Below, piece by piece: positions 1-64,000 of a DNA stretch of 64,000 bases. Where the stretch lies: positions 1 through 64,000 of the forward strand of contig CALKCL010000007.1 of assembly GCA_938082545.1 (NCBI GenBank), read 5' to 3'. The DNA is from an uncultured Gammaproteobacteria bacterium (GTDB taxonomy: Bacteria > Pseudomonadota > Gammaproteobacteria > Ga0077536). A program made the translations under genes and the position numbers. The notes under the pieces were generated by a model. It saw nothing but the letters and a program-made list of their open reading frames with translations, ran no database searches and had not been told where the DNA came from. The first letter of the stretch is position 1, and every line of letters starts with the position of its first letter.

Positions 1-1
1 T

Positions 2-217
2 TTCTCTATTGCTTATGACGAAATGATAGGCAGCTTGTTGGGGGACGGGGAGCTGGAAGATCTTAGATGGGTTAAGCTCGACCAGTCAGAAGGTTTAGAA
101 ATGATGTTAGTGCAAAAAATGATTATGGAAACGCTTCAACTTCGTTTACAAGGAAAGACAGCGCCTGCGCAAAAACTATTTTTCTCATGGGGAAGAATCA
201 ACATCGTAGACAGCTAA
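2..217 (+). CDS. C-terminal fragment of an unidentified protein, truncated by the window start
   Basis: The frame is open from nt 2 (FSIAYDEMIGSLLGDG...GRINIVDS*), so the ATG at 23 is probably internal. No family recognised. Confidence 0.45.
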   Translation, partial: FSIAYDEMIGSLLGDGELEDLRWVKLDQSEGLEMMLVQKMIMETLQLRLQGKTAPAQKLFFSWGRINIVDS

Positions 218-242
218 AAAATCTCAAAACGGATACGTCGTA

Positions 243-680
243 CTAGTTCGAACTGTCACCGTGTAAATTACTAGAAGGCGAGCCTTTTAGCTCGATACGA
301 TTCCCTTCAGGGTCCGTAAGGTAGAGTGAAGGACCAAACCCGTCTGCCCCATATACTTGGGAAATTAGATCAACCTGAATATTAAAGCGATTCAAGTGTG
401 CCCTGATTTCCCTCTCATCAAAGGGCTCAACTCTTATACAAAAATGGTCCATATTCCTCCCTTCATCAGGTTTTGATCCACCTAGTCTCCCTAGAGGGCT
501 ATCAAACGGAATAATATCAATTAGAATGTCCCCAATTCGTAGCTGGAATAATCCAGCATCCAGTTGTCGTTCAATATGAGCACCAAAAACCTCAGAATAA
601 AAGCGCACCAGAACGCTGGCATCTCTCGCCCGCAATACAACGTGGTCCAACCACATTCTTTCAAACAATTTCTTCCTCAT
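243..680 (-). CDS. VOC (glyoxalase/bleomycin resistance) family protein
   Basis: LDHVVLRARDASVLVRFYSEVFG ... GFGPSLYLTDPEGNRIELKG is the typical VOC pattern. Confidence 0.85.
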   Translation of the reverse strand: MRKKLFERMWLDHVVLRARDASVLVRFYSEVFGAHIERQLDAGLFQLRIGDILIDIIPFDSPLGRLGGSKPDEGRNMDHFCIRVEPFDEREIRAHLNRFNIQVDLISQVYGADGFGPSLYLTDPEGNRIELKGSPSSNLHGDSSN

Positions 681-1848
681 TTTTTAAAGTCTCGTCAACA
701 TAGCGGTATATAATAAAACTGGATGTAACGCCGACGCACCCTGTCATCAAAGCGGCAGCAGGCAACGAAGCGACAAAGATCATACCGCTGATTAGCATCG
801 GTCCTGAAACGTTACCAAAGTCGGTTATCAAACGCCAGAACCCGAGAAACTCTGCTCTTTTATCTTCTGGCGCGTGATCAGCTCCCAGCGTCATTACTAT
901 CCCTGTCGACAATCCATTTCCAACACCTGCTGCGATAGCAGCAACCAATAACCCTAAGAAAGTTTCACACAATGAAATAGCTCCCAGTGATAATGCAAAT
1001 ATAATAGAGCTGGGAATAGCTGTGAAACGGCGCCCCCAGCGATCCATGACGATGCCTGCAGGATAAAAGAGCACTAAATCTATAGCTGCTGAAATAGATA
1101 CGACTAAACCTACCGTCGTTAAATCGAGAGCTAAATAAGCTCCCATCAAAGGAATCAAAACAGTTCTAGCCGATCGCATAAGCATGAACCCAAATGCAGC
1201 CAAACCCGCTGTTAGAAATACGTGCTTATATTCGCGCAGGAAACGTGGAATTGCCGACAATTTGAGTGGCTGTCCTTTAGAAAGGTTTTCAGTTAGGAAA
1301 CTGAAGCTACAAAAACTTGCTAGGAGAGCTAGAGCCCCACAGATCTGAAAAGTGATCGCGAAACCGTATCTGGCGGCACATAAACTAGCAATGAGTGGCC
1401 CAATAAGGGCAGACAACCGCAGTACTCCTGCGATCATTGCGATCACTCTACCTCGCTCACTACTGGAAAAAGAAGAGGATATAAATGTCATCCTTCCCAA
1501 CAAGAAAGTACTACTCGCAAGTCCGTGCACGAATGCGATGATATAAAGCGAGCTTAGCGAATCACATAAACTGTAAGACAAAAAAGAAAGAACAATCAAC
1601 ACGCTGGAGCATGTGATAACTTTACGATAACCATATTTCGTAGTAAACCAACCGGCTGGAACACCCATCACTAACATACCGGCACCCCGGAATCCTATTA
1701 CTGCGGCCGCCGCTGCTACGGAGCCCCCAATGTCTAAGACATATAAAGGAAGTAGCAAAAATAAAGCCTGGCCTGGGATTCCTACCAATAGACCGGGAAC
1801 ATACAATGATGCCAAAGCACGCCGGTGCATTGAGCCCCTAGAAACCAT
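661..1848 (-). CDS. MFS transporter (12-TM type)
   Basis: 395 aa hydrophobic protein with an MFS motif A-like loop (GVPAGWFTTKYGYRKV; GIVMDRWGRR). Confidence 0.85.
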   Translation of the reverse strand: MVSRGSMHRRALASLYVPGLLVGIPGQALFLLLPLYVLDIGGSVAAAAAVIGFRGAGMLVMGVPAGWFTTKYGYRKVITCSSVLIVLSFLSYSLCDSLSSLYIIAFVHGLASSTFLLGRMTFISSSFSSSERGRVIAMIAGVLRLSALIGPLIASLCAARYGFAITFQICGALALLASFCSFSFLTENLSKGQPLKLSAIPRFLREYKHVFLTAGLAAFGFMLMRSARTVLIPLMGAYLALDLTTVGLVVSISAAIDLVLFYPAGIVMDRWGRRFTAIPSSIIFALSLGAISLCETFLGLLVAAIAAGVGNGLSTGIVMTLGADHAPEDKRAEFLGFWRLITDFGNVSGPMLISGMIFVASLPAAALMTGCVGVTSSFIIYRYVDETLKNEEEIV

Positions 1849-3246
1849 TTAGGAAACGTTTGCGCTCTTGTATCGCACAGAAGTCACAAGAACGAAAAAC
1901 AGGCATAAACAGGCACCAATTGTAAAACAAGTCTGTATCGCCTCAGTCAGTTCAGCGTAGATAATCGGTTCTATTTTCCTTGATCCAATAACTAACGTAA
2001 AGACTAAAGTAACTAGCGCCATACTACTCATCTGACCAAATACGCGCATAACCGCAATAGCGCTTCCAGCACGACCATAGTTTTCCCGTCCGATTGCGCC
2101 CATTATCGAATTTGCATTTGGGGAAGAAAACAAACTGAAGCCCACACCATTTAAAACCATACAGATGCCTATCAATTCCATAGACGAAGTACTATCTATC
2201 GTCGATAAAATGCCATGGCTGAAGCCTGTTACTACCATTCCTGTCATAGCCAAAATTCGCGGATCTATTCGGTCGGATAATCGTCCCGCAATAGGAGAAA
2301 CGACTGTCATAATGACCGGCTGCAACATCAATAGGCACCCTACCATTATCGGACCGATGTCTTTTAAATACTGAAGAAACAAACTAAGTAAAACAACATT
2401 TGCAAATGTCGTTGTATACATGATCATTGAAGCAAAACACGCAATTGAAAATACTCGGCTGGTGTGAAAAAGCCGCACATCGAAAACAGGATGATGCTCC
2501 TGCAGCTCATGCCTATAAAACCAAATTAATCCCAAAATACCAATTAAAATCAAAAAGCCCCCCACCTTGCTGGGCAATAACGACAGTCCAACAATCAGGC
2601 TCACTACGGATATTCCGTAACTTGCAGCACCTAAACTATCAAATTTTCCCAAGTGTTCTCCTCGCCACTCCATAGGAACGTGTCTGAGACCTATATACAA
2701 AACGATTAAAGCCAATGGCACATGTAGAAAAAATGTGCCCCGCCAACTCACGTGCTCTACAAGGAAACCTGCCAAAACTGGTCCTAATGCCAAACCTAGG
2801 TAGATAGCCGACACCGTATATCCGATTACCGCTCCTCTCTGCTTTGGTGAAACGACGGAAGAGATCACTGCGACATTTGTAGCGTATAACATTGCTGCAA
2901 AAACACCCTGTAGTAAGCGACCACCGATCAGTTGGGTAGCATTCTCAGAAAATGCAGCTAAGACAGAGGTAATAATTACACCTGCTGTTCCCAACAAATA
3001 AATACGCTTACGGCCATACATGTCCGCGAGTCTGCCGAAAGTTAAAACGCAAGCAGCACTTGCCATCAAATAACTCATCGGGATCCACGTTAAAACTATC
3101 GCATCGATAGAAAGCTCAGTCGCAATATTAGGCAACGCCACATTGACACCGGTCAGCATCATCGCTGTGCTAACAGAATTAAGCATAACCATAACTAGTG
3201 TGGCTCTGTATACTTTGGCATTCCCTTCTTCAGAAGGCGTACTCAA
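1849..3246 (-). CDS. MFS transporter, DHA2/14-TM drug-efflux type
   Basis: 465 aa; VNVALPNIATELSIDAIVLTWIPMSYLMASAACVLTFGRLADMYGRKR is the DHA2 signature. Confidence 0.88.
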   Translation of the reverse strand: MSTPSEEGNAKVYRATLVMVMLNSVSTAMMLTGVNVALPNIATELSIDAIVLTWIPMSYLMASAACVLTFGRLADMYGRKRIYLLGTAGVIITSVLAAFSENATQLIGGRLLQGVFAAMLYATNVAVISSVVSPKQRGAVIGYTVSAIYLGLALGPVLAGFLVEHVSWRGTFFLHVPLALIVLYIGLRHVPMEWRGEHLGKFDSLGAASYGISVVSLIVGLSLLPSKVGGFLILIGILGLIWFYRHELQEHHPVFDVRLFHTSRVFSIACFASMIMYTTTFANVVLLSLFLQYLKDIGPIMVGCLLMLQPVIMTVVSPIAGRLSDRIDPRILAMTGMVVTGFSHGILSTIDSTSSMELIGICMVLNGVGFSLFSSPNANSIMGAIGRENYGRAGSAIAVMRVFGQMSSMALVTLVFTLVIGSRKIEPIIYAELTEAIQTCFTIGACLCLFFVLVTSVRYKSANVS

Positions 3247-3301
3247 TTGTTACCCTTCCCTATGAGGGTAATTCGGGGGAAGCAAACGACTGTCTGTCAC
3301 T

Positions 3302-4933
3302 TTAGCTGGAGGCAACTTCGCGATCGCGAAGTTCTATTCGGCGTATTTTTCCGCTGACAGTTTTCGGTAGATTTTCGACAAATTCTATTTTCCTAGGGTA
3401 CTTATAAGGAGCTGTCACATTCTTGACGTGTTCCTTTAGCTCATTCACTAATTCAGAACTACCTTTGAAGCCCGGAGCAAGAACAACGAATGCTTTCACC
3501 ACAGCACCTCGCGTCGGATCTGGACTCGCGACTACAGCAGACTCTGCAACACAAGGATGTTCAATAAGCGCACTCTCAACTTCGAATGGTCCAATACGGT
3601 ATCCTGCTGAAAGAATGACGTCATCAGCCCTGCTCACAAACCAATAGTATCCATCTTTATCTACGTAACCTCTGTCTCCGGTAATGTACCAATCCCCAAC
3701 AAAGCAGGAATCATATCGATCGGCATCACCTCGATAGTCAACAAAAAGGCCGGGTGCTCTTTTATTGGTGACTTTAATCGCAATGTCACCTTCGATATCG
3801 ACCGGCAAGAGTTTTCCAGCATTATCTACAATACCCATTTCAATACCTGGCATAGGCTTCCCCATAGATCCAAACCGTGGCTCTAAAAATGGGAAGTTCC
3901 CGCAGACTAAAACTGTTTCAGTTTGCCCGTAGCCATCACGAACAGTTATTCCAGTAGCTTTTTTCCATGTTTCAATGACCTCTGGATTCAAAGGCTCTCC
4001 TGCACCTACACAATGTCGTAAGCTAGGAAAAGAGTATGACGTCAAATCTTGTTGCACTAACATTCTATATATCGTCGGCGCGCCACACATAGTAGTCACA
4101 GGGTTATCAGCCAAAAGTTTAAGACTTTGAATTGGATCAAAAGTAGTCGAGTGATGAACAAAAAGGGTTGCACCTTGGTTCCAAGGACCAAAGTAGCTCG
4201 AATAGGCAGCCTTTGCCCAACCAGTGTCACTAATATTCCAATGTAGGTCCTCTGGCGACAAATCAAGCCAATATTTCCCGGTGATCTGATGCGCATAACC
4301 ATAACCGTGATTATGAATAGTCATCTTAGGGTAGCCAGTAGTACCTGAGGTAAAATAACAGAGAGCATCTTCCTCAAAAAGGGTATCAACCGTTTCGAAG
4401 CTATCGTTCTGTCCCTCGACTATTTTTTCATAACCTAGCCACCCATTCTTTTCGCCATCAACGAGAATTCTCGCTCGCATCGTCGGACACTCATGAGCTA
4501 CTTTTTCCATTTTTTCTGAATTTTCTACATCACTGATAAAACAAGTCGCCCCAGCAGCATTCATCCGATAGGAAAGATCTTTAGGTGACAATTGTGTGGT
4601 CCCGGGAGAGCAAATAACTCCCATACGGATACAGGCAGTCAAAATCTCCCACCACTCTAGATTTCGTCCAAGAACTAAGACAGCTGTGTCTCCGCGTTTG
4701 ATCCCCGCTGCTTCAAAAGCGTTACATAGGCGTCGAGATCGAGCAGAGAGCTGAGCAAAAGTAAGATCTTGGCGATGACCAAAGTCGTCTACCCACTTGA
4801 TGGCCAATTTCTCAGGATCTTCTGCCCATTTGTCGATGACATCTCTCGCAAAGTTATAGCGCTCGGGAGGAGACCATAGAAGATCTTTCTGTGCTTCTTC
4901 ATAGTTCTTGATTTCAGATGTATAGCCCATCAC
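3302..4933 (-). CDS. Acyl-CoA synthetase (AMP-forming), medium-chain/acetyl-CoA synthetase-like
   Basis: YFTSGTTGYPKMTIHNHGYG, GYGQTET, SAGYRIGPFEVE, PKTVSGKIRRIELR motifs. Confidence 0.93.
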   Translation of the reverse strand: MMGYTSEIKNYEEAQKDLLWSPPERYNFARDVIDKWAEDPEKLAIKWVDDFGHRQDLTFAQLSARSRRLCNAFEAAGIKRGDTAVLVLGRNLEWWEILTACIRMGVICSPGTTQLSPKDLSYRMNAAGATCFISDVENSEKMEKVAHECPTMRARILVDGEKNGWLGYEKIVEGQNDSFETVDTLFEEDALCYFTSGTTGYPKMTIHNHGYGYAHQITGKYWLDLSPEDLHWNISDTGWAKAAYSSYFGPWNQGATLFVHHSTTFDPIQSLKLLADNPVTTMCGAPTIYRMLVQQDLTSYSFPSLRHCVGAGEPLNPEVIETWKKATGITVRDGYGQTETVLVCGNFPFLEPRFGSMGKPMPGIEMGIVDNAGKLLPVDIEGDIAIKVTNKRAPGLFVDYRGDADRYDSCFVGDWYITGDRGYVDKDGYYWFVSRADDVILSAGYRIGPFEVESALIEHPCVAESAVVASPDPTRGAVVKAFVVLAPGFKGSSELVNELKEHVKNVTAPYKYPRKIEFVENLPKTVSGKIRRIELRDREVASS

Positions 4934-4964
4934 ATATCCCCAAATTTAGTAAAAGTTAAGCAAG

Positions 4965-6752
4965 TTAAAACCAGTTGTTTTCCATCTGCACGCAGGTCGT
5001 GTCAATTCTCTCAAGGAACTCTAACCTCTCTATAGCTTTAGGGAGCTCGTATCGAAAAAAATATTCTGCGGCTTTCATCTTACCGTGGTAAAAATCGGAT
5101 TCCGATCCCATCAAATTTTTGACAGCCACTTCTATTTGTCTAAGCCACATCCAACTTATCACTATATGACCAAAAGCATCTAAATAAATCGTAGCATTTG
5201 CAGTTCGGTCTAAAATACTTCCCGACTCTGGGGAGGCTAAAGTACTGGTTACACCCTCAAGTTTTTGTATTGCAGAGGAAAATAACTCAACGTAAAAATT
5301 CAATTCGTCGTTCTTCTTAGCGCTTTCAATTGTACCTCGATAAGCTGACAACAAAGCCTTGAATGCCGCACCATCTTGCATGACAACTTTTCTACCCAGC
5401 AAGTCTAGTCCTTGTATGCCGTGAGTGCCTTCGTGTATTGGGTTCAAACGATTATCTCGGTAAAATCGTTCCAACGGAAAGTCTCGCGTATAACCGTAGC
5501 CACCCAGAATTTGAATGGCGTGCTTATTAGCTTCTAGACAGAACTCAGATGGCCAAGATTTCGCAATTGGCGTTAAAATTTCCAACAGCAATGATAGCTC
5601 ATTTTTCTCACTCTCAGTCTTACTGATTTTTAACCGATCTAAAAGAGAAGAACAGTATAAAACCAGAAAAAAAGAAGCTTCTACGGCCGATTTTTGAGCC
5701 AGCAACAATCTTTTAATATCTGCATGTTCAATGATTTCAACCTGTGGCGAGGTGGGGTTTTTTTGATCTATGGCTCTCCCCTGAGGCCGTTTACGAGCAT
5801 AGTCAAGAGAGTGTAGATAGCCACTATATCCTAATACTGTGGCTGTCATACCAACGCCGATTCGAGCTTCATTCATCATATCGAACATATAAAAAAGTCC
5901 CTGATGCTCCTCACCCACTAAAAATCCCTGACATTCTCCATGTTCCCCGAAATTCAAAACAGTATTGGTAGTCCCTCGAAACCCCATTTTATGATTCAGA
6001 CCCGCAAGCTCAATATTATTTCTATCCCCGATCTTACCGTCATCATTGACGCGATATTTGGGCACAATAAAAAGTGATATACCTCGGACTCCCGGGGGCG
6101 CACCTGGGATTTTTGCGAGTACCAAATGAACTATGTTCTCCGACAACTCATGCTCGCCAGCTGAAATCCACATTTTAGTGCCAGAAATAGAGTAGTGCTC
6201 CTCATTGGTCTTCTCCGCTTTCAATTTAATATCTGAAAGAGATGACCCAGCCTGCGGCTCAGACAGACACATAGTGCCAAAAAACCGACCCTCGATTAAA
6301 GGCTTCAGATATTTTTCTTTCTGAGGCTTGGAACCATAGGTGGAGAGTACATTTATTCCCGCATGCGTTAAAAACGGATATGCATTGGCTGAGACATCAG
6401 CGGCTGCAATATAAGCGCATGCTGCTTGCGCTATAACCCATGGCAACTGCATGCCACCATCCTCTGCATCGGCGGCAATACCCATGAACCCAGCTTCAAC
6501 ATAGGCATCTAAAGCCTCTTTAACTTCGGGAATAATATGCACCACATTTCCATCAAACGTTGGCTCGTTAGCATCCAGCTTCGCCGCAAAAGGCTCAAAC
6601 TTATCTTCTGCCAACTTTTTTGCGGTATCAATGACAGCATTGAACGTATCGCGGTCTAAATCAGCGTAAATATCCGACTGAGTAAGATGCTCAGCATCCA
6701 GCAACTCATATAAGACAAAATCCATATCTCGTGGATTTATCAATAAACTCAT
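4965..6752 (-). CDS. Acyl-CoA dehydrogenase, long form with C-terminal extension
   Basis: 595 aa; CLSEPQAGSSLSDIKLKAEK, ILGGYGYTRDFPLERFYRDNRLNPIHEGTHGIQGLDLLGRK. Confidence 0.93.
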   Translation of the reverse strand: MSLLINPRDMDFVLYELLDAEHLTQSDIYADLDRDTFNAVIDTAKKLAEDKFEPFAAKLDANEPTFDGNVVHIIPEVKEALDAYVEAGFMGIAADAEDGGMQLPWVIAQAACAYIAAADVSANAYPFLTHAGINVLSTYGSKPQKEKYLKPLIEGRFFGTMCLSEPQAGSSLSDIKLKAEKTNEEHYSISGTKMWISAGEHELSENIVHLVLAKIPGAPPGVRGISLFIVPKYRVNDDGKIGDRNNIELAGLNHKMGFRGTTNTVLNFGEHGECQGFLVGEEHQGLFYMFDMMNEARIGVGMTATVLGYSGYLHSLDYARKRPQGRAIDQKNPTSPQVEIIEHADIKRLLLAQKSAVEASFFLVLYCSSLLDRLKISKTESEKNELSLLLEILTPIAKSWPSEFCLEANKHAIQILGGYGYTRDFPLERFYRDNRLNPIHEGTHGIQGLDLLGRKVVMQDGAAFKALLSAYRGTIESAKKNDELNFYVELFSSAIQKLEGVTSTLASPESGSILDRTANATIYLDAFGHIVISWMWLRQIEVAVKNLMGSESDFYHGKMKAAEYFFRYELPKAIERLEFLERIDTTCVQMENNWF

Positions 6753-6879
6753 AAAATACCTCCAAATAACAATTTCGAAATCCGCATCTTTTTTGTTTAA
6801 CTCAGAAAACGTGCTGCCTTATGATATGAAAACATAGTCACCATGTCAGGGTTCTGACTGTTGGCCGTGACTTTAAGAA

Positions 6880-7644
6880 CTACGCCAAGTAACCCCCGTC
6901 AACTACGATGGAAGAGCCGGTAGTATAGCTACTGCTGTCAGAGGTCAGATAAAGAACCGCTGAAACCATCTCATCTGGAACTCCGGCACGACCTAGCGGT
7001 GTTCGAGGGAGATGATATGACATGAATTCTTCATCGTCATGCAACGCTTGGGCAAACTGTGTTCGAGTCAAACCAGGAACCAAGCTATTCACACGAATTC
7101 CAAACTCTCCACATTCTTTTGCAAATGCCTTAGTCATATTAATGATTCCAGCTTTAGTGATCGAATAGATTGCTTGTTTATCGCCCGGAGTCACTCCATT
7201 TACGGAAGCCACGTTAACTATAGAACCTCGGCCGTTGGACTTCATCCGCTTCGCGCCTTCCAGACACATAAAAAAATAGCCACGCAAGTTCACATCAATT
7301 GTTTTTTCAAAAGATACAATGTCTGTGTCTAAAATATGACCATAATACGGATTTGCAGCAGCATTATTAACTAAAATATCTAGTTTCCCATGATTTTCGT
7401 CGACCTGTTTATAGACTTTATCTATATCATCCATTCTCCCAATGTGGCAAGCGATCCCTTCGGCTGAACCTCCACTTTCACAGATTGATTTTATGGTTTC
7501 TGCACAGCCACCTTCCCCTCGACTAAGAGCTACAACATGCGCGCCATGCTCTCCTAATGCTATTGCTATAGCCTGTCCAATGCCTCGACTGGCGCCCGCA
7601 ACTAATGCTACCTTCCCTTTCAAATCAAAATAATTCTGTGCCAT
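6880..7644 (-). CDS. SDR family oxidoreductase
   Basis: GASRGIGQAIA Rossmann motif, NNAAAN, YSITKAG catalytic YxxxK. Confidence 0.93.
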   Translation of the reverse strand: MAQNYFDLKGKVALVAGASRGIGQAIAIALGEHGAHVVALSRGEGGCAETIKSICESGGSAEGIACHIGRMDDIDKVYKQVDENHGKLDILVNNAAANPYYGHILDTDIVSFEKTIDVNLRGYFFMCLEGAKRMKSNGRGSIVNVASVNGVTPGDKQAIYSITKAGIINMTKAFAKECGEFGIRVNSLVPGLTRTQFAQALHDDEEFMSYHLPRTPLGRAGVPDEMVSAVLYLTSDSSSYTTGSSIVVDGGYLA

Positions 7645-7800
7645 TAGCTACTCCTCAACAAATTCGTTTATATGCTATCAGAACGAGTCGCCCATTGTTC
7701 AAAAGAGGGCTTTTGAATTATATTAGTGCTACTTATTGCTGGGTCGCAAACCTTTCGTTGGGCTGACTAGATCTTTGCGGAGAATATTAAGGAATTGAGA

Positions 7801-8592
7801 ATGACATATAAAACCATAATTATTGAAAGCGAAGGCGCAATAGATTGGCTCACCCTGAACAGGCCAGATCATTTAAATACTATTACTCCAGAAATGTGTG
7901 AAGAGTTGCAAGACTACTTTGGAAAACTTCAGTTCAACCATGAAACCAGAATTGTCATTCTCAAGGGTGCAGGGAGAGCTTTCTGTGCTGGTTATGATCT
8001 GAAAGCAGCGAGCGGCGTCAGTGCTGGGCCAATCACAGGACTAAGGTTTCAAAGGCAAGTCAGTGAAATATACGTTCGAATGAGACGCTGTCCCCAGCCT
8101 ATTATCTGTCTAGCTCACGGTGCTACAACTGGAGGTGGGCTAGCTTTTGCTCTAGCATCCGACGTTCGCATCATCTCCGATGATGCAAAAATAAACGTTG
8201 CGATGGTTAAGGTAGGGCTCACCGGCTGTGACGTTGGTATCAGCTACTTCTTGCCCCGATCTGTGGGTCAATCTGTTGCAGCAGAGCTCATGATGACTGG
8301 TCGATTCATTACTCCTGATAGAGCGCTGAGTTTGGGCTTAGTGTCAGTAGTTGTAAGTCAAGACCATCTAAAAGAAGAGGGGCTTAGGATGGCGGAAGAC
8401 ATGCTCAAGACATCACCGCTTGGCCTCAGATTAACGAAAGAAGGTCTCGGGATATCTATCGACTCTTCTAGCCTAGATGCTACAGTTGCATTCGAAGATA
8501 GAGGACAAATTCTCTGCGCAAGTGCCGGTTTATTCGAAGAAGGAATTAGCGCCTTCCTCGAAAAAAGACCAAGTAACTATCCTGACAATTAG
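7801..8592 (+). CDS. Enoyl-CoA hydratase/isomerase family protein
   Basis: GAGRAFCAGYDLKAA, ATTGGGLAFALASDVRI; ATG at 7801 with AAGGAA upstream. The ORF track start at 7795 is a TTG. Confidence 0.92.
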   Translation: MTYKTIIIESEGAIDWLTLNRPDHLNTITPEMCEELQDYFGKLQFNHETRIVILKGAGRAFCAGYDLKAASGVSAGPITGLRFQRQVSEIYVRMRRCPQPIICLAHGATTGGGLAFALASDVRIISDDAKINVAMVKVGLTGCDVGISYFLPRSVGQSVAAELMMTGRFITPDRALSLGLVSVVVSQDHLKEEGLRMAEDMLKTSPLGLRLTKEGLGISIDSSSLDATVAFEDRGQILCASAGLFEEGISAFLEKRPSNYPDN

Positions 8593-9608
8593 TGGTGTAT
8601 TTCTGCAATAAGTTCTGACCAATTTCTGAACTCAACATTCGCTCCCATAGTATACTGATACACAGACACACGGTCCAAGATCCCTGTATAACGTTCTTTT
8701 AGTAGGGAACCGATCTGGTTTGGCTTTCCGATCACCGCTATTTCGCTGATTAAATTTTCCGGAATTGCGTCAGCCATTTCTTTAGTTTTGCCCTCTCTCA
8801 TCAAACCATTCAATTTAGAACTCAAATCATTGTATCCATGATGTTCTAAAACAGCTGCATAGCTTGGAGTAGAACCATAAAAAGACACTTGCTGCCGGAC
8901 AGCTTGCTCCATTGCATCTATTTCATACTGCGTATCTCCGGTGATCACAAAAACTGGCGCATACAAGCTGATGTCTTCGATTTTTCTGCCTGTAGACTCC
9001 GCCCCGGCACGAATAGCCGGTCGTACCACATCTTGTAAATAACTTTTTGAATGTACCGGATGAACATGCATACCATTAGCCACCTCTCCGGCCGCACGAC
9101 ACATTCTCGGATTTACCCCCGCTAAATAAATTGGAATCGAAGGATGAGAAATGGGGCCTGGATCAAAAAACGGATTCATGAGCTTAAACTTATAATAAGG
9201 CCCTTCAAAGTTTGGCCTAGTTCCATTTTGGAAAGAATCCCAAATAGCGCGAACGCAATTAATGTAATCTGTAACTCTGGCAGCTGGATGATCAAATTGC
9301 GCAGAAAATCGACGTTCTATGTGCGCACGCACTTGAGTACCTAAACCTAAATGAAATCGACCTCCAGAGTCGCGTTGCAGATCCCAAGCGATCTGCGCCA
9401 TAGAAAAAGGAGAACGGGCAAATGCTACGGCTATGTTAGTCCCTATCTCAAGCTTTTCAGTAGCTGCTGCGGCATGGGCAAGAGGCAAAAACGGATCGCT
9501 CATCGCCTCAAATGTCCAGGCACAGTCAAAACCATTCTGCTCCATTTCCACAGCTTCTTTTGCAATATTGCTCGGCGAACTAGGCATAAGCATCGTATCG
9601 ATTTTCAT
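8589..9608 (-). CDS. LLM-class (luciferase-like, possibly F420-dependent) oxidoreductase
   Basis: LEIGTNIAVAFARSPFSMAQIAWDLQRDSGGRFHLGLGTQVRAHIERRF pattern. Confidence 0.87.
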   Translation of the reverse strand: MKIDTMLMPSSPSNIAKEAVEMEQNGFDCAWTFEAMSDPFLPLAHAAAATEKLEIGTNIAVAFARSPFSMAQIAWDLQRDSGGRFHLGLGTQVRAHIERRFSAQFDHPAARVTDYINCVRAIWDSFQNGTRPNFEGPYYKFKLMNPFFDPGPISHPSIPIYLAGVNPRMCRAAGEVANGMHVHPVHSKSYLQDVVRPAIRAGAESTGRKIEDISLYAPVFVITGDTQYEIDAMEQAVRQQVSFYGSTPSYAAVLEHHGYNDLSSKLNGLMREGKTKEMADAIPENLISEIAVIGKPNQIGSLLKERYTGILDRVSVYQYTMGANVEFRNWSELIAEIHH

Positions 9609-9702
9609 AAAAAACTCTCTTTAAAAAACATTAACTACCCATTAAGTATTGCTTAAACAGCAATCCACAAGACGTTTGGAAGCACTCTCGACCTAGCGGC
9701 CG

Positions 9703-10767
9703 TCAATCGCTAGGCACATGATGCAGAGCACACCACCCCAGCATACCTCCAGTCAGATTAGCAACCTGCGAAAATCCACCTTCCTTCAAGGTTAAAGAGG
9801 CTCGTGCAGAGCGACTACCAGCCCTGCAAACAGCCACTAATGGTTTATCTTTAGGGATCTCCCTTAACCTACTCTCGAGTTGACCCAGAGGTATTAATAT
9901 CGACCCGGTGATAAAGCCAAGGGGCCCATCCCGCTCTTCTATTTCTCTCACGTCTAAAACACATACTTTATCTAGGTTTTCTTGCAGCCAATAAGCCTCA
10001 ATCTCCCAAAATCCAGCAAAAGTATATCTCAGCGGGCCCCATTGTTTTTCATCGAAAGGATCTTTCTTGTTTTCAGGCTCTCCAGAGAACAAATTCGCGG
10101 GAACAGAGAAATCAATGTTTGATGGGTAGGGTAAATTCAAGTTATTCATGTAGCCGACAAAGTCCGTCTCGCTAATTTTACCACCAAGGCGAGGATTATG
10201 TTGTTGTTCCTCCCCAACGCTCGTTGCAGTCAGACCTCGATAATCATGTGCAGGGTAGATTTCTGTATGGGAAGGCAACGTGAAAATCTTATCTCGAACC
10301 GAACGGAAAAGCTCTACTGAACTGCCTTCTTGGAAATCGGTTCTCCCGCATCCCCTAATAAGCAAAGTATCACCGGTAAAAATTTTAGAATGACTCTCTA
10401 AAAAATAGCTGGTGCACCCATTGGTGTGCCCAGGAGTGGAGAGGGCTTTCAATGCATATTGACCAAAACAGACACATTCACCGTCTGTCAGATATAGATT
10501 AGCTCCAGAAACTCCCGACCCTAGACCTACCGCCACATCGCAGTCAGTTCGCTGTTTGAGTAGCCATGCCGCTGTTACGTGATCCGCATGGCAGTGGGTA
10601 TCGAGTACTGCTTTTAAACTAAGGCAAAGCTCATGTATCAGTGCCAAGTCCCGGTTCACTTGCTCAAAAACCGGATCAATTAAAACAGCATCTCCTGTCT
10701 CTCTATCCCCCAGAAGATAAGTATAAGTAGACGAGCGTTCGTCAAATAATTGTCTGAAAATCAACAT
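9703..10767 (-). CDS. MBL-fold hydrolase fused to a C-terminal rhodanese (persulfide dioxygenase/rhodanese-like)
   Basis: DTHCHADHVTAAWLLK, FTGDTLLIRGCGRTDFQEG (ETHE1-like) followed by rhodanese VLDVRE and active-site CRAGSRS. Confidence 0.88.
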   Translation of the reverse strand: MLIFRQLFDERSSTYTYLLGDRETGDAVLIDPVFEQVNRDLALIHELCLSLKAVLDTHCHADHVTAAWLLKQRTDCDVAVGLGSGVSGANLYLTDGECVCFGQYALKALSTPGHTNGCTSYFLESHSKIFTGDTLLIRGCGRTDFQEGSSVELFRSVRDKIFTLPSHTEIYPAHDYRGLTATSVGEEQQHNPRLGGKISETDFVGYMNNLNLPYPSNIDFSVPANLFSGEPENKKDPFDEKQWGPLRYTFAGFWEIEAYWLQENLDKVCVLDVREIEERDGPLGFITGSILIPLGQLESRLREIPKDKPLVAVCRAGSRSARASLTLKEGGFSQVANLTGGMLGWCALHHVPSD

Positions 10768-10806
10768 ATAGTCCTCTCCCTATTATTCAGCTTCGGTTTG
10801 GCACCA

Positions 10807-11466
10807 CTAAAAATCTATATCTAAAACAGCACTTAGATCGGATATCGCTTGACCCTCACTAATTACTTTAATCGTGCTCATCCCCATATCACGTGCTGGT
10901 TTAAGATTAACCCCAAGATCGTCCAAATAGACCACTTCCCTAGGATCAACTTGCATCCTATCGCATGCCAAACTGTAAATAGCTCGATCTGGCTTCCTAA
11001 TACCTTCTTTGCTTGATTCAATTACTTCGTCAAATAACTCTATCACGTCAGAAACCTCTCTGGCATAGTCCTCCGAACCAGACATTGCTAGGCCCTTGCC
11101 TGTCCGAGCGTTATTAGTTAAACAGACATTCATGAAACTTTCTTTACAGATTCTCAAAACGTCGACCATCCTAGGTCTGACAGTCTGTCTCCCAATAAGA
11201 GAAAGCACTTCGGCCCCGCGAATGGCGTGGCCCCGTGCATGGCTTTCCGCAAAAAAAAGCTCATCGAATGTTTCTGCATCAATTAAACTAGACTCGAGCT
11301 GAGCCCATGCATTATCTTGATGATTGACAGCATTTACTCCCCGAATAAAATCCAACGGTATTTTTTTTTCTCGTTCGAAGTCATTAAAAGAATCGAACGG
11401 AGATGTTGTCAAGACCCCACCAAAATCCCATAGTATTGCCTTAAAAACCATCCATACTTCCTTCAT
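10807..11466 (-). CDS. HAD-family hydrolase
   Basis: ILWDFGGVLTTSPF, CLTNNARTG, RKPDRAIYSLACDRM, YLDDLGVNLKPA. Confidence 0.88.
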   Translation of the reverse strand: MKEVWMVFKAILWDFGGVLTTSPFDSFNDFEREKKIPLDFIRGVNAVNHQDNAWAQLESSLIDAETFDELFFAESHARGHAIRGAEVLSLIGRQTVRPRMVDVLRICKESFMNVCLTNNARTGKGLAMSGSEDYAREVSDVIELFDEVIESSKEGIRKPDRAIYSLACDRMQVDPREVVYLDDLGVNLKPARDMGMSTIKVISEGQAISDLSAVLDIDF

Positions 11467-11533
11467 TATAATTTATAATCTATTCTCTCAGGTTTTGTGC
11501 CAGTTACGCTACATATAAAGAGACTCTATACAC

Positions 11534-12205
11534 ATGAGAAAAATTACTATTCAATCCATCTATGTTGGAAAATGTAAGCTCATCGGAGAAAGAGGCAATA
11601 GGACAGGCATGTACAAAGAGGCGGTGAGAAAGCCAGTTAGACTTTCTAAACGAGGTCTTCTGAATGACTTTATCGGTGATAAAACTATACATGGTGGCGT
11701 AACAAAAGCTTTACATCATTTCCCCAGCGAGCATTACGCCACTCTCTCCCAAAACTTTCCTTCTCTAAAACCTGTTTTTTGTCCAGGAAGCATCGGCGAA
11801 AACATCAGTTCCAGCGGCGTAACCGAGAGAAATATTTATCTAGGGGATGTTTTCAGTTTAGGCTCTGCTAAGGTGCAGCTTTCTGAGCCTAGAAAGCCAT
11901 GCTGGAAAATTGATACTCGATATGCTCAGCAAGGTATTGCTGCATTCATGTTTACGAACAGTATCTCAGGTTGGTACTATTCTGTTCTAGAAGAAGGAGA
12001 GATAGGTCCCGGAGATGAACTTAAACTCGAACATAGAGTAGAAGGAAATCCATCTCTACTAGAATATCAAGAAGTTATAACTGCCTTGCGCCCAAACCCA
12101 ATGACTCTAAGAAAATTCTCTCAGATTGATTCACTGCCTAAGGATGTTGTGCGAAGACTAATAGAACGAGCAGAATGGCTCTCAAGAAATTCACAGAGCA
12201 AATAA
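11534..12205 (+). CDS. MOSC domain protein (YiiM-like)
   Basis: GLLNDFIGDKTIHGGVTKALHHFPSEHY ... SLGSAKVQLSEPRKPCWK. Confidence 0.85.
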   Translation: MRKITIQSIYVGKCKLIGERGNRTGMYKEAVRKPVRLSKRGLLNDFIGDKTIHGGVTKALHHFPSEHYATLSQNFPSLKPVFCPGSIGENISSSGVTERNIYLGDVFSLGSAKVQLSEPRKPCWKIDTRYAQQGIAAFMFTNSISGWYYSVLEEGEIGPGDELKLEHRVEGNPSLLEYQEVITALRPNPMTLRKFSQIDSLPKDVVRRLIERAEWLSRNSQSK

Positions 12206-12230
12206 AAAACAATATAGAAGGAAAGTTATA

Positions 12231-13178
12231 GTGCCAAAGCTCTCAAAATTATCGAGCGAAGAAGTAATAAACTCTGCCAAAAAAGAGCTCGAAGGACATG
12301 GCTATATAGCGAGCGATGAAATAGCTACTGCGCTGTACTTAGCTCAGGCACTCATCAAGCCAATTCTAATTGAAGGACCACCAGGTGTCGGAAAAACCGA
12401 GCTTGCTATAGCCACTTCTAAACTTCTTGGTAAGCCTCTTATTAGACTGCAATGTTATGAAGGGTTGGATGAATCCAAGGCCCTATATGAATGGAAGTAC
12501 GGGAAACAACTATTGTACACGCAAGTTTTAAAAGAAAAGCTATCGGATATATTAGAAGATGCTGGAGACCTAAGTCAGGCAGTAGAGAAGCTACATGCGT
12601 TTGATGATGTTTTTTTTAGTGAAGATTTTGTAGAGCCGCGGCCTTTGTTGAAAGCATTATGGGAAAAAAATGGAGCGGTCTTACTCATCGATGAAATAGA
12701 TAAGTCAGATCAAGAGTTCGAGGCATTTCTTTTAGAAATATTACAAGACTACCAAATTTCAATTCCAGAAATAGGAACGGTACGGGCGAAAGTACCTCCG
12801 GTAGTTTTTTTAACCTCCAACAACACTAGAGAAATTGGAGATGCACTAAAACGTCGTTGTTTGCACCTGTATATTCCATTTCCAGAACACAAGCTCGAGC
12901 AGAAAATCATACGGACTCAAATGCCTGATGTCCCGCAATCTCTTTCCAAACAAATTGTTAACTTTGTACAGTCACTCAGAGGAATGGACCTCAAAAAGTT
13001 ACCTTCAATTAGCGAGACCTTGGATTGGACTAGGGCATTGGTACTACTAAATGCAACAGAACTAGAACCTCATTTAGTGAGGAGCACACTCAATTTGCTT
13101 CTTAAATTTCAGGATGACATAGAACACACGAACCCTGAAATCCCGACCTTAATTCGTAACGCTATTAAGGACTCTTAA
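12231..13178 (+). CDS. MoxR-type AAA+ ATPase (CoxD-like)
   Basis: GPPGVGKTELA Walker A; VLLIDEIDKSDQEFEAFLLEILQ Walker B; GTG start with RBS AGAAGGAAAG. Next to a VWA gene. Confidence 0.9.
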   Translation: MPKLSKLSSEEVINSAKKELEGHGYIASDEIATALYLAQALIKPILIEGPPGVGKTELAIATSKLLGKPLIRLQCYEGLDESKALYEWKYGKQLLYTQVLKEKLSDILEDAGDLSQAVEKLHAFDDVFFSEDFVEPRPLLKALWEKNGAVLLIDEIDKSDQEFEAFLLEILQDYQISIPEIGTVRAKVPPVVFLTSNNTREIGDALKRRCLHLYIPFPEHKLEQKIIRTQMPDVPQSLSKQIVNFVQSLRGMDLKKLPSISETLDWTRALVLLNATELEPHLVRSTLNLLLKFQDDIEHTNPEIPTLIRNAIKDS

Positions 13179-13190
13179 AGAAAAATATTC

Positions 13191-14549
13191 ATGCTTTCAG
13201 ACTTCATAAAAGCTTTAAGATCCTCAAACGTAACAGTATCCACTGCAGAGAGCATAGATGCCAACAAAGTGCTGGCAACAGTAGGAATTGAGAACAAGCT
13301 GCTGCTAAAGCATGCCCTCTCGATGGCGTTGGCGAAAGGGATAGATGATAAAAAAAATTTCAATAAGTGCTTTGATCTTTTCTTTGACCAAAATATGCGC
13401 CTTGATGAAACAAAGGACCATGACCGCCAGCTCTCTGTTGAATCCGAGGATGAACATACCAAGGCTGCGGACGTTCTCAATTCTTTAGAAGGTGAAACGC
13501 TACTTAGTATTCTAGAGTCTGGCGATCAGATTGCATTGCAGCAGTTGCTGGCGGCGGCTGTCCAAGACGTCCAACTGCAGAATATCCGTATCTTCACACA
13601 ACGTGGTGTCTATATGAGAAGAATTCTCGAAAAAATCGGGATCGACACAGTTGATGAACGCTTATATACCCCCACGGATAATGATGATGCTGAAAAATCA
13701 GACTTCGACACACTGAAAAATCTTAAAGCCTTGCTCATTGAGGATGTAGCTAACATTGTGGACAAAAATCTTTTACTCTATACCGCAAATGGAGCTAATA
13801 ATTTACGGCAAGAAATCTTACAAAAAACCCCACTAGCGCGAATAGAAGTTCGAGACTTCAAAGTGATGAAGCAATTAGTCTCAAAGTTAGCAAAGAAACT
13901 AACTTCGATTCACTCTAGACGACGCCGAAAAGCCAAACGAGGCTATCTAGATGTCCGTCAGACAATTCGAAAAAATATCCAATATGACGGAATCATGTTT
14001 GATACGATCTGGAAGCGGGTTCAAATTGACAGACCCAAAGTAATTGCAATTTGCGATGTTTCCGGCTCAGTGTCTCAAGTCGCACGCTTTCTACTGCTTT
14101 TTCTTTACAGTGTGAGTGAAATTATTCCTAAAGTCAGAAGCTTTGCTTTTTCGAATGTCCTAGGTGAAGTAACTGAACTTTTTGAAAATAACTCCGCTGA
14201 AGTGGCGTTAGCCGAAACCATAAAAAAATGGGGATCTGGCTCTACGGACTATGGAGGAGCACTATCTGAGCTTGAAAGAGTAGTTGGACATGAAATCGAC
14301 CATAGAACTACTGTCCTAATATTAGGAGATGCACGGTCCAATTACGGAGATCCAGGCCACCTCGCTTTGCGGAGAATCCATAATCGTGCAAAAAAGGTTA
14401 TCTGGTTGAACCCTGAACCCCGTAGCTTTTGGGACACAGGTGACTCAGAGATGCAAAAGCTCGGAGCATGTTGCGATAGAGTCGAGCCTTGTCGCACACT
14501 AAACCACCTAGAGAGAATTATCAGCGACATTGCTCGTACCGCCGCCTAA
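13191..14549 (+). CDS. VWA domain protein (CoxE-like)
   Basis: IAICDVSGSVSQVARF (DxSGS MIDAS), GSGSTDYGGALSELE, VLILGDARSNY. Confidence 0.88.
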   Translation: MLSDFIKALRSSNVTVSTAESIDANKVLATVGIENKLLLKHALSMALAKGIDDKKNFNKCFDLFFDQNMRLDETKDHDRQLSVESEDEHTKAADVLNSLEGETLLSILESGDQIALQQLLAAAVQDVQLQNIRIFTQRGVYMRRILEKIGIDTVDERLYTPTDNDDAEKSDFDTLKNLKALLIEDVANIVDKNLLLYTANGANNLRQEILQKTPLARIEVRDFKVMKQLVSKLAKKLTSIHSRRRRKAKRGYLDVRQTIRKNIQYDGIMFDTIWKRVQIDRPKVIAICDVSGSVSQVARFLLLFLYSVSEIIPKVRSFAFSNVLGEVTELFENNSAEVALAETIKKWGSGSTDYGGALSELERVVGHEIDHRTTVLILGDARSNYGDPGHLALRRIHNRAKKVIWLNPEPRSFWDTGDSEMQKLGACCDRVEPCRTLNHLERIISDIARTAA

Positions 14550-14577
14550 GAAGACTTTTTATTTAAATTTTGAACAG

Positions 14578-16513
<1,936 letters not shown>

Positions 16514-17701
16514 CTAGTCAGAGATTACCTTGATTTCCCATAGGTCGTTTATTTTGACAAAATGCTTATTACAACCTGCGTTCGCTGCGCCACCAACTTG
16601 ATTAGGCAGTTCTTGAACTACAATCGACCCTCTTTTCCTACAGTCATTCATCGCCTTCAAAAGATCTTTATCATAGCCTTCAGGCGCATAAACAATATCA
16701 GTATCGCTAACTCCCTTCGATAAAAGACCCTCTAGAACTTTTAAATCAGTACTAAAGCCGGTAGCACCTCTTTCTCTACCCAGAAGCTTTCCAGTATTAT
16801 CATATCTACCACCCCATGCAATCGCTCGGCCAGCGGCAGCTGTATATGCCGCAAACATGATCCCCGTGTGGTACCGATAGCCACGCATTTCCGCAAGATC
16901 TATGTGTAAATCAAGATATGGAATTGTTGTTGTGAGAATATCGGATAGTTGAGAAAGTTCCTCAAGGGCAGACTGCACTCCACTCGACGCGCTTGCCAGT
17001 TTAGCTTTTGCATCTTTTAACACAGAAATTCCGCCGTTTAATTCAAGTAGAGCCGTAAGATGGATTAAGACTTCTTCGCTTGCATCAGCTTGCTCTAACA
17101 ACTCACAAAGAGTTGCCTTATCTTTCTTCGATAAAGCTTCTAATATCTTCTGTTCGCAGCCCAGATCGAAATTCTGGCCGGCACAAATCCCGTGAAATAT
17201 CTCCATATGTGCCACTTCTAGCGTGATCTTAGGGATACCCGCGGCGGAAAGGCACTCAAGAAGCAAAGAAATGACTTCAACATCACTCTCTATCCCTTTA
17301 TGACCAAAGATTTCAGCACCAATTTGCAGAGGGTTACGAGAGCCCGCGAATTTTTCTGGCTGGGTGTGAACTACCGGTCCAACATAACAAAACCGTTGAG
17401 GATCATCAGAAGGTAGACGATGGGCGTCAATCCGCGCTATCTGTGGAGTGATATCTGCTCTCACTCCCATCGCCCGACCACTCCTTTGATCAGTTAATTT
17501 AAAAGTCTGCAAGTCCAAGTCTTCGCCCATACCAGCTAACAATGATTCTAGGTACTCAATCATGGGTGGAATTACTAACCGGTAACCCCAACTTGATAAA
17601 ACATCTATTATCATTCGCCGAAGATTTTCGATGCGCAAGGCTTCCTCGGGAAGAGATTCATCTACGCCGTCAGGCAGCAGCCAGTTATTATTGTCTTTCA
17701 A
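16514..17701 (-). CDS. hisZ: ATP phosphoribosyltransferase regulatory subunit
   Basis: HisRS-like LLPDGVDESLPEEALRIENLRRMIIDVLSSWGYRLVIPPMIEYLESLL; lies between hflC and purA. Confidence 0.92.
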   Translation of the reverse strand: MKDNNNWLLPDGVDESLPEEALRIENLRRMIIDVLSSWGYRLVIPPMIEYLESLLAGMGEDLDLQTFKLTDQRSGRAMGVRADITPQIARIDAHRLPSDDPQRFCYVGPVVHTQPEKFAGSRNPLQIGAEIFGHKGIESDVEVISLLLECLSAAGIPKITLEVAHMEIFHGICAGQNFDLGCEQKILEALSKKDKATLCELLEQADASEEVLIHLTALLELNGGISVLKDAKAKLASASSGVQSALEELSQLSDILTTTIPYLDLHIDLAEMRGYRYHTGIMFAAYTAAAGRAIAWGGRYDNTGKLLGRERGATGFSTDLKVLEGLLSKGVSDTDIVYAPEGYDKDLLKAMNDCRKRGSIVVQELPNQVGGAANAGCNKHFVKINDLWEIKVISD

Positions 17702-17895
17702 TTTCCACCTCTATCATCATGAGGAACCTAAACCGCCCGATAAGCCCTCATTCTGATGCAATACGCTATCTTTTAGCCATAAAGACTTTATTAAATAAGT
17801 ACGGTTATTCTAGCAAGGTTGTAACCGGAGCGGTATACCTCACCCAAGGGGATGGGTGGCCTCTTAACCTCGGAATACAGTTCTATCTCCTAGCG

Positions 17896-18765
17896 TTACT
17901 TACTAAGGCTAGGTTTCACAAAGTACTTAAAGAACTCAGTATCTGGATTAAGAAGCAATACATCGTTCTTACTGTTGAAAGCGGATTTATATGCGTCTAG
18001 ACTTCGGTAGAAGTCATAAAATTCCGGATCAGAATTGTATGCTTTTGCATAGATTTCTGCAGCTCCTGCATCGCCGAATCCTCGCATTTCTTGCGCATCT
18101 TTATATGCCTCGGCTGATATGACCGTTCGTTGTCTATCCGCATCAGCGCGGATGGTCATAGATTCTTTATCGCCTCTCGCTCGAAATTCTCTAGCAACTC
18201 TAGACCTTTCTGACCTCATCCTCTCGTAGACATTACTGCTCACTTCAGTAGGCAAATCAATTCTTTTCAATCTGACATCTAACACTTCCATGCCTAAATC
18301 AAGACCCCGTTCGTTGGCAATGCGAGTAACACTTTTCATTATCGCTCCACGATCCCCAGACACTACTTCTTGTACCGTCCTTTTACCAAATTCACTTCTC
18401 AAGCTATCGTTGATTTTTTGCGACAACAAGAAACCTGCCCTACGAGGATCGCCATCACTGGATTTATAAAACTGGACAACATCATTTATTCTCCATCTCG
18501 CGAAAGAGTCCACAATTACATCTTTCTTCTCGCCAGTTAAGAACCTTTGTGGTTCAGCGTCCAGAGTCTGCAATCGAAGATCAAACGTTCTCACATTCTG
18601 GACAAAAGGCAGCTTGAAGTGGAGTCCAGGTTTAAGATCAGAACGCTCGATCTTTCCTAACTGGAATAGTATCGCATGCTGATATTCGTAAACTCGAAAC
18701 GTGCATATGTAGAATCCGATAAGAAAAAGAACTCCAATTAATCCAGATATTTGTTTAGCCATCAC
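17896..18765 (-). CDS. hflC: HflC protease modulator (SPFH)
   Basis: FQLGKIERSDLKPGLHFKLPFVQNVRTFDLRLQTLDAEPQRFLTGEKKDVIVDSFARWRI; immediately downstream of hflK. Confidence 0.95.
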   Translation of the reverse strand: MMAKQISGLIGVLFLIGFYICTFRVYEYQHAILFQLGKIERSDLKPGLHFKLPFVQNVRTFDLRLQTLDAEPQRFLTGEKKDVIVDSFARWRINDVVQFYKSSDGDPRRAGFLLSQKINDSLRSEFGKRTVQEVVSGDRGAIMKSVTRIANERGLDLGMEVLDVRLKRIDLPTEVSSNVYERMRSERSRVAREFRARGDKESMTIRADADRQRTVISAEAYKDAQEMRGFGDAGAAEIYAKAYNSDPEFYDFYRSLDAYKSAFNSKNDVLLLNPDTEFFKYFVKPSLSK

Positions 18766-18823
18766 TTACAAACCTATTTGGTTATATGTCATCAAATAAT
18801 AACTCGTTAAAGTTATCGGTTTT

Positions 18824-19966
18824 CTATCTATTAATTCGAGGTGCGCGTCTTTGACGAGTCGATTCCTCGGTAGCAGGCTGATATATGCCTGGGTCAATAC
18901 TATCGACATCTCGAGCTTTCTTGTTAGTCTGCTCGAGAAGTTTATCAAGAGGCAGGTACATCAGATTCGATGAGCCTTCATTGTCCATTACGACTTTAGA
19001 TGAACTACTCATCACTTGTTCCATGGCATCTAAGTAAAGTCTGTTCCTGGTCACTACTGGTGCTTTTTCATATTCAGTATAGAGCTGGCTAAACCGACTT
19101 GCCTCGCCTTCAGCCTGAGAAATAACACTCTTCTGGTAGCCCTCGGCGTCTAGGCGGATTCGAGCCGCTTCACCTGCCGATCTTTCAACAACTTCGTTCC
19201 GGTAGGCTTCTGCTTCATTAATTTTACGTTGTTCATCTTCTCGTGCTTTTATTGCATCGTCAAAAGACGCTTTCACTTGTTCTGGTGGCTTCGCTGGCTG
19301 CATGTTTACACTGGTAACGTCAATCCCAGATGAATAGTTATCAAGTATTTCCTGAATCAGGATCTGAGCGTTGGTAGCAATCTCAGCTCTTCCTTCAGTA
19401 ATTACAAAAGATAGCGTGCTACCTCCAATAATGTCTCTAATTGCAGATTCGGTCACCCTTCTCACGGAAACATCAGGATCAGCAATAGCAAAGAGGTAAT
19501 TCTTTACATCTTTAATCCGGTACTGTATCGCCACTTCAACATCAACGATATTCTCGTCTCCGGTAAGCATCGCTGAATCAGAGGTTAACGTCTGGATTCT
19601 CTCAACGTTGACTTTCACCACTTGTTCAATAGGTCTAGGGAACCTTATATGGGGTCCAGGCTGCAGTACCGAAATATACTGTCCGAAACGCATTACGACA
19701 CCTCTTTCTGCCGGATCAATACGATAAACCATTTCCCAAGCCAGCAGCCCGAGTAGAATAATAGATACCACCAAAAACGTTCCGCCGTTGCCTGCGTTTC
19801 CAGAGCCTTTACCTTTACCTTTACCGCCGCCACCGAAAATACTGCTAAGCTTCTCCTGCATTCGTCGCACAACTTCGTCAAGGTCAGGTGGGCCTTGGTT
19901 GTTCCCTTTGTTTTTCCAGGGATCTTGATCGTTTCCGTTAGAATCGTTCCAGGACATACTTATCAA
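18824..19966 (-). CDS. hflK: HflK protease modulator (SPFH)
   Basis: Gly/Lys-rich N-terminus, RIDPAERGVVMRFGQYISVLQPGPHIRFPRPIEQVVKVNVERIQ. Confidence 0.95.
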   Translation of the reverse strand: MISMSWNDSNGNDQDPWKNKGNNQGPPDLDEVVRRMQEKLSSIFGGGGKGKGKGSGNAGNGGTFLVVSIILLGLLAWEMVYRIDPAERGVVMRFGQYISVLQPGPHIRFPRPIEQVVKVNVERIQTLTSDSAMLTGDENIVDVEVAIQYRIKDVKNYLFAIADPDVSVRRVTESAIRDIIGGSTLSFVITEGRAEIATNAQILIQEILDNYSSGIDVTSVNMQPAKPPEQVKASFDDAIKAREDEQRKINEAEAYRNEVVERSAGEAARIRLDAEGYQKSVISQAEGEASRFSQLYTEYEKAPVVTRNRLYLDAMEQVMSSSSKVVMDNEGSSNLMYLPLDKLLEQTNKKARDVDSIDPGIYQPATEESTRQRRAPRINR

Positions 19967-20070
19967 ACTCTCTTTAAGTTAAGTGATTACATTAACAGGC
20001 TTTAAGATTGTAATAGCCTGCAATCGCTTGTTCAATCAATAATAGCACCAAAATCAATGTTGAAGTGTGA

Positions 20071-21381
20071 TTAATAGAATGCCGGATGCGAATTCGATGA
20101 ATTTCTTCCTTCTACCGAAACACAATCGCTATAGTCCTCGTTACTAGTAAAAATTTGCCATCTAGTTTTTGATAACACAATTTCTAAAACCCACTCCCCT
20201 TCTGAGCCCAACGTCTCATTGGTCACAGCGCCCCACTCATAAAGCATCGCTCTTAATTTACCGCCACTCTCCCACTTTATTGTTACTCTCTCGGCGACTT
20301 TCTCGTCATTAACCTGTTCAGAAATTGCATCCAGCAATAGGTCGAGTCCGATCTCCCGTTCTGCGGAGATCCAAACCCTCTGCACTTTTAGATCACTTTT
20401 ATAGTCGACGTGCGGCACACAATCAGAAACTTTATCGATTTTGTTATACACCTCAATCACAGGCACTTCGGATGCGCCAATGCTTTGCAGAACGTCGTTA
20501 ACCTGTTCAATACGTTCTGTTCTAGCCGGATCGCTTGCATCTATAATGTGAAGAAGGAGTTTTGCTTCGCGTGTTTCGTCTAGCGTGGCGGCAAAAGCCT
20601 CTACGAGATTATGCGGCAAGCTTTTAACGAAGCCAACAGTATCGCTAAGTAATATAGGATTTTCACCGTTAATTACTAATGATCCAATCGTCGTGTCTAA
20701 CGTCGCAAACAATTGGTCTGCGCAATACACACTATTACCAGTTAACTTGTTAAAAAGAGTTGATTTACCGGCATTTGTATAACCAACTAAAGCTACTGTG
20801 GAAAGTAACGCTTTTTTACGTGATTGACCATTCTGGAAACGCTGTTTTTTAACTTTATTTAAGCGTGACTTAATTTGTTTTATCCTACCACCTATCAATC
20901 TCCTGTCAGTCTCTAACTGTGTTTCTCCTGGCCCACGCAAACCAATTCCGCCCTTTTGACGCTCCAGATGGGACCAACCACGTACCAACCGGCTTGACAA
21001 GTGTTCCAGTTGTGCCAACTCCACCTGCAGTTTTCCCTCAAAAGATCTGGCCCGTTGCGCGAAAATATCTAAGATCAACCCAGTTCTATCGATAACGGTG
21101 CAACAAACAAGCTTCTCAAGATTACGCTGTTGCACTGGAGACAGATCCTTACTGCAAATAACTAGTTGAACGTCATTCTCTTTCACAAAAAGAGCGACTT
21201 CCTCAGCCTTCCCTTTACCAACGTAGAATTTTGAATCTGGAGCTGTACGCTTAGACAAAATCTCACCGACTACTATTAGTCCCGCGGCCACCACCAATTC
21301 AGATAGCTCGCTAGTGTCCGCCGACGATTCCGCCGACAATTGAATATTAAGTAACAATGCGCTTTCTTCTGCTGCTGACAT
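20071..21381 (-). CDS. hflX: GTPase HflX
   Basis: GRGxxER-like region, KGGIGLRGPGETQLETDRRLI, VALVGYTNAGKSTLFNKLTG, LSDTVGFVKSLPHNLVEAF. Confidence 0.96.
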   Translation of the reverse strand: MSAAEESALLLNIQLSAESSADTSELSELVVAAGLIVVGEILSKRTAPDSKFYVGKGKAEEVALFVKENDVQLVICSKDLSPVQQRNLEKLVCCTVIDRTGLILDIFAQRARSFEGKLQVELAQLEHLSSRLVRGWSHLERQKGGIGLRGPGETQLETDRRLIGGRIKQIKSRLNKVKKQRFQNGQSRKKALLSTVALVGYTNAGKSTLFNKLTGNSVYCADQLFATLDTTIGSLVINGENPILLSDTVGFVKSLPHNLVEAFAATLDETREAKLLLHIIDASDPARTERIEQVNDVLQSIGASEVPVIEVYNKIDKVSDCVPHVDYKSDLKVQRVWISAEREIGLDLLLDAISEQVNDEKVAERVTIKWESGGKLRAMLYEWGAVTNETLGSEGEWVLEIVLSKTRWQIFTSNEDYSDCVSVEGRNSSNSHPAFY

Positions 21382-21455
21382 TTAAATTAACAATTACCTT
21401 AACTGGATGCGTTTGAAATATTTATCAATACTCATTGATAAAATCGAAATACCGT

Positions 21456-22439
21456 TCAAGCGATTACACTTCGCTCAGCTAGATATTTGAGCACACTCTT
21501 AATGTTTTTATCTGGCTGCGACCACTCATACCAAACCGACCGATCTTCTCGATTCAGCCACGTCAACTGACGCTTAGCAAGCTGACGCGTCGCGATAATA
21601 GCTTTTTCAATCATTTCTTGATGGCTAATTTGCCCATCTAAAAATTCTCCTACTTGTTTGTATCCTACACTGTAGAGAGCAGAATAATCCCGAAACATCT
21701 TATTAGAGCGACGAAGTTCGCTCACTTCGTTAATAAACCCTTGTTCCAACATCAACAGGAACCTCAATGAAACTCGCTCGTGTATTTTCGCTCTTTCTCG
21801 TAAAGTGAGAACAAGCTTAACGGGCGGCATACTTAGAGGTTCCTGAGAGACTTGTATAAGGAGCGACATCTTGGTGCCGGAAACTCTGCATACCTCAATC
21901 GCTCTGATAATTCTCTGAGGGTCGTTTGGATTTATTCGCTCAGCAGATAGAGGATCTAACTTACTTAAAATAGAATGAAGGTGCTCTACTCCATTCCTCT
22001 TCAACAGCGATTGTAGATTTCTTCGAATTTCTGCGTTCGCTCTGGGAAGCGGTGCCATACCTCTCTCAAGCATACGAAAATACATTCCGGTTCCTCCAAC
22101 TAAAACAGGAACTTTGCCTTTGGCCCGTATTTCTGAGATTGCTTTGATGGCATCAGATCGAAACCTAGCAGCAGAATAAGTATCGCTTAGATCGCAAAAA
22201 CTAAGTAAGTGATGCGGAGTCGCTGTAAGAATTTTTTTATTTGGTTTTCCTGAGCCTATATTTAAACCCTTATATACAGAAGTCGAGTCAACGTTAATAA
22301 CTTCAAGAGGGAAAAAATCAGACAGCCTACTGGCGAAATTACTTTTCCCCACCCCAGTTGGCCCCATAACAAAAACTAAAGGCCCTTCGTACCCGGTATC
22401 ACAGGCCACTTTTATCGACCCTCTTGAGCGCAGTTGCAT
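21456..22439 (-). CDS. miaA: tRNA dimethylallyltransferase
   Basis: VFVMGPTGVGKSNFASRL, INVDSTSVYKGLNIGSGKPN, PVLVGGTGMYFRMLERGMAPLP, RQLAKRQLTWLNRE. Confidence 0.96.
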   Translation of the reverse strand: MQLRSRGSIKVACDTGYEGPLVFVMGPTGVGKSNFASRLSDFFPLEVINVDSTSVYKGLNIGSGKPNKKILTATPHHLLSFCDLSDTYSAARFRSDAIKAISEIRAKGKVPVLVGGTGMYFRMLERGMAPLPRANAEIRRNLQSLLKRNGVEHLHSILSKLDPLSAERINPNDPQRIIRAIEVCRVSGTKMSLLIQVSQEPLSMPPVKLVLTLRERAKIHERVSLRFLLMLEQGFINEVSELRRSNKMFRDYSALYSVGYKQVGEFLDGQISHQEMIEKAIIATRQLAKRQLTWLNREDRSVWYEWSQPDKNIKSVLKYLAERSVIA

Positions 22440-24045
22440 CTAAATCAAACATCCAGCCGGTCCAGTCGTAAGATAGGGAGCTCGCTGACAAAACAAGCTC
22501 TTCGAAAGTTGCCAGGTTTGGTTTATCAAACGTCCCATAATCAATCGCTGCGGTTATAGCACTTGAAATACTTTCTATAAGTTCATCCTCACGGAGAGAC
22601 AGCGTACATAGGGTAGACAAAAATTTTTCAGCCGAGAATGACGGGCATACTACTGGTACTCTGCGTAACACCTCTCCCGCTATGCCTAAGTCGGAGAAAT
22701 GAAAACCAATTTTTTCCATTCCGCTCTTTACAGTCAGTAAGGTCATTGCTTCTGATGTCTCAAGCCTCTGAGGCAACAACAAAGGTTTGCTATTAATGTT
22801 ATTGGGAGAGCCCAATCGACGCTGTAACACAGTTTTCCAAGCTAGCTTTAAGTCTATCGCTCTTACTGCTTCTTCCCCAATAAGAATAAAAAACTGATTC
22901 CCAACAACAAATTTCGGTCTCCCAGAGTCATTGTAGGCGATAGGCTTCCTGATAGATGGTTGACTTTCCCTCACCACAGCGGGATAGCTGATAGTCATAT
23001 TGGCCAAATCTTCCGATAGGCCATCAGAGTGTCCAAAAAGCGCGCCGTTAACTTCCGAATAGATAATGTCATGTAACTCGCGGATATTTTTTATCCTCAC
23101 CTCAAGTTTTCGCGGATGAACATTGACATCTATAGAATCGAAAGGCACTAATAGAGCAAGGCCATAAGCAGGAAAGCGACCTGGAGGAATTGTATTAACA
23201 AAGCTCATCCTGATTGCATGAGAGATAGATTTGTCGTTGACGATACGATTATTGATAGATAAAAACTGGTTATCAGTGTTGCTGAGGGCTAGTTCAGGCC
23301 CCCCAATCCATCCTACTATCTTAACCTGAGAGCGCTCTGACTCGATTATCAACGCATCATCCTGGAAACGCTTGCCGAACAATCTGTCCCATCGATTATG
23401 ACGCTCAGGAATTTTCGCTGCCATGAAATCCAAGCCTTTAAAGGAAGGATCTTTTAAAGAAAAGGACACTGAAGGAAATGCAAAAGCGAATTGTCTTACT
23501 AAAGATTTAATCTTAAGGTATTCACTTCTCGCCTGTTTCAAAAACCTTTTCCGAGCGGGAATGTTGTAAAACAAACTTGAAACCGAGATCCGCGTACCCC
23601 AATTACCTTCGGCAGGTTGAGGCCCTATTGGCTTACCACCTGCTTTGACAGCCAGAGACCAAGCATGCATTTCTTCGGCATGCCAACTGCAGATATCAAC
23701 GTCAGCAACCGAACAAATACTTGCTAGCGCCTCGCCTCGAAACCCTAATGAGGACACATGTTGCAAATGCTCGACTGTTAATATTTTACTCGTCGAGTGC
23801 CGCTTGATAGCAGCCAGAAGGTACTTTGATAAAATACCTCGCCCATCGTCACTCACAACAATCTCGTCAAGACCCCCAGTCGTAAGAGAAATCACGATAG
23901 CCGTGCAACCTGCATCCAGGCTATTTTCAACCAACTCTTTCACCACCGCACTAGGGCCGTCTATAACTTCTCCTGCTGCAATTTGGTTGATCAATAAGTC
24001 AGACAACGGATTGATAGCTTGACGAAACGGCTCAATCAAACTCAT
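22399..24045 (-). CDS. mutL: DNA mismatch repair protein MutL
   Basis: INQIAAGEVIDGPSAVVKELVENSLDAG, DDGRGI, GFRGEALASICSVA, NIPARKRFLK. Confidence 0.97.
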   Translation of the reverse strand: MSLIEPFRQAINPLSDLLINQIAAGEVIDGPSAVVKELVENSLDAGCTAIVISLTTGGLDEIVVSDDGRGILSKYLLAAIKRHSTSKILTVEHLQHVSSLGFRGEALASICSVADVDICSWHAEEMHAWSLAVKAGGKPIGPQPAEGNWGTRISVSSLFYNIPARKRFLKQARSEYLKIKSLVRQFAFAFPSVSFSLKDPSFKGLDFMAAKIPERHNRWDRLFGKRFQDDALIIESERSQVKIVGWIGGPELALSNTDNQFLSINNRIVNDKSISHAIRMSFVNTIPPGRFPAYGLALLVPFDSIDVNVHPRKLEVRIKNIRELHDIIYSEVNGALFGHSDGLSEDLANMTISYPAVVRESQPSIRKPIAYNDSGRPKFVVGNQFFILIGEEAVRAIDLKLAWKTVLQRRLGSPNNINSKPLLLPQRLETSEAMTLLTVKSGMEKIGFHFSDLGIAGEVLRRVPVVCPSFSAEKFLSTLCTLSLREDELIESISSAITAAIDYGTFDKPNLATFEELVLSASSLSYDWTGWMFDLDATALKRVDKSGL

Positions 24046-24075
24046 GTGAACTCCAAAGACGGTATCTGGCTGCTT

Positions 24076-25572
24076 CTACCATGGAACTCTAATTATATCT
24101 CCCACATAGACTTTTTCAGTGCGAAGTCCATTAAACCTCTTTAGGCTGGCAACACTGACACCATAACGCACACCCAAGTCAGACAAGGTATCACCACTTA
24201 TAATGCGGTGTTCCCGAAAGCTTCTTCCGCCTAAAGCCGGTATTTTAAGAGTATCACCTACAAACAAAAGATTACTGTCTAAATTATTCATTTTTTTCAG
24301 GTCCTCGATGGAGACCGAGTAGCGCGCGCCCAGTTCAGACAAATTATCCCCACGAACTACTTTATGCGTTCGAAAGACCATCCCAGATTTCTCAGAGCTC
24401 TCTCCGATAGAGTACTTTAATATCCCTTCATAGACTGCCAAGGCTAATTTTTTTTGGTATCCTGCGTTAGTCAAACGCTTCTCTTCTGATGGATTAGAAA
24501 TAAAAGCCATCTCGATTAAAACAGAAGGAATGTCCGGTGATTTCAAAACAACAAATCCCGCTTTTTGGACTGTTTTCTTGTGCAAGGGCCCTATTTTTTT
24601 AAGTTCCTCCAGTACCGCTCTCCCTAACAAAGTGCTCGCTTCTATGGAAGCTGCCTGTGATAGATCGATCAAAACGCTACTGAGCAAACTATCTTTGTTA
24701 TCTAAAGATATCCCACCAACCAATTGCTCTTTGTTGGCTTTATCAGCCAACCAGCGAGCTGCTTCGCCACTAGCCCCACTGCTAGATAAAATATAAACAG
24801 ATGACCCTTTGACGCGAGGATCTCTAAATGCATCGGCATGGATAGAAACAAATACGTCTGCTTTGTGATTCCGAGCTATGGCAAGTCGCCTGCGGAGCTT
24901 GACATAAGAGTCTCCGCGGCGAGTGAGTATCGCATCCATACCAGAATTCGCGTTCACAAAAGACGCTAACTGCTCGGCAACAGCTAGGTTGATGTCTTTT
25001 TCATATGTCCCCGCCGCGCCAATCGCACCTACGTCCCTACCGCCGTGTCCAGCGTCAATCGCCACTACAATTCTTCTCTTTTTATAAGGCGTACTTACTA
25101 TTTCTCCTTCGGCAGATCCTTTAGCCACTGACAGGACTTCCAACGGAAGAATATCAACTACAAGACGATAGCCAACTTCAGTAGTAGGCTGTAATAAAGT
25201 AGATAATATCTTCGCCTGTCCCCTCACCTCAAAGACAAACCGCTCGCTTTTTAGTCCCCGCAAACCATGTCGAAACCCTCTTATAAAAGAATTCTTTTTT
25301 ATGTCTAAGTTATATGGTTTCCCGGAGCTCTTATGGCTGAAATCTACAACTATCCGTGCTGGATTATTTAATTGACTCACCGTGTAATTACTGTTCTGCG
25401 CCATATCAAAAACGACTCGTGCAGTATCAAACTGATTCGACATCCGAATGGCATTAACTCCGGCAAAGCTATCACCAAAGAATAGAATCAGACAAAGTGC
25501 GGTGACTGTCTTCAATAAAAAGAAAAGAGAAAAGGGGAAAAGCAGGTCTGTTTTTTTTGCGTCCAAAGTCAT
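24076..25572 (-). CDS. amiB: N-acetylmuramoyl-L-alanine amidase with AMIN domain and two C-terminal LysM repeats
   Basis: AMIN-like N-terminus, VVAIDAGHGGRDVGAIG, VLIEMAFISNPSEE, two LysM (HKVVRGDNLSELGARYSV...; HRIISGDTLSDLGVRYGV...). Confidence 0.93.
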   Translation of the reverse strand: MTLDAKKTDLLFPFSLFFLLKTVTALCLILFFGDSFAGVNAIRMSNQFDTARVVFDMAQNSNYTVSQLNNPARIVVDFSHKSSGKPYNLDIKKNSFIRGFRHGLRGLKSERFVFEVRGQAKILSTLLQPTTEVGYRLVVDILPLEVLSVAKGSAEGEIVSTPYKKRRIVVAIDAGHGGRDVGAIGAAGTYEKDINLAVAEQLASFVNANSGMDAILTRRGDSYVKLRRRLAIARNHKADVFVSIHADAFRDPRVKGSSVYILSSSGASGEAARWLADKANKEQLVGGISLDNKDSLLSSVLIDLSQAASIEASTLLGRAVLEELKKIGPLHKKTVQKAGFVVLKSPDIPSVLIEMAFISNPSEEKRLTNAGYQKKLALAVYEGILKYSIGESSEKSGMVFRTHKVVRGDNLSELGARYSVSIEDLKKMNNLDSNLLFVGDTLKIPALGGRSFREHRIISGDTLSDLGVRYGVSVASLKRFNGLRTEKVYVGDIIRVPW

Positions 25573-25578
25573 TACCTA

Positions 25579-26064
25579 TCAGCTGCCCATCTTAAGCAAG
25601 ATTTCGTCGCCAAACTTAGTTGCGCTAACCAAACCAACTTCTCTAGAATCCAACTGAGAACTGTAATCAAGCGAAATATATAAATCAGGCGTCGGTAAAA
25701 ACTCTCCACCTTTCTCGGCCCATTCAACTATTATATTAGCCTCGCCAGCGAAATAGTCATCTATACCTATAAATTCTAATTCACACGGATCATTTAAGCG
25801 GTACAAGTCAAAGTGGTTAAGTACCATGCCTCCTACATCATAAGGTTCAACAAGAGTGAACGTGGGGCTTTTAACAGGGCCGATAAAACCTAGCTCACGG
25901 ATATAGCCTCTAGCTAAGACCGTTTTCCCAGCCCCCAACGGACCATCTAAATAAAAGACACAAGAACTGCCTGCAGCACGCGCTATTTGAGCACCGAGCA
26001 TTTCCATTTCGGCCTCACTCGCGATAACTTTCACAGTTGGTTTTTTCAAATCGTTTTTCATCAC
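25579..26064 (-). CDS. tsaE: tRNA t6A biosynthesis ATPase TsaE
   Basis: YLDGPLGAGKTVLARGYIRELG, VKSPTFTLVEPYDVGGMVLNHFDLYRL, IVEWAEKG. Confidence 0.95.
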   Translation of the reverse strand: MMKNDLKKPTVKVIASEAEMEMLGAQIARAAGSSCVFYLDGPLGAGKTVLARGYIRELGFIGPVKSPTFTLVEPYDVGGMVLNHFDLYRLNDPCELEFIGIDDYFAGEANIIVEWAEKGGEFLPTPDLYISLDYSSQLDSREVGLVSATKFGDEILLKMGS

Positions 26065-26152
26065 GGAATACCTAAAGATAGTCGCCTGTTAATTCCATCG
26101 ACGCAGCTCGTGACTGCTTTCCAAATCAACTTATCACCCATAGACAGCACTC

Positions 26153-26704
26153 TTACTTTTGAGGGGCTCTTAGCAGTTGCTCACGATAATATTTTAACTC
26201 GCTAATTGAGTCCTGTACGTCTTGCATAGCTAGATGTGCACTGTGTTTTTGGAACACAGGCAGTTCAGGAAACCAGCGGACAGCAAGCTCCTTAAGCGTG
26301 CTGACATCTATGTTTCTGTAGTGAAAAAAAGTTGCTAGCAAAGGCATATATTTGTAAATGAATCTGCGGTCCTGACCTATACTGTTGCCACACATTGGTG
26401 ATATGCCTAAAGGCACATATTCGTTCAAGAACTCAAGCGTGGCAGACTCAGCTGCACTGACACTTATCTGACTATTGACTACTCTTTCGACCAATCCAGA
26501 AGAATGGTGCTGTCTAGTGTTCCATTCATCCATACTTGCGAGCGCTTCCGAGGACTGATGGATCGCCAAAACTGGCCCTGCTACCTGTTCGCTTAAATCA
26601 AAGTTGGTAACTATCGTAGCTATTTCAATGATTAAATCTGTCTCCGGTTCAAGACCCGTCATTTCAAGATCAATCCAAATAAGATTGCCGTCAGAAAACT
26701 CCAT
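26153..26704 (-). CDS. orn: Oligoribonuclease
   Basis: [66 protein letters not shown]. Confidence 0.97.
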
Positions 26705-26793
26705 TAATTACTCCGCTCACATTGTGTTACTTATTGTATTCAATCCATATTACGCAAAAAATTTAACATCCGAATCTGTTATATAGCGATCGT

Positions 26794-27390
26794 TCAAAAC
26801 GACTGACGGTTAGTTAAAGCTCTTGATAAAGTAGAACTATCAACAAACTCCAGTTCCCCTCCGACAGGAACTCCATAAGCAATACGAGTAGCAGATACAC
26901 CTCGTCGATTCGCCAGTTCTTTTAGGTAGTGCGATGTCGCTTCGCCCTCCATCGTAGTCCCGGTTGCGACGATCATTTCTTTTATTTGACCTTGGCTGAG
27001 TCTCGCGTCCAAAAAAGGAATACCGATACTTTCCGCAGAAATACCATCTAGTGGGGACAGGCGACCCATTAAAACAAAATAGTAACCTCTATAGCCGGGT
27101 GCCTGTTCTATGGCCAATATGTCTAATGGATTTTCAACAACACAGATCTGGGACTGATCTCGTGACATATCCTCGCATATCACACATGTATCGACTTCAC
27201 TAAACGTGCGGCAGGAAAGACATCTACCAATTTCATTTGCTGCCCGTTCCATCGCCTTAGCAAGAGTTCGAGCTTTATCTCTATTTTGTTCCAGCAAATA
27301 AAATGCAATTCTTTGCGCTGACTTTGGCCCGATACCCGGCAAATACTGCAAACGCTGAACCAGGTCGGTAAGTAATGGGGAAAAATTCAT
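26794..27390 (-). CDS. recR: Recombination protein RecR
   Basis: LPGIGPKSAQRIAFYLL, CRTFSEVDTCVICED, ATGTTMEGEATSHYL, GVPVGGELEFVDSSTLSRAL. Confidence 0.97.
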   Translation of the reverse strand: MNFSPLLTDLVQRLQYLPGIGPKSAQRIAFYLLEQNRDKARTLAKAMERAANEIGRCLSCRTFSEVDTCVICEDMSRDQSQICVVENPLDILAIEQAPGYRGYYFVLMGRLSPLDGISAESIGIPFLDARLSQGQIKEMIVATGTTMEGEATSHYLKELANRRGVSATRIAYGVPVGGELEFVDSSTLSRALTNRQSF

Positions 27391-27403
27391 AAATCAAATT
27401 CTA

Positions 27404-27727
27404 CTAGAAAGGGAGCTTGATACCAGCAGGCAGTGCGATGCCTGAGGTAATCTGCGCCATCTTCTCGGCCGACAATTCTTCAACCCTCCGTATCGCATCG
27501 TTGACAGCTGCCGCAACAAGATCTTCTAACATAGCTTTATCTTCGGTAGTTGCTACAGATTCGATGTTTACGGCCACAACTTCTCGCTTGCCATTCATGG
27601 TCACTTTTACCATCCCCCCGCCGGACTCGCCATCAACACGACTCCCTGCTAATTCTTCTTGTACACGAGCCATTTCGCTTTGCATTTTTTCAGCTTGCTT
27701 CAACATATTTCCAAGGCCATTTTTCAT
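27404..27727 (-). CDS. ybaB: YbaB/EbfC nucleoid-associated protein
   Basis: LGNMLKQAEKMQSEMARVQEELAG ... GGGMVKVTMNGKREV; between recR and dnaX. Confidence 0.95.
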   Translation of the reverse strand: MKNGLGNMLKQAEKMQSEMARVQEELAGSRVDGESGGGMVKVTMNGKREVVAVNIESVATTEDKAMLEDLVAAAVNDAIRRVEELSAEKMAQITSGIALPAGIKLPF

Positions 27728-27778
27728 GGTAAGTGATACTCCCTTTTTTAAGCTAGTAACGCCTGCGCTAGCTAGCAG

Positions 27779-29359
27779 CTAAGTCTTTCGTGACACTGTT
27801 GTCATTACCGCATCGAATTTTTCGCTGAGAGCAACTACGGTGGGATCTTCACGAGCTTTTTTCTCAGCAATCCTCTGTGCTTCCAGCTCATTTGCTAGGG
27901 TTTGTTCAGATAGCGATAAGGCCAAACTATCACCTTCGGCGACACTGACTGAAAGCGTGACTCCTTGTCCCAGATAGGAAGAAACCTGTTGTTCTAAAGT
28001 GTCAACTGCCCTCTTTTGCATTAGCTTGTCATGCTTCGATGCAACAGATAGTTTCAAAGAATTTTGATCCAGTTCTACAAATATAGCGTGTCTCGCCAAT
28101 TCACGCGCAAGCCCGTTAATATCTAGGTTATTCACAACAGCATGCCAATCCTCATTACTGCAAAGTGCTACTTCTTTGGCCACTTCGACTTGAGCTTGGT
28201 CGGCTAGTTGCTCACTTTTTTTTTTAGAGACCTCTTCAATGGACTTTTCTTCAAGTTGGTTAGTAACCTCAGAAAAGTCTTTTTTTCTGAAGGCTAACAT
28301 GCGCAGCAAATTCATTTCAAAACCTGATTCCGGATCAGGCGTGATCTCAAGATCTTTTCGACCGACTAGTGCAATTTGATAGAATAATTGACAGTCTTCA
28401 GCAGACATCTGTCGTGCAAGTTCGATAATTTCTTCATCATTTTCGATTTTTTGATTTGCTGAGCCAAGCGCCTGAACTGTCGCGACCCTAACTAAAACAG
28501 ATAACATGTCGGTCAATACTGAGCTGTAATCAGGAGCAAATGCTCCAAAAGCTCTAGACGCTTTTATTAAATTGTGCCCGTCCCCATCAGCTAAACACTT
28601 CAACAGAGAAATAATATACGACTGGTCCACAGCTCCAAGCATTGCTAAAACATTATCCGTCTTAACTGCTCCACCCCCATGTGCTATTGCCTGATCAAGG
28701 AGACTCAGAGCATCACGCACGCTACCTCCAGCATTCTTTGCTATCGTGACGAGTCCATCTTCTTCGAACGGTATCCCTTCTAAATTCAATATTTTTGCTA
28801 GATAGTCAGAAATTTCTGTTTTCTCAACTTTAGAGAGATTCAACTGCAAGCACCGTGATAGAACAGTTACAGGCAACTTCTTAGGATCAGTAGTGGCGAG
28901 TAGAAATTTTACGTGAGGAGGAGGCTCCTCTAAAGTTTTTAAAAGAGCATTAAACGAATGATTAGAGAACATGTGGACTTCATCTATCAGATAAATCTTA
29001 TATCGGCTAGAGCTAGGTAAATATTGAACGTTATCTAGCAAATCACGGGTCTCTTCGACTTTCGTCCTCGACGCCGCGTCTACCTCCACTAGATCGACGG
29101 AGTGGCCGCCGTCTATTTCTCTACAGGAACCACATGAGCCACAGGGCTTACTAGTCACGCCTTTCTCGCAGTTTAGTGCCCGAGCGAGCACTCTCGCCAG
29201 CGTTGTTTTTCCTACCCCTCTGGTACCAGAAAACAAATAGGCATGGTGCATCCTTCCGCTATCTAGCGCATTGACTAATGCGCGCAAAACGTGGGATTGC
29301 CCTATTACCTCATCGAAAGATGTTGGTCTCCATTTTCGCGCCAGCACTTCGTAGCTCAT
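27779..29359 (-). CDS. dnaX: DNA polymerase III subunit gamma/tau
   Basis: YEVLARKWRPTSFDEVIGQSHV, GTRGVGKTTLARVLARALNC, Cys4 zinc module CEKGVTSKPCGSCGSC. Confidence 0.97.
   Translation of the reverse strand: MSYEVLARKWRPTSFDEVIGQSHVLRALVNALDSGRMHHAYLFSGTRGVGKTTLARVLARALNCEKGVTSKPCGSCGSCREIDGGHSVDLVEVDAASRTKVEETRDLLDNVQYLPSSSRYKIYLIDEVHMFSNHSFNALLKTLEEPPPHVKFLLATTDPKKLPVTVLSRCLQLNLSKVEKTEISDYLAKILNLEGIPFEEDGLVTIAKNAGGSVRDALSLLDQAIAHGGGAVKTDNVLAMLGAVDQSYIISLLKCLADGDGHNLIKASRAFGAFAPDYSSVLTDMLSVLVRVATVQALGSANQKIENDEEIIELARQMSAEDCQLFYQIALVGRKDLEITPDPESGFEMNLLRMLAFRKKDFSEVTNQLEEKSIEEVSKKKSEQLADQAQVEVAKEVALCSNEDWHAVVNNLDINGLARELARHAIFVELDQNSLKLSVASKHDKLMQKRAVDTLEQQVSSYLGQGVTLSVSVAEGDSLALSLSEQTLANELEAQRIAEKKAREDPTVVALSEKFDAVMTTVSRKT
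28216..28225 (-). promoter_or_regulatory. A10 slippery tract in dnaX (candidate programmed -1 frameshift or transcriptional slippage site)
   Basis: Minus strand GAA GAG GTC TCT AAA AAA AAA AGT GAG. A -1 shift after the third AAA reads AAG TGA (Lys, stop). An SD-like GAGG lies just upstream. Confidence 0.65.
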
Positions 29360-29407
29360 AATACGACATCTCGATATTACTTAATCTTGGGTCACCAAAG
29401 TAACGGC

Positions 29408-29514
29408 GGTGGCTATTTCTAGGGCTACCATGCATCCAGTTAATGCTACCGCTGCTCCCTTCCAGGCCTGACGGGGTTTACATCGCTAAACCATGGGCCT
29501 TCAAAATAGCCACC
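29408..29514 (-). ncRNA. ffs: Signal recognition particle RNA (4.5S, small bacterial type)
   Basis: Minus strand contains CCCCGTCAGGCCTGGAAGGGAGCAGC (SRP core motif). Terminal stem GGTGGCTATTT / AAATAGCCACC closes a ~107-nt hairpin. Sits immediately upstream of dnaX. Confidence 0.9.
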
Positions 29515-29837
29515 ATTGAAAGAAATATTCTACAAGAAAAACAAGATCAATTGCTGAAATTTTTGATTGTCATTGAATATGAAAATAATTTCCTACGCTA
29601 CTAGCCCTTTTCGATATCTGCTAGAGCAACATGTACTTATAATTTTCTTCCACAGCATTGATTTTGGATTTTCGCTGAAATAAATCCTCAAAAAAAGAAC
29701 AGTATGGCTGAGAACTAGTTCAATATTGAGGGCTCGAAAAGGCAAAAGTAGCTTGCTTCCCTAACCTGGAATATTGTGATAGCTTGAGCCGCAATAGAGA
29801 CATAAACCAAGCATTTAAATAGCTAAGCGAGAACTCA

Positions 29838-31928
29838 ATGACTTATAGAATTTCCGTTGATACGGGTGGAACATTTACTGACGTCGTCGTGACAGACGAA
29901 ACTGGACGCTTTACTGTAGGTAAGGCACTGACTGATAAAAAAAGAGCGTTCGCTAGCATCTCAGCTGCCTTAGAAGTGGCGTCAGATGAACTCAACTCAT
30001 CAGTAAAAGATTTACTGCGGGACACCTCAGTATTCATCTACGGCACCACCCGAGCGACCAACGGAATAGTTGAAAGAAAAACAGCTCGCACAGCATTCAT
30101 AAGCACTGAAGGCTTTCCTGATACGCTGCTCTTAAAGGAAGGGGGTAAATCAGAGACACATAATCTCCGTATGGAATATCCAGACCCTTATATCCCTAGA
30201 AGTCTGACGTTTGAGGTCCCTGAAAGGATAAGCGCCGAAGGTGATGTAGAAACTTCATTGGATGAAACGAAAGTTACGTCGTTAATAAAGACTTTTCCTG
30301 AAAAAGGAATAGAAGCTATCGCGGTATGTCTCCTTTGGTCTGTTGCAAACCCAGCGCACGAGAAGCTCATTGCAGCTTTGATCGAAAAGATTTTACCTGG
30401 TATCCCATATACTCTTTCAAGTGATATCAACCCTATTTTAAGAGAATACAAACGAGCATCATCTACCGCGATTGATGCCTCTCTGAAGCCTTTAATGCAA
30501 GAATACCTCCTCACTCTTGAAAAGGACTTAATAAATGCCGGCTATAAAAACGATGTGTTAGTAAGTACGTCTTTTGGCGGGGTAATGCATTTACAAGACG
30601 TAGTAGAAAAACCAATTTTCTTAGTGAAGTCTGGGCCTGCCATGGCACCTATTGCTGGGTTAGCTTATACCACCGCCGAGCAACTCAGCGACGATGTGAT
30701 TGTCTGTGATGCTGGTGGAACAACCTTTGACGTCAGCCTAGTACGCGACGGACAGGTAGAATTCACGAGAGATACTTGGCTTGGTCCTCAATGGACCGGA
30801 GATAACTTGGGAATGGCATCTGTCGCCGTGCATAGTATTGGTGCAGGCGGAGGGTCAATAGCCTGGGTAGATAGCGGAGGTCTTCTTCAAGTAGGACCGC
30901 AGTCTGCAGGTTCAGAGCCTGGACCAGCTTCGTATAATCTGGGTGGTACCCAACCAACGGTGACTGACGCTGCTGTAGTCTTAGGCTATATCGACCCTGC
31001 ACATTTCCTTGGCGGGAGAATGCAATTAAATGAAAAAGCTGCTATCACATCTATCAAACCGTTAGCAGAAACATTGCAACAAAATGTGCAGCAAACAGCT
31101 TTTGCAATCATGGCGGTTGCTAATGAAAATATGATTCAAGCGATCAAGGAGCTAACAGTAAATGAAGGGATTAACCCTGCCGACTCTACCTTGGTCGCCG
31201 GCGGTGGAGCTGGAGGACTGGGTATTGCTGCGATAGCAGCTGAACTAGGCTGTACAACTGTGCTCATTCCTCGAACAGCAGGTGCGTTAAGTGCTTCTGG
31301 AATGCAGTTTTCAGATATCATCACCGAAACGGGTGCCAGTAAATTAACAGTTACAGATATGTTCGATTATGACGGCGTCAATGAGGCGCTTGGTAAGATT
31401 AATCAAACCTTAGATGAGTTTGCAGAACGGCTCCAGTTGCGTGGATTCGATAAAATCAAAAAGCGATATTTTGTTGAAGCCCGATACCGGTTCCAAGTCT
31501 GGGAACTCGAAGTTGAAATTGAAACCGGACACTTTACTAATGAAAACGATGTCACTGCCCTCGTAGATGCCTTTCATAAAATGCATGATCGAGTGTTTGC
31601 AATAACAGATGTAGGACAAACTGTGGAATGTTTGAACTGGCGGGGTCGGCTGATAGCAGACGTAAACGCACCCTCTCTAGAACCAGGTAGAACAGACGGC
31701 AGTGAGGCGGTCAATGAAGACAGGCGCCGACCAGCCTACTTTGGAGGCGAGTCTCCAGTTGAGACGCCAATATTTTTAGGACAAAATTTAAATACAGGGG
31801 CTCTCGTAAAAGGACCAGCTATCATAGAAGAGCCAACATCGACGCTAGTGATAAACCCCGGCTCGACAGTCAAAGTGAGTGCCGGAGGAAGGTATATTTT
31901 AACACCATCAGAGCAAGGTCTAATATGA
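29838..31928 (+). CDS. Hydantoinase/oxoprolinase family protein, HyuA-like subunit
   Basis: YRISVDTGGTFTDVVVTDE; VKSGPAMAPIAGLAY; VCDAGGTTFDVSLV. Confidence 0.93.
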   Translation: MTYRISVDTGGTFTDVVVTDETGRFTVGKALTDKKRAFASISAALEVASDELNSSVKDLLRDTSVFIYGTTRATNGIVERKTARTAFISTEGFPDTLLLKEGGKSETHNLRMEYPDPYIPRSLTFEVPERISAEGDVETSLDETKVTSLIKTFPEKGIEAIAVCLLWSVANPAHEKLIAALIEKILPGIPYTLSSDINPILREYKRASSTAIDASLKPLMQEYLLTLEKDLINAGYKNDVLVSTSFGGVMHLQDVVEKPIFLVKSGPAMAPIAGLAYTTAEQLSDDVIVCDAGGTTFDVSLVRDGQVEFTRDTWLGPQWTGDNLGMASVAVHSIGAGGGSIAWVDSGGLLQVGPQSAGSEPGPASYNLGGTQPTVTDAAVVLGYIDPAHFLGGRMQLNEKAAITSIKPLAETLQQNVQQTAFAIMAVANENMIQAIKELTVNEGINPADSTLVAGGGAGGLGIAAIAAELGCTTVLIPRTAGALSASGMQFSDIITETGASKLTVTDMFDYDGVNEALGKINQTLDEFAERLQLRGFDKIKKRYFVEARYRFQVWELEVEIETGHFTNENDVTALVDAFHKMHDRVFAITDVGQTVECLNWRGRLIADVNAPSLEPGRTDGSEAVNEDRRRPAYFGGESPVETPIFLGQNLNTGALVKGPAIIEEPTSTLVINPGSTVKVSAGGRYILTPSEQGLI

Positions 31929-33733
31929 ATACTGAGAAAGAAAATGCTGTTTCCTATGAGATGGATCCGGTCCACATGGCTGTCCTATCTAACCGTATTA
32001 ATGCGATCGTAGCTGAGATGACCAATACGCTTCTCCGCACAGCCCGTTCTGCTGTCTTAGCTGTTGTGAGAGATTTTTCCTGCTCTATTATCACCGCTGA
32101 CAATCAGCTTCTGTGTCCGGGAGATGGACTCCCTATCCATATATTTGGCAGTCCATTGCAAGGGGAGTCAATGACTACTTTGCATAAAAATCTCAAACCA
32201 GGCGATGCATTTCTAGATAACGATCCTTATGCTGGGAATACGCATGCAGCCGATCACATGGTGATGGTTCCAGTTGTAATTGATGGCGTTCATCTTTTTA
32301 CCACTTGTGCCAAAGCTCATATGGCCGATTGCGGAAACTCAATACCTAGTACTTATCATGCTTACGCAAAAGACGTTTATGAGGAAGGTGCGCTGATATT
32401 TCCTTGCGTAAAGATTCAGAACGACTATCAGGACGTAGATGACATTATAAGGATGTGCAAAAGAAGAATCCGGGTACCTGAGCAATGGTACGGAGATTAC
32501 CTTGCTCAAATCGGCTCCGCGCGAATTGGAGAAAGACGACTCATCAAGCTTGTTGAAAGATATGGCATTGAAACGATTCAGCAGTTCATGAAAGACTGGT
32601 TTTCCTACTCCGAACGCCGCATGACTTCGGCTATTAAAAAGATGCCTAGCGGAAAACTAACTAGCTGGGGGCATTTGGACCCACTCGGCACGGTACTGCC
32701 AGAGGGATTAGATATCAGAGTTGATGTAGATATAGACTCGGACAACGGAAAGATAGAAGTAGATCTTACCAAGAACGAGGACAACAAAGATTTTGGTCTC
32801 AACATGACTGTTGCAACCGCTACCAGTACCGCTATGGCCGGAGTGTTTAACTGTTTAGAAGCAGTGCCTGTTAACGGCGGTAGTTTCTCTCGTGTCAATG
32901 TTAAGCTAAGAGACGGTTGCATAACAGGCGCCCCAAAATTTCCACATAGCGCGTCTATGGCCACGACAAATGTTGCGGACCGCGTCCTAAATGCAACACA
33001 AGCGGCGTTTGCACAACTCAGTGATAATCACGGCCTCGCGGAAGGTGGTGTAGGTATGGGCGCTGCTGCAGGGGTAATATCTGGAAAAGACTGGCGCTCC
33101 AACGGCGGCGATTATATTAATCAGGAATGGTTAATAGTCAACGGTGGCCCAGCCAGCCCGACCTCTGATGGATGGCTTAATTATGGACTACCCGTTGCTG
33201 CGGGACGAATGTACAGAGGCAGTGTCGAAGTGGACGAGTCCAAATATCCGATACTATTTAAGTCTCTAAAAGTCATACCGGGTGGTGGTGGCGCGGGAAA
33301 ATTTAGAGGAGGCCCCGGAGCAGAAGTTATCTATGGCCCAAGGAAAGATAAAATGACTGTTGTCGTGGCGTGCGATGGGCAGCATTTTCCGCCCCAAGGT
33401 GTCCGTGGAGGAGAAGCGGGTCCTCTCGCGACGAGCTGGCATATAGGGAAAACAGGATCTGAAGAAAAGCTTGCAGGCGTGGTCGAGATAACACTGGAGC
33501 CCGGAGAGTTTATAAGGGGGACAGACACAGGTGGAGGGGGATATGGAGCAGCTATAGAAAGGAACCCTGAAAAAGTGCTAAAAGACGTTGTCGAAAAATG
33601 GGAAACCATCAAGAGAGCTGAAGAGGTTTATGGCGTTGCTTTCCAAGGAAGAGTCGAAGACGGCACGTTGTCTGTGGATCTAGAAAAAACTTCTAGCCTA
33701 CGTAGCAAACTTAAAAATAGTCAAAAGAGCTAG
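31925..33733 (+). CDS. Hydantoinase B/oxoprolinase family protein, HyuB-like subunit
   Basis: NDPYAGNTHAADHMVMVPV; GGGGAGKFRGGPG; overlaps the hyuA-like stop by 4 nt. Confidence 0.93.
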   Translation: MNTEKENAVSYEMDPVHMAVLSNRINAIVAEMTNTLLRTARSAVLAVVRDFSCSIITADNQLLCPGDGLPIHIFGSPLQGESMTTLHKNLKPGDAFLDNDPYAGNTHAADHMVMVPVVIDGVHLFTTCAKAHMADCGNSIPSTYHAYAKDVYEEGALIFPCVKIQNDYQDVDDIIRMCKRRIRVPEQWYGDYLAQIGSARIGERRLIKLVERYGIETIQQFMKDWFSYSERRMTSAIKKMPSGKLTSWGHLDPLGTVLPEGLDIRVDVDIDSDNGKIEVDLTKNEDNKDFGLNMTVATATSTAMAGVFNCLEAVPVNGGSFSRVNVKLRDGCITGAPKFPHSASMATTNVADRVLNATQAAFAQLSDNHGLAEGGVGMGAAAGVISGKDWRSNGGDYINQEWLIVNGGPASPTSDGWLNYGLPVAAGRMYRGSVEVDESKYPILFKSLKVIPGGGGAGKFRGGPGAEVIYGPRKDKMTVVVACDGQHFPPQGVRGGEAGPLATSWHIGKTGSEEKLAGVVEITLEPGEFIRGTDTGGGGYGAAIERNPEKVLKDVVEKWETIKRAEEVYGVAFQGRVEDGTLSVDLEKTSSLRSKLKNSQKS

Positions 33734-33788
33734 GGGAATTGCGCTTTAGGTTAGCAACCCCGAACACATGAAACTACAGATGAGCGAC

Positions 33789-34571
33789 TCAGGCTCTCCC
33801 AGTAGCACCGCCGTCGACGGCAAGTACTGTGCCGGTGCAATATGATGATTCTTCACAGGCGAAAAACAGACTTGCGTAAGCCACTTCTTCTGGAGTGGCG
33901 GGCCGTCCCATAGGAGAAACTAACTTAGGGTTCGCATCTGAGAAAAGATCCGGAATAACGCTTTCCACCATCTGTGTCTGAACGAAGCCAGGCGCAACTA
34001 CATTGCATCTAATCTTGTCGTCTACGTAAGCCACCGCCATAGACTTTGTCAAATTGATAATCGCCCCTTTAGTGGCTGTATAAGTATGTGCATCAGGCGC
34101 ACCTCCCAACCCAAAGATACTGGAGATGTTCACTACAGACCCTTTTTGTTGCAGCTTCATCTGTTTAATGACAAGTCGAGATACATAGAAAACGCTATCC
34201 AGATTAGCGGCCATAACCTCTTTCCATTTATCAATAGGCGTCGTATCAATAGGATCCATAGATCCCTGACTACTTTCACGCAAGTTATAACCCACTCCCG
34301 CGGCATTCAGTAAGACATCAATACGTCCAAACGAGTGTAAACAATCATCTATAGCATTCTGTACCTCTTCCGGTTGCGATAGATCCGCACTATACGTCTT
34401 GCCACTTCCACCGGACGCTCGAACTAATGACATAGTTTTATCAAGGTTGCTCTGTGTTCTCGAAACACCAAAAACTGTTGCCCCTTCCTCGGCGAAAAGC
34501 TCCATGCATGCCCTGCCAATCCCCGTACCCGCTCCAGTAATGAGTGCAATTTTCCCTTCTAATCTAGCCAT
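33789..34571 (-). CDS. SDR family oxidoreductase, last gene of the five-gene minus-strand operon
   Basis: ALITGAGTGIGRACMELFAEEGA; NAAGVGYN; YTATKGAIINLTKSMA. Confidence 0.92.
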   Translation of the reverse strand: MARLEGKIALITGAGTGIGRACMELFAEEGATVFGVSRTQSNLDKTMSLVRASGGSGKTYSADLSQPEEVQNAIDDCLHSFGRIDVLLNAAGVGYNLRESSQGSMDPIDTTPIDKWKEVMAANLDSVFYVSRLVIKQMKLQQKGSVVNISSIFGLGGAPDAHTYTATKGAIINLTKSMAVAYVDDKIRCNVVAPGFVQTQMVESVIPDLFSDANPKLVSPMGRPATPEEVAYASLFFACEESSYCTGTVLAVDGGATGRA

Positions 34572-34593
34572 GAATGTAATCCTTTAAATTCTT

Positions 34594-35199
34594 TTATTCT
34601 TCTCTAACTCGGCCTAGGACTCTTAAAAGATCCTCGTGCATTTCGAACCATATGGTGTGGTAACTTTCTAACCGCGCATCACTTACCCATTGGATCTCTC
34701 CATCTTCCGCTTTCTCTAACGCTTCTATTAACTTGTCCTGATAAAAAGACAATCGCGGTAAAAGAGTTGTCATTATCTCTAAAATAGGTTGATAACGTTC
34801 GTGTAAATTACCGATCTTATCAATTATTTGGTTATCATAATCGGTATCAGAGTGATCATTACTGATCAGTTTGTCTGCAAGCTCAACCGTCTGCCATTGC
34901 GTAATTAGTAGCTTGAGATCTGTATTTATATATTCGAATTTTTTATAGGCATCTACAAAGCTCTGATCGGTTCGTATATGCGCATAGAATCTTGAATATT
35001 CGCTGTGCACAATCATTTGGCCTGAAGGCGTTAGTAAATAGCGGCCCTCTATTTCAACCAATCTGTCGCTCAACAAGGCATCCGACAATACTTTTGAAAA
35101 CACTTCCTCCGAAAGCCCTACATGACTAGCAAGCATATTTCTGTCAGCATTCTTTTTCACAGCAGTAGAATGCATTATCGCGTGAATTGGGGTCACCAT
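34594..35199 (-). CDS. Conserved hypothetical, predicted N-terminal winged-helix-like domain with helical C-terminus
   Basis: Intact 201-aa ORF packed between neighbours. N-terminal segment (NMLASHVGLSEEVFSKVLSDALLSDRLVEIEGRYLLTPSGQ) reads like a wHTH. Confidence 0.7.
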   Translation of the reverse strand: MVTPIHAIMHSTAVKKNADRNMLASHVGLSEEVFSKVLSDALLSDRLVEIEGRYLLTPSGQMIVHSEYSRFYAHIRTDQSFVDAYKKFEYINTDLKLLITQWQTVELADKLISNDHSDTDYDNQIIDKIGNLHERYQPILEIMTTLLPRLSFYQDKLIEALEKAEDGEIQWVSDARLESYHTIWFEMHEDLLRVLGRVREE

Positions 35200-35212
35200 A
35201 TCCGTTTCTCCT

Positions 35213-36775
35213 TTATGCTTTTTCTACTCGTGCGAGACGCATGTGCTCAATATCCTGACAAGTTAATCCAGCCCCGCGATCTTTTAGGTTTCTCGAGTTT
35301 TTTTGCTCAATCCTAAATAGCTCATCAGCAAGCTCGGTATCATAGTGATATTTGACCCAATCAGCGCATAACAGACGGTATTTTTCCTGGCAACACGTCA
35401 TCGTAAATAAGCGACATTCCTTATTTAATTGTTCTTGCGTCATAAAGCCTTGTGAGGTGCGATAACGATCCACTTTAGCTGACAGATTAGTAACGCCTCC
35501 TGTAATCGGCCCCACCCCGGCGGTATAGGGTTCATCTTTTAGTATGGAGTAAGGGATGAAGCTGAGGCCCTTAGTCGGCTTATCAGTGTGTTGCGCCATC
35601 GTGTACCCGTGGGCCATCTGGCTCGGCTGTGTTATCATACCAACCAGTTCACCAAGAAATAAATTTCCGTACTCGTCATTTAGCAATGGTCGGAAACGCT
35701 CAGCGCGTTCATCAATCATCATCCAATCTTTCATTTCATAACAACCGGCGATGTGTGCAAGCTCTTTAGCACAGGCGAAATAATTCAGCGCACCGGCATC
35801 CATCTGCTGATCTCGGCTCCAACCGGCCATTTGAGTCCAAAGTTTAGAAGTTGCCTCCTTAACTTTCTCTGTCAGATTCTTGAAAGTAGCTGTCAATTCC
35901 TCAGGACTACCCATGCCAACGGGCAAATGACCATCTGTAAGATTGTCAGCAGTCCACAAGCCTATAGCTTTTATGTGCTCTGATTTAAGCTCCGGCTCTG
36001 CCTCAAAAGAACCCCAATCATCTAACAAAGTTATATGGGTATCCTCTACAACCATTGCTACAGTCAGATTATTATAATCAAGCTCATTTGCCACATCGTC
36101 TAACCAAGGAAAGTCATATTCTGAAAGTTCTCGGAAGTCACGAATTAACATCTCTCGATTATCAGAAATCTTATAAGGCCCATGATTATGTATAGTTAGC
36201 CGGCTCTCACATGAGACAAGAAAACCATACTGCGCAACAGTGGCCATAAATTCCTGTGCAGAAGTGTGCAAGTCGTCACCAACTTCGCACTCAAAAGCAT
36301 CTGCATGAAACACCTGGAGTTTTTGCTCAGGAAATATCTGAGCTCTGTGTCCTCCTTGCTTATTAGTGAGTCCCCCATTATTTCGATGCCAAGAAAGTTG
36401 GAATCGCTTCCAGAAATCCATCACATAAACGACATCTTCCACTGCATCTGTTGGCTTTATAACTCCCCAGTTTATGAGCATCTCGCGCCCTAGCAAATAA
36501 AAACACGGAATTGTCCACGCGAGTATCTTGATTCCTGAGTTGCGCGCTCTATCTCCAACTTCTTCTGCAGACAGGTTAGCTTCAATTTTCTTCAGTAGCT
36601 CTGGAAACCTGTAAAAGCAGTTGAGATATGAAAATAAAATATATGCTGACACAGGGAATATTTTCGACTCTTGCACTGTGCGTGTCGCACATAGCCAGTA
36701 TGTTTCATCAGAATTTTGCTGGATTAGATTATTAGTCTCCAATAATTGGCTGTATGTTATTTCCGGTTTTGACAT
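35213..36775 (-). CDS. Uncharacterised 520-aa protein, no family recognised
   Basis: Long intact ORF within a tightly packed operon. No recognised motif. Confidence 0.75.
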   Translation of the reverse strand: MSKPEITYSQLLETNNLIQQNSDETYWLCATRTVQESKIFPVSAYILFSYLNCFYRFPELLKKIEANLSAEEVGDRARNSGIKILAWTIPCFYLLGREMLINWGVIKPTDAVEDVVYVMDFWKRFQLSWHRNNGGLTNKQGGHRAQIFPEQKLQVFHADAFECEVGDDLHTSAQEFMATVAQYGFLVSCESRLTIHNHGPYKISDNREMLIRDFRELSEYDFPWLDDVANELDYNNLTVAMVVEDTHITLLDDWGSFEAEPELKSEHIKAIGLWTADNLTDGHLPVGMGSPEELTATFKNLTEKVKEATSKLWTQMAGWSRDQQMDAGALNYFACAKELAHIAGCYEMKDWMMIDERAERFRPLLNDEYGNLFLGELVGMITQPSQMAHGYTMAQHTDKPTKGLSFIPYSILKDEPYTAGVGPITGGVTNLSAKVDRYRTSQGFMTQEQLNKECRLFTMTCCQEKYRLLCADWVKYHYDTELADELFRIEQKNSRNLKDRGAGLTCQDIEHMRLARVEKA

Positions 36776-36813
36776 TCAAGAATTCCTTTTTTCAATCGTG
36801 GGATCGCTAAGTT

Positions 36814-37557
36814 CTATAGCCGCCAAATTTTCGCTAACGTTAAAACTCCGCTCGCGTAATCATCTGCTGTTTTAGAACGAGCTGTCACTTCAACCTCAAT
36901 ACGATCGTTGCTTTTTATTCCATTCAATTTCACATTCATTAAGCACGGGATGTTGTATTCTCTCGTTAATATCGCCAAATGAGACCGAGTTGTGCCGCCT
37001 GCGCATAGCACTCCGGAGAACTGTTCCAATATCGGGGCTGTTAATGTTCCTCCTGAGTCATCAACTATGGCGATAGTGTTTTCAGGAACGCCGTCCGTAA
37101 GGTATTTAAGTACTTTATCGCTAGTACGAATGTACTGGGCAATGCCAGTCAGATTATTTTCGTGATTGACGACATTATCCCCTGCTCCTCTTAACGTTCG
37201 TCCAATATCATCAACATCCGCTGTCGGTGCATCTTCGTGCTCGAAAAAAAAATCCTCGTTAAATAGGCCTGAATCTTTGTATGCTTCTGGCCGTTCTTGA
37301 CTAGATGACATCGCTGAGGGCTCGAACCTATGCCCAAAGGCTAGCAGCCGCGCCTCTATGGCACTTATATCAGCCTTTGTAACGAGAGACTCTTCGAGTT
37401 CAAATACAAAATCCTCCCAAGGGACGTCGCTATTTGAAAACTTTCTCCTTAGGAGATCTTTAACTGCAGAATTGTAAGCTTCTACAGGCGCAAACTCTGA
37501 TTGATAACCATATTTATCAGTGTCGACATAAAGTTTTGACATTTTCTTCTCCCTCAA
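36814..37557 (-). CDS. Stand-alone PEP-utiliser phosphohistidine (swivelling) domain protein
   Basis: GVLCAGGTTRSHLAILTREYNIPCLMNV matches the GGxxSHxAIxAREyxIP mobile-domain signature with the phosphorylatable His. No ATP-grasp or PEP/pyruvate-binding domain in the ORF. Confidence 0.82.
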   Translation of the reverse strand: MREKKMSKLYVDTDKYGYQSEFAPVEAYNSAVKDLLRRKFSNSDVPWEDFVFELEESLVTKADISAIEARLLAFGHRFEPSAMSSSQERPEAYKDSGLFNEDFFFEHEDAPTADVDDIGRTLRGAGDNVVNHENNLTGIAQYIRTSDKVLKYLTDGVPENTIAIVDDSGGTLTAPILEQFSGVLCAGGTTRSHLAILTREYNIPCLMNVKLNGIKSNDRIEVEVTARSKTADDYASGVLTLAKIWRL

Positions 37558-38576
37558 GCTGTATATAGTCTTCTTAATTCTGTCAGCCTTAGCTTATCTA
37601 ATCCGAGGCCAGACTCTAAAAAATTATCCATAGAACCATAGACTAAATCGACAGTCTCAAAAGCGCTCTGTAAATACGACTCTCTCGTCTCCAGCAATGG
37701 CCAAATTAGTTTAACACCCTTCCCTTCTTCATTCGATACTCCATACTTTTCTAGTACTCGGTCGACTTCCAATTCCGCAGGAAAATAGATTTTTGACAAC
37801 ATGAAGTCATATAAAACCGTTTCTTGTGGCACACCTAGTGCCCTTAGCAACAATGCAACGCCGATTCCCGTCCGTTCTTTTCCTGCGGAGCAGTTAATAA
37901 GTAGAGCTCCTTTTGCGCTGTGATTTAATAACTCGTCAAAGAAATTCTTATAGCTCTGTAAATTGTCGCTTATTAAATACGACATCATAGTCCGCATTGC
38001 CACCACCACTTCTTCTACATGTGTTGCCTTTTGAAAAAGCTTGTGAAAATAGCGCGGGTCGCCTACCCCAGGCATTATCTCCAAAGTAATTAGCTCTGGA
38101 TTATTAGGAAGCCTAGCATTCTCTTTCTCGCGCTCTTCTACCAACCTAAAATCGCAGACACGTCGGACATTAAGATTTTTAAAAAAATCTAAGTCACTTG
38201 CCGTTAAATTAGAGAGATGTCCCGATCTGAAAATTCTTGACCAGCTGACCCTGCGTCCGCCAGTTACTGCATACCCTCCGATATCTCTAAAATTAATCCC
38301 CCCACTAAAGCCCAGTGCTCTTTCAGCACAAACAATTGAAAATCCGATAGAATCCGAGAGCTTGAAGTAGAAACGCTTACTTCCATTAGGGGCGATGACA
38401 GGTGCACAGCCCTTCCTTTCAGCTTGCTTCGACACAACGATAGCGTCATCGTCAAAATTTTCAGCATTGTCACTAATCTGCACAAGCAGTGCACCTTTGA
38501 AAATACCGGCTCCCCATTCTAAAAGATATTGATCGACACCACTCTTTGTAATCTGTAGCTGACAAATACTGTCCAT
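37554..38576 (-). CDS. Protein-tyrosine-phosphatase-fold (CX5R) phosphatase with N-terminal extension
   Basis: NFRDIGGYAVTGGRRVSWSRIFRSGHLSNLT and P-loop INCSAGKERTGIGVALLLRALGV. Overlaps the next gene by 4 nt. Confidence 0.88.
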   Translation of the reverse strand: MDSICQLQITKSGVDQYLLEWGAGIFKGALLVQISDNAENFDDDAIVVSKQAERKGCAPVIAPNGSKRFYFKLSDSIGFSIVCAERALGFSGGINFRDIGGYAVTGGRRVSWSRIFRSGHLSNLTASDLDFFKNLNVRRVCDFRLVEEREKENARLPNNPELITLEIMPGVGDPRYFHKLFQKATHVEEVVVAMRTMMSYLISDNLQSYKNFFDELLNHSAKGALLINCSAGKERTGIGVALLLRALGVPQETVLYDFMLSKIYFPAELEVDRVLEKYGVSNEEGKGVKLIWPLLETRESYLQSAFETVDLVYGSMDNFLESGLGLDKLRLTELRRLYTA

Positions 38577-38666
38577 TTATACCTCCCCCGCAAAAACCAT
38601 TAGTCAAAGTATCCCCAACCGACTTCATTGGTTATTATAAAATACGCTTTATGTTAATTTAAACCG

Positions 38667-39377
38667 ATGAGAAATCAAGAATCGAGCCCCAACAACATTG
38701 TGAGACATTTAGAGGCTACACTTTCCTCTAAATGCGAAGGCATTCATGATATTGAGGTCGGAATACATGGAGGTATAAAAGGCCGATTTACCCTGTCTAT
38801 TCCAGATAGTTATGCCCACAACACCCCGCGGCCGCTGGTCTGCATACTTCACTATGCCGGCCAACCCACACGTTTTTATGGACGGCCCCTTCTAGAGCAG
38901 CTGTACTTGTCGCCTCTTGAGCATTTGGAACCGATCATCTTCGCCCCCGAATCGCTCGGCGGACAGTGGCATTCTGCCGAAAATGAATCATTTGTTATGA
39001 ATATCCTCAATGCTGCGCTAAAGTCTTTTATGATAGATAAAAGAAAAATTATGATCTCCGGATATAGTATGGGTGGAGTGGGAGTTTTCCATTATATAAA
39101 CGCGTATCCCGACGTTTTTTCTAATGGAATCTCGCTGGCAGGCTGTCCATCTGGACGGTTGGAACCTAAGTCCCCCATCTTGATGCTGGCGAGTGTATCT
39201 GACGATATTTTTAGCTATGAACAGATTGACAAGGAATGCACAATCGCGAATAGAAAAGGCTACCCTGTAACCCTAACGTCAGTATCAGCTTCTAACCACT
39301 ATGACGTACAGTCGTTCTCAGCAGCTATGCCACGGGCAATAGCCTGGCTAAATGCGCAATGGAGCCGTGAGCACTAG
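38667..39377 (+). CDS. Alpha/beta hydrolase (esterase/phospholipase-like)
   Basis: RPLVCILHYAG; nucleophile elbow MISGYSMGGVGVFHY. Confidence 0.85.
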   Translation: MRNQESSPNNIVRHLEATLSSKCEGIHDIEVGIHGGIKGRFTLSIPDSYAHNTPRPLVCILHYAGQPTRFYGRPLLEQLYLSPLEHLEPIIFAPESLGGQWHSAENESFVMNILNAALKSFMIDKRKIMISGYSMGGVGVFHYINAYPDVFSNGISLAGCPSGRLEPKSPILMLASVSDDIFSYEQIDKECTIANRKGYPVTLTSVSASNHYDVQSFSAAMPRAIAWLNAQWSREH

Positions 39378-39378
39378 T

Positions 39379-40272
39379 TCAAGTTCTATTAGCTAGTAGT
39401 AAACCTCCAACAACGAGAGCTCCCCCTACTAGTAGGGAAACATCTGGTCGCTCTCCCAATGTAACTGCGGCTAAGGCTACCCCAAGAACAGGCACTAGGT
39501 TGAGATACATTGATGCTTTGGCAGTGCCTAGTATTTTTATACCTTCGTAGTACCATAAAAATCCTAACCCCATAGTCAGCACACCTTGAGACAGAAGAAT
39601 GATAGGGATTTTAGGATCGGCCAGCAGAGCTTTAGTGGCAGGAAGATCAAAGAAAACAAAGGGGAGCATCAACATCCCTCCCGAGAGACACGTATACGCT
39701 GTCACAGTAATAGCAGGGTAATTAGCCAATAAAGGGCGACTTAAAACCGTGTATGCTGTCCAACCAGCAATAGCCACCAGAAACAGTCCTTCGCCAACAC
39801 CCATACCATTTTCTAGAAAACCCATGAAATCTCCATGGGTCACCACCAGGCCCGTTCCTAATAAGCTTAAAGTAATTCCATATAGTGAAATACGAGAAAC
39901 AGTTCGTCTAAACAAGAGATAATCAGCTAAGACAACCAAAGCAGGAATGACGCCATTAATAACCGCGCCCGTGCCTGCCTCAGTATATTCAAGTGCCTTA
40001 AACATAAAGAAATTGTGTATACAAAAACCGCACACTCCGAGCAAGATGAAATGCCAAAAAACCTCTCGGTTTATTTTTATAGCGAGCTGTCCTCTATAGT
40101 GCGCGATAGTGGCTAAAAAAATAAAAGCAATAATAGCCCTGCACGCGGTTATAGCTTGTGGCACCTCATACACAGATAGATATCTACCCAAAGGATATGA
40201 ACTGGCCCAAAGCAATCCCATAGTAGTTAATTTAAGATGGATATTTAACACAAGCTCTGCTTTCGCCTCCAA
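39379..40272 (-). CDS. DMT superfamily transporter (EamA)
   Basis: About 10 TM; repeated EamA pattern (GLLWASSYPLGRYLS; EYTEAGTGAVINGVIPALVVLADYLLFR). Confidence 0.9.
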   Translation of the reverse strand: MEAKAELVLNIHLKLTTMGLLWASSYPLGRYLSVYEVPQAITACRAIIAFIFLATIAHYRGQLAIKINREVFWHFILLGVCGFCIHNFFMFKALEYTEAGTGAVINGVIPALVVLADYLLFRRTVSRISLYGITLSLLGTGLVVTHGDFMGFLENGMGVGEGLFLVAIAGWTAYTVLSRPLLANYPAITVTAYTCLSGGMLMLPFVFFDLPATKALLADPKIPIILLSQGVLTMGLGFLWYYEGIKILGTAKASMYLNLVPVLGVALAAVTLGERPDVSLLVGGALVVGGLLLANRT

Positions 40273-40341
40273 TCAAATCATGCCAGTATAGGTCAATACC
40301 CGCTATCAAAGGGGGCCACAATCATATCGACTAAGAGGGGA

Positions 40342-41286
40342 ATGACAATGATATATTTACGCTTAATTGGTGCGCTAGCTCTACTTTTGATTGTTTGCGT
40401 AGTCCAAGCGAATAGTCATGTTCCTAAATCTGAATTTGGACCCGACGACGAAATTGGCGCTGCCAATCGCCTGAGCCCCGCGGCTGTAGTTCAAGCTGCA
40501 AAATTAGTTAAAACCGGAAAGACCTATGCTCTAGGAATAGAAACAGGACCAGACACGCCAGCATATGGTCCGCGGAAATTCCAAATGACAATCCTCCAGC
40601 TAGACGACGGGGTAGGTAAACCTGTTGGCACAAATCAAGCAACCGGTAATGATGACATGATGTATACCTATATGGGAATAGGCAGCCAAATAGATGGCTT
40701 AGGCCACTTAGGGGTAAACCACACCTATTACAATGGTGTCCATGCAAAAGATTTTGTAAAAGTAACTGGACTTACTAAATTTTCTACCTCCAATATTCCG
40801 CCAATAGTTTGCAGAGGCATCTTGTTAGATATGGCAGCTTATCTAGGAGAAGCGATACTCCCTGAAGGCACCGTTTTCAATGAAAAAGAAATTACCGGAG
40901 CGGCGAAAGCGCAAGGTGTCATGATACAAGAAGGAGACGTTGTTCTTTTTCATACAGGCTGGATGAACATATCAGAATCAGATCCAAAACGCTTTATGGC
41001 AGGCGAGCCAGGACTTGGGATGGGTGGTGCTCGCTTTCTAGCGAAGAAAAAAATTATTGCCGTAGGTTCTGATACTTATGGCCTTGAGGCCGTGCCTTTC
41101 GAGCAAGAAGGAGTCTTCTTCCCCGTTCACCAAGAGATGCTCACTAGAAACGGAATTTATTTGTTAGAAAATATGGACACGAGAAAATTAGCGGAAGATG
41201 AAGGTTGGGAGTTCCTTTTTGTTTTAGGCCAACCTCGTTTCTATGGATCGGTGCAATCTATTATTAATCCCATAGCAATTAGGTAG
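40342..41286 (+). CDS. Exported cyclase-family (kynurenine formamidase-like) hydrolase
   Basis: Signal peptide MIYLRLIGALALLLIVCVVQA; QIDGLGHLGVNHTYYNG, GDVVLFHTGW. Confidence 0.85.
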   Translation: MTMIYLRLIGALALLLIVCVVQANSHVPKSEFGPDDEIGAANRLSPAAVVQAAKLVKTGKTYALGIETGPDTPAYGPRKFQMTILQLDDGVGKPVGTNQATGNDDMMYTYMGIGSQIDGLGHLGVNHTYYNGVHAKDFVKVTGLTKFSTSNIPPIVCRGILLDMAAYLGEAILPEGTVFNEKEITGAAKAQGVMIQEGDVVLFHTGWMNISESDPKRFMAGEPGLGMGGARFLAKKKIIAVGSDTYGLEAVPFEQEGVFFPVHQEMLTRNGIYLLENMDTRKLAEDEGWEFLFVLGQPRFYGSVQSIINPIAIR

Positions 41287-41369
41287 GCTTTCAATAGTTC
41301 AAAAATGCGAATAGAAGCGCCGAGCTTCTGGTCAATAGGACCAAAGGCTCGGATAATATATTTTGATTG

Positions 41370-42152
41370 TCAAATTGTTGTATAGCCGCCATCGACCGTC
41401 CAAGCTTGACCGTTAATATAGGAGGACTCATCGCTAGCCAAGTATACCGCGAGGCCTGCGACTTCATGGGGCTCCACCCATCTTCCTAAGGGCACCGAGC
41501 TAGTCATTTTTTCTGTTAATGCGGCAGGTGAAATACCCAACGCAGCCGCGTGGCCATCCATAAAACCTGCAGCCATATCCGTATTAACAATCCAAGGACA
41601 TATGGCGTTTACAAGAACGTTGTGTGGCGCCATTTCTAAGGCCAAACAGCGAGTTATGCCAACTACAGCATGTTTTGAAGCGTTATATGCACTCTGATTC
41701 CGTGACCCCCATTTCCCCGCAGTAGAAGCAAGGTTAATTATTTTTCCTCCTCCTGCTGCTATCATTCCGGGTAACAATGCTTGGGTGACATGAAAAACGC
41801 TATACACATTACTTTCCATAACACTTTTAAATTCTTCAAACGTATAGCTAAGAAATGGTGCAGGAATATGTATGCCCGCATTATTGACAAGGACATCTAT
41901 GGTCTTCCATTCGGAGGCTTCCTTTGCGATACGTTTTACGCTTTCTGCACGTGTCACGTCACCAGGCAGAGCAAGGACTTCCATTTCATATTCTGCTTTA
42001 ATTTCTTCAGCAACATCGTCCAGCTTCTCTTGACCTCGTGCATTCAGCACGAGAGAAGCCCCTTCTTTGGCAAATGCCTTCGCCATCGCCAAGCCTATTC
42101 CCCTGCTGGCTCCAGTAATTAGTGCTGTTTTCCCTGACAAGCGATTGGTCAT
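41370..42152 (-). CDS. SDR family oxidoreductase
   Basis: ALITGASRGIGLAMAKAF; NNAGIH; YNASKHAVVGITRCLA. Confidence 0.93.
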   Translation of the reverse strand: MTNRLSGKTALITGASRGIGLAMAKAFAKEGASLVLNARGQEKLDDVAEEIKAEYEMEVLALPGDVTRAESVKRIAKEASEWKTIDVLVNNAGIHIPAPFLSYTFEEFKSVMESNVYSVFHVTQALLPGMIAAGGGKIINLASTAGKWGSRNQSAYNASKHAVVGITRCLALEMAPHNVLVNAICPWIVNTDMAAGFMDGHAAALGISPAALTEKMTSSVPLGRWVEPHEVAGLAVYLASDESSYINGQAWTVDGGYTTI

Positions 42153-42243
42153 AAGCTGAACCCTATTTTTGATAATTTAATATACAATATTAATATCATA
42201 GTATCGCTTTTTTACTAATTAGAAACAGAGCTAGGATAGGAGA

Positions 42244-42855
42244 ATGATGCGTTTATATCACTGTGTTGGCGCAAGATCGATGCGCTCGCTATGGTTGCTT
42301 TATGAGATGGGAGTTGAATTCGAGCTTGAAACCTTAGAGTTCAGTATGGAGTCTTTGCGCACACCAGATTATTTGTCAGTTTCACCCCTCGGAAGAGTTC
42401 CGTGTTTGGTAGACAAGGAAGTCACGTTGTTTGAATCTGGCGCGATTTGCCAATACCTATGCGAGCATTACGATGATGGTCGATTATATCGCGCACCAGG
42501 ATCTAGGGACAGGATAAAGTGGCTACAGTGGATCCATTATGCAGAGACTATTGCAGTGCATGGAGCCGCATTGGTGCAACAGAAAGTCTTTATCGCCCCT
42601 GAAAAAAGATCAGACGTTGTACAAAAACTGGAGTCTCGCCGATTGTTTCTCTCAATAAAAATGTTAGAGCCGATTCTCTCTGAACAAAAATACCTTCTCG
42701 GAGATATTTTTACGGCAGTAGATACCGGTATCGGCTACAGTATTCATCTAGCCAAACAGTTTATCGACACTTCAGCTCTAACAGCGGTCGAGGCTTATTA
42801 CGAGCGCTTGATATCTCGAGATGCTTTTCGAAGGGCTTCTTTAGTAGATGCCTGA
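42244..42855 (+). CDS. Glutathione S-transferase family protein
   Basis: LYHCVGARSMRSLWLLYEMGVEFE; SPLGRVPCLVDKEVTLFESGAICQYLCEHY. Confidence 0.9.
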   Translation: MMRLYHCVGARSMRSLWLLYEMGVEFELETLEFSMESLRTPDYLSVSPLGRVPCLVDKEVTLFESGAICQYLCEHYDDGRLYRAPGSRDRIKWLQWIHYAETIAVHGAALVQQKVFIAPEKRSDVVQKLESRRLFLSIKMLEPILSEQKYLLGDIFTAVDTGIGYSIHLAKQFIDTSALTAVEAYYERLISRDAFRRASLVDA

Positions 42856-43710
42856 CACCGGACTCTCCCCTGCGATTGTGGTGCGGTACATTAAGCGGTC
42901 ATAACCTTCGTACCCGCCTTCAGCAAGATGAGCAACACATCGGTTATCCCAAAGCACCAGGGTGCCCGAAGCCCATCTATGTCGATAAATAAACTCCGTT
43001 TGAACTGATGCTGATAGAAGCTCATTTAATAATGCGTCACTCTCGCTCGAATTCAGCCCCTCTATACCAATCGTATAGACATGATTTACGTACAATGATT
43101 TTTTGGCAGAGGAAGGGTGTCTTCTCACCAAAGGATGAGTTACTTTCTCCTCAGCGGAAGAGGAAACAACGATCTTCATCGAACGTGTCTTATCATCATT
43201 CGAGAAAAGACCTTTTGGACTATAAGCCCGCGTCGCTGAATGGACCCCGTTTAAAGTCGCTATTCGACTTTTCACCTCATTAGCTAAAGACTCATACGCT
43301 CGATAGTTGTCCGCGAACAAGGTATCGCCCCCGTGGGGAGGAACATTGACCCCGTACAAGCAAGTGATACTTGGAGGTTCCTTTTGAAAACTCCAATCCG
43401 AATGCCATAAACTCCCAAAAATAGGCGCAGTTTCTCCAGCACCTCGCTTGACCTCGATTACATGGTTAAATCTCTCCATAGACCTTATATATGGATCCTC
43501 GCCAAAAGGTCCTAACTGAGCGCTAAATTTCTGCAGCTTATCCGCATCCAGCGCCTGTTCCGGAAAGCTCAGTACGCTGTGCTTCGTAAGAGCCCTCATA
43601 ATTTCATGAATAACGTTAGCGGATACAGGTGGACTAAGATCTACTCCCGTAACAATGGCACCAAATCCCGAGACATTTGGTTCTACTTTAATATGAATGT
43701 ATGACATCAC
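42841..43710 (-). CDS. TauD/TfdA family Fe(II)/2-oxoglutarate dioxygenase
   Basis: LWHSDWSFQKEPPSITCLYGVNVPPHGGDTLFADNYRAYESL (HxD) and distal LWDNRCVAHLA. Confidence 0.92.
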   Translation of the reverse strand: MMSYIHIKVEPNVSGFGAIVTGVDLSPPVSANVIHEIMRALTKHSVLSFPEQALDADKLQKFSAQLGPFGEDPYIRSMERFNHVIEVKRGAGETAPIFGSLWHSDWSFQKEPPSITCLYGVNVPPHGGDTLFADNYRAYESLANEVKSRIATLNGVHSATRAYSPKGLFSNDDKTRSMKIVVSSSAEEKVTHPLVRRHPSSAKKSLYVNHVYTIGIEGLNSSESDALLNELLSASVQTEFIYRHRWASGTLVLWDNRCVAHLAEGGYEGYDRLMYRTTIAGESPVSGIY

Positions 43711-43857
43711 TAATAACCAATAAAGCTGAACTAATAAAATAAGTGTTGTACGATCGACTAAATTGCACGATTTGAGCTAAATGTGCAGATGTTTTTGTAT
43801 CACTATTTTTGATTGTTTGCACGTTAGAATTTTATAGCCTGATTGGGAGATATCAAT

Positions 43858-44496
43858 ATGACCTTCAAAGAACAAATACCTAGAATTTACCCTTCTGATG
43901 AGGAGATGAACTCGCGTAGCGTAAAGTTCTCAGACTTAAAAGGCTTCGACGGTGGCTTGCCCGATAGCTATATGCCGAGCGCCGAGCGGATACTATATAA
44001 CGTTATAGGCTTTCAACCTCCAGCAGGTGAGGAATCCGGTGTTGTTTCGCCGGTCGGAGCCTCTGCCGCAAGAATGTCTGCTATAAAAATCAGTGAAGGT
44101 TTCAACCTAGGTTACTGTGAGGCGCTCCCGGGCAAAGGCCCCATGATGCATAATCACGACACTAATGAAACTTTTATCTGTATGACAGGTCGATGGAAGG
44201 CGAGCTGGGAAAATGCTGATGGCTCCGAAAATTTTAAAATGTTAGAGCCTCTAGATGTCATTTCCTTTCCGCCTGGAGCCGTTCGTCGGTTCGAAAATGT
44301 CACGGAAGGCCCGAAGGACCGTTACGCAGTTTTAATGTTTGTGATCGCGGGTAATGGCCCTGGTGCCGAGTTCACATCGCAAGCAATGAGTGAGATTGAA
44401 AACGCGGGATTGAATGAGAGTAAAATTTTAGAAGATGAGTCAGATAAATGGTCTAAGCCACATACTGATCCTCGAGGCTGGGAAAGTCGTTATTAA
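43858..44496 (+). CDS. Cupin domain protein
   Basis: GPMMHNHDTNETFICMTGRWKASWEN ... PPGAVRRFENVTE; start chosen at 43858 after GGGAG rather than the ORF track GTG/TTG-type start. Confidence 0.82.
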   Translation: MTFKEQIPRIYPSDEEMNSRSVKFSDLKGFDGGLPDSYMPSAERILYNVIGFQPPAGEESGVVSPVGASAARMSAIKISEGFNLGYCEALPGKGPMMHNHDTNETFICMTGRWKASWENADGSENFKMLEPLDVISFPPGAVRRFENVTEGPKDRYAVLMFVIAGNGPGAEFTSQAMSEIENAGLNESKILEDESDKWSKPHTDPRGWESRY

Positions 44497-44520
44497 ATCT
44501 TCAGGTTATACTCACTAAAA

Positions 44521-46752
44521 ATGGATTTATCTTCACCAATTCATACCAATATAGTGCTTGTCGGCGGCGGACATGCACATCTTGCTGTGATAAAAAACTT
44601 CGGTATGCAGCCCGAGCCCGGTGTTCGCTTAACAGTTATCAGTAAAGAAGTTTTCACTGCATATTCAGGAATGATGCCCGGACTTGTAGCAGGACACTAT
44701 GATTTCACCGATGCACACATAGATCTTGGTCCTCTGTGTAACTTTGCTAAGGCGCGACTTTTTCACGATGAGGTCATAAACATCGATCTTGAACGAAAGT
44801 TTGTTATCTGCCGAAATAGACCAAACGTTAAATTTGATTTGCTTAGCATCGACTGCGGTGCAATAGCGTCTCAGACTTCCGTTTTTGATGCTGGACAGGT
44901 TATTCCTGTAAAACCAATCAGTGAATTCAACAACCAGTGGGAAAATGCTAAGCGAACATTTCAGGACCGATCATCACCCCCCATAATATCGATAGTGGGT
45001 GGCGGACCAGCTGGGATAGAGCTTGCCATGTCGATAAAACATCGCCTTTCAATCGATGCGGTCAAGAATGAATTCCTCCATACTGCCGCATCAATTAAGA
45101 TCCTGACCTCAGGGCCAGAAATATTGAGCTCCTACCCTAAAAACACTCAAAAAATATGTCGGAAAATTCTAGCCTCTGCGGGAATTGAAGTGTTAACTAA
45201 TTGGCGTGTGGCAAAAGTAAAGAACAAACAATTAGAAAACGACACCGGGGAAAAGATCACGGTTGACGAAATCATATGGGCTACAGGTTCAGAGGCGCCT
45301 GGATGGCTAAAAACCAGCGGGCTTCCGACCTCTGAAAGAGGATTCATTCCAATTAATCACCACTTGCGCGTGATAGGTACTGAAACAGTTTTTGCAGCAG
45401 GTGATGTTGCAGACATGGAGTTTTCGCCGAGGCCAAAATCTGGTGTCTTTGCTGTGCGCCAAGGGCGCGTTTTGGCTCAGAATATTCGCCGTCTTTGTAG
45501 AGGTAGAAAATTAATCCGCTTCCAGCCACAACGATCTGTTCTTAGCCTCATAACAATGGGTGATAAGTACGTCGTGGGGAATAAAGGCCCATTGACTCTT
45601 TCCGGAAAATGGCTCTGGTATTTAAAGACCTATATCGACGAAAGTTTCGTTAAAAAATTTACCGTCTTCCCCGAGATGAAAAACGACATAATTATGGAAA
45701 GTAAGGGGGAGGGTTCGCAACAATTTGATCTAATGAGATGTGGTGGATGTGGTTCAAAAATTAACTCCCAAGTGCTACATAATGCCCTCAATAACTTAGG
45801 GATACCTGACGCACCGGAAGTCATCATCGGACTAAGCAGTCCAGACGATGCCGCGATTATAGAGCTGCCTAAACACACCGTAATGGTCCAGACAGTCGAC
45901 GGATTCAGAACTTTCATCGACGATCCTTATATTTTAGGTCAAGTAACAGCATGCCATGCCCTAAGCGACATTTATGCGATGGGGGCAGTGGCCCAAACCG
46001 CGCTTGCTCTTGCCACCGTGCCTTTAGCAGCTGTCCATCTGATGCAAGAAGAGCTGACACAAATGATGACGGGTGCGCTATCAGTTCTGACCAAAGATGG
46101 AGTCACATTAGTCGGAGGGCATTCGAGCGAAGGGCCAGAAGCAAGCTTGGGATTTGCTATTAATGGCTATTGCGATAAGGAAAAAATCATACGCAAACAG
46201 GGAGCGAAAGAAAGTGACGTATTGATTTTATCAAAACCTATAGGAACAGGAGTTATTCTTGCCGCGCAGATGCAAGGGAAAGCTCGCTCAGATTTTTTAC
46301 ATACCGCTCTAAATATTATGGTGCAAAGTAACCAACAAGCATCAGAAATTTTTCTACGAAATGACGTCAATGCCATGACTGATATTACTGGGTTTGGTAT
46401 TGCCGGCCACCTTCTTGAAATGATTGAAAAATCGTCACTTCAGGCCACGCTCAGGTCGAAACAAATCCCAATACTTCCTGGTGCGAAGCACTTATTCGAG
46501 CAGGGCCTATCTAGCTCGCTACAGTCCGATAATTTTCTTGCAACAGAAAAAATCTTCACACGAGACAGATCCCACAAATCAATACAGCTGAACCTTTTAG
46601 TCGATCCTCAAACGTCAGGAGGGTTACTTGCTGCTGTGCCTTCTAACAAAGCTGAGCAATGCCTTAATGACCTCCTAAAGTCAGGCTATACGGCCTCGAT
46701 GATAGGAGAATTCTCCGTCTGTACAGGAAGCTTTCCTATTATTTTAGACTAG
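44521..46752 (+). CDS. selD: Fusion of NDH-2/SQR-like FAD oxidoreductase with selenide, water dikinase (SelD)
   Basis: N-terminus NIVLVGGGHAHLAVIKNF, SIVGGGPAGIELAMSI; C-terminus MRCGGCGSKINSQVLHNAL, PDDAAIIELPKHTVMVQTVDGFRTFIDDPYILGQVTACHALSDIYAMGA, TDITGFGIAGHLLEM. Confidence 0.94.
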   Translation: MDLSSPIHTNIVLVGGGHAHLAVIKNFGMQPEPGVRLTVISKEVFTAYSGMMPGLVAGHYDFTDAHIDLGPLCNFAKARLFHDEVINIDLERKFVICRNRPNVKFDLLSIDCGAIASQTSVFDAGQVIPVKPISEFNNQWENAKRTFQDRSSPPIISIVGGGPAGIELAMSIKHRLSIDAVKNEFLHTAASIKILTSGPEILSSYPKNTQKICRKILASAGIEVLTNWRVAKVKNKQLENDTGEKITVDEIIWATGSEAPGWLKTSGLPTSERGFIPINHHLRVIGTETVFAAGDVADMEFSPRPKSGVFAVRQGRVLAQNIRRLCRGRKLIRFQPQRSVLSLITMGDKYVVGNKGPLTLSGKWLWYLKTYIDESFVKKFTVFPEMKNDIIMESKGEGSQQFDLMRCGGCGSKINSQVLHNALNNLGIPDAPEVIIGLSSPDDAAIIELPKHTVMVQTVDGFRTFIDDPYILGQVTACHALSDIYAMGAVAQTALALATVPLAAVHLMQEELTQMMTGALSVLTKDGVTLVGGHSSEGPEASLGFAINGYCDKEKIIRKQGAKESDVLILSKPIGTGVILAAQMQGKARSDFLHTALNIMVQSNQQASEIFLRNDVNAMTDITGFGIAGHLLEMIEKSSLQATLRSKQIPILPGAKHLFEQGLSSSLQSDNFLATEKIFTRDRSHKSIQLNLLVDPQTSGGLLAAVPSNKAEQCLNDLLKSGYTASMIGEFSVCTGSFPIILD

Positions 46753-46771
46753 GGGAAAGCGAGCATTTTTT

Positions 46772-47422
46772 CTACTTAACGAGTCGCTTGAGTAGCTCCA
46801 ATGTCGTAGATGGCTCAGGTCTTCGCGTGTAGTCAGGATCCGCGTTGACATTTAAAATTTTTCCATCTGATCCAACGATCACATTAGCGGGTATTGGCAG
46901 AGTCCAGCTTTGATCTCCGTTACAAGCTGGTAAGTCTATTCCGAAACCCAGGTAAATCGACCTGACTTGCTCAGGCACCTCAAATCTCAAACCCATCGCA
47001 TGCGCATAGTCATTATTAGGGTCGGAAAGAATATCGAAGCCAAGATTGTTGGAGTTCACCATCTTTAGATTCAAATCAACACTTTGCGGGCTAAGAGCAA
47101 CTACGGTGCACCCTGCCGCTGAAAATTCTGCATTAAGTTCCTGCAAAGCATACAGCTCCGCATTACAGTAGGGTCACCAATGTCCTCTAAAAACAGTAAG
47201 GATTAGTGAACCTTTCTCTAATATGGAGGCTGAAGATACGGGCTCATTGTTCTGATTTTGAAGCGTGAAATCAGGTAAAACCTGCCCTGCTTTCAGTACC
47301 TTTTTTAGTATTCCCGAACCCCGAAGCTCATCAGTCGCTTTTTGCAGCGTTGTTCTAATGCCTTCTGACATTTTTTCTGCCGAGGCGGCTCGAATACTTT
47401 CCAGCGCTTTTTCAAGTGACAT
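46772..47422 (-). CDS. Peroxiredoxin-like selenoprotein (UGA decoded as Sec; 216 aa)
   Basis: ORF track pieces 46772-47146 and 47174-47422 are in frame and separated only by one UGA (47174-47176): ...LILTVFRGHW-U-PYCNAELYALQELNAEF.... The UGA sits where Cys homologues have RGxWCPYCN. Downstream sequence is typical of the family (VVALSPQSVDLNLK, GFGIDLPACNGDQSWTLPIPANVIV). Confidence 0.9.
47141..47168 (-). promoter_or_regulatory. Putative bacterial SECIS hairpin
   Basis: Minus strand 5 nt after UGA: CTGTAATGCG-gagctgta-TGCTTTGCAG, 9 of 10 paired positions (2 G-U) with an 8-nt apical loop starting with G, loop 15 nt from UGA. Confidence 0.75.
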
Positions 47423-47558
47423 ACTGTTCCCCCTTAAGTGTTCTTCTGCATGACAAACTAACAGACCGCCAAACCAAAGCCAAGTGCATTTCCCTTTGTT
47501 TTCTGCCTAGAATAGGGACACAATAAGTTTCGAAGATAGGTGAATTCAAGGTAGCAAT

Positions 47559-48665
47559 ATGAAGCTTAGTTATTTCACGATGCCTCTCCATCCAAAAAAT
47601 CGTAACTATCTTGAGACTCTTAACGAAGACAGAGAGGCATTCTTATTAGCAGATAGACTGGGCTATTATGAAGCCTTTGTGGGGGAACATGTTACAGATC
47701 AAGCGGAAACAGTAACCTCATCTCTCATGTTCCTCGCGAGTCTGGCGTATCAGACAAAAAACATAAAACTTGGCAGCGGAACAGTAAACTTGCCTAATGC
47801 TCATCCGGCCGCTGTAGCTGCTCAGGTTGCAATGATCGATCATATGCTTGAAGGAAGGTTCATCTTTGGCATTAGTCCCGGTGGACTGTTATCTGATGCC
47901 GAAGTATTTGGAAATCTTGATCGAGATAGAAAAGCCATGTTTGCCGAGTCGATACAACAAATCCTTCAGATCTGGAAAAATGATCCTCCTTATGATTTGA
48001 AAGGTGATTTCTGGGACATATCAACACAAAGAACATTAGATGAAGAAATTGGCCAAGGGATCTTCATTAAGCCTTATCAAAGACCGAGTCCCCCTATCAT
48101 GGTTGCCTGTATGTCCCCTTTTTCGGAAAGCGTAAAAGCCGCTGCAATAAACGGGTGGTCTATAATCTCCGCAAATTTTCTACAGCCAATCTGGGTCGCA
48201 TCCCACTGGGAAATGCTCTGTAAGGGCTGGAGCGAGGCTAACATGGAGTTTGTACCGCAAGACTGGCGTGTCGCAAAAAGTATTTTCGTTGCAGATGATG
48301 AAAAAATAGCCTTGAAATATGCAATGGACCCCAAAGGACCATATGGGCACTACTACTCTAGTTTAATGAAAAAACTAATTGGCAACGGGCGGCCTGATTT
48401 ATTTAAAGACCGGCGAGACATGCCTGATAGTGACGTCACTCATGACTTTGTCATGAGGAAGTTAATTATTTACGGAACATCAGAACAAGTTGCAGAAAAA
48501 ATAGTAAATTTTCGGAAAGAAGTCGGCAATTTTGAGACGCTTGTTTATGCAGGGCACGATTGGGGGAATCCGGAGCTGTCTAGGCGGTCAATGGAGTTAA
48601 TGGCTCAAGAAGTAATGCCTCTGGTGAATAATGCTTTATATGCCGACCATAATATGACGGTTTAA
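47559..48665 (+). CDS. LLM-class flavin-dependent oxidoreductase (limonene-monooxygenase-like)
   Basis: MKLSYFTMPLHPKNRNYLETLNEDREAFLLADRLGYYEAFVGEHVTDQAE; KLGSGTVNLPNAHPAAVAAQVAMIDHMLEGRFIFGISPG. Confidence 0.92.
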   Translation: MKLSYFTMPLHPKNRNYLETLNEDREAFLLADRLGYYEAFVGEHVTDQAETVTSSLMFLASLAYQTKNIKLGSGTVNLPNAHPAAVAAQVAMIDHMLEGRFIFGISPGGLLSDAEVFGNLDRDRKAMFAESIQQILQIWKNDPPYDLKGDFWDISTQRTLDEEIGQGIFIKPYQRPSPPIMVACMSPFSESVKAAAINGWSIISANFLQPIWVASHWEMLCKGWSEANMEFVPQDWRVAKSIFVADDEKIALKYAMDPKGPYGHYYSSLMKKLIGNGRPDLFKDRRDMPDSDVTHDFVMRKLIIYGTSEQVAEKIVNFRKEVGNFETLVYAGHDWGNPELSRRSMELMAQEVMPLVNNALYADHNMTV

Positions 48666-48669
48666 ATAA

Positions 48670-49938
48670 CTAGCCGGCAGAAGTGATACTTTCATCTGAG
48701 ACAGTAAATTTTGACCAAATAATTGCCCCCAAAGTCTCAGCTGTAAGGGGGTTTACCAATATAGCTGCACCTGTGGATTGATGCTGTGAAAAATCATCTA
48801 AGACTGCCGGTTTTGAGAACTCTAACTCTGTTCTCACGATTTGATTCATGGAAACACCGCCTGTGGTTTCTAATTCGCAGAGATTGCTAGGATCCATAGT
48901 TTCATGGAAAGCGGTAATCCGCGATTTTATTATTGCACCCCCTTGCAATACATGGACTACCTGACCAATTTTCGCATCAATTGCTGAGAACCAGCACATA
49001 ATCCCGCACATGCGATCCTCTACAGACGGAGGAGTGCCAAAAGAGAGAACGTCTCCCCTAGATACATCGAGATCTTCTTCAAGAAATACTTGTGCATCCT
49101 GACCATGCTCAACCATAGAAACTGATTTTCCCCCAACCCATAGCTCTTTAATATGTGCCTCCACGTTCTCAGGAAACACTTTTATCTTATCTCCAATCGA
49201 AATGACCTTACCCGAAAAAGTCCCTGTAAGTCCTCGAACAATGTCGCCGGTGTCGTTATGAATACGATTCACCCATTGAACCGGAATACGCGAACCAAAT
49301 GAAAAGTTCTGTGCAGACCGACTATTCTCTAGCTGCTCTAAAAGACTTGGTCCGTCGTACCAAGAAAAATTTGAACTATTAAGAACTACGCCATTACCAT
49401 ACAAAGCTGAAATAGGAACCGAAGAGAATGATGAAATTTTGAGTTTTTGCGCAAGCTTGAAACATTCTTCCTTTATCTCTAAATACCTGTACTCTTTCTC
49501 ATAAACCAAATCTAATTTATTGATCGCAAATATTATGTTCTTGTGACCTAAAAGTTTAGCAATCAAGCTATGACGATGTGTCTGACGTTTCAGTCCTTCT
49601 ACTGCATCAACTATTATAATACTAGCTGACGCGTTACTTGCCCCAGTAACCATATTTCTTGTGTACGACTCATGCCCCGGGGTATCAATGAGGACAAACC
49701 TACGTTTTGGAGTGGCAAAATAACGATACGCTACGTCAATAGTAATCCCTTGCTCACGTTCTTCCTTCAAACCATCTGTCACAGCGGCAAGGTCATATCC
49801 TGAGTTCATTCCCGATGCTTTTATTCGTGCAGTCTGATCGTCGAACAAAGCTTTCGTATCTAAAAGCAAACGTCCAATTAAGGTTGATTTTCCATCGTCT
49901 ACCGAACCCGCTATTGCTACCCGTAATTCATCAACCAC
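48670..49938 (-). CDS. cysN: Sulfate adenylyltransferase large subunit (no APS kinase domain)
   Basis: VAIAGSVDDGKSTLIGRLLLDTKALFDDQ, EREQGITIDVAYRYFATPKRRFVLIDTPGHESYTRNMVTGAS. Confidence 0.97.
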   Translation of the reverse strand: MVDELRVAIAGSVDDGKSTLIGRLLLDTKALFDDQTARIKASGMNSGYDLAAVTDGLKEEREQGITIDVAYRYFATPKRRFVLIDTPGHESYTRNMVTGASNASASIIIVDAVEGLKRQTHRHSLIAKLLGHKNIIFAINKLDLVYEKEYRYLEIKEECFKLAQKLKISSFSSVPISALYGNGVVLNSSNFSWYDGPSLLEQLENSRSAQNFSFGSRIPVQWVNRIHNDTGDIVRGLTGTFSGKVISIGDKIKVFPENVEAHIKELWVGGKSVSMVEHGQDAQVFLEEDLDVSRGDVLSFGTPPSVEDRMCGIMCWFSAIDAKIGQVVHVLQGGAIIKSRITAFHETMDPSNLCELETTGGVSMNQIVRTELEFSKPAVLDDFSQHQSTGAAILVNPLTAETLGAIIWSKFTVSDESITSAG

Positions 49939-50819
49939 TAGAAATATCCTTCTCTTTTCTTGTCTTCCATAGAATTCGCCCCATGGTCAATCACGCGTGT
50001 AGACCTTTCGCTAATGCGAGCAATAGAAGTTTCGGCTATTATTTCATCAAGCGTTTTCGCCTCTGACTTAACCGCGGCAGTACAATGATAGCAACCCAAA
50101 GTACGATAACGAACCACCTCCTCATATACAGACCCTTGCTCTGCACTCTTTTCCATAGCTGGCATCAATTGATCATTGTTCCTGAAAACTAATCGCTTTT
50201 CTCCAAAGTATAAAGGGACCACTTCTATGCCTTCACGCTTTATGTATTCCCAGATATCTGCCTCAGTCCAATTTGAAAGAGGGAAAATACGCATAGACTC
50301 CCCTTCCTTGATTTGAGCATTGAAAATTCTCCACAACTCTGGCCGCTGACCTCTTGGCTCCCATTGTCCAAATGTATCTCTAAAAGAAAAAAACCGTTCT
50401 TTAGCCCTAGAAATTTCTTCATCACGCCGAGCGCCGCCTATAGCGGCGTCACAACCTTGTGCACCGAGAGCTTCTAGCAACGCTGCTGTTTTAAGTTGGC
50501 CGCAGCAACTGGCGATACCATCCCTGTAAGGATTGGTGGCATTATTAATAGCTTGCTCATTCCTATGGACGATAAGTTTGAACCCTAGTTCTTTGGCACG
50601 TCGGTCTCGAAACTCAATCATCTCTGGGAATTTGAACCCGGTGTCTATATGAAGTAACGGGATTCGAGGCTTAGACGGAGCAAATGATTTCATGATCAGG
50701 TGTAGCAACACGCTTGAATCTTTGCCCACAGAGTAAAGTGCCAATGGCTTCTTGAAAAGAGCATACGACTCTCTCAAAATCGCAATCGATTCACTCTCCA
50801 GCGTAGTCAGATGATCCAT
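49938..50819 (-). CDS. cysD: Sulfate adenylyltransferase subunit 2
   Basis: LTTLESESIAILRESYALFKKPLALYSVGKDSSVLLHLIMKSF; FPLSNWTEADIWEYIKREGIEVVPLYF. Confidence 0.97.
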   Translation of the reverse strand: MDHLTTLESESIAILRESYALFKKPLALYSVGKDSSVLLHLIMKSFAPSKPRIPLLHIDTGFKFPEMIEFRDRRAKELGFKLIVHRNEQAINNATNPYRDGIASCCGQLKTAALLEALGAQGCDAAIGGARRDEEISRAKERFFSFRDTFGQWEPRGQRPELWRIFNAQIKEGESMRIFPLSNWTEADIWEYIKREGIEVVPLYFGEKRLVFRNNDQLMPAMEKSAEQGSVYEEVVRYRTLGCYHCTAAVKSEAKTLDEIIAETSIARISERSTRVIDHGANSMEDKKREGYF

Positions 50820-50968
50820 GAGTTTTTTCCTGATTAGATGAGCTGCCTAATGTAATCGGGAGAGCACAATTTGCGAAATACTGATTTTGTATATGTATAG
50901 AGACAAATAGTATTGGCCATAACTAATCCTCTACTACGATACTAGCGTCAAATTTCAAGGACGTGTAA

Positions 50969-51727
50969 ATGTGGATTGACATTCTATCTGGCGGGCTGGT
51001 CGGGTTCGTTGTAGGGGCTACGGGAATTGGTGGTGGTGCCATAATGACTCCCCTCCTATTGATTGGCTATGGGATGCCCGTGGCTCACGCGATAGGTACA
51101 GACCTAATGTATGCAACTGGGACCAAGATCGCAGTCGCTTATAGCTATAACAAACATGGCTCCGTAGATTGGAAAATTACGTGCTTGCTTTCCGCAGGTT
51201 CGATACCAGCCACTCTATTGGTAATGTCATTCTGGCCCGTTGCACCAGAGCATCTAAACATCATAAGCAGTAGAGCGTTAGGGTGTGTCCTCTTAGCCAC
51301 GGTAGTCGCTATCATATATCGTCCCAACAAAAGCATCTCTACTCCTGAGTCGATGGTTAAGCCTACTAGCAGCACCAAGCTTGTTATAAGCGGGATCTTA
51401 GTTGGCATTCTTGTGTCGATTAGTTCAATAGGTGCGGGAGTCATTGCCACAGTACTCTTAATGTATATGTTACCTCACTTCCCAATAACCAAAATCATAG
51501 GTACAGAACTCTCACACGCTGTCTTATTAACTGCAGTAGCGGGCTTGTGCCATGCCAAACTTGGCCATGTAGACTGGCAACTTGTAGGGAATTTACTAAT
51601 CGGTTCTGTACCTGCTGCTTTCATAGGATCGAAATTTGCACACGGAAACTATTCCAAAATACTAAAACCTCTGATTTTAGGTTTATTAAGTATTTCTGGG
51701 ATCCGCCTTATGCTGATAGGAGTTTAA
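50969..51727 (+). CDS. TauE/SafE family permease
   Basis: GGLVGFVVGATGIGGGAIMTPLLLIGYGMPVAHAIGTDLMYATGTK; internally repeated TM pattern. Confidence 0.9.
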   Translation: MWIDILSGGLVGFVVGATGIGGGAIMTPLLLIGYGMPVAHAIGTDLMYATGTKIAVAYSYNKHGSVDWKITCLLSAGSIPATLLVMSFWPVAPEHLNIISSRALGCVLLATVVAIIYRPNKSISTPESMVKPTSSTKLVISGILVGILVSISSIGAGVIATVLLMYMLPHFPITKIIGTELSHAVLLTAVAGLCHAKLGHVDWQLVGNLLIGSVPAAFIGSKFAHGNYSKILKPLILGLLSISGIRLMLIGV

Positions 51728-51729
51728 AA

Positions 51730-53361
51730 ATGTACCAATACACTGATTTTGATCAAACCATCGTCGAGCAAAGAGTCAGCCAATTCAGGGAACAAACCCA
51801 AAGATTTCTCAACGGGGACCTAGATGAAGACGTCTTTCACACTCTAAGACTACAAAACGGATTGTATATTCAAGAACATGCGCCGATGTTGCGGATTGCA
51901 ATTCCTTACGGAACGTTGTCGTCTAAGCAGCTAAGAAAACTTGCAGACCTCTGCCGTAAGTATGATCGCGGATATGGTCATTTCACGACACGACAAAACA
52001 TACAACTGAATTGGTTGAAATTAGAACAAGTCCCTGACTTGTTAGAAGAGCTTACAACTGTGCAGATGCATGCGATTCAAACCAGCGGCAACTGCATACG
52101 AAACATAACCACTGATCCTCTCGCAGGAACGGTTTTCGACGAAGCAATAGATCCTAGAGTGATTTGTGAAATCATCAGACAATGGGCTACGCTTCATCCA
52201 GAGTTTGCATACTTACCAAGGAAATTTAAAATCGCTGTGACAGCGACGGAAGAAGATCGTGCCGCAATTGAAGTACACGATATAGGTATCCGCATCAGGA
52301 AAGATTCGCCGTTAAAATTTGACTTGTGGGTTGGAGGCGGACTTGGGCGTACACCCTTTATAGGTCAAAAAATCGAAGACGAGCTACCTATAGCCGACAT
52401 ATTGATTTGGCTAAATGCCGTGCTTCGTGTCTACAACCTTTATGGCCGTCGTGACAACAAATATAAAGCACGAATTAAAATTCTGTTACAAAGCATGGGG
52501 TATGAAAAATTCAAAAGCAAAGTCAAAGAGTCTCTCGATTTTTCACGTCAACAAGTCGCACAAGTCAAGGTTCAGCAGATCACAGAGTTGGAGGTGATGT
52601 TCAATGAAAAACTCGTCTACAATGAATTAGATCCTCTTCCAGCAGGAGATGCTGAACTCGTTCGCTGGATCGAAACGAACACTCATTCACACAAAGAACC
52701 CGGTTATCGAAGTGTCGTTGTGCCATTAAAGAGAACGGGTACAGCTCCAGGAGATGTAACCTCCGAAGAAATGGATTATTTAGCAGGGCTATCAGATATT
52801 TTTTCTTTAGGGGAGCTGCGTACTACACATGATCAGAATTTAGTCTTTCCTCATGTGAAAAACTCCGATCTAGGAAAGCTACGTAATGATTTACAAAAAG
52901 CTGGATTAGCTGCATCTAATAGAGGGCTAATCACAGATACAATCGCATGCCCCGGATTGGATTTCTGTAAGCTCGCAAATGCACCAACCATCGTGTTAGC
53001 TCAAGAAATTCAAGATCTCTTTGGTTCTATAGAACTTCAACATGAAATAGGCCCACTTGAGATAAAGATGAGTGGATGTATGAATGCCTGCGGGCACCAT
53101 CATATAGGTCATATCGGAATTCTTGGTGTTGATAAAAAAGGTACTCCTTGGTACCAAATTACCTTAGGAGGTAAAGATCAAAACGGGAGCAAGTTTGGAG
53201 ATCGTCTTGGGCCCTCAATACCACTTGATGATGTGATCCCTTGCATAAAAAAAATTGTCGACAAGTATTTGTTAGATAGAAATCCTGATGAGTGGTTTGT
53301 TGATACAGTAAACAGACTCGGTGCTGCTCATTTCAAAGGAGCTGCATATGCCGTGGATTAA
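51730..53361 (+). CDS. cysI: Sulfite (nitrite/sulfite) reductase hemoprotein
   Basis: GYGHFTTRQNIQLNWLKLEQVPDLLEEL; siroheme-4Fe4S motifs TIACPGLDFCKLA and MSGCMNACGHHHIG. ATG at 51730; the ORF track start overlaps TauE. Confidence 0.93.
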   Translation: MYQYTDFDQTIVEQRVSQFREQTQRFLNGDLDEDVFHTLRLQNGLYIQEHAPMLRIAIPYGTLSSKQLRKLADLCRKYDRGYGHFTTRQNIQLNWLKLEQVPDLLEELTTVQMHAIQTSGNCIRNITTDPLAGTVFDEAIDPRVICEIIRQWATLHPEFAYLPRKFKIAVTATEEDRAAIEVHDIGIRIRKDSPLKFDLWVGGGLGRTPFIGQKIEDELPIADILIWLNAVLRVYNLYGRRDNKYKARIKILLQSMGYEKFKSKVKESLDFSRQQVAQVKVQQITELEVMFNEKLVYNELDPLPAGDAELVRWIETNTHSHKEPGYRSVVVPLKRTGTAPGDVTSEEMDYLAGLSDIFSLGELRTTHDQNLVFPHVKNSDLGKLRNDLQKAGLAASNRGLITDTIACPGLDFCKLANAPTIVLAQEIQDLFGSIELQHEIGPLEIKMSGCMNACGHHHIGHIGILGVDKKGTPWYQITLGGKDQNGSKFGDRLGPSIPLDDVIPCIKKIVDKYLLDRNPDEWFVDTVNRLGAAHFKGAAYAVD

Positions 53362-53698
53362 TAAGGATGGAACGCAAGCATCCGTCCCTGAATCATTCAT
53401 TATCGATGATTTTGAGGTAGATCAGGTTGCTGAGAATATGGGGCATCCAGTGATTGTCACTAATTTCGACTCCTACCAAGATGGTAGAGCCTTCTCTTGG
53501 TGTACCACCCTCAGGGCCCATGGATATCAAGGAAAAATTTTGGCAGGTGGTCAGGTTGGCATTGATCGCCTGGATCTGGTTTTCCGTGTTGGCTACACCG
53601 CTGCTTGGCTAACTGATCAAGAATACAGCTTGCTTCAACCTGGCCACTTAAAGCCTTTCATAGGTGAATATCAATCGCGCATAACTGGAGAAGGATAA
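53348..53698 (+). CDS. DUF934 protein, sulfite-reductase-associated
   Basis: GRAFSWCTTLRAHGYQGKILAGGQVGIDRLDLVFRVGYTAA; overlaps cysI stop. Confidence 0.87.
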   Translation: MPWINKDGTQASVPESFIIDDFEVDQVAENMGHPVIVTNFDSYQDGRAFSWCTTLRAHGYQGKILAGGQVGIDRLDLVFRVGYTAAWLTDQEYSLLQPGHLKPFIGEYQSRITGEG

Positions 53699-54390
53699 TG
53701 GGCGACATCGATCATTCAACAAAAGCTAAATTCACATCTCTTACGCAAAAGCTCGCAGAGCTATCAAAAAAGCATTCAAATATACAGACGGCTTTCAGCT
53801 TGGGAGCGGAAGATATGTTATTACTCCATACCATAGAATCTAATAAGCTACCGATAGAAATGTTTTTTTTAGACACTGGACGTATGCACGAAGAATCTTA
53901 TTCGTTTTTACATGACACAGTTTCATCGTACCAGACTAAGATTAAGATCTATTGTCCTGAAGCATCAGCAATTGAAAACCTTATCAATGAAAATGGGCCC
54001 AATGGATTTTACCAGTCGGTAGATGCCAGAAAAAAGTGCTGCAAAGTACGAAAAGTATTCCCTCTCCAAAGAGCATTAAAGAACGCTGATTGTTGGATTA
54101 CGGGTCAACGCAGAGAGCAATCCGTTACAAGGGCAAGCTTGTTAGAAGAAGAACTCGACACAGCCCATGGGATCATGAAGTTCAACCCATTAGCCCTCTG
54201 GACTAGCACGGAAATTTGGCACTGTTTAAACCAATTTAAAATAAAGACGCACCCTCTACACCAACAAAATATGCCAAGTATCGGATGTCAACCATGCACC
54301 CGTGCGATCACCCAAGGTGAAGATGAAAGAGCGGGACGTTGGTGGTGGGAAAACCCTGACGTCAAAGAATGCGGACTGCACCAATCATGA
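53698..54390 (+). CDS. cysH: Adenylylsulfate (APS) reductase, CysH family
   Basis: FFLDTGRMHEESY, KKCCKVRKVFPL, WITGQRREQSVTRA, SIGCQPCTRAI. CC...CxxC cysteines indicate the 4Fe-4S APS-reducing type. Confidence 0.94.
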   Translation: MGDIDHSTKAKFTSLTQKLAELSKKHSNIQTAFSLGAEDMLLLHTIESNKLPIEMFFLDTGRMHEESYSFLHDTVSSYQTKIKIYCPEASAIENLINENGPNGFYQSVDARKKCCKVRKVFPLQRALKNADCWITGQRREQSVTRASLLEEELDTAHGIMKFNPLALWTSTEIWHCLNQFKIKTHPLHQQNMPSIGCQPCTRAITQGEDERAGRWWWENPDVKECGLHQS

Positions 54391-55859
54391 TTGAAAAACC
54401 TCTCCCATTCCAACTTTCAATCACGGGCTTACCCGTCCTACTAATAGGGGATGGAGATGCGGCTAATGCAAAGAAAAAATTACTTTTAGAGCGTTCAGCA
54501 GTCATTACGCAAATAACCACCATACCCTCGGACAAATATCTTCTAGATCTAAGTACAACTCAGGTTAACCCAGAGACTCGGTTTTCATTAGTGATATTAG
54601 CAACAGATGGTCCTTTTGCCGAAACGATGTATCGATGGGCAAAGCTGGAAAGATTGCTAATTAATTATGTCGACAATCCATCTCAATCTGATGGTTACAT
54701 CCCATCAATAGTGTCTAGAGGTCCCATACAGATTGGCATAGGCTCAGGAGGATTATCTCCAGTACTCACCAGAATACTACGGACAAAAATTGAAACGACA
54801 CTTCCACAAAACTTAGAGAAGCTAGTCCACGTAGCTGTACGCTGGCAGAAAAAAGTTCGGGATACCCTTAAATCAATCCGCCAACGCCGTCTATTCTGGG
54901 AAGACACATTTGAAACCATCTTTAATCAAAGAAAAAATTTAGAAGATGAGATTGAATTTGACACGTGGTTCCTAAACAACCTCAGCCGCGCATCTCATGG
55001 TAAAAGAGCGATGTTTGTTTACCTAGTTGGGGCTGGTCCTGGAGATCCCTCTCTACTTACCATCAAAGCACTCCAAGCAATTCAGGAAGCAGATGTAATT
55101 TTATACGACAAGCTAGTATCCCCGGAAATCCTAAGTCTGGCGCGACGCGATGCAGTGCTCGAGGACGTTGGAAAAAGACGGGGGTCTTGCCCAGTACCCC
55201 AGGACGAAATCTGCGCACGGCTTGTTGAACTAGGCAAGCAAGGCCAAGTTATTTGTCGTCTCAAAGGTGGGGACCCTTATCTCTTCGGCAGAGGTGGGGA
55301 AGAAGCTATGGCGTTAGCCGATTCGGGCATAGAGCCAATCGTAATACCAGGAGTCACATCAGCAAGTGCAATAGCCGCAGCTACTGGCATCCCTTTGACA
55401 CATAGAGAAATAGCCAGAAGTGTTCGTTTTATAACCGGACATCTAGCGCTACAGAAATATATTGATGATTGGCCTTCGCTGATTGCCGAGCATGAAACAG
55501 CTGTAATATATATGGGTTTCTCCCACATTAAAGACATTTCAAGATCGTTTTTAAAAGCGGGATCTGATGCAGCCACTCCTGTTGCAATCATACAAAATGG
55601 AACGTTGCCAGATCAAAAAGTGGTGATCACCACTCTAGAAAAAGTGCTAACTGAAGATATTTTCTTAGACTTAAAAGATGGTCCAATTCTTTTAATAATT
55701 GGAAAAGTTGTCACGCTTAGAAAGTCTATAAAAAACGACACAACGCTCTACAAAACCAACACAGAGAATGTTCTTAACGTTATCGAACCGTCAAAATTAA
55801 TACATGAGGAGTACCCCAAAGAGGATCCACCGGAGGAAGAAAGAACTATTCCACTCTGA
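54387..55859 (+). CDS. cysG: Siroheme synthase (precorrin-2 dehydrogenase/uroporphyrin-III C-methyltransferase)
   Basis: C-terminus YLVGAGPGDPSLLTIKALQAIQEADVILYDKLVSPEIL, RLKGGDPYLFGRGGEE; N-terminal Rossmann (LLIGDGDAANAKKKLLL). Confidence 0.95.
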   Translation: MIEKPLPFQLSITGLPVLLIGDGDAANAKKKLLLERSAVITQITTIPSDKYLLDLSTTQVNPETRFSLVILATDGPFAETMYRWAKLERLLINYVDNPSQSDGYIPSIVSRGPIQIGIGSGGLSPVLTRILRTKIETTLPQNLEKLVHVAVRWQKKVRDTLKSIRQRRLFWEDTFETIFNQRKNLEDEIEFDTWFLNNLSRASHGKRAMFVYLVGAGPGDPSLLTIKALQAIQEADVILYDKLVSPEILSLARRDAVLEDVGKRRGSCPVPQDEICARLVELGKQGQVICRLKGGDPYLFGRGGEEAMALADSGIEPIVIPGVTSASAIAAATGIPLTHREIARSVRFITGHLALQKYIDDWPSLIAEHETAVIYMGFSHIKDISRSFLKAGSDAATPVAIIQNGTLPDQKVVITTLEKVLTEDIFLDLKDGPILLIIGKVVTLRKSIKNDTTLYKTNTENVLNVIEPSKLIHEEYPKEDPPEEERTIPL

Positions 55860-55952
55860 TTTTTTCGAAAGAGGAAAATTACTAATACGTAAACGAGGCA
55901 TATACGTTATAATTATGTCTTAGTAAAAATAAAGGCAATAAAAGAATAAAGA

Positions 55953-56918
55953 ATGAAGCTCTTACAACTCCGTTACATATGGGAAATCAGTAAAAACAAC
56001 TTCAACATATCTGCAACTGCGGAGAAACTATCAACTTCTCAACCAGGGATTAGCAAGCATGTAAGGCAACTGGAGGACGAGCTAGGAGTAGAAATTTTCG
56101 AACGGAAGGGGAAACAATTGATCCAGGCGACACCGATAGGTGCAGAGCTCATTAAATATGCAGGGTCAATTTTATCCGATGTTACTAATATTAAAAATAT
56201 CGCTCTAGATTATCAAGACACAAGCCGAGGCTCATTAGTTCTAGCAACTACCCATACCCAAGCAAGATATGTGTTGCCTTCCATAATAAAGAAATTTAAA
56301 TCTCTTTACCCCCATATAAAATTAAATATCCGTCAGGGAACTCCTAGTCAAATAGCTAAAATGGCAGCGAATAGAGAAGTCGATATCGCAATAGCAACAG
56401 AAGCGATGGAATTATTTGAGAACCTAGTAATGCTTCCTTGTTACCGTTGGAATCGTAGCATTATATTTCCGAAAAGCCATCCCTTAAACAATGAGAAGAG
56501 ATTAACCTTAGACCAAATTGCCGAACATCCAATAGTCACGTATGACTTTGGTTTTACCGGGCGTTCAGCCTTAGACCGCGCATTCGCGACAAGTGAACTT
56601 GAGCCAAATATTGCTCTGACAGCTGTCGATACAGACGTTATTAAAACTTATGTAAGGCTGGGATTAGGAGTGGGAATAATAGCGTCGTTAGCTTACGGAG
56701 ATAAAAATGACAGCGACCTTGTCGCGAGAGATGCCTCGCATTTATTCGACTATAGCATCACCAAAATTGGATTCTGCAGATCCGTTAACCTTCGAAAGTA
56801 CACCTACGATTTCATCGAGATGTTCGCTACACATTTAGACCGAAACACGGTAGACACGTACGTTCAAAATAATGGCAAAGCATTAAAGATAGATTACGAA
56901 AGCTTACCAACGTTTTAA
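55953..56918 (+). CDS. cysB: LysR-family regulator, CysB-like
   Basis: LRYIWEISKNNFNISATAEKLSTSQPGISKHVRQLEDELGVEIFERKGK; LATTHTQARYVLPSIIKKF; downstream of cysG. Confidence 0.85.
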   Translation: MKLLQLRYIWEISKNNFNISATAEKLSTSQPGISKHVRQLEDELGVEIFERKGKQLIQATPIGAELIKYAGSILSDVTNIKNIALDYQDTSRGSLVLATTHTQARYVLPSIIKKFKSLYPHIKLNIRQGTPSQIAKMAANREVDIAIATEAMELFENLVMLPCYRWNRSIIFPKSHPLNNEKRLTLDQIAEHPIVTYDFGFTGRSALDRAFATSELEPNIALTAVDTDVIKTYVRLGLGVGIIASLAYGDKNDSDLVARDASHLFDYSITKIGFCRSVNLRKYTYDFIEMFATHLDRNTVDTYVQNNGKALKIDYESLPTF

Positions 56919-56922
56919 TCAA

Positions 56923-57666
56923 TTACTCCCTTAGAATAAGATTGAAGGCTACACAAGATCCTTCTTCGTTTTTACTCAATGGAAATGCTAAATCATCGTT
57001 AGCCGCGCGGACCGCATCCGTAGAAAGATACTCGTCGCCGCGAAAATAAATCTGTGTAGTTAACGTTTGGTAATCCTCATGTCTTACGATTACATGAAGG
57101 TGCGCTGGCCTCCAAGAGTGCCTCCCTATGGCTTTAAGTAAAATGCCCGTAGGTCCTTGGTCTGGAATAGTGTATTGGGCCGGCTTAACTGTCTGTAATA
57201 AAAAACTACCATCGGTTTTACTCTTGATCTTTCCGCGAAGGTTATATTGGGGTACCCCTTCATTAAAGCTTGAGTATCGGCCTTCCGCATCCGCTTGCCA
57301 AAAATCTAATTCAGCATTTTGTATTATTCCCCCCTCAGTGCTGAGTACGCTGCCTGAAACAGTTAGTCTCTCTCCCGCTTCATTGGGGCGAGCCAACTGA
57401 CCATTATCAAGTAACGGCATATTAGGGAGATAAAAAGGACCTAAAACTTGCGCGGTTGTCCCTGTGGTTTTGGTTGGATCACTTGCTACGATATTTGCCT
57501 CCAGAAAAGCATCAAAAAGCAAAGATCTCTCACCTGCATCAATAGCTTCGCTGAAGAAATCGATCGCCTTTCGATACTCATCATGCGTTATGTTGTGCTT
57601 TTCACAAACTTTCCCTATAGCTTGTATAAGATCTGTGGTTATATCCCCCACTCTACTTTTAATCAT
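56923..57666 (-). CDS. Intradiol ring-cleavage dioxygenase family protein (catechol/hydroxyquinol type)
   Basis: VLGPFYLPNMP, ELDFWQADAEGRYS, RPAHLHVIVRHEDYQTLTTQIYFRGDEYL. Confidence 0.88.
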   Translation of the reverse strand: MIKSRVGDITTDLIQAIGKVCEKHNITHDEYRKAIDFFSEAIDAGERSLLFDAFLEANIVASDPTKTTGTTAQVLGPFYLPNMPLLDNGQLARPNEAGERLTVSGSVLSTEGGIIQNAELDFWQADAEGRYSSFNEGVPQYNLRGKIKSKTDGSFLLQTVKPAQYTIPDQGPTGILLKAIGRHSWRPAHLHVIVRHEDYQTLTTQIYFRGDEYLSTDAVRAANDDLAFPLSKNEEGSCVAFNLILRE

Positions 57667-57719
57667 TTCATCTTCCCCTAGAAATAGCTGTGACGTTGAT
57701 TCATTATATTGGTTTACGT

Positions 57720-58931
57720 TTATATTACGCCATCTTCTTTCAATTTTTTCATTTCCTCTAATGACAATCCAAAAGATTTAAACACACGGAAATTATCAGC
57801 GCCTATGCTCGGTGCACCATTGCGTATTTTTGTTGGTGTCCGTGAAAACTTAGCTGCCGGACCTGTCAACGGAGCCTTTGAGCCATCTGATAACTCGACC
57901 TCTTGTAGCATGTCACGGCATTCTATCTGTGAATGCTCTCCAGCCTCCTGATAAGTGTTAACCCGCACGACGGCCAACCCGATTTCATTTAATCTCGACA
58001 CGACTTCTTTCGTCTCTTTCATGCCACACCAATCAGCAAAAACTTTATCAATGAATTCACACCTTTTTTTTCGTTCTGTTCCATCTAATTGAGCCAAATC
58101 TGTTCTTTCAAGAAGGCGGCATAATGCTTTCCAATGTCGGTCTAACACGACAGCTAAATATACATTGCCATCTGCACATTGGTAGTTATTAACTGGCGCA
58201 GCCACAGACGATTGATTGCCCATTTTGGGCAAAGAGATACCTAACTTTCCAGAGGTTAGGCAACCATTACTTTGAAAAAGCAAACTGTCTACTAGAGCAA
58301 CATCTACATGCTGTCCTTCACCAGTCCGATTGCGATGGGCTAGCGCGGCTAATATCCCTACTGCGCCATGCAAGCCACCCAAATCATCCGCCAAGAACGT
58401 CGGCGCTTTAGTAGCTCCTGCTTCAGGATCCCCGTTTAAGGAACTCCAACCAGAGAAATTCTGTGCCAAAGGATCATAACCTGGTCTATCGTTATAAGGT
58501 CCGAACTGTCCATACATACTTATAGATAGATATATTATATCGGGCCTCCGCTCACAAACGTCAGCGTATCCTAAGCCCCAAGCTTCTAGCGTCCCGGGTT
58601 TAAAGTTTTCAATCAAGATATCGCAGCTTTCGCACAATTTAAGAAAAAGCTTTTTCCCTGTCGTACTTTTTAAATTTAAAGAAATATTTTGTTTGTTTCG
58701 ATTCACTGTTTCATGCGGGACAGTAAGTTTCGAGTTAGGAAGTAGTGGAGGCAAACTTCTAGAAATTTCTCCATCAGGGTGCTCTACCTTAATGACAGTG
58801 GCACCAAGATCTGCAAGTACACAACCTGCCATAGGACCAGCCCACATGGTGGTCGCCTCTACTACCTTGACACCCTCGAGGGGACCAAGTGTGCCCACGC
58901 GAGCATCTTGATAAAAAGCCGTTTTATCCAT
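57720..58931 (-). CDS. CaiB/BaiF family (type III) CoA-transferase
   Basis: GPLEGVKVVEATTMWAGPMAGCVLADLGATVIKVEHPDGEISR; RNKQNISLNLKSTTGKKLFLKL. Confidence 0.94.
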   Translation of the reverse strand: MDKTAFYQDARVGTLGPLEGVKVVEATTMWAGPMAGCVLADLGATVIKVEHPDGEISRSLPPLLPNSKLTVPHETVNRNKQNISLNLKSTTGKKLFLKLCESCDILIENFKPGTLEAWGLGYADVCERRPDIIYLSISMYGQFGPYNDRPGYDPLAQNFSGWSSLNGDPEAGATKAPTFLADDLGGLHGAVGILAALAHRNRTGEGQHVDVALVDSLLFQSNGCLTSGKLGISLPKMGNQSSVAAPVNNYQCADGNVYLAVVLDRHWKALCRLLERTDLAQLDGTERKKRCEFIDKVFADWCGMKETKEVVSRLNEIGLAVVRVNTYQEAGEHSQIECRDMLQEVELSDGSKAPLTGPAAKFSRTPTKIRNGAPSIGADNFRVFKSFGLSLEEMKKLKEDGVI

Positions 58932-58980
58932 TCTATGTGCTTCTCCAACTATTCACCTGATAAGACAGAATCGATAGTAG

Positions 58981-60015
58981 TTACTTATGCTGCGTGGATG
59001 TTATATTTGGAGCGACATCATTAATAAAGCTTAATAAAGAACTTTTGCTTTGTTCGAAACTGAGTGAGCCCCAAGCGAAAGCTCCTGCTAGATAATTGAT
59101 GTCACTCTCATCGACCAATTTCTGGATCTGCGCTAGAACCGTATCCGCTGACCCAATAAGAATAGTTTCAGAAGCTAGGCATGCCTCCCAACCAAACAAA
59201 GCATCAAAACTAGAATTAGCATTTTTATGCCAAAGCTCTGTAATCGATTCGTACCAATCCCGATAAGCTAGTTCTGCAACCCTGAGCGCTTCTTCGTCAG
59301 TTGGGCCAATAAAAATCTGTCTCATCGCTCCTATTTTCGGAGAATCCGAAACCAGAGAATGATCGGGTAATTCGCTTTGTTCTTTTCTATAAAGTGCTGC
59401 TAATGCTGCCACCAAAGCGGGAGGTCCTAACGTAAGGAAGTTATATCTATTTTTAGCAGCATAAATTGTCCCTGATTCACTAAATGTCGGATACCATAAC
59501 GGAGGGTAAGGTTTTTGTAAGGGTTTTAATGAAATAGTGACATCTTTAAAGTTAAAATGTTCCCCGTTATGATTCAGAACAGTCTCAGTCATTCCTTTTT
59601 TAAAGACTTCAAGCGTCTCGGTAAAAACTTCTTGGGCAGAATTAGGATCTACGTCAAAACACTTTAGTTCATATGGAGACACCCCTTTACTTACCCCTAA
59701 TTCAACTCGACCATTAGATAAGTGGTCGAGCATGCACACTTCTTCTACTAACCTTACTGGATGGTACATTGGAAGTAAAAATGCCATAGCACTAAACCTA
59801 ATGTTCGTTGTTCTCTGTGCTAAAGCAGAGAAGAAAACACTTGGCGAAGGAGCTACACCTAAGCTAGTTCCGTGATGCTCAGCTAGATGGTATCCGTAAA
59901 AGTCAGCCTGATCTGCAAGTTCGGCAAGTTTGAGTCTTTCTTCGTAAAGCTCTCCAACCGCGACGGAGGATCTATCTATCCAATCAAAAAGACCGTACTG
60001 TATAGAATTACTCAA
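58981..60015 (-). CDS. LLM-class flavin-dependent oxidoreductase
   Basis: YGYHLAEHHGTSLGVAPSPSVFFSALAQRTTNIRFSAMAFLLPMYHPVRLVEEVCMLDHLSNGRVELGVSKG. Confidence 0.93.
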   Translation of the reverse strand: MSNSIQYGLFDWIDRSSVAVGELYEERLKLAELADQADFYGYHLAEHHGTSLGVAPSPSVFFSALAQRTTNIRFSAMAFLLPMYHPVRLVEEVCMLDHLSNGRVELGVSKGVSPYELKCFDVDPNSAQEVFTETLEVFKKGMTETVLNHNGEHFNFKDVTISLKPLQKPYPPLWYPTFSESGTIYAAKNRYNFLTLGPPALVAALAALYRKEQSELPDHSLVSDSPKIGAMRQIFIGPTDEEALRVAELAYRDWYESITELWHKNANSSFDALFGWEACLASETILIGSADTVLAQIQKLVDESDINYLAGAFAWGSLSFEQSKSSLLSFINDVAPNITSTQHK

Positions 60016-60227
60016 AAAAGGTCCCTCTTGTTTATCATTAGCGTTTTAAAATACCATAATTTTAATTGGCCTTAGCAATTAATTTCAGCAGAAAAAGGAA
60101 TCGAAACATACATCATAGAAAGAACCGGGTGAGAGGACTCAAGAGAGAAGAGAGTAAGTTTTAGAGAGCTCATAGATTGGCACAGGCAACTCAAATTCCA
60201 TCAAAACCCACCGATTCCCTTGAGCTT

Positions 60228-60578
60228 TTAAGCTAGCATCTTGTCACGTAATCGTTCAGCGGCACGCTGGGCTCCTTTCGCGGTTTTGAAAAGCTTCTTA
60301 TCAAATAGCTTGATGGGTTTTGACCGATCGGCACAAAGCTGTCCTACGCACCAAAATTTCCCAGCCTCCACTTCAATCGCGACATAAAATCCCTTCATCG
60401 GGCCAACTTTATAGTTGTTAAAAGCAAAAAGTACTTCAGCAAGATCGCTCAATTTATCAGGATCAAGATCGGTAGTGATGGCATTCTCCAAGGGAGACAA
60501 TTCTTCTCTGCGCGTAGGCACTACATGCTTCCCTGTTGGGGGAGTTATTAGTGGCATATAGGAACTACGATCCTTCAT
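60228..60578 (-). CDS. Small uncharacterised protein linked to the dimethylformamidase-like large subunit
   Basis: 116-aa ORF starting 5 bp after the large-subunit stop, in operon-like spacing. Confidence 0.65.
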   Translation of the reverse strand: MKDRSSYMPLITPPTGKHVVPTRREELSPLENAITTDLDPDKLSDLAEVLFAFNNYKVGPMKGFYVAIEVEAGKFWCVGQLCADRSKPIKLFDKKLFKTAKGAQRAAERLRDKMLA

Positions 60579-60583
60579 GGTCC

Positions 60584-62944
60584 CTAAGGCAATGGCCCTG
60601 ATTTAAGAAAACCTTTGAGAACATTTTCCATCAATTTTGACACATTATTTTTATAATCGTTGTGCGATAAACTGCCGCACCAAGCCAGTGATCCTGGTGC
60701 AAAGAGAGCACCATCATTAGGCGTTTTATAGTAAATCATGTCTGCTCGCACCATGGGATTTTCATCACCACCACCGTAGTAACCGCGGACTGTAAAATGA
60801 ATTTCTTCATTGACTTGCATCATTAAGTCACTATGACCCTCGGAACGCGCCAATAGGAAGGCCTGGTGGGGTGTACCAAACTCTAAGTCATACCGATCGA
60901 TCTCTAACCCCGCAGCACCGCCTCCAACTAAGCCAAAGTCTCCTATAACTTCGTCCGCCCCAATGCCTTTGAACATCCAAGCGCACTCTTTGCGCTTCGA
61001 GTCTGGTTCTCGTCGGTAGTATGTTGATACATCAAACCCGTATGCAGTAAAAGTTAAACCGCAGACTTTAGTTGGCATGCGACCACGAGCTCTCCACATA
61101 CCTCCATACTTCCCATCAAACGCATTATTGTATTCTCCGGGGTTTGCAGTCCAGGCTCGCGTGCCGGCTTCGCCTTTACGTACCTCAATGATATTTGAAT
61201 TATCGGGATGGTATTGACTGACCCAGTAGAAGCCATTTGCACCCATGTACATCCACCTACCACCAGACTGTTGATAAGACTCATAAGCAACCAGCATATT
61301 CTCTGAGGAATATTCAGGATGACTTCCAGTTAGAACTACTCGGTAGCGATTCAGCAAATCTACCCCTTCACGATCAAGATCCTCATCCGTATGAACGTCA
61401 TATTCAATACCTTTCTCTTCTAACCAATCAGTGAGATGAAGGTCTGCATTAAGTTGCCATAAAGAAGGAGACAGCCAATGCCGATATTTAGGCCGCATAT
61501 TGAGTATCGGTCTCAGCCTAGTAGAATAACAAACTCCACTGCCATCAGAGTGACATGAATAGGTAGACAGGCCGTACTCTCTATGTTCATTAAGATAAAG
61601 GTCAGATGCTTGCATAATAGGAACACGGCCGGCTAGCAACTCGGCGACAACAGAATTCGTGGCTAAATTATCATTAGAATAAGCGAGATACGAGTTTGTT
61701 GGCACGATAAAACATACTTTTGCTGTTGCTGTGCCAGCAGGAGGCCTAACAAAGAATGGAACGTAATCTTCAGTTTCGGGAGATTCTTTCCCTTCGATCC
61801 TTAATCGCGCGCCGTATACTCCACTTTTCAGTTTCTTAGGTATCGTATAACTAAAGCTCTCATCCCAACGGGCATCATCGATGTCATCGTCATGGAAATG
61901 AATTGCACCATACTCATTGGGAGCATGGTGATAGACGATATCATCGCTAGTCCAGTTAAAACCAGTCATACCTCGTACAGGTAAATTAATTACAAATCCA
62001 TCCAGCTTATTGGGCGAGGTATCAATTATTTGGCAGGATGCAATATTGTCAGAGATATTTGCATGGAAGTCCCATGCGGCGATAACTAGAGAGCGTAATT
62101 CCGCTGGACAAGTTGTAAACCCACGAGCCAAAGCATCGATACTATGCTTATCTAGTGCCACACTGGAAAAGCGTGGTCTGTCAATTTTCCCATTGTAGAC
62201 TGCCTCTTGCTCGGGAAGAGGGAACTCACTCAAAGCTTCCTTGTAATGCCCTCCTTTGACGTACCGACCAGATGATAAACGCTTTGTGTTCGCAGCCATT
62301 AGTAATGGAGCATTATTCATTGCAGGCTTCACTTTAACTACTTGAGAGATCATCCCTGTAGTTTGAGAAGAAGGGTGCAGCATCGAAAGCCCGAGACCTC
62401 CATTAGTCGGGGTAACCACTGGCTCCTGGATAACTTTCACGCGCTTGGATTTAGCATCGTATGAAACAGCAGCCATATACCAGACTTTCCGAAGCAAAGG
62501 CTTGCCACTCGAAACTTTTACAACCTGTCCTTTTCCGTCCCCTATCCAACACGCCAAACAGCCATTCTCATCAATGAACATACCAAAGCCGCTCTGCTTT
62601 GGGCCTAGCCATTTTGTTATTATCCCTTGCACGCCTTTGTCAGGGGTAGTTGGAAAGATAAAAGCCTGCAGTGTGAAACTAGAAACATCCATTCTATGGT
62701 CGGGCTGTACACACGCATACGACCCTCCATGGATTTTTTGATTTTTACCCTTATATTTTTTATTACATGCCGCTCTAATTATTTTTTCCTTAAAGCCGGG
62801 CCCATCCGGATTAGTGTCACCATGTATTAGTCGTACGATATCCACCGAGTAGTTCTCGTTTTTCTCAGAATTCACATAAAACTTTACGTTATCACCCGGG
62901 CATACGGAATATTTGTCGCTATAACCTGTAATCCTTAACATCAA
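60584..62944 (-). CDS. N,N-dimethylformamidase beta (large) subunit-like protein
   Basis: LamG-like N-terminal region; central VCFIVPTNSYLAYSNDN, VVLTGSHPEYSSENMLVAYESYQQSGGRWMYMGANGFYW resembling DMFase large subunit. Confidence 0.85.
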   Translation of the reverse strand: MMLRITGYSDKYSVCPGDNVKFYVNSEKNENYSVDIVRLIHGDTNPDGPGFKEKIIRAACNKKYKGKNQKIHGGSYACVQPDHRMDVSSFTLQAFIFPTTPDKGVQGIITKWLGPKQSGFGMFIDENGCLACWIGDGKGQVVKVSSGKPLLRKVWYMAAVSYDAKSKRVKVIQEPVVTPTNGGLGLSMLHPSSQTTGMISQVVKVKPAMNNAPLLMAANTKRLSSGRYVKGGHYKEALSEFPLPEQEAVYNGKIDRPRFSSVALDKHSIDALARGFTTCPAELRSLVIAAWDFHANISDNIASCQIIDTSPNKLDGFVINLPVRGMTGFNWTSDDIVYHHAPNEYGAIHFHDDDIDDARWDESFSYTIPKKLKSGVYGARLRIEGKESPETEDYVPFFVRPPAGTATAKVCFIVPTNSYLAYSNDNLATNSVVAELLAGRVPIMQASDLYLNEHREYGLSTYSCHSDGSGVCYSTRLRPILNMRPKYRHWLSPSLWQLNADLHLTDWLEEKGIEYDVHTDEDLDREGVDLLNRYRVVLTGSHPEYSSENMLVAYESYQQSGGRWMYMGANGFYWVSQYHPDNSNIIEVRKGEAGTRAWTANPGEYNNAFDGKYGGMWRARGRMPTKVCGLTFTAYGFDVSTYYRREPDSKRKECAWMFKGIGADEVIGDFGLVGGGAAGLEIDRYDLEFGTPHQAFLLARSEGHSDLMMQVNEEIHFTVRGYYGGGDENPMVRADMIYYKTPNDGALFAPGSLAWCGSLSHNDYKNNVSKLMENVLKGFLKSGPLP

Positions 62945-63008
62945 AGCTCCCCTCTTTAAAAATACTTTAGGCTAGATAATGCAGAAGTTCTCGAGCCCCT
63001 TTAATACT

Positions 63009-63422
63009 TCAATTGTATTTTTCTAAAATATCTTTAACCCGTTTTTTAAAAATAGCATGTTCGCAAGCATCTTCCGACTCATAGACCTTACTTAAAATTT
63101 TGACGGGAACACCCCTGATACCTGAGGTGATTCCGATCTTATATCCCGTATGAGGCACCACACAAATCCTGACATACTTACCTTCCATTCCTTGCCGGCG
63201 AAATTTATCAATCACGCGAGCCAAATCAGCACTATGACGACTCGCTGGATGACCTCCTTGGCCAGGCAAGCCTATGGGATTTAGTCGATGCTCTTCAATC
63301 AACTCTTGTCTTTTTTTCTTGTCTGTAAGTAGAGGGAGAACGTGCGTTCTCGTAATAAAGTCATCTGTTTGAGAATGACTTCGATTTTCTTGTACACCAG
63401 TTTTACGTGCCATAACCACCAT
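63009..63422 (-). CDS. Putative dimethylformamidase alpha (small) subunit-like protein
   Basis: 137 aa, directly upstream of the large-subunit gene, with KRQELIEEHRLNPIGLPG...FRRQGMEGKYVRI...EDACEHAIFKKRVKDIL. Size and context fit a small subunit. Confidence 0.6.
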   Translation of the reverse strand: MVVMARKTGVQENRSHSQTDDFITRTHVLPLLTDKKKRQELIEEHRLNPIGLPGQGGHPASRHSADLARVIDKFRRQGMEGKYVRICVVPHTGYKIGITSGIRGVPVKILSKVYESEDACEHAIFKKRVKDILEKYN

Positions 63423-63857
63423 CCTTAACTAAAGCTAAATAAGGCTGCAGGGGTTTCCTGGAACAGAAGGCATGAGGTTGCAAATACAAATTATGGTCAT
63501 TACAGATAATGCTCCCCGTTCCTTTGTTTCATCAACAAAGAAACCACTAATCCACAGTCTGCAGGTAACAAAGCATTTTTGTCAATGACTTTAAAGGACT
63601 GCGAGACGACTCCATATTTTAGCTCTATTTATCCAGCCCAAAATAAACTAAAAAGCGGCAGATCAAAGGGTTGCGACTATGAAGATTCTTTTCAACCTAA
63701 CTAGACAGCTTCACCGTAAACCAGGCTGTTGTAGTGCCTCAGAGATTCACGACTATTAAAATAGTCAAATCTTGGGAGGATAATTTGTTTATCCATATGG
63801 ATAGTATAGACTTCCATCAAGGAACTACCGAGAAATTGACAGGGAAAGACAAAGACA

Positions 63858-64000
63858 ATGAGTATGAAATTAGGCATCATTCAGTGGACGGAAGGTACGA
63901 CTGGCGAAGAACTAGTTAAGAATGTCAAACGACTCGAGCAACTAGGCTACGAAGAGCTATGGATGCCTGAAGTATGCGGACGAGAGCCTTATGCTACCGC
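63858..64000 (+). CDS. LLM-class flavin-dependent oxidoreductase, N-terminal part, truncated by window end
   Basis: Open to the end: MSMKLGIIQWTEGTTGEELVKNVKRLEQLGYEELWMPEVCGREPYATA. Not in the ORF track because it has no stop. Confidence 0.75.
   Translation, partial: MSMKLGIIQWTEGTTGEELVKNVKRLEQLGYEELWMPEVCGREPYAT

Follow-up and report, generated by a model that had tools for sequence, protein, structure and literature searches.

A conserved A10 or A11 tract in dnaX as a candidate signal for two DnaX proteins in an uncultured gammaproteobacterial genus

Introduction

The window analysed here, a stretch of 64,000 nucleotides from an uncultured gammaproteobacterium (contig CALKCL010000007.1), carries a dnaX gene with ten consecutive adenines inside its open reading frame. 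The question was whether this run acts as a signal by which two DnaX proteins are made from one gene and, if so, whether RNA polymerase or the ribosome would slip on it. The dnaX signal of E. coli consists of the A_AAA_AAG heptamer, an upstream SD-like element and a stem-loop, whereas slippage of the Thermus type results in mRNAs with a variable number of A residues and in tau and gamma proteins at a ratio of about 1:1. For Thermus thermophilus dnaX, transcriptional slippage was described on an A9 run (Larsen et al. 2000, as cited in PMC1088944 and PMC5009743).

The dnaX gene and its alternative products

The gene, the tract and the stops behind it were located as follows.

27779..29359, minus strand: dnaX, full-length tau-like product of 526 aa (ORF; NCBIfam PRK07994 and dnaX_nterm above cut-off; Pfam domains I-III and tau_5)
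28216..28225, minus strand: A10 tract, codons 379-381 and the first base of codon 382 (read directly)
28212..28214, minus strand: TGA stop of a 382-aa product, reached after a +1 nt insertion or a -1 ribosomal slip
28204..28206, minus strand: TAG stop of a 384/385-aa product, reached after a 1-nt deletion or a +2 insertion

The minus-strand sequence at the tract (gaaGAGGtctctAAAAAAAAAAgtgagcaactag) reads TCT AAA AAA AAA AGT GAG at codons 378-383, the A10 beginning at codon 379 of the 526-codon ORF, and direct reading thus bore out the tract as given in a first-pass annotation of this DNA. The -1 frame reads AAG TGA at the end of the A10, and either one additional base or a -1 slip leads to a protein of 382 aa ending in ...SKKKK*, which agreed with the earlier claim of termination after one extra Lys. 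A product absent from that annotation, of 384 aa and ending in ...SKKKVSN*, follows from the loss of one base, while the gain or loss of two bases gives 385 and 381 aa, respectively. All changes by other than a multiple of three bases therefore lead to stops at 381-385 aa, and the truncation always falls at one place.

The surroundings of the gene were also recorded. A bacterial small SRP RNA (RF00169, 49.4 bits) lies directly upstream of dnaX at 29414-29505 on the minus strand. The genes ybaB/ebfC (27404-27727, minus strand) and recR (26794-27390, minus strand) come after dnaX, an arrangement shared with E. coli.

The protein was divided by Pfam and by an AlphaFold2 model, built from 22 homologues, into the following parts.

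28292..29359, minus strand: clamp-loader domains I-III, residues 1-356, retained in the short form (PF13177, PF22608, PF12169)
28172..28276, minus strand: disordered linker, residues 362-396, which holds the tract (the sole internal segment with pLDDT <50 in the AlphaFold2 model)
27800..28162, minus strand: alpha-binding domain V, residues 400-520, missing from the short form (PF12170)

The ATPase, the lid and domain III were assigned by Pfam to residues 21-356, and the tract residues 379-381 fell inside the only internal low-confidence stretch of the model. This layout supported the first-pass claim that the 382-aa form retains the ATPase and clamp-loader domains I-III. The accompanying claim, that a tau-specific region is lost, held for domain V only, as the DnaB-binding domain IV (PF12168) was not detected in the window DnaX by a Pfam search that finds it in E. 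coli DnaX. Since domains I-III are kept and domain V is lost, the short form is predicted to be a whole motor subunit of the clamp loader that lacks the tether to the polymerase.

Conservation within the genus

The sample from the genus comprised six genomes, five of which contained dnaX. All five genes carried the tract, as A10 in the window, G001 (UBA4457), G002 (SI072_bin20) and G004, and as A11 in G005. The conservation check set by the first-pass annotation, absence of the tract from close relatives being named there as its refutation, was thereby run and passed. The DnaX proteins of the window, G001 and G002 (clade A) were 97-98% identical to one another, and those of G005 and G004 (clade B) were 56-61% identical to clade A. 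The linkers of the two clades could not be aligned except at KKK, and the sequences flanking the tract were unrelated. Even within clade B, where G005 and G004 differed at 23 of the 63 linker residues, the tract was retained.

The tract starts in codon phase 0 in clade A; in clade B one genome has phase 1 and the other phase 2. Both alternative frames closed within three codons behind the tract in all five genomes (after 1 and 3 codons in clade A, after 3 and 1 in clade B), against a background, in coding sequence of this genus, where about 8% of codons are followed by stops in both frames at a distance of five codons or less. The alternative frame and its nearest stop differ between the clades, so only truncation is conserved and not the exact product, which counts against the reading proposed below. 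The comparison strongly supported a predicted gamma-like short form from dnaX. The tract was absent from other genera of the family and from the nearest named gammaproteobacteria outside the genus; the order-level search gave the same genomes as the family-level search. Phase variation by DNA slippage was also considered and found to be unsupported, dnaX being in frame in every assembly of the genus.

It was proposed that the A10 tract is probably a selected recoding signal, at which slippage of RNA polymerase would make two DnaX proteins from one gene. In this scheme, read from sequence comparison, RNA polymerase would slip on the A homopolymer and produce mRNAs with more or fewer A residues. 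Those of the templated length, or longer or shorter by three, would be translated into the 526-aa tau-like protein, while translation of those in either other frame would end 1-3 codons further on and yield a gamma-like protein of 381-385 aa, which would have the ATPase and oligomerization domains I-III without the polymerase-binding domain V. We infer that slippage takes place at the tract, that RNA polymerase rather than the ribosome would be the main slipping agent, and that the short protein may enter the clamp loader.

Signals for ribosomal frameshifting

The same short form could be made by a programmed -1 ribosomal frameshift at A_AAA_AAA, with termination after one codon in clade A or three in clade B. 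Such an in-frame heptamer, with a -1 stop behind it, was present in all five dnaX genes of the genus, and a ribosomal-type signal was found at a comparable gene position in E. coli and at two loci of other gammaproteobacterial families (L201 and L299). One upstream element was considered as well.

28231..28234, minus strand: GAGG, SD-like and probably incidental (GTGG in the 97% identical L005, absent in clade B)

The first-pass annotation had placed this GAGG at a plausible stimulatory distance. The motif was found in two of the five genes (the window and L004), being replaced by GTGG in L005 (G002) and missing from L006/L007 of clade B, and the claim was not supported. The A_AAA_AAG heptamer was absent from all dnaX genes of the genus, where only A_AAA_AAA occurred. 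The folding of the downstream sequence gave z values of about -2.1 to +1.1 against shuffles, most windows being no more stable than the shuffled controls; no hairpin was shared, and the lowest value (~-2) was not common to the relatives. By the same approach all three parts of the signal were seen in E. coli K-12 dnaX, and the best hairpin z values were -2.4 for E. coli, -3.7 for L201 and -5.4 for L299. Both tRNA-Lys(CTT) and tRNA-Lys(TTT) were found in G000, G001 and G005, and the possession of two tRNA-Lys is a difference between Thermus and E. coli that bears on the choice of mechanism (PMC5009743). In E. coli, moreover, shifting is weaker at A_AAA_AAA than at A_AAA_AAG (PMC5009743).

As GAGG is not conserved, A_AAA_AAG and a conserved hairpin are missing and two tRNA-Lys are present, slippage of the Thermus type fits better than frameshifting of the E. 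coli type. Of the two parallels drawn in the first-pass annotation, that with Thermus was supported and that with E. coli was not. Slippage by the polymerase was further favored by the long homopolymer, its varying phase and the stops in both frames, all of which it would need; for a -1 ribosomal shift these are in excess, a seven-base heptamer requiring neither 10-11 A residues nor stops in the other frame. Against the slippage reading, runs of A provoke less slippage by the RNA polymerase of E. coli than runs of T do (PMC6260861). A ribosomal origin of the short form was regarded as rather unlikely.

A joint action of both processes on the same A10/A11 tract, RNA polymerase slippage and ribosomal slippage each contributing, was considered improbable. 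The sequence fits both, and the -1 or insertion product is the same either way.

Control runs and abundance of long A runs

For comparison, 12 A8/A9 runs that lie in genes other than dnaX in this genome were traced into the relatives. In the close relative G002, nine of the 12 still had their full length. None kept A6 or more in clade B, the best being A5, whereas dnaX keeps A10/A11 there; the genes carrying the control runs were 36-78% identical between the window genome and clade B. A neutral A run should thus have decayed at the divergence of clades A and B, and the intact dnaX tract points to selection for its retention.

A test for chance based on the abundance of such runs was rejected as uninformative, A9-A10 runs not being rare, and it was retention that proved informative. 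Four sites containing A9 were found in the window against 3.7 expected, and six A10 sites in the genome. Because A9-A10 runs are common in this genome, the length of the tract proves nothing by itself; what is unusual about the dnaX A10 is its location inside an essential gene together with its retention. The remaining A10 sites in the genus were mostly intergenic or close to ORF ends, and no ORF-borne one was common to both clades.

The genome-wide statistics were based on about 212 kb of G000. Sense-strand runs in about 184 kb of the genome's ORFs, a sample partly picked for containing A10, showed no depletion relative to synonymous shuffles (7 against 6.4 for A9 and 2 against 2.2 for A10). 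It has been argued that where a genome shows no run depletion, its RNA polymerase may be little prone to slip (PMC1088944). The absence of A9-A10 depletion in ORFs speaks against efficient slippage, although the argument is weakened by the position of four of the nine A9/A10 runs of the ORF sample at ORF ends. In a separate observation, the counterpart of the window gene 10810-11466 in G002 (C14:36430-36705, L194) had an in-frame TAG, possibly due to a pseudogene or an assembly error.

Distribution in the class

A class-wide sample of 195 dnaX tails was inspected, the linker being defined as the region within 70 codons of domain III. A run of A9 or longer was present in the linker of eight of the 195 tails, belonging to six families including this genus, while dinucleotide shuffling gave an expectation of 1.5 and a maximum of 5 in 100 shuffles. 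Only one of 190 tails had such a run outside the linker. Both alternative frames stopped within five codons in five of the eight linker-tract tails, compared with a background of 3% of linker codons. Four loci with short open frames (L019, L022, L023 and L024) were rejected as two-ORF-like dnaX, the frames ending at contig ends or at an N stretch and not by natural disruption.

Two genera of another family (L307/L308, the loci of L288/L300), with DnaX proteins 53% identical, kept an A9/A10 run at tail codon 57-58. In a further pair (L310/L311, genomes G308 and G155, 83% identity), A9 was kept in dnaX genes of 69-71% GC. Outside the tract, the 71% GC dnaX of L311 used AAG 13:0 for lysine and CAG 24:0 for glutamine; the tract itself reads CAA AAA AAA ACA. 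Judged by this codon usage, selection at the L311 tract clearly acts on DNA or RNA and not on amino acids, and the A9 of L310/L311 is probably the survey's cleanest example, at the sequence level, of a slippage signal in dnaX. The tract of L203, from another family, was not found in close relatives, which counts against the slippage reading.

That no recoding occurs, and that the tract simply reflects a linker rich in lysine in a genome that is moderately AT-rich and uses AAA for 68% of lysines, is very improbable: the chance of AAA AAA AAA given KKK is about one third (AAA fraction 0.68) and A9-A10 runs are not depleted in the coding sequence, yet none of the 12 comparable runs survived the same divergence, KKK/A10 is conserved although the surrounding linker is not, and the parallel lineage has AAA and CAA of its 71%-GC gene in the tract only.

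Signals of the E. coli kind were found in the class as well. L201 and L299 combined A_AAA_AAG with a strong hairpin, and L222 carried A9G with a hairpin. With A9-A10 tracts in several families and A_AAA_AAG with a hairpin in L201/L299, both designs exist within the class. We lean slightly towards the view that gammaproteobacterial dnaX genes have repeatedly gained and lost two interchangeable signals in the linker between domains III and IV/V, either an A9-A11 slippage tract or A_AAA_AAG with a hairpin, the gamma-like form being conserved and the mechanism variable.

In addition, the GC-rich dnaX genes of L093 and L095 had A_AAA_AAG at tail codons 66-72, with a second run of seven A residues within a few bases and a small hairpin. 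The -1 stop in these genes came only 9-38 codons on.

Discussion

The dnaX gene of this genus resembles that of Thermus in its single ORF for tau with an A run of nine or more (A10/A11 in all five genes), in the closure of both non-zero frames by stops shortly after the run, in two tRNA-Lys for AAA and AAG, a trait that is suggestive rather than defining, and in having no evident ribosomal stimulators. It differs from it in the host, a gammaproteobacterium, in the A10/A11 length and in that slippage is here predicted from sequence. The position differs too, the tract lying at about 72% of the gene length and directly behind domain III, whereas that of Thermus lies at seven-eighths. With E. coli the genus shares the gene, the operon order dnaX-ybaB-recR and a predicted short form with domains I-III, and in the window the -1 frame likewise ends after a single codon (after three in clade B). 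Unlike E. coli, it has no A_AAA_AAG, no conserved SD-like element, no stem-loop and two tRNA-Lys, and no domain IV was detected in its long form. Two-ORF dnaX genes with A7-A10 tracts occur in Chlorobi and others (PMC3711429). A long A tract is predicted to act as a frame switch here as it does there; in those genes, however, the shift is needed for tau, whereas the zero frame here is open for 526 codons and encodes tau.

Slippage and frameshifting at dnaX are already established (PMC5009743, PMC1088944, PMC3711429). A literature search covering open-licence papers found no survey of single-ORF A-tract dnaX genes. What could appeal to specialists is that two signal types alternate within a single class.

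The cellular importance of the short clamp-loader protein was long disputed. A homopolymer that mutation should erode has been kept here amid changing surroundings, which suggests that these uncultivated bacteria benefit from the short form. Annotation that takes such genomes at face value gives the long DnaX product only. The survey also suggests that different decoding errors lead related bacteria to one product, which would make dnaX a test case for the origin and replacement of such signals.
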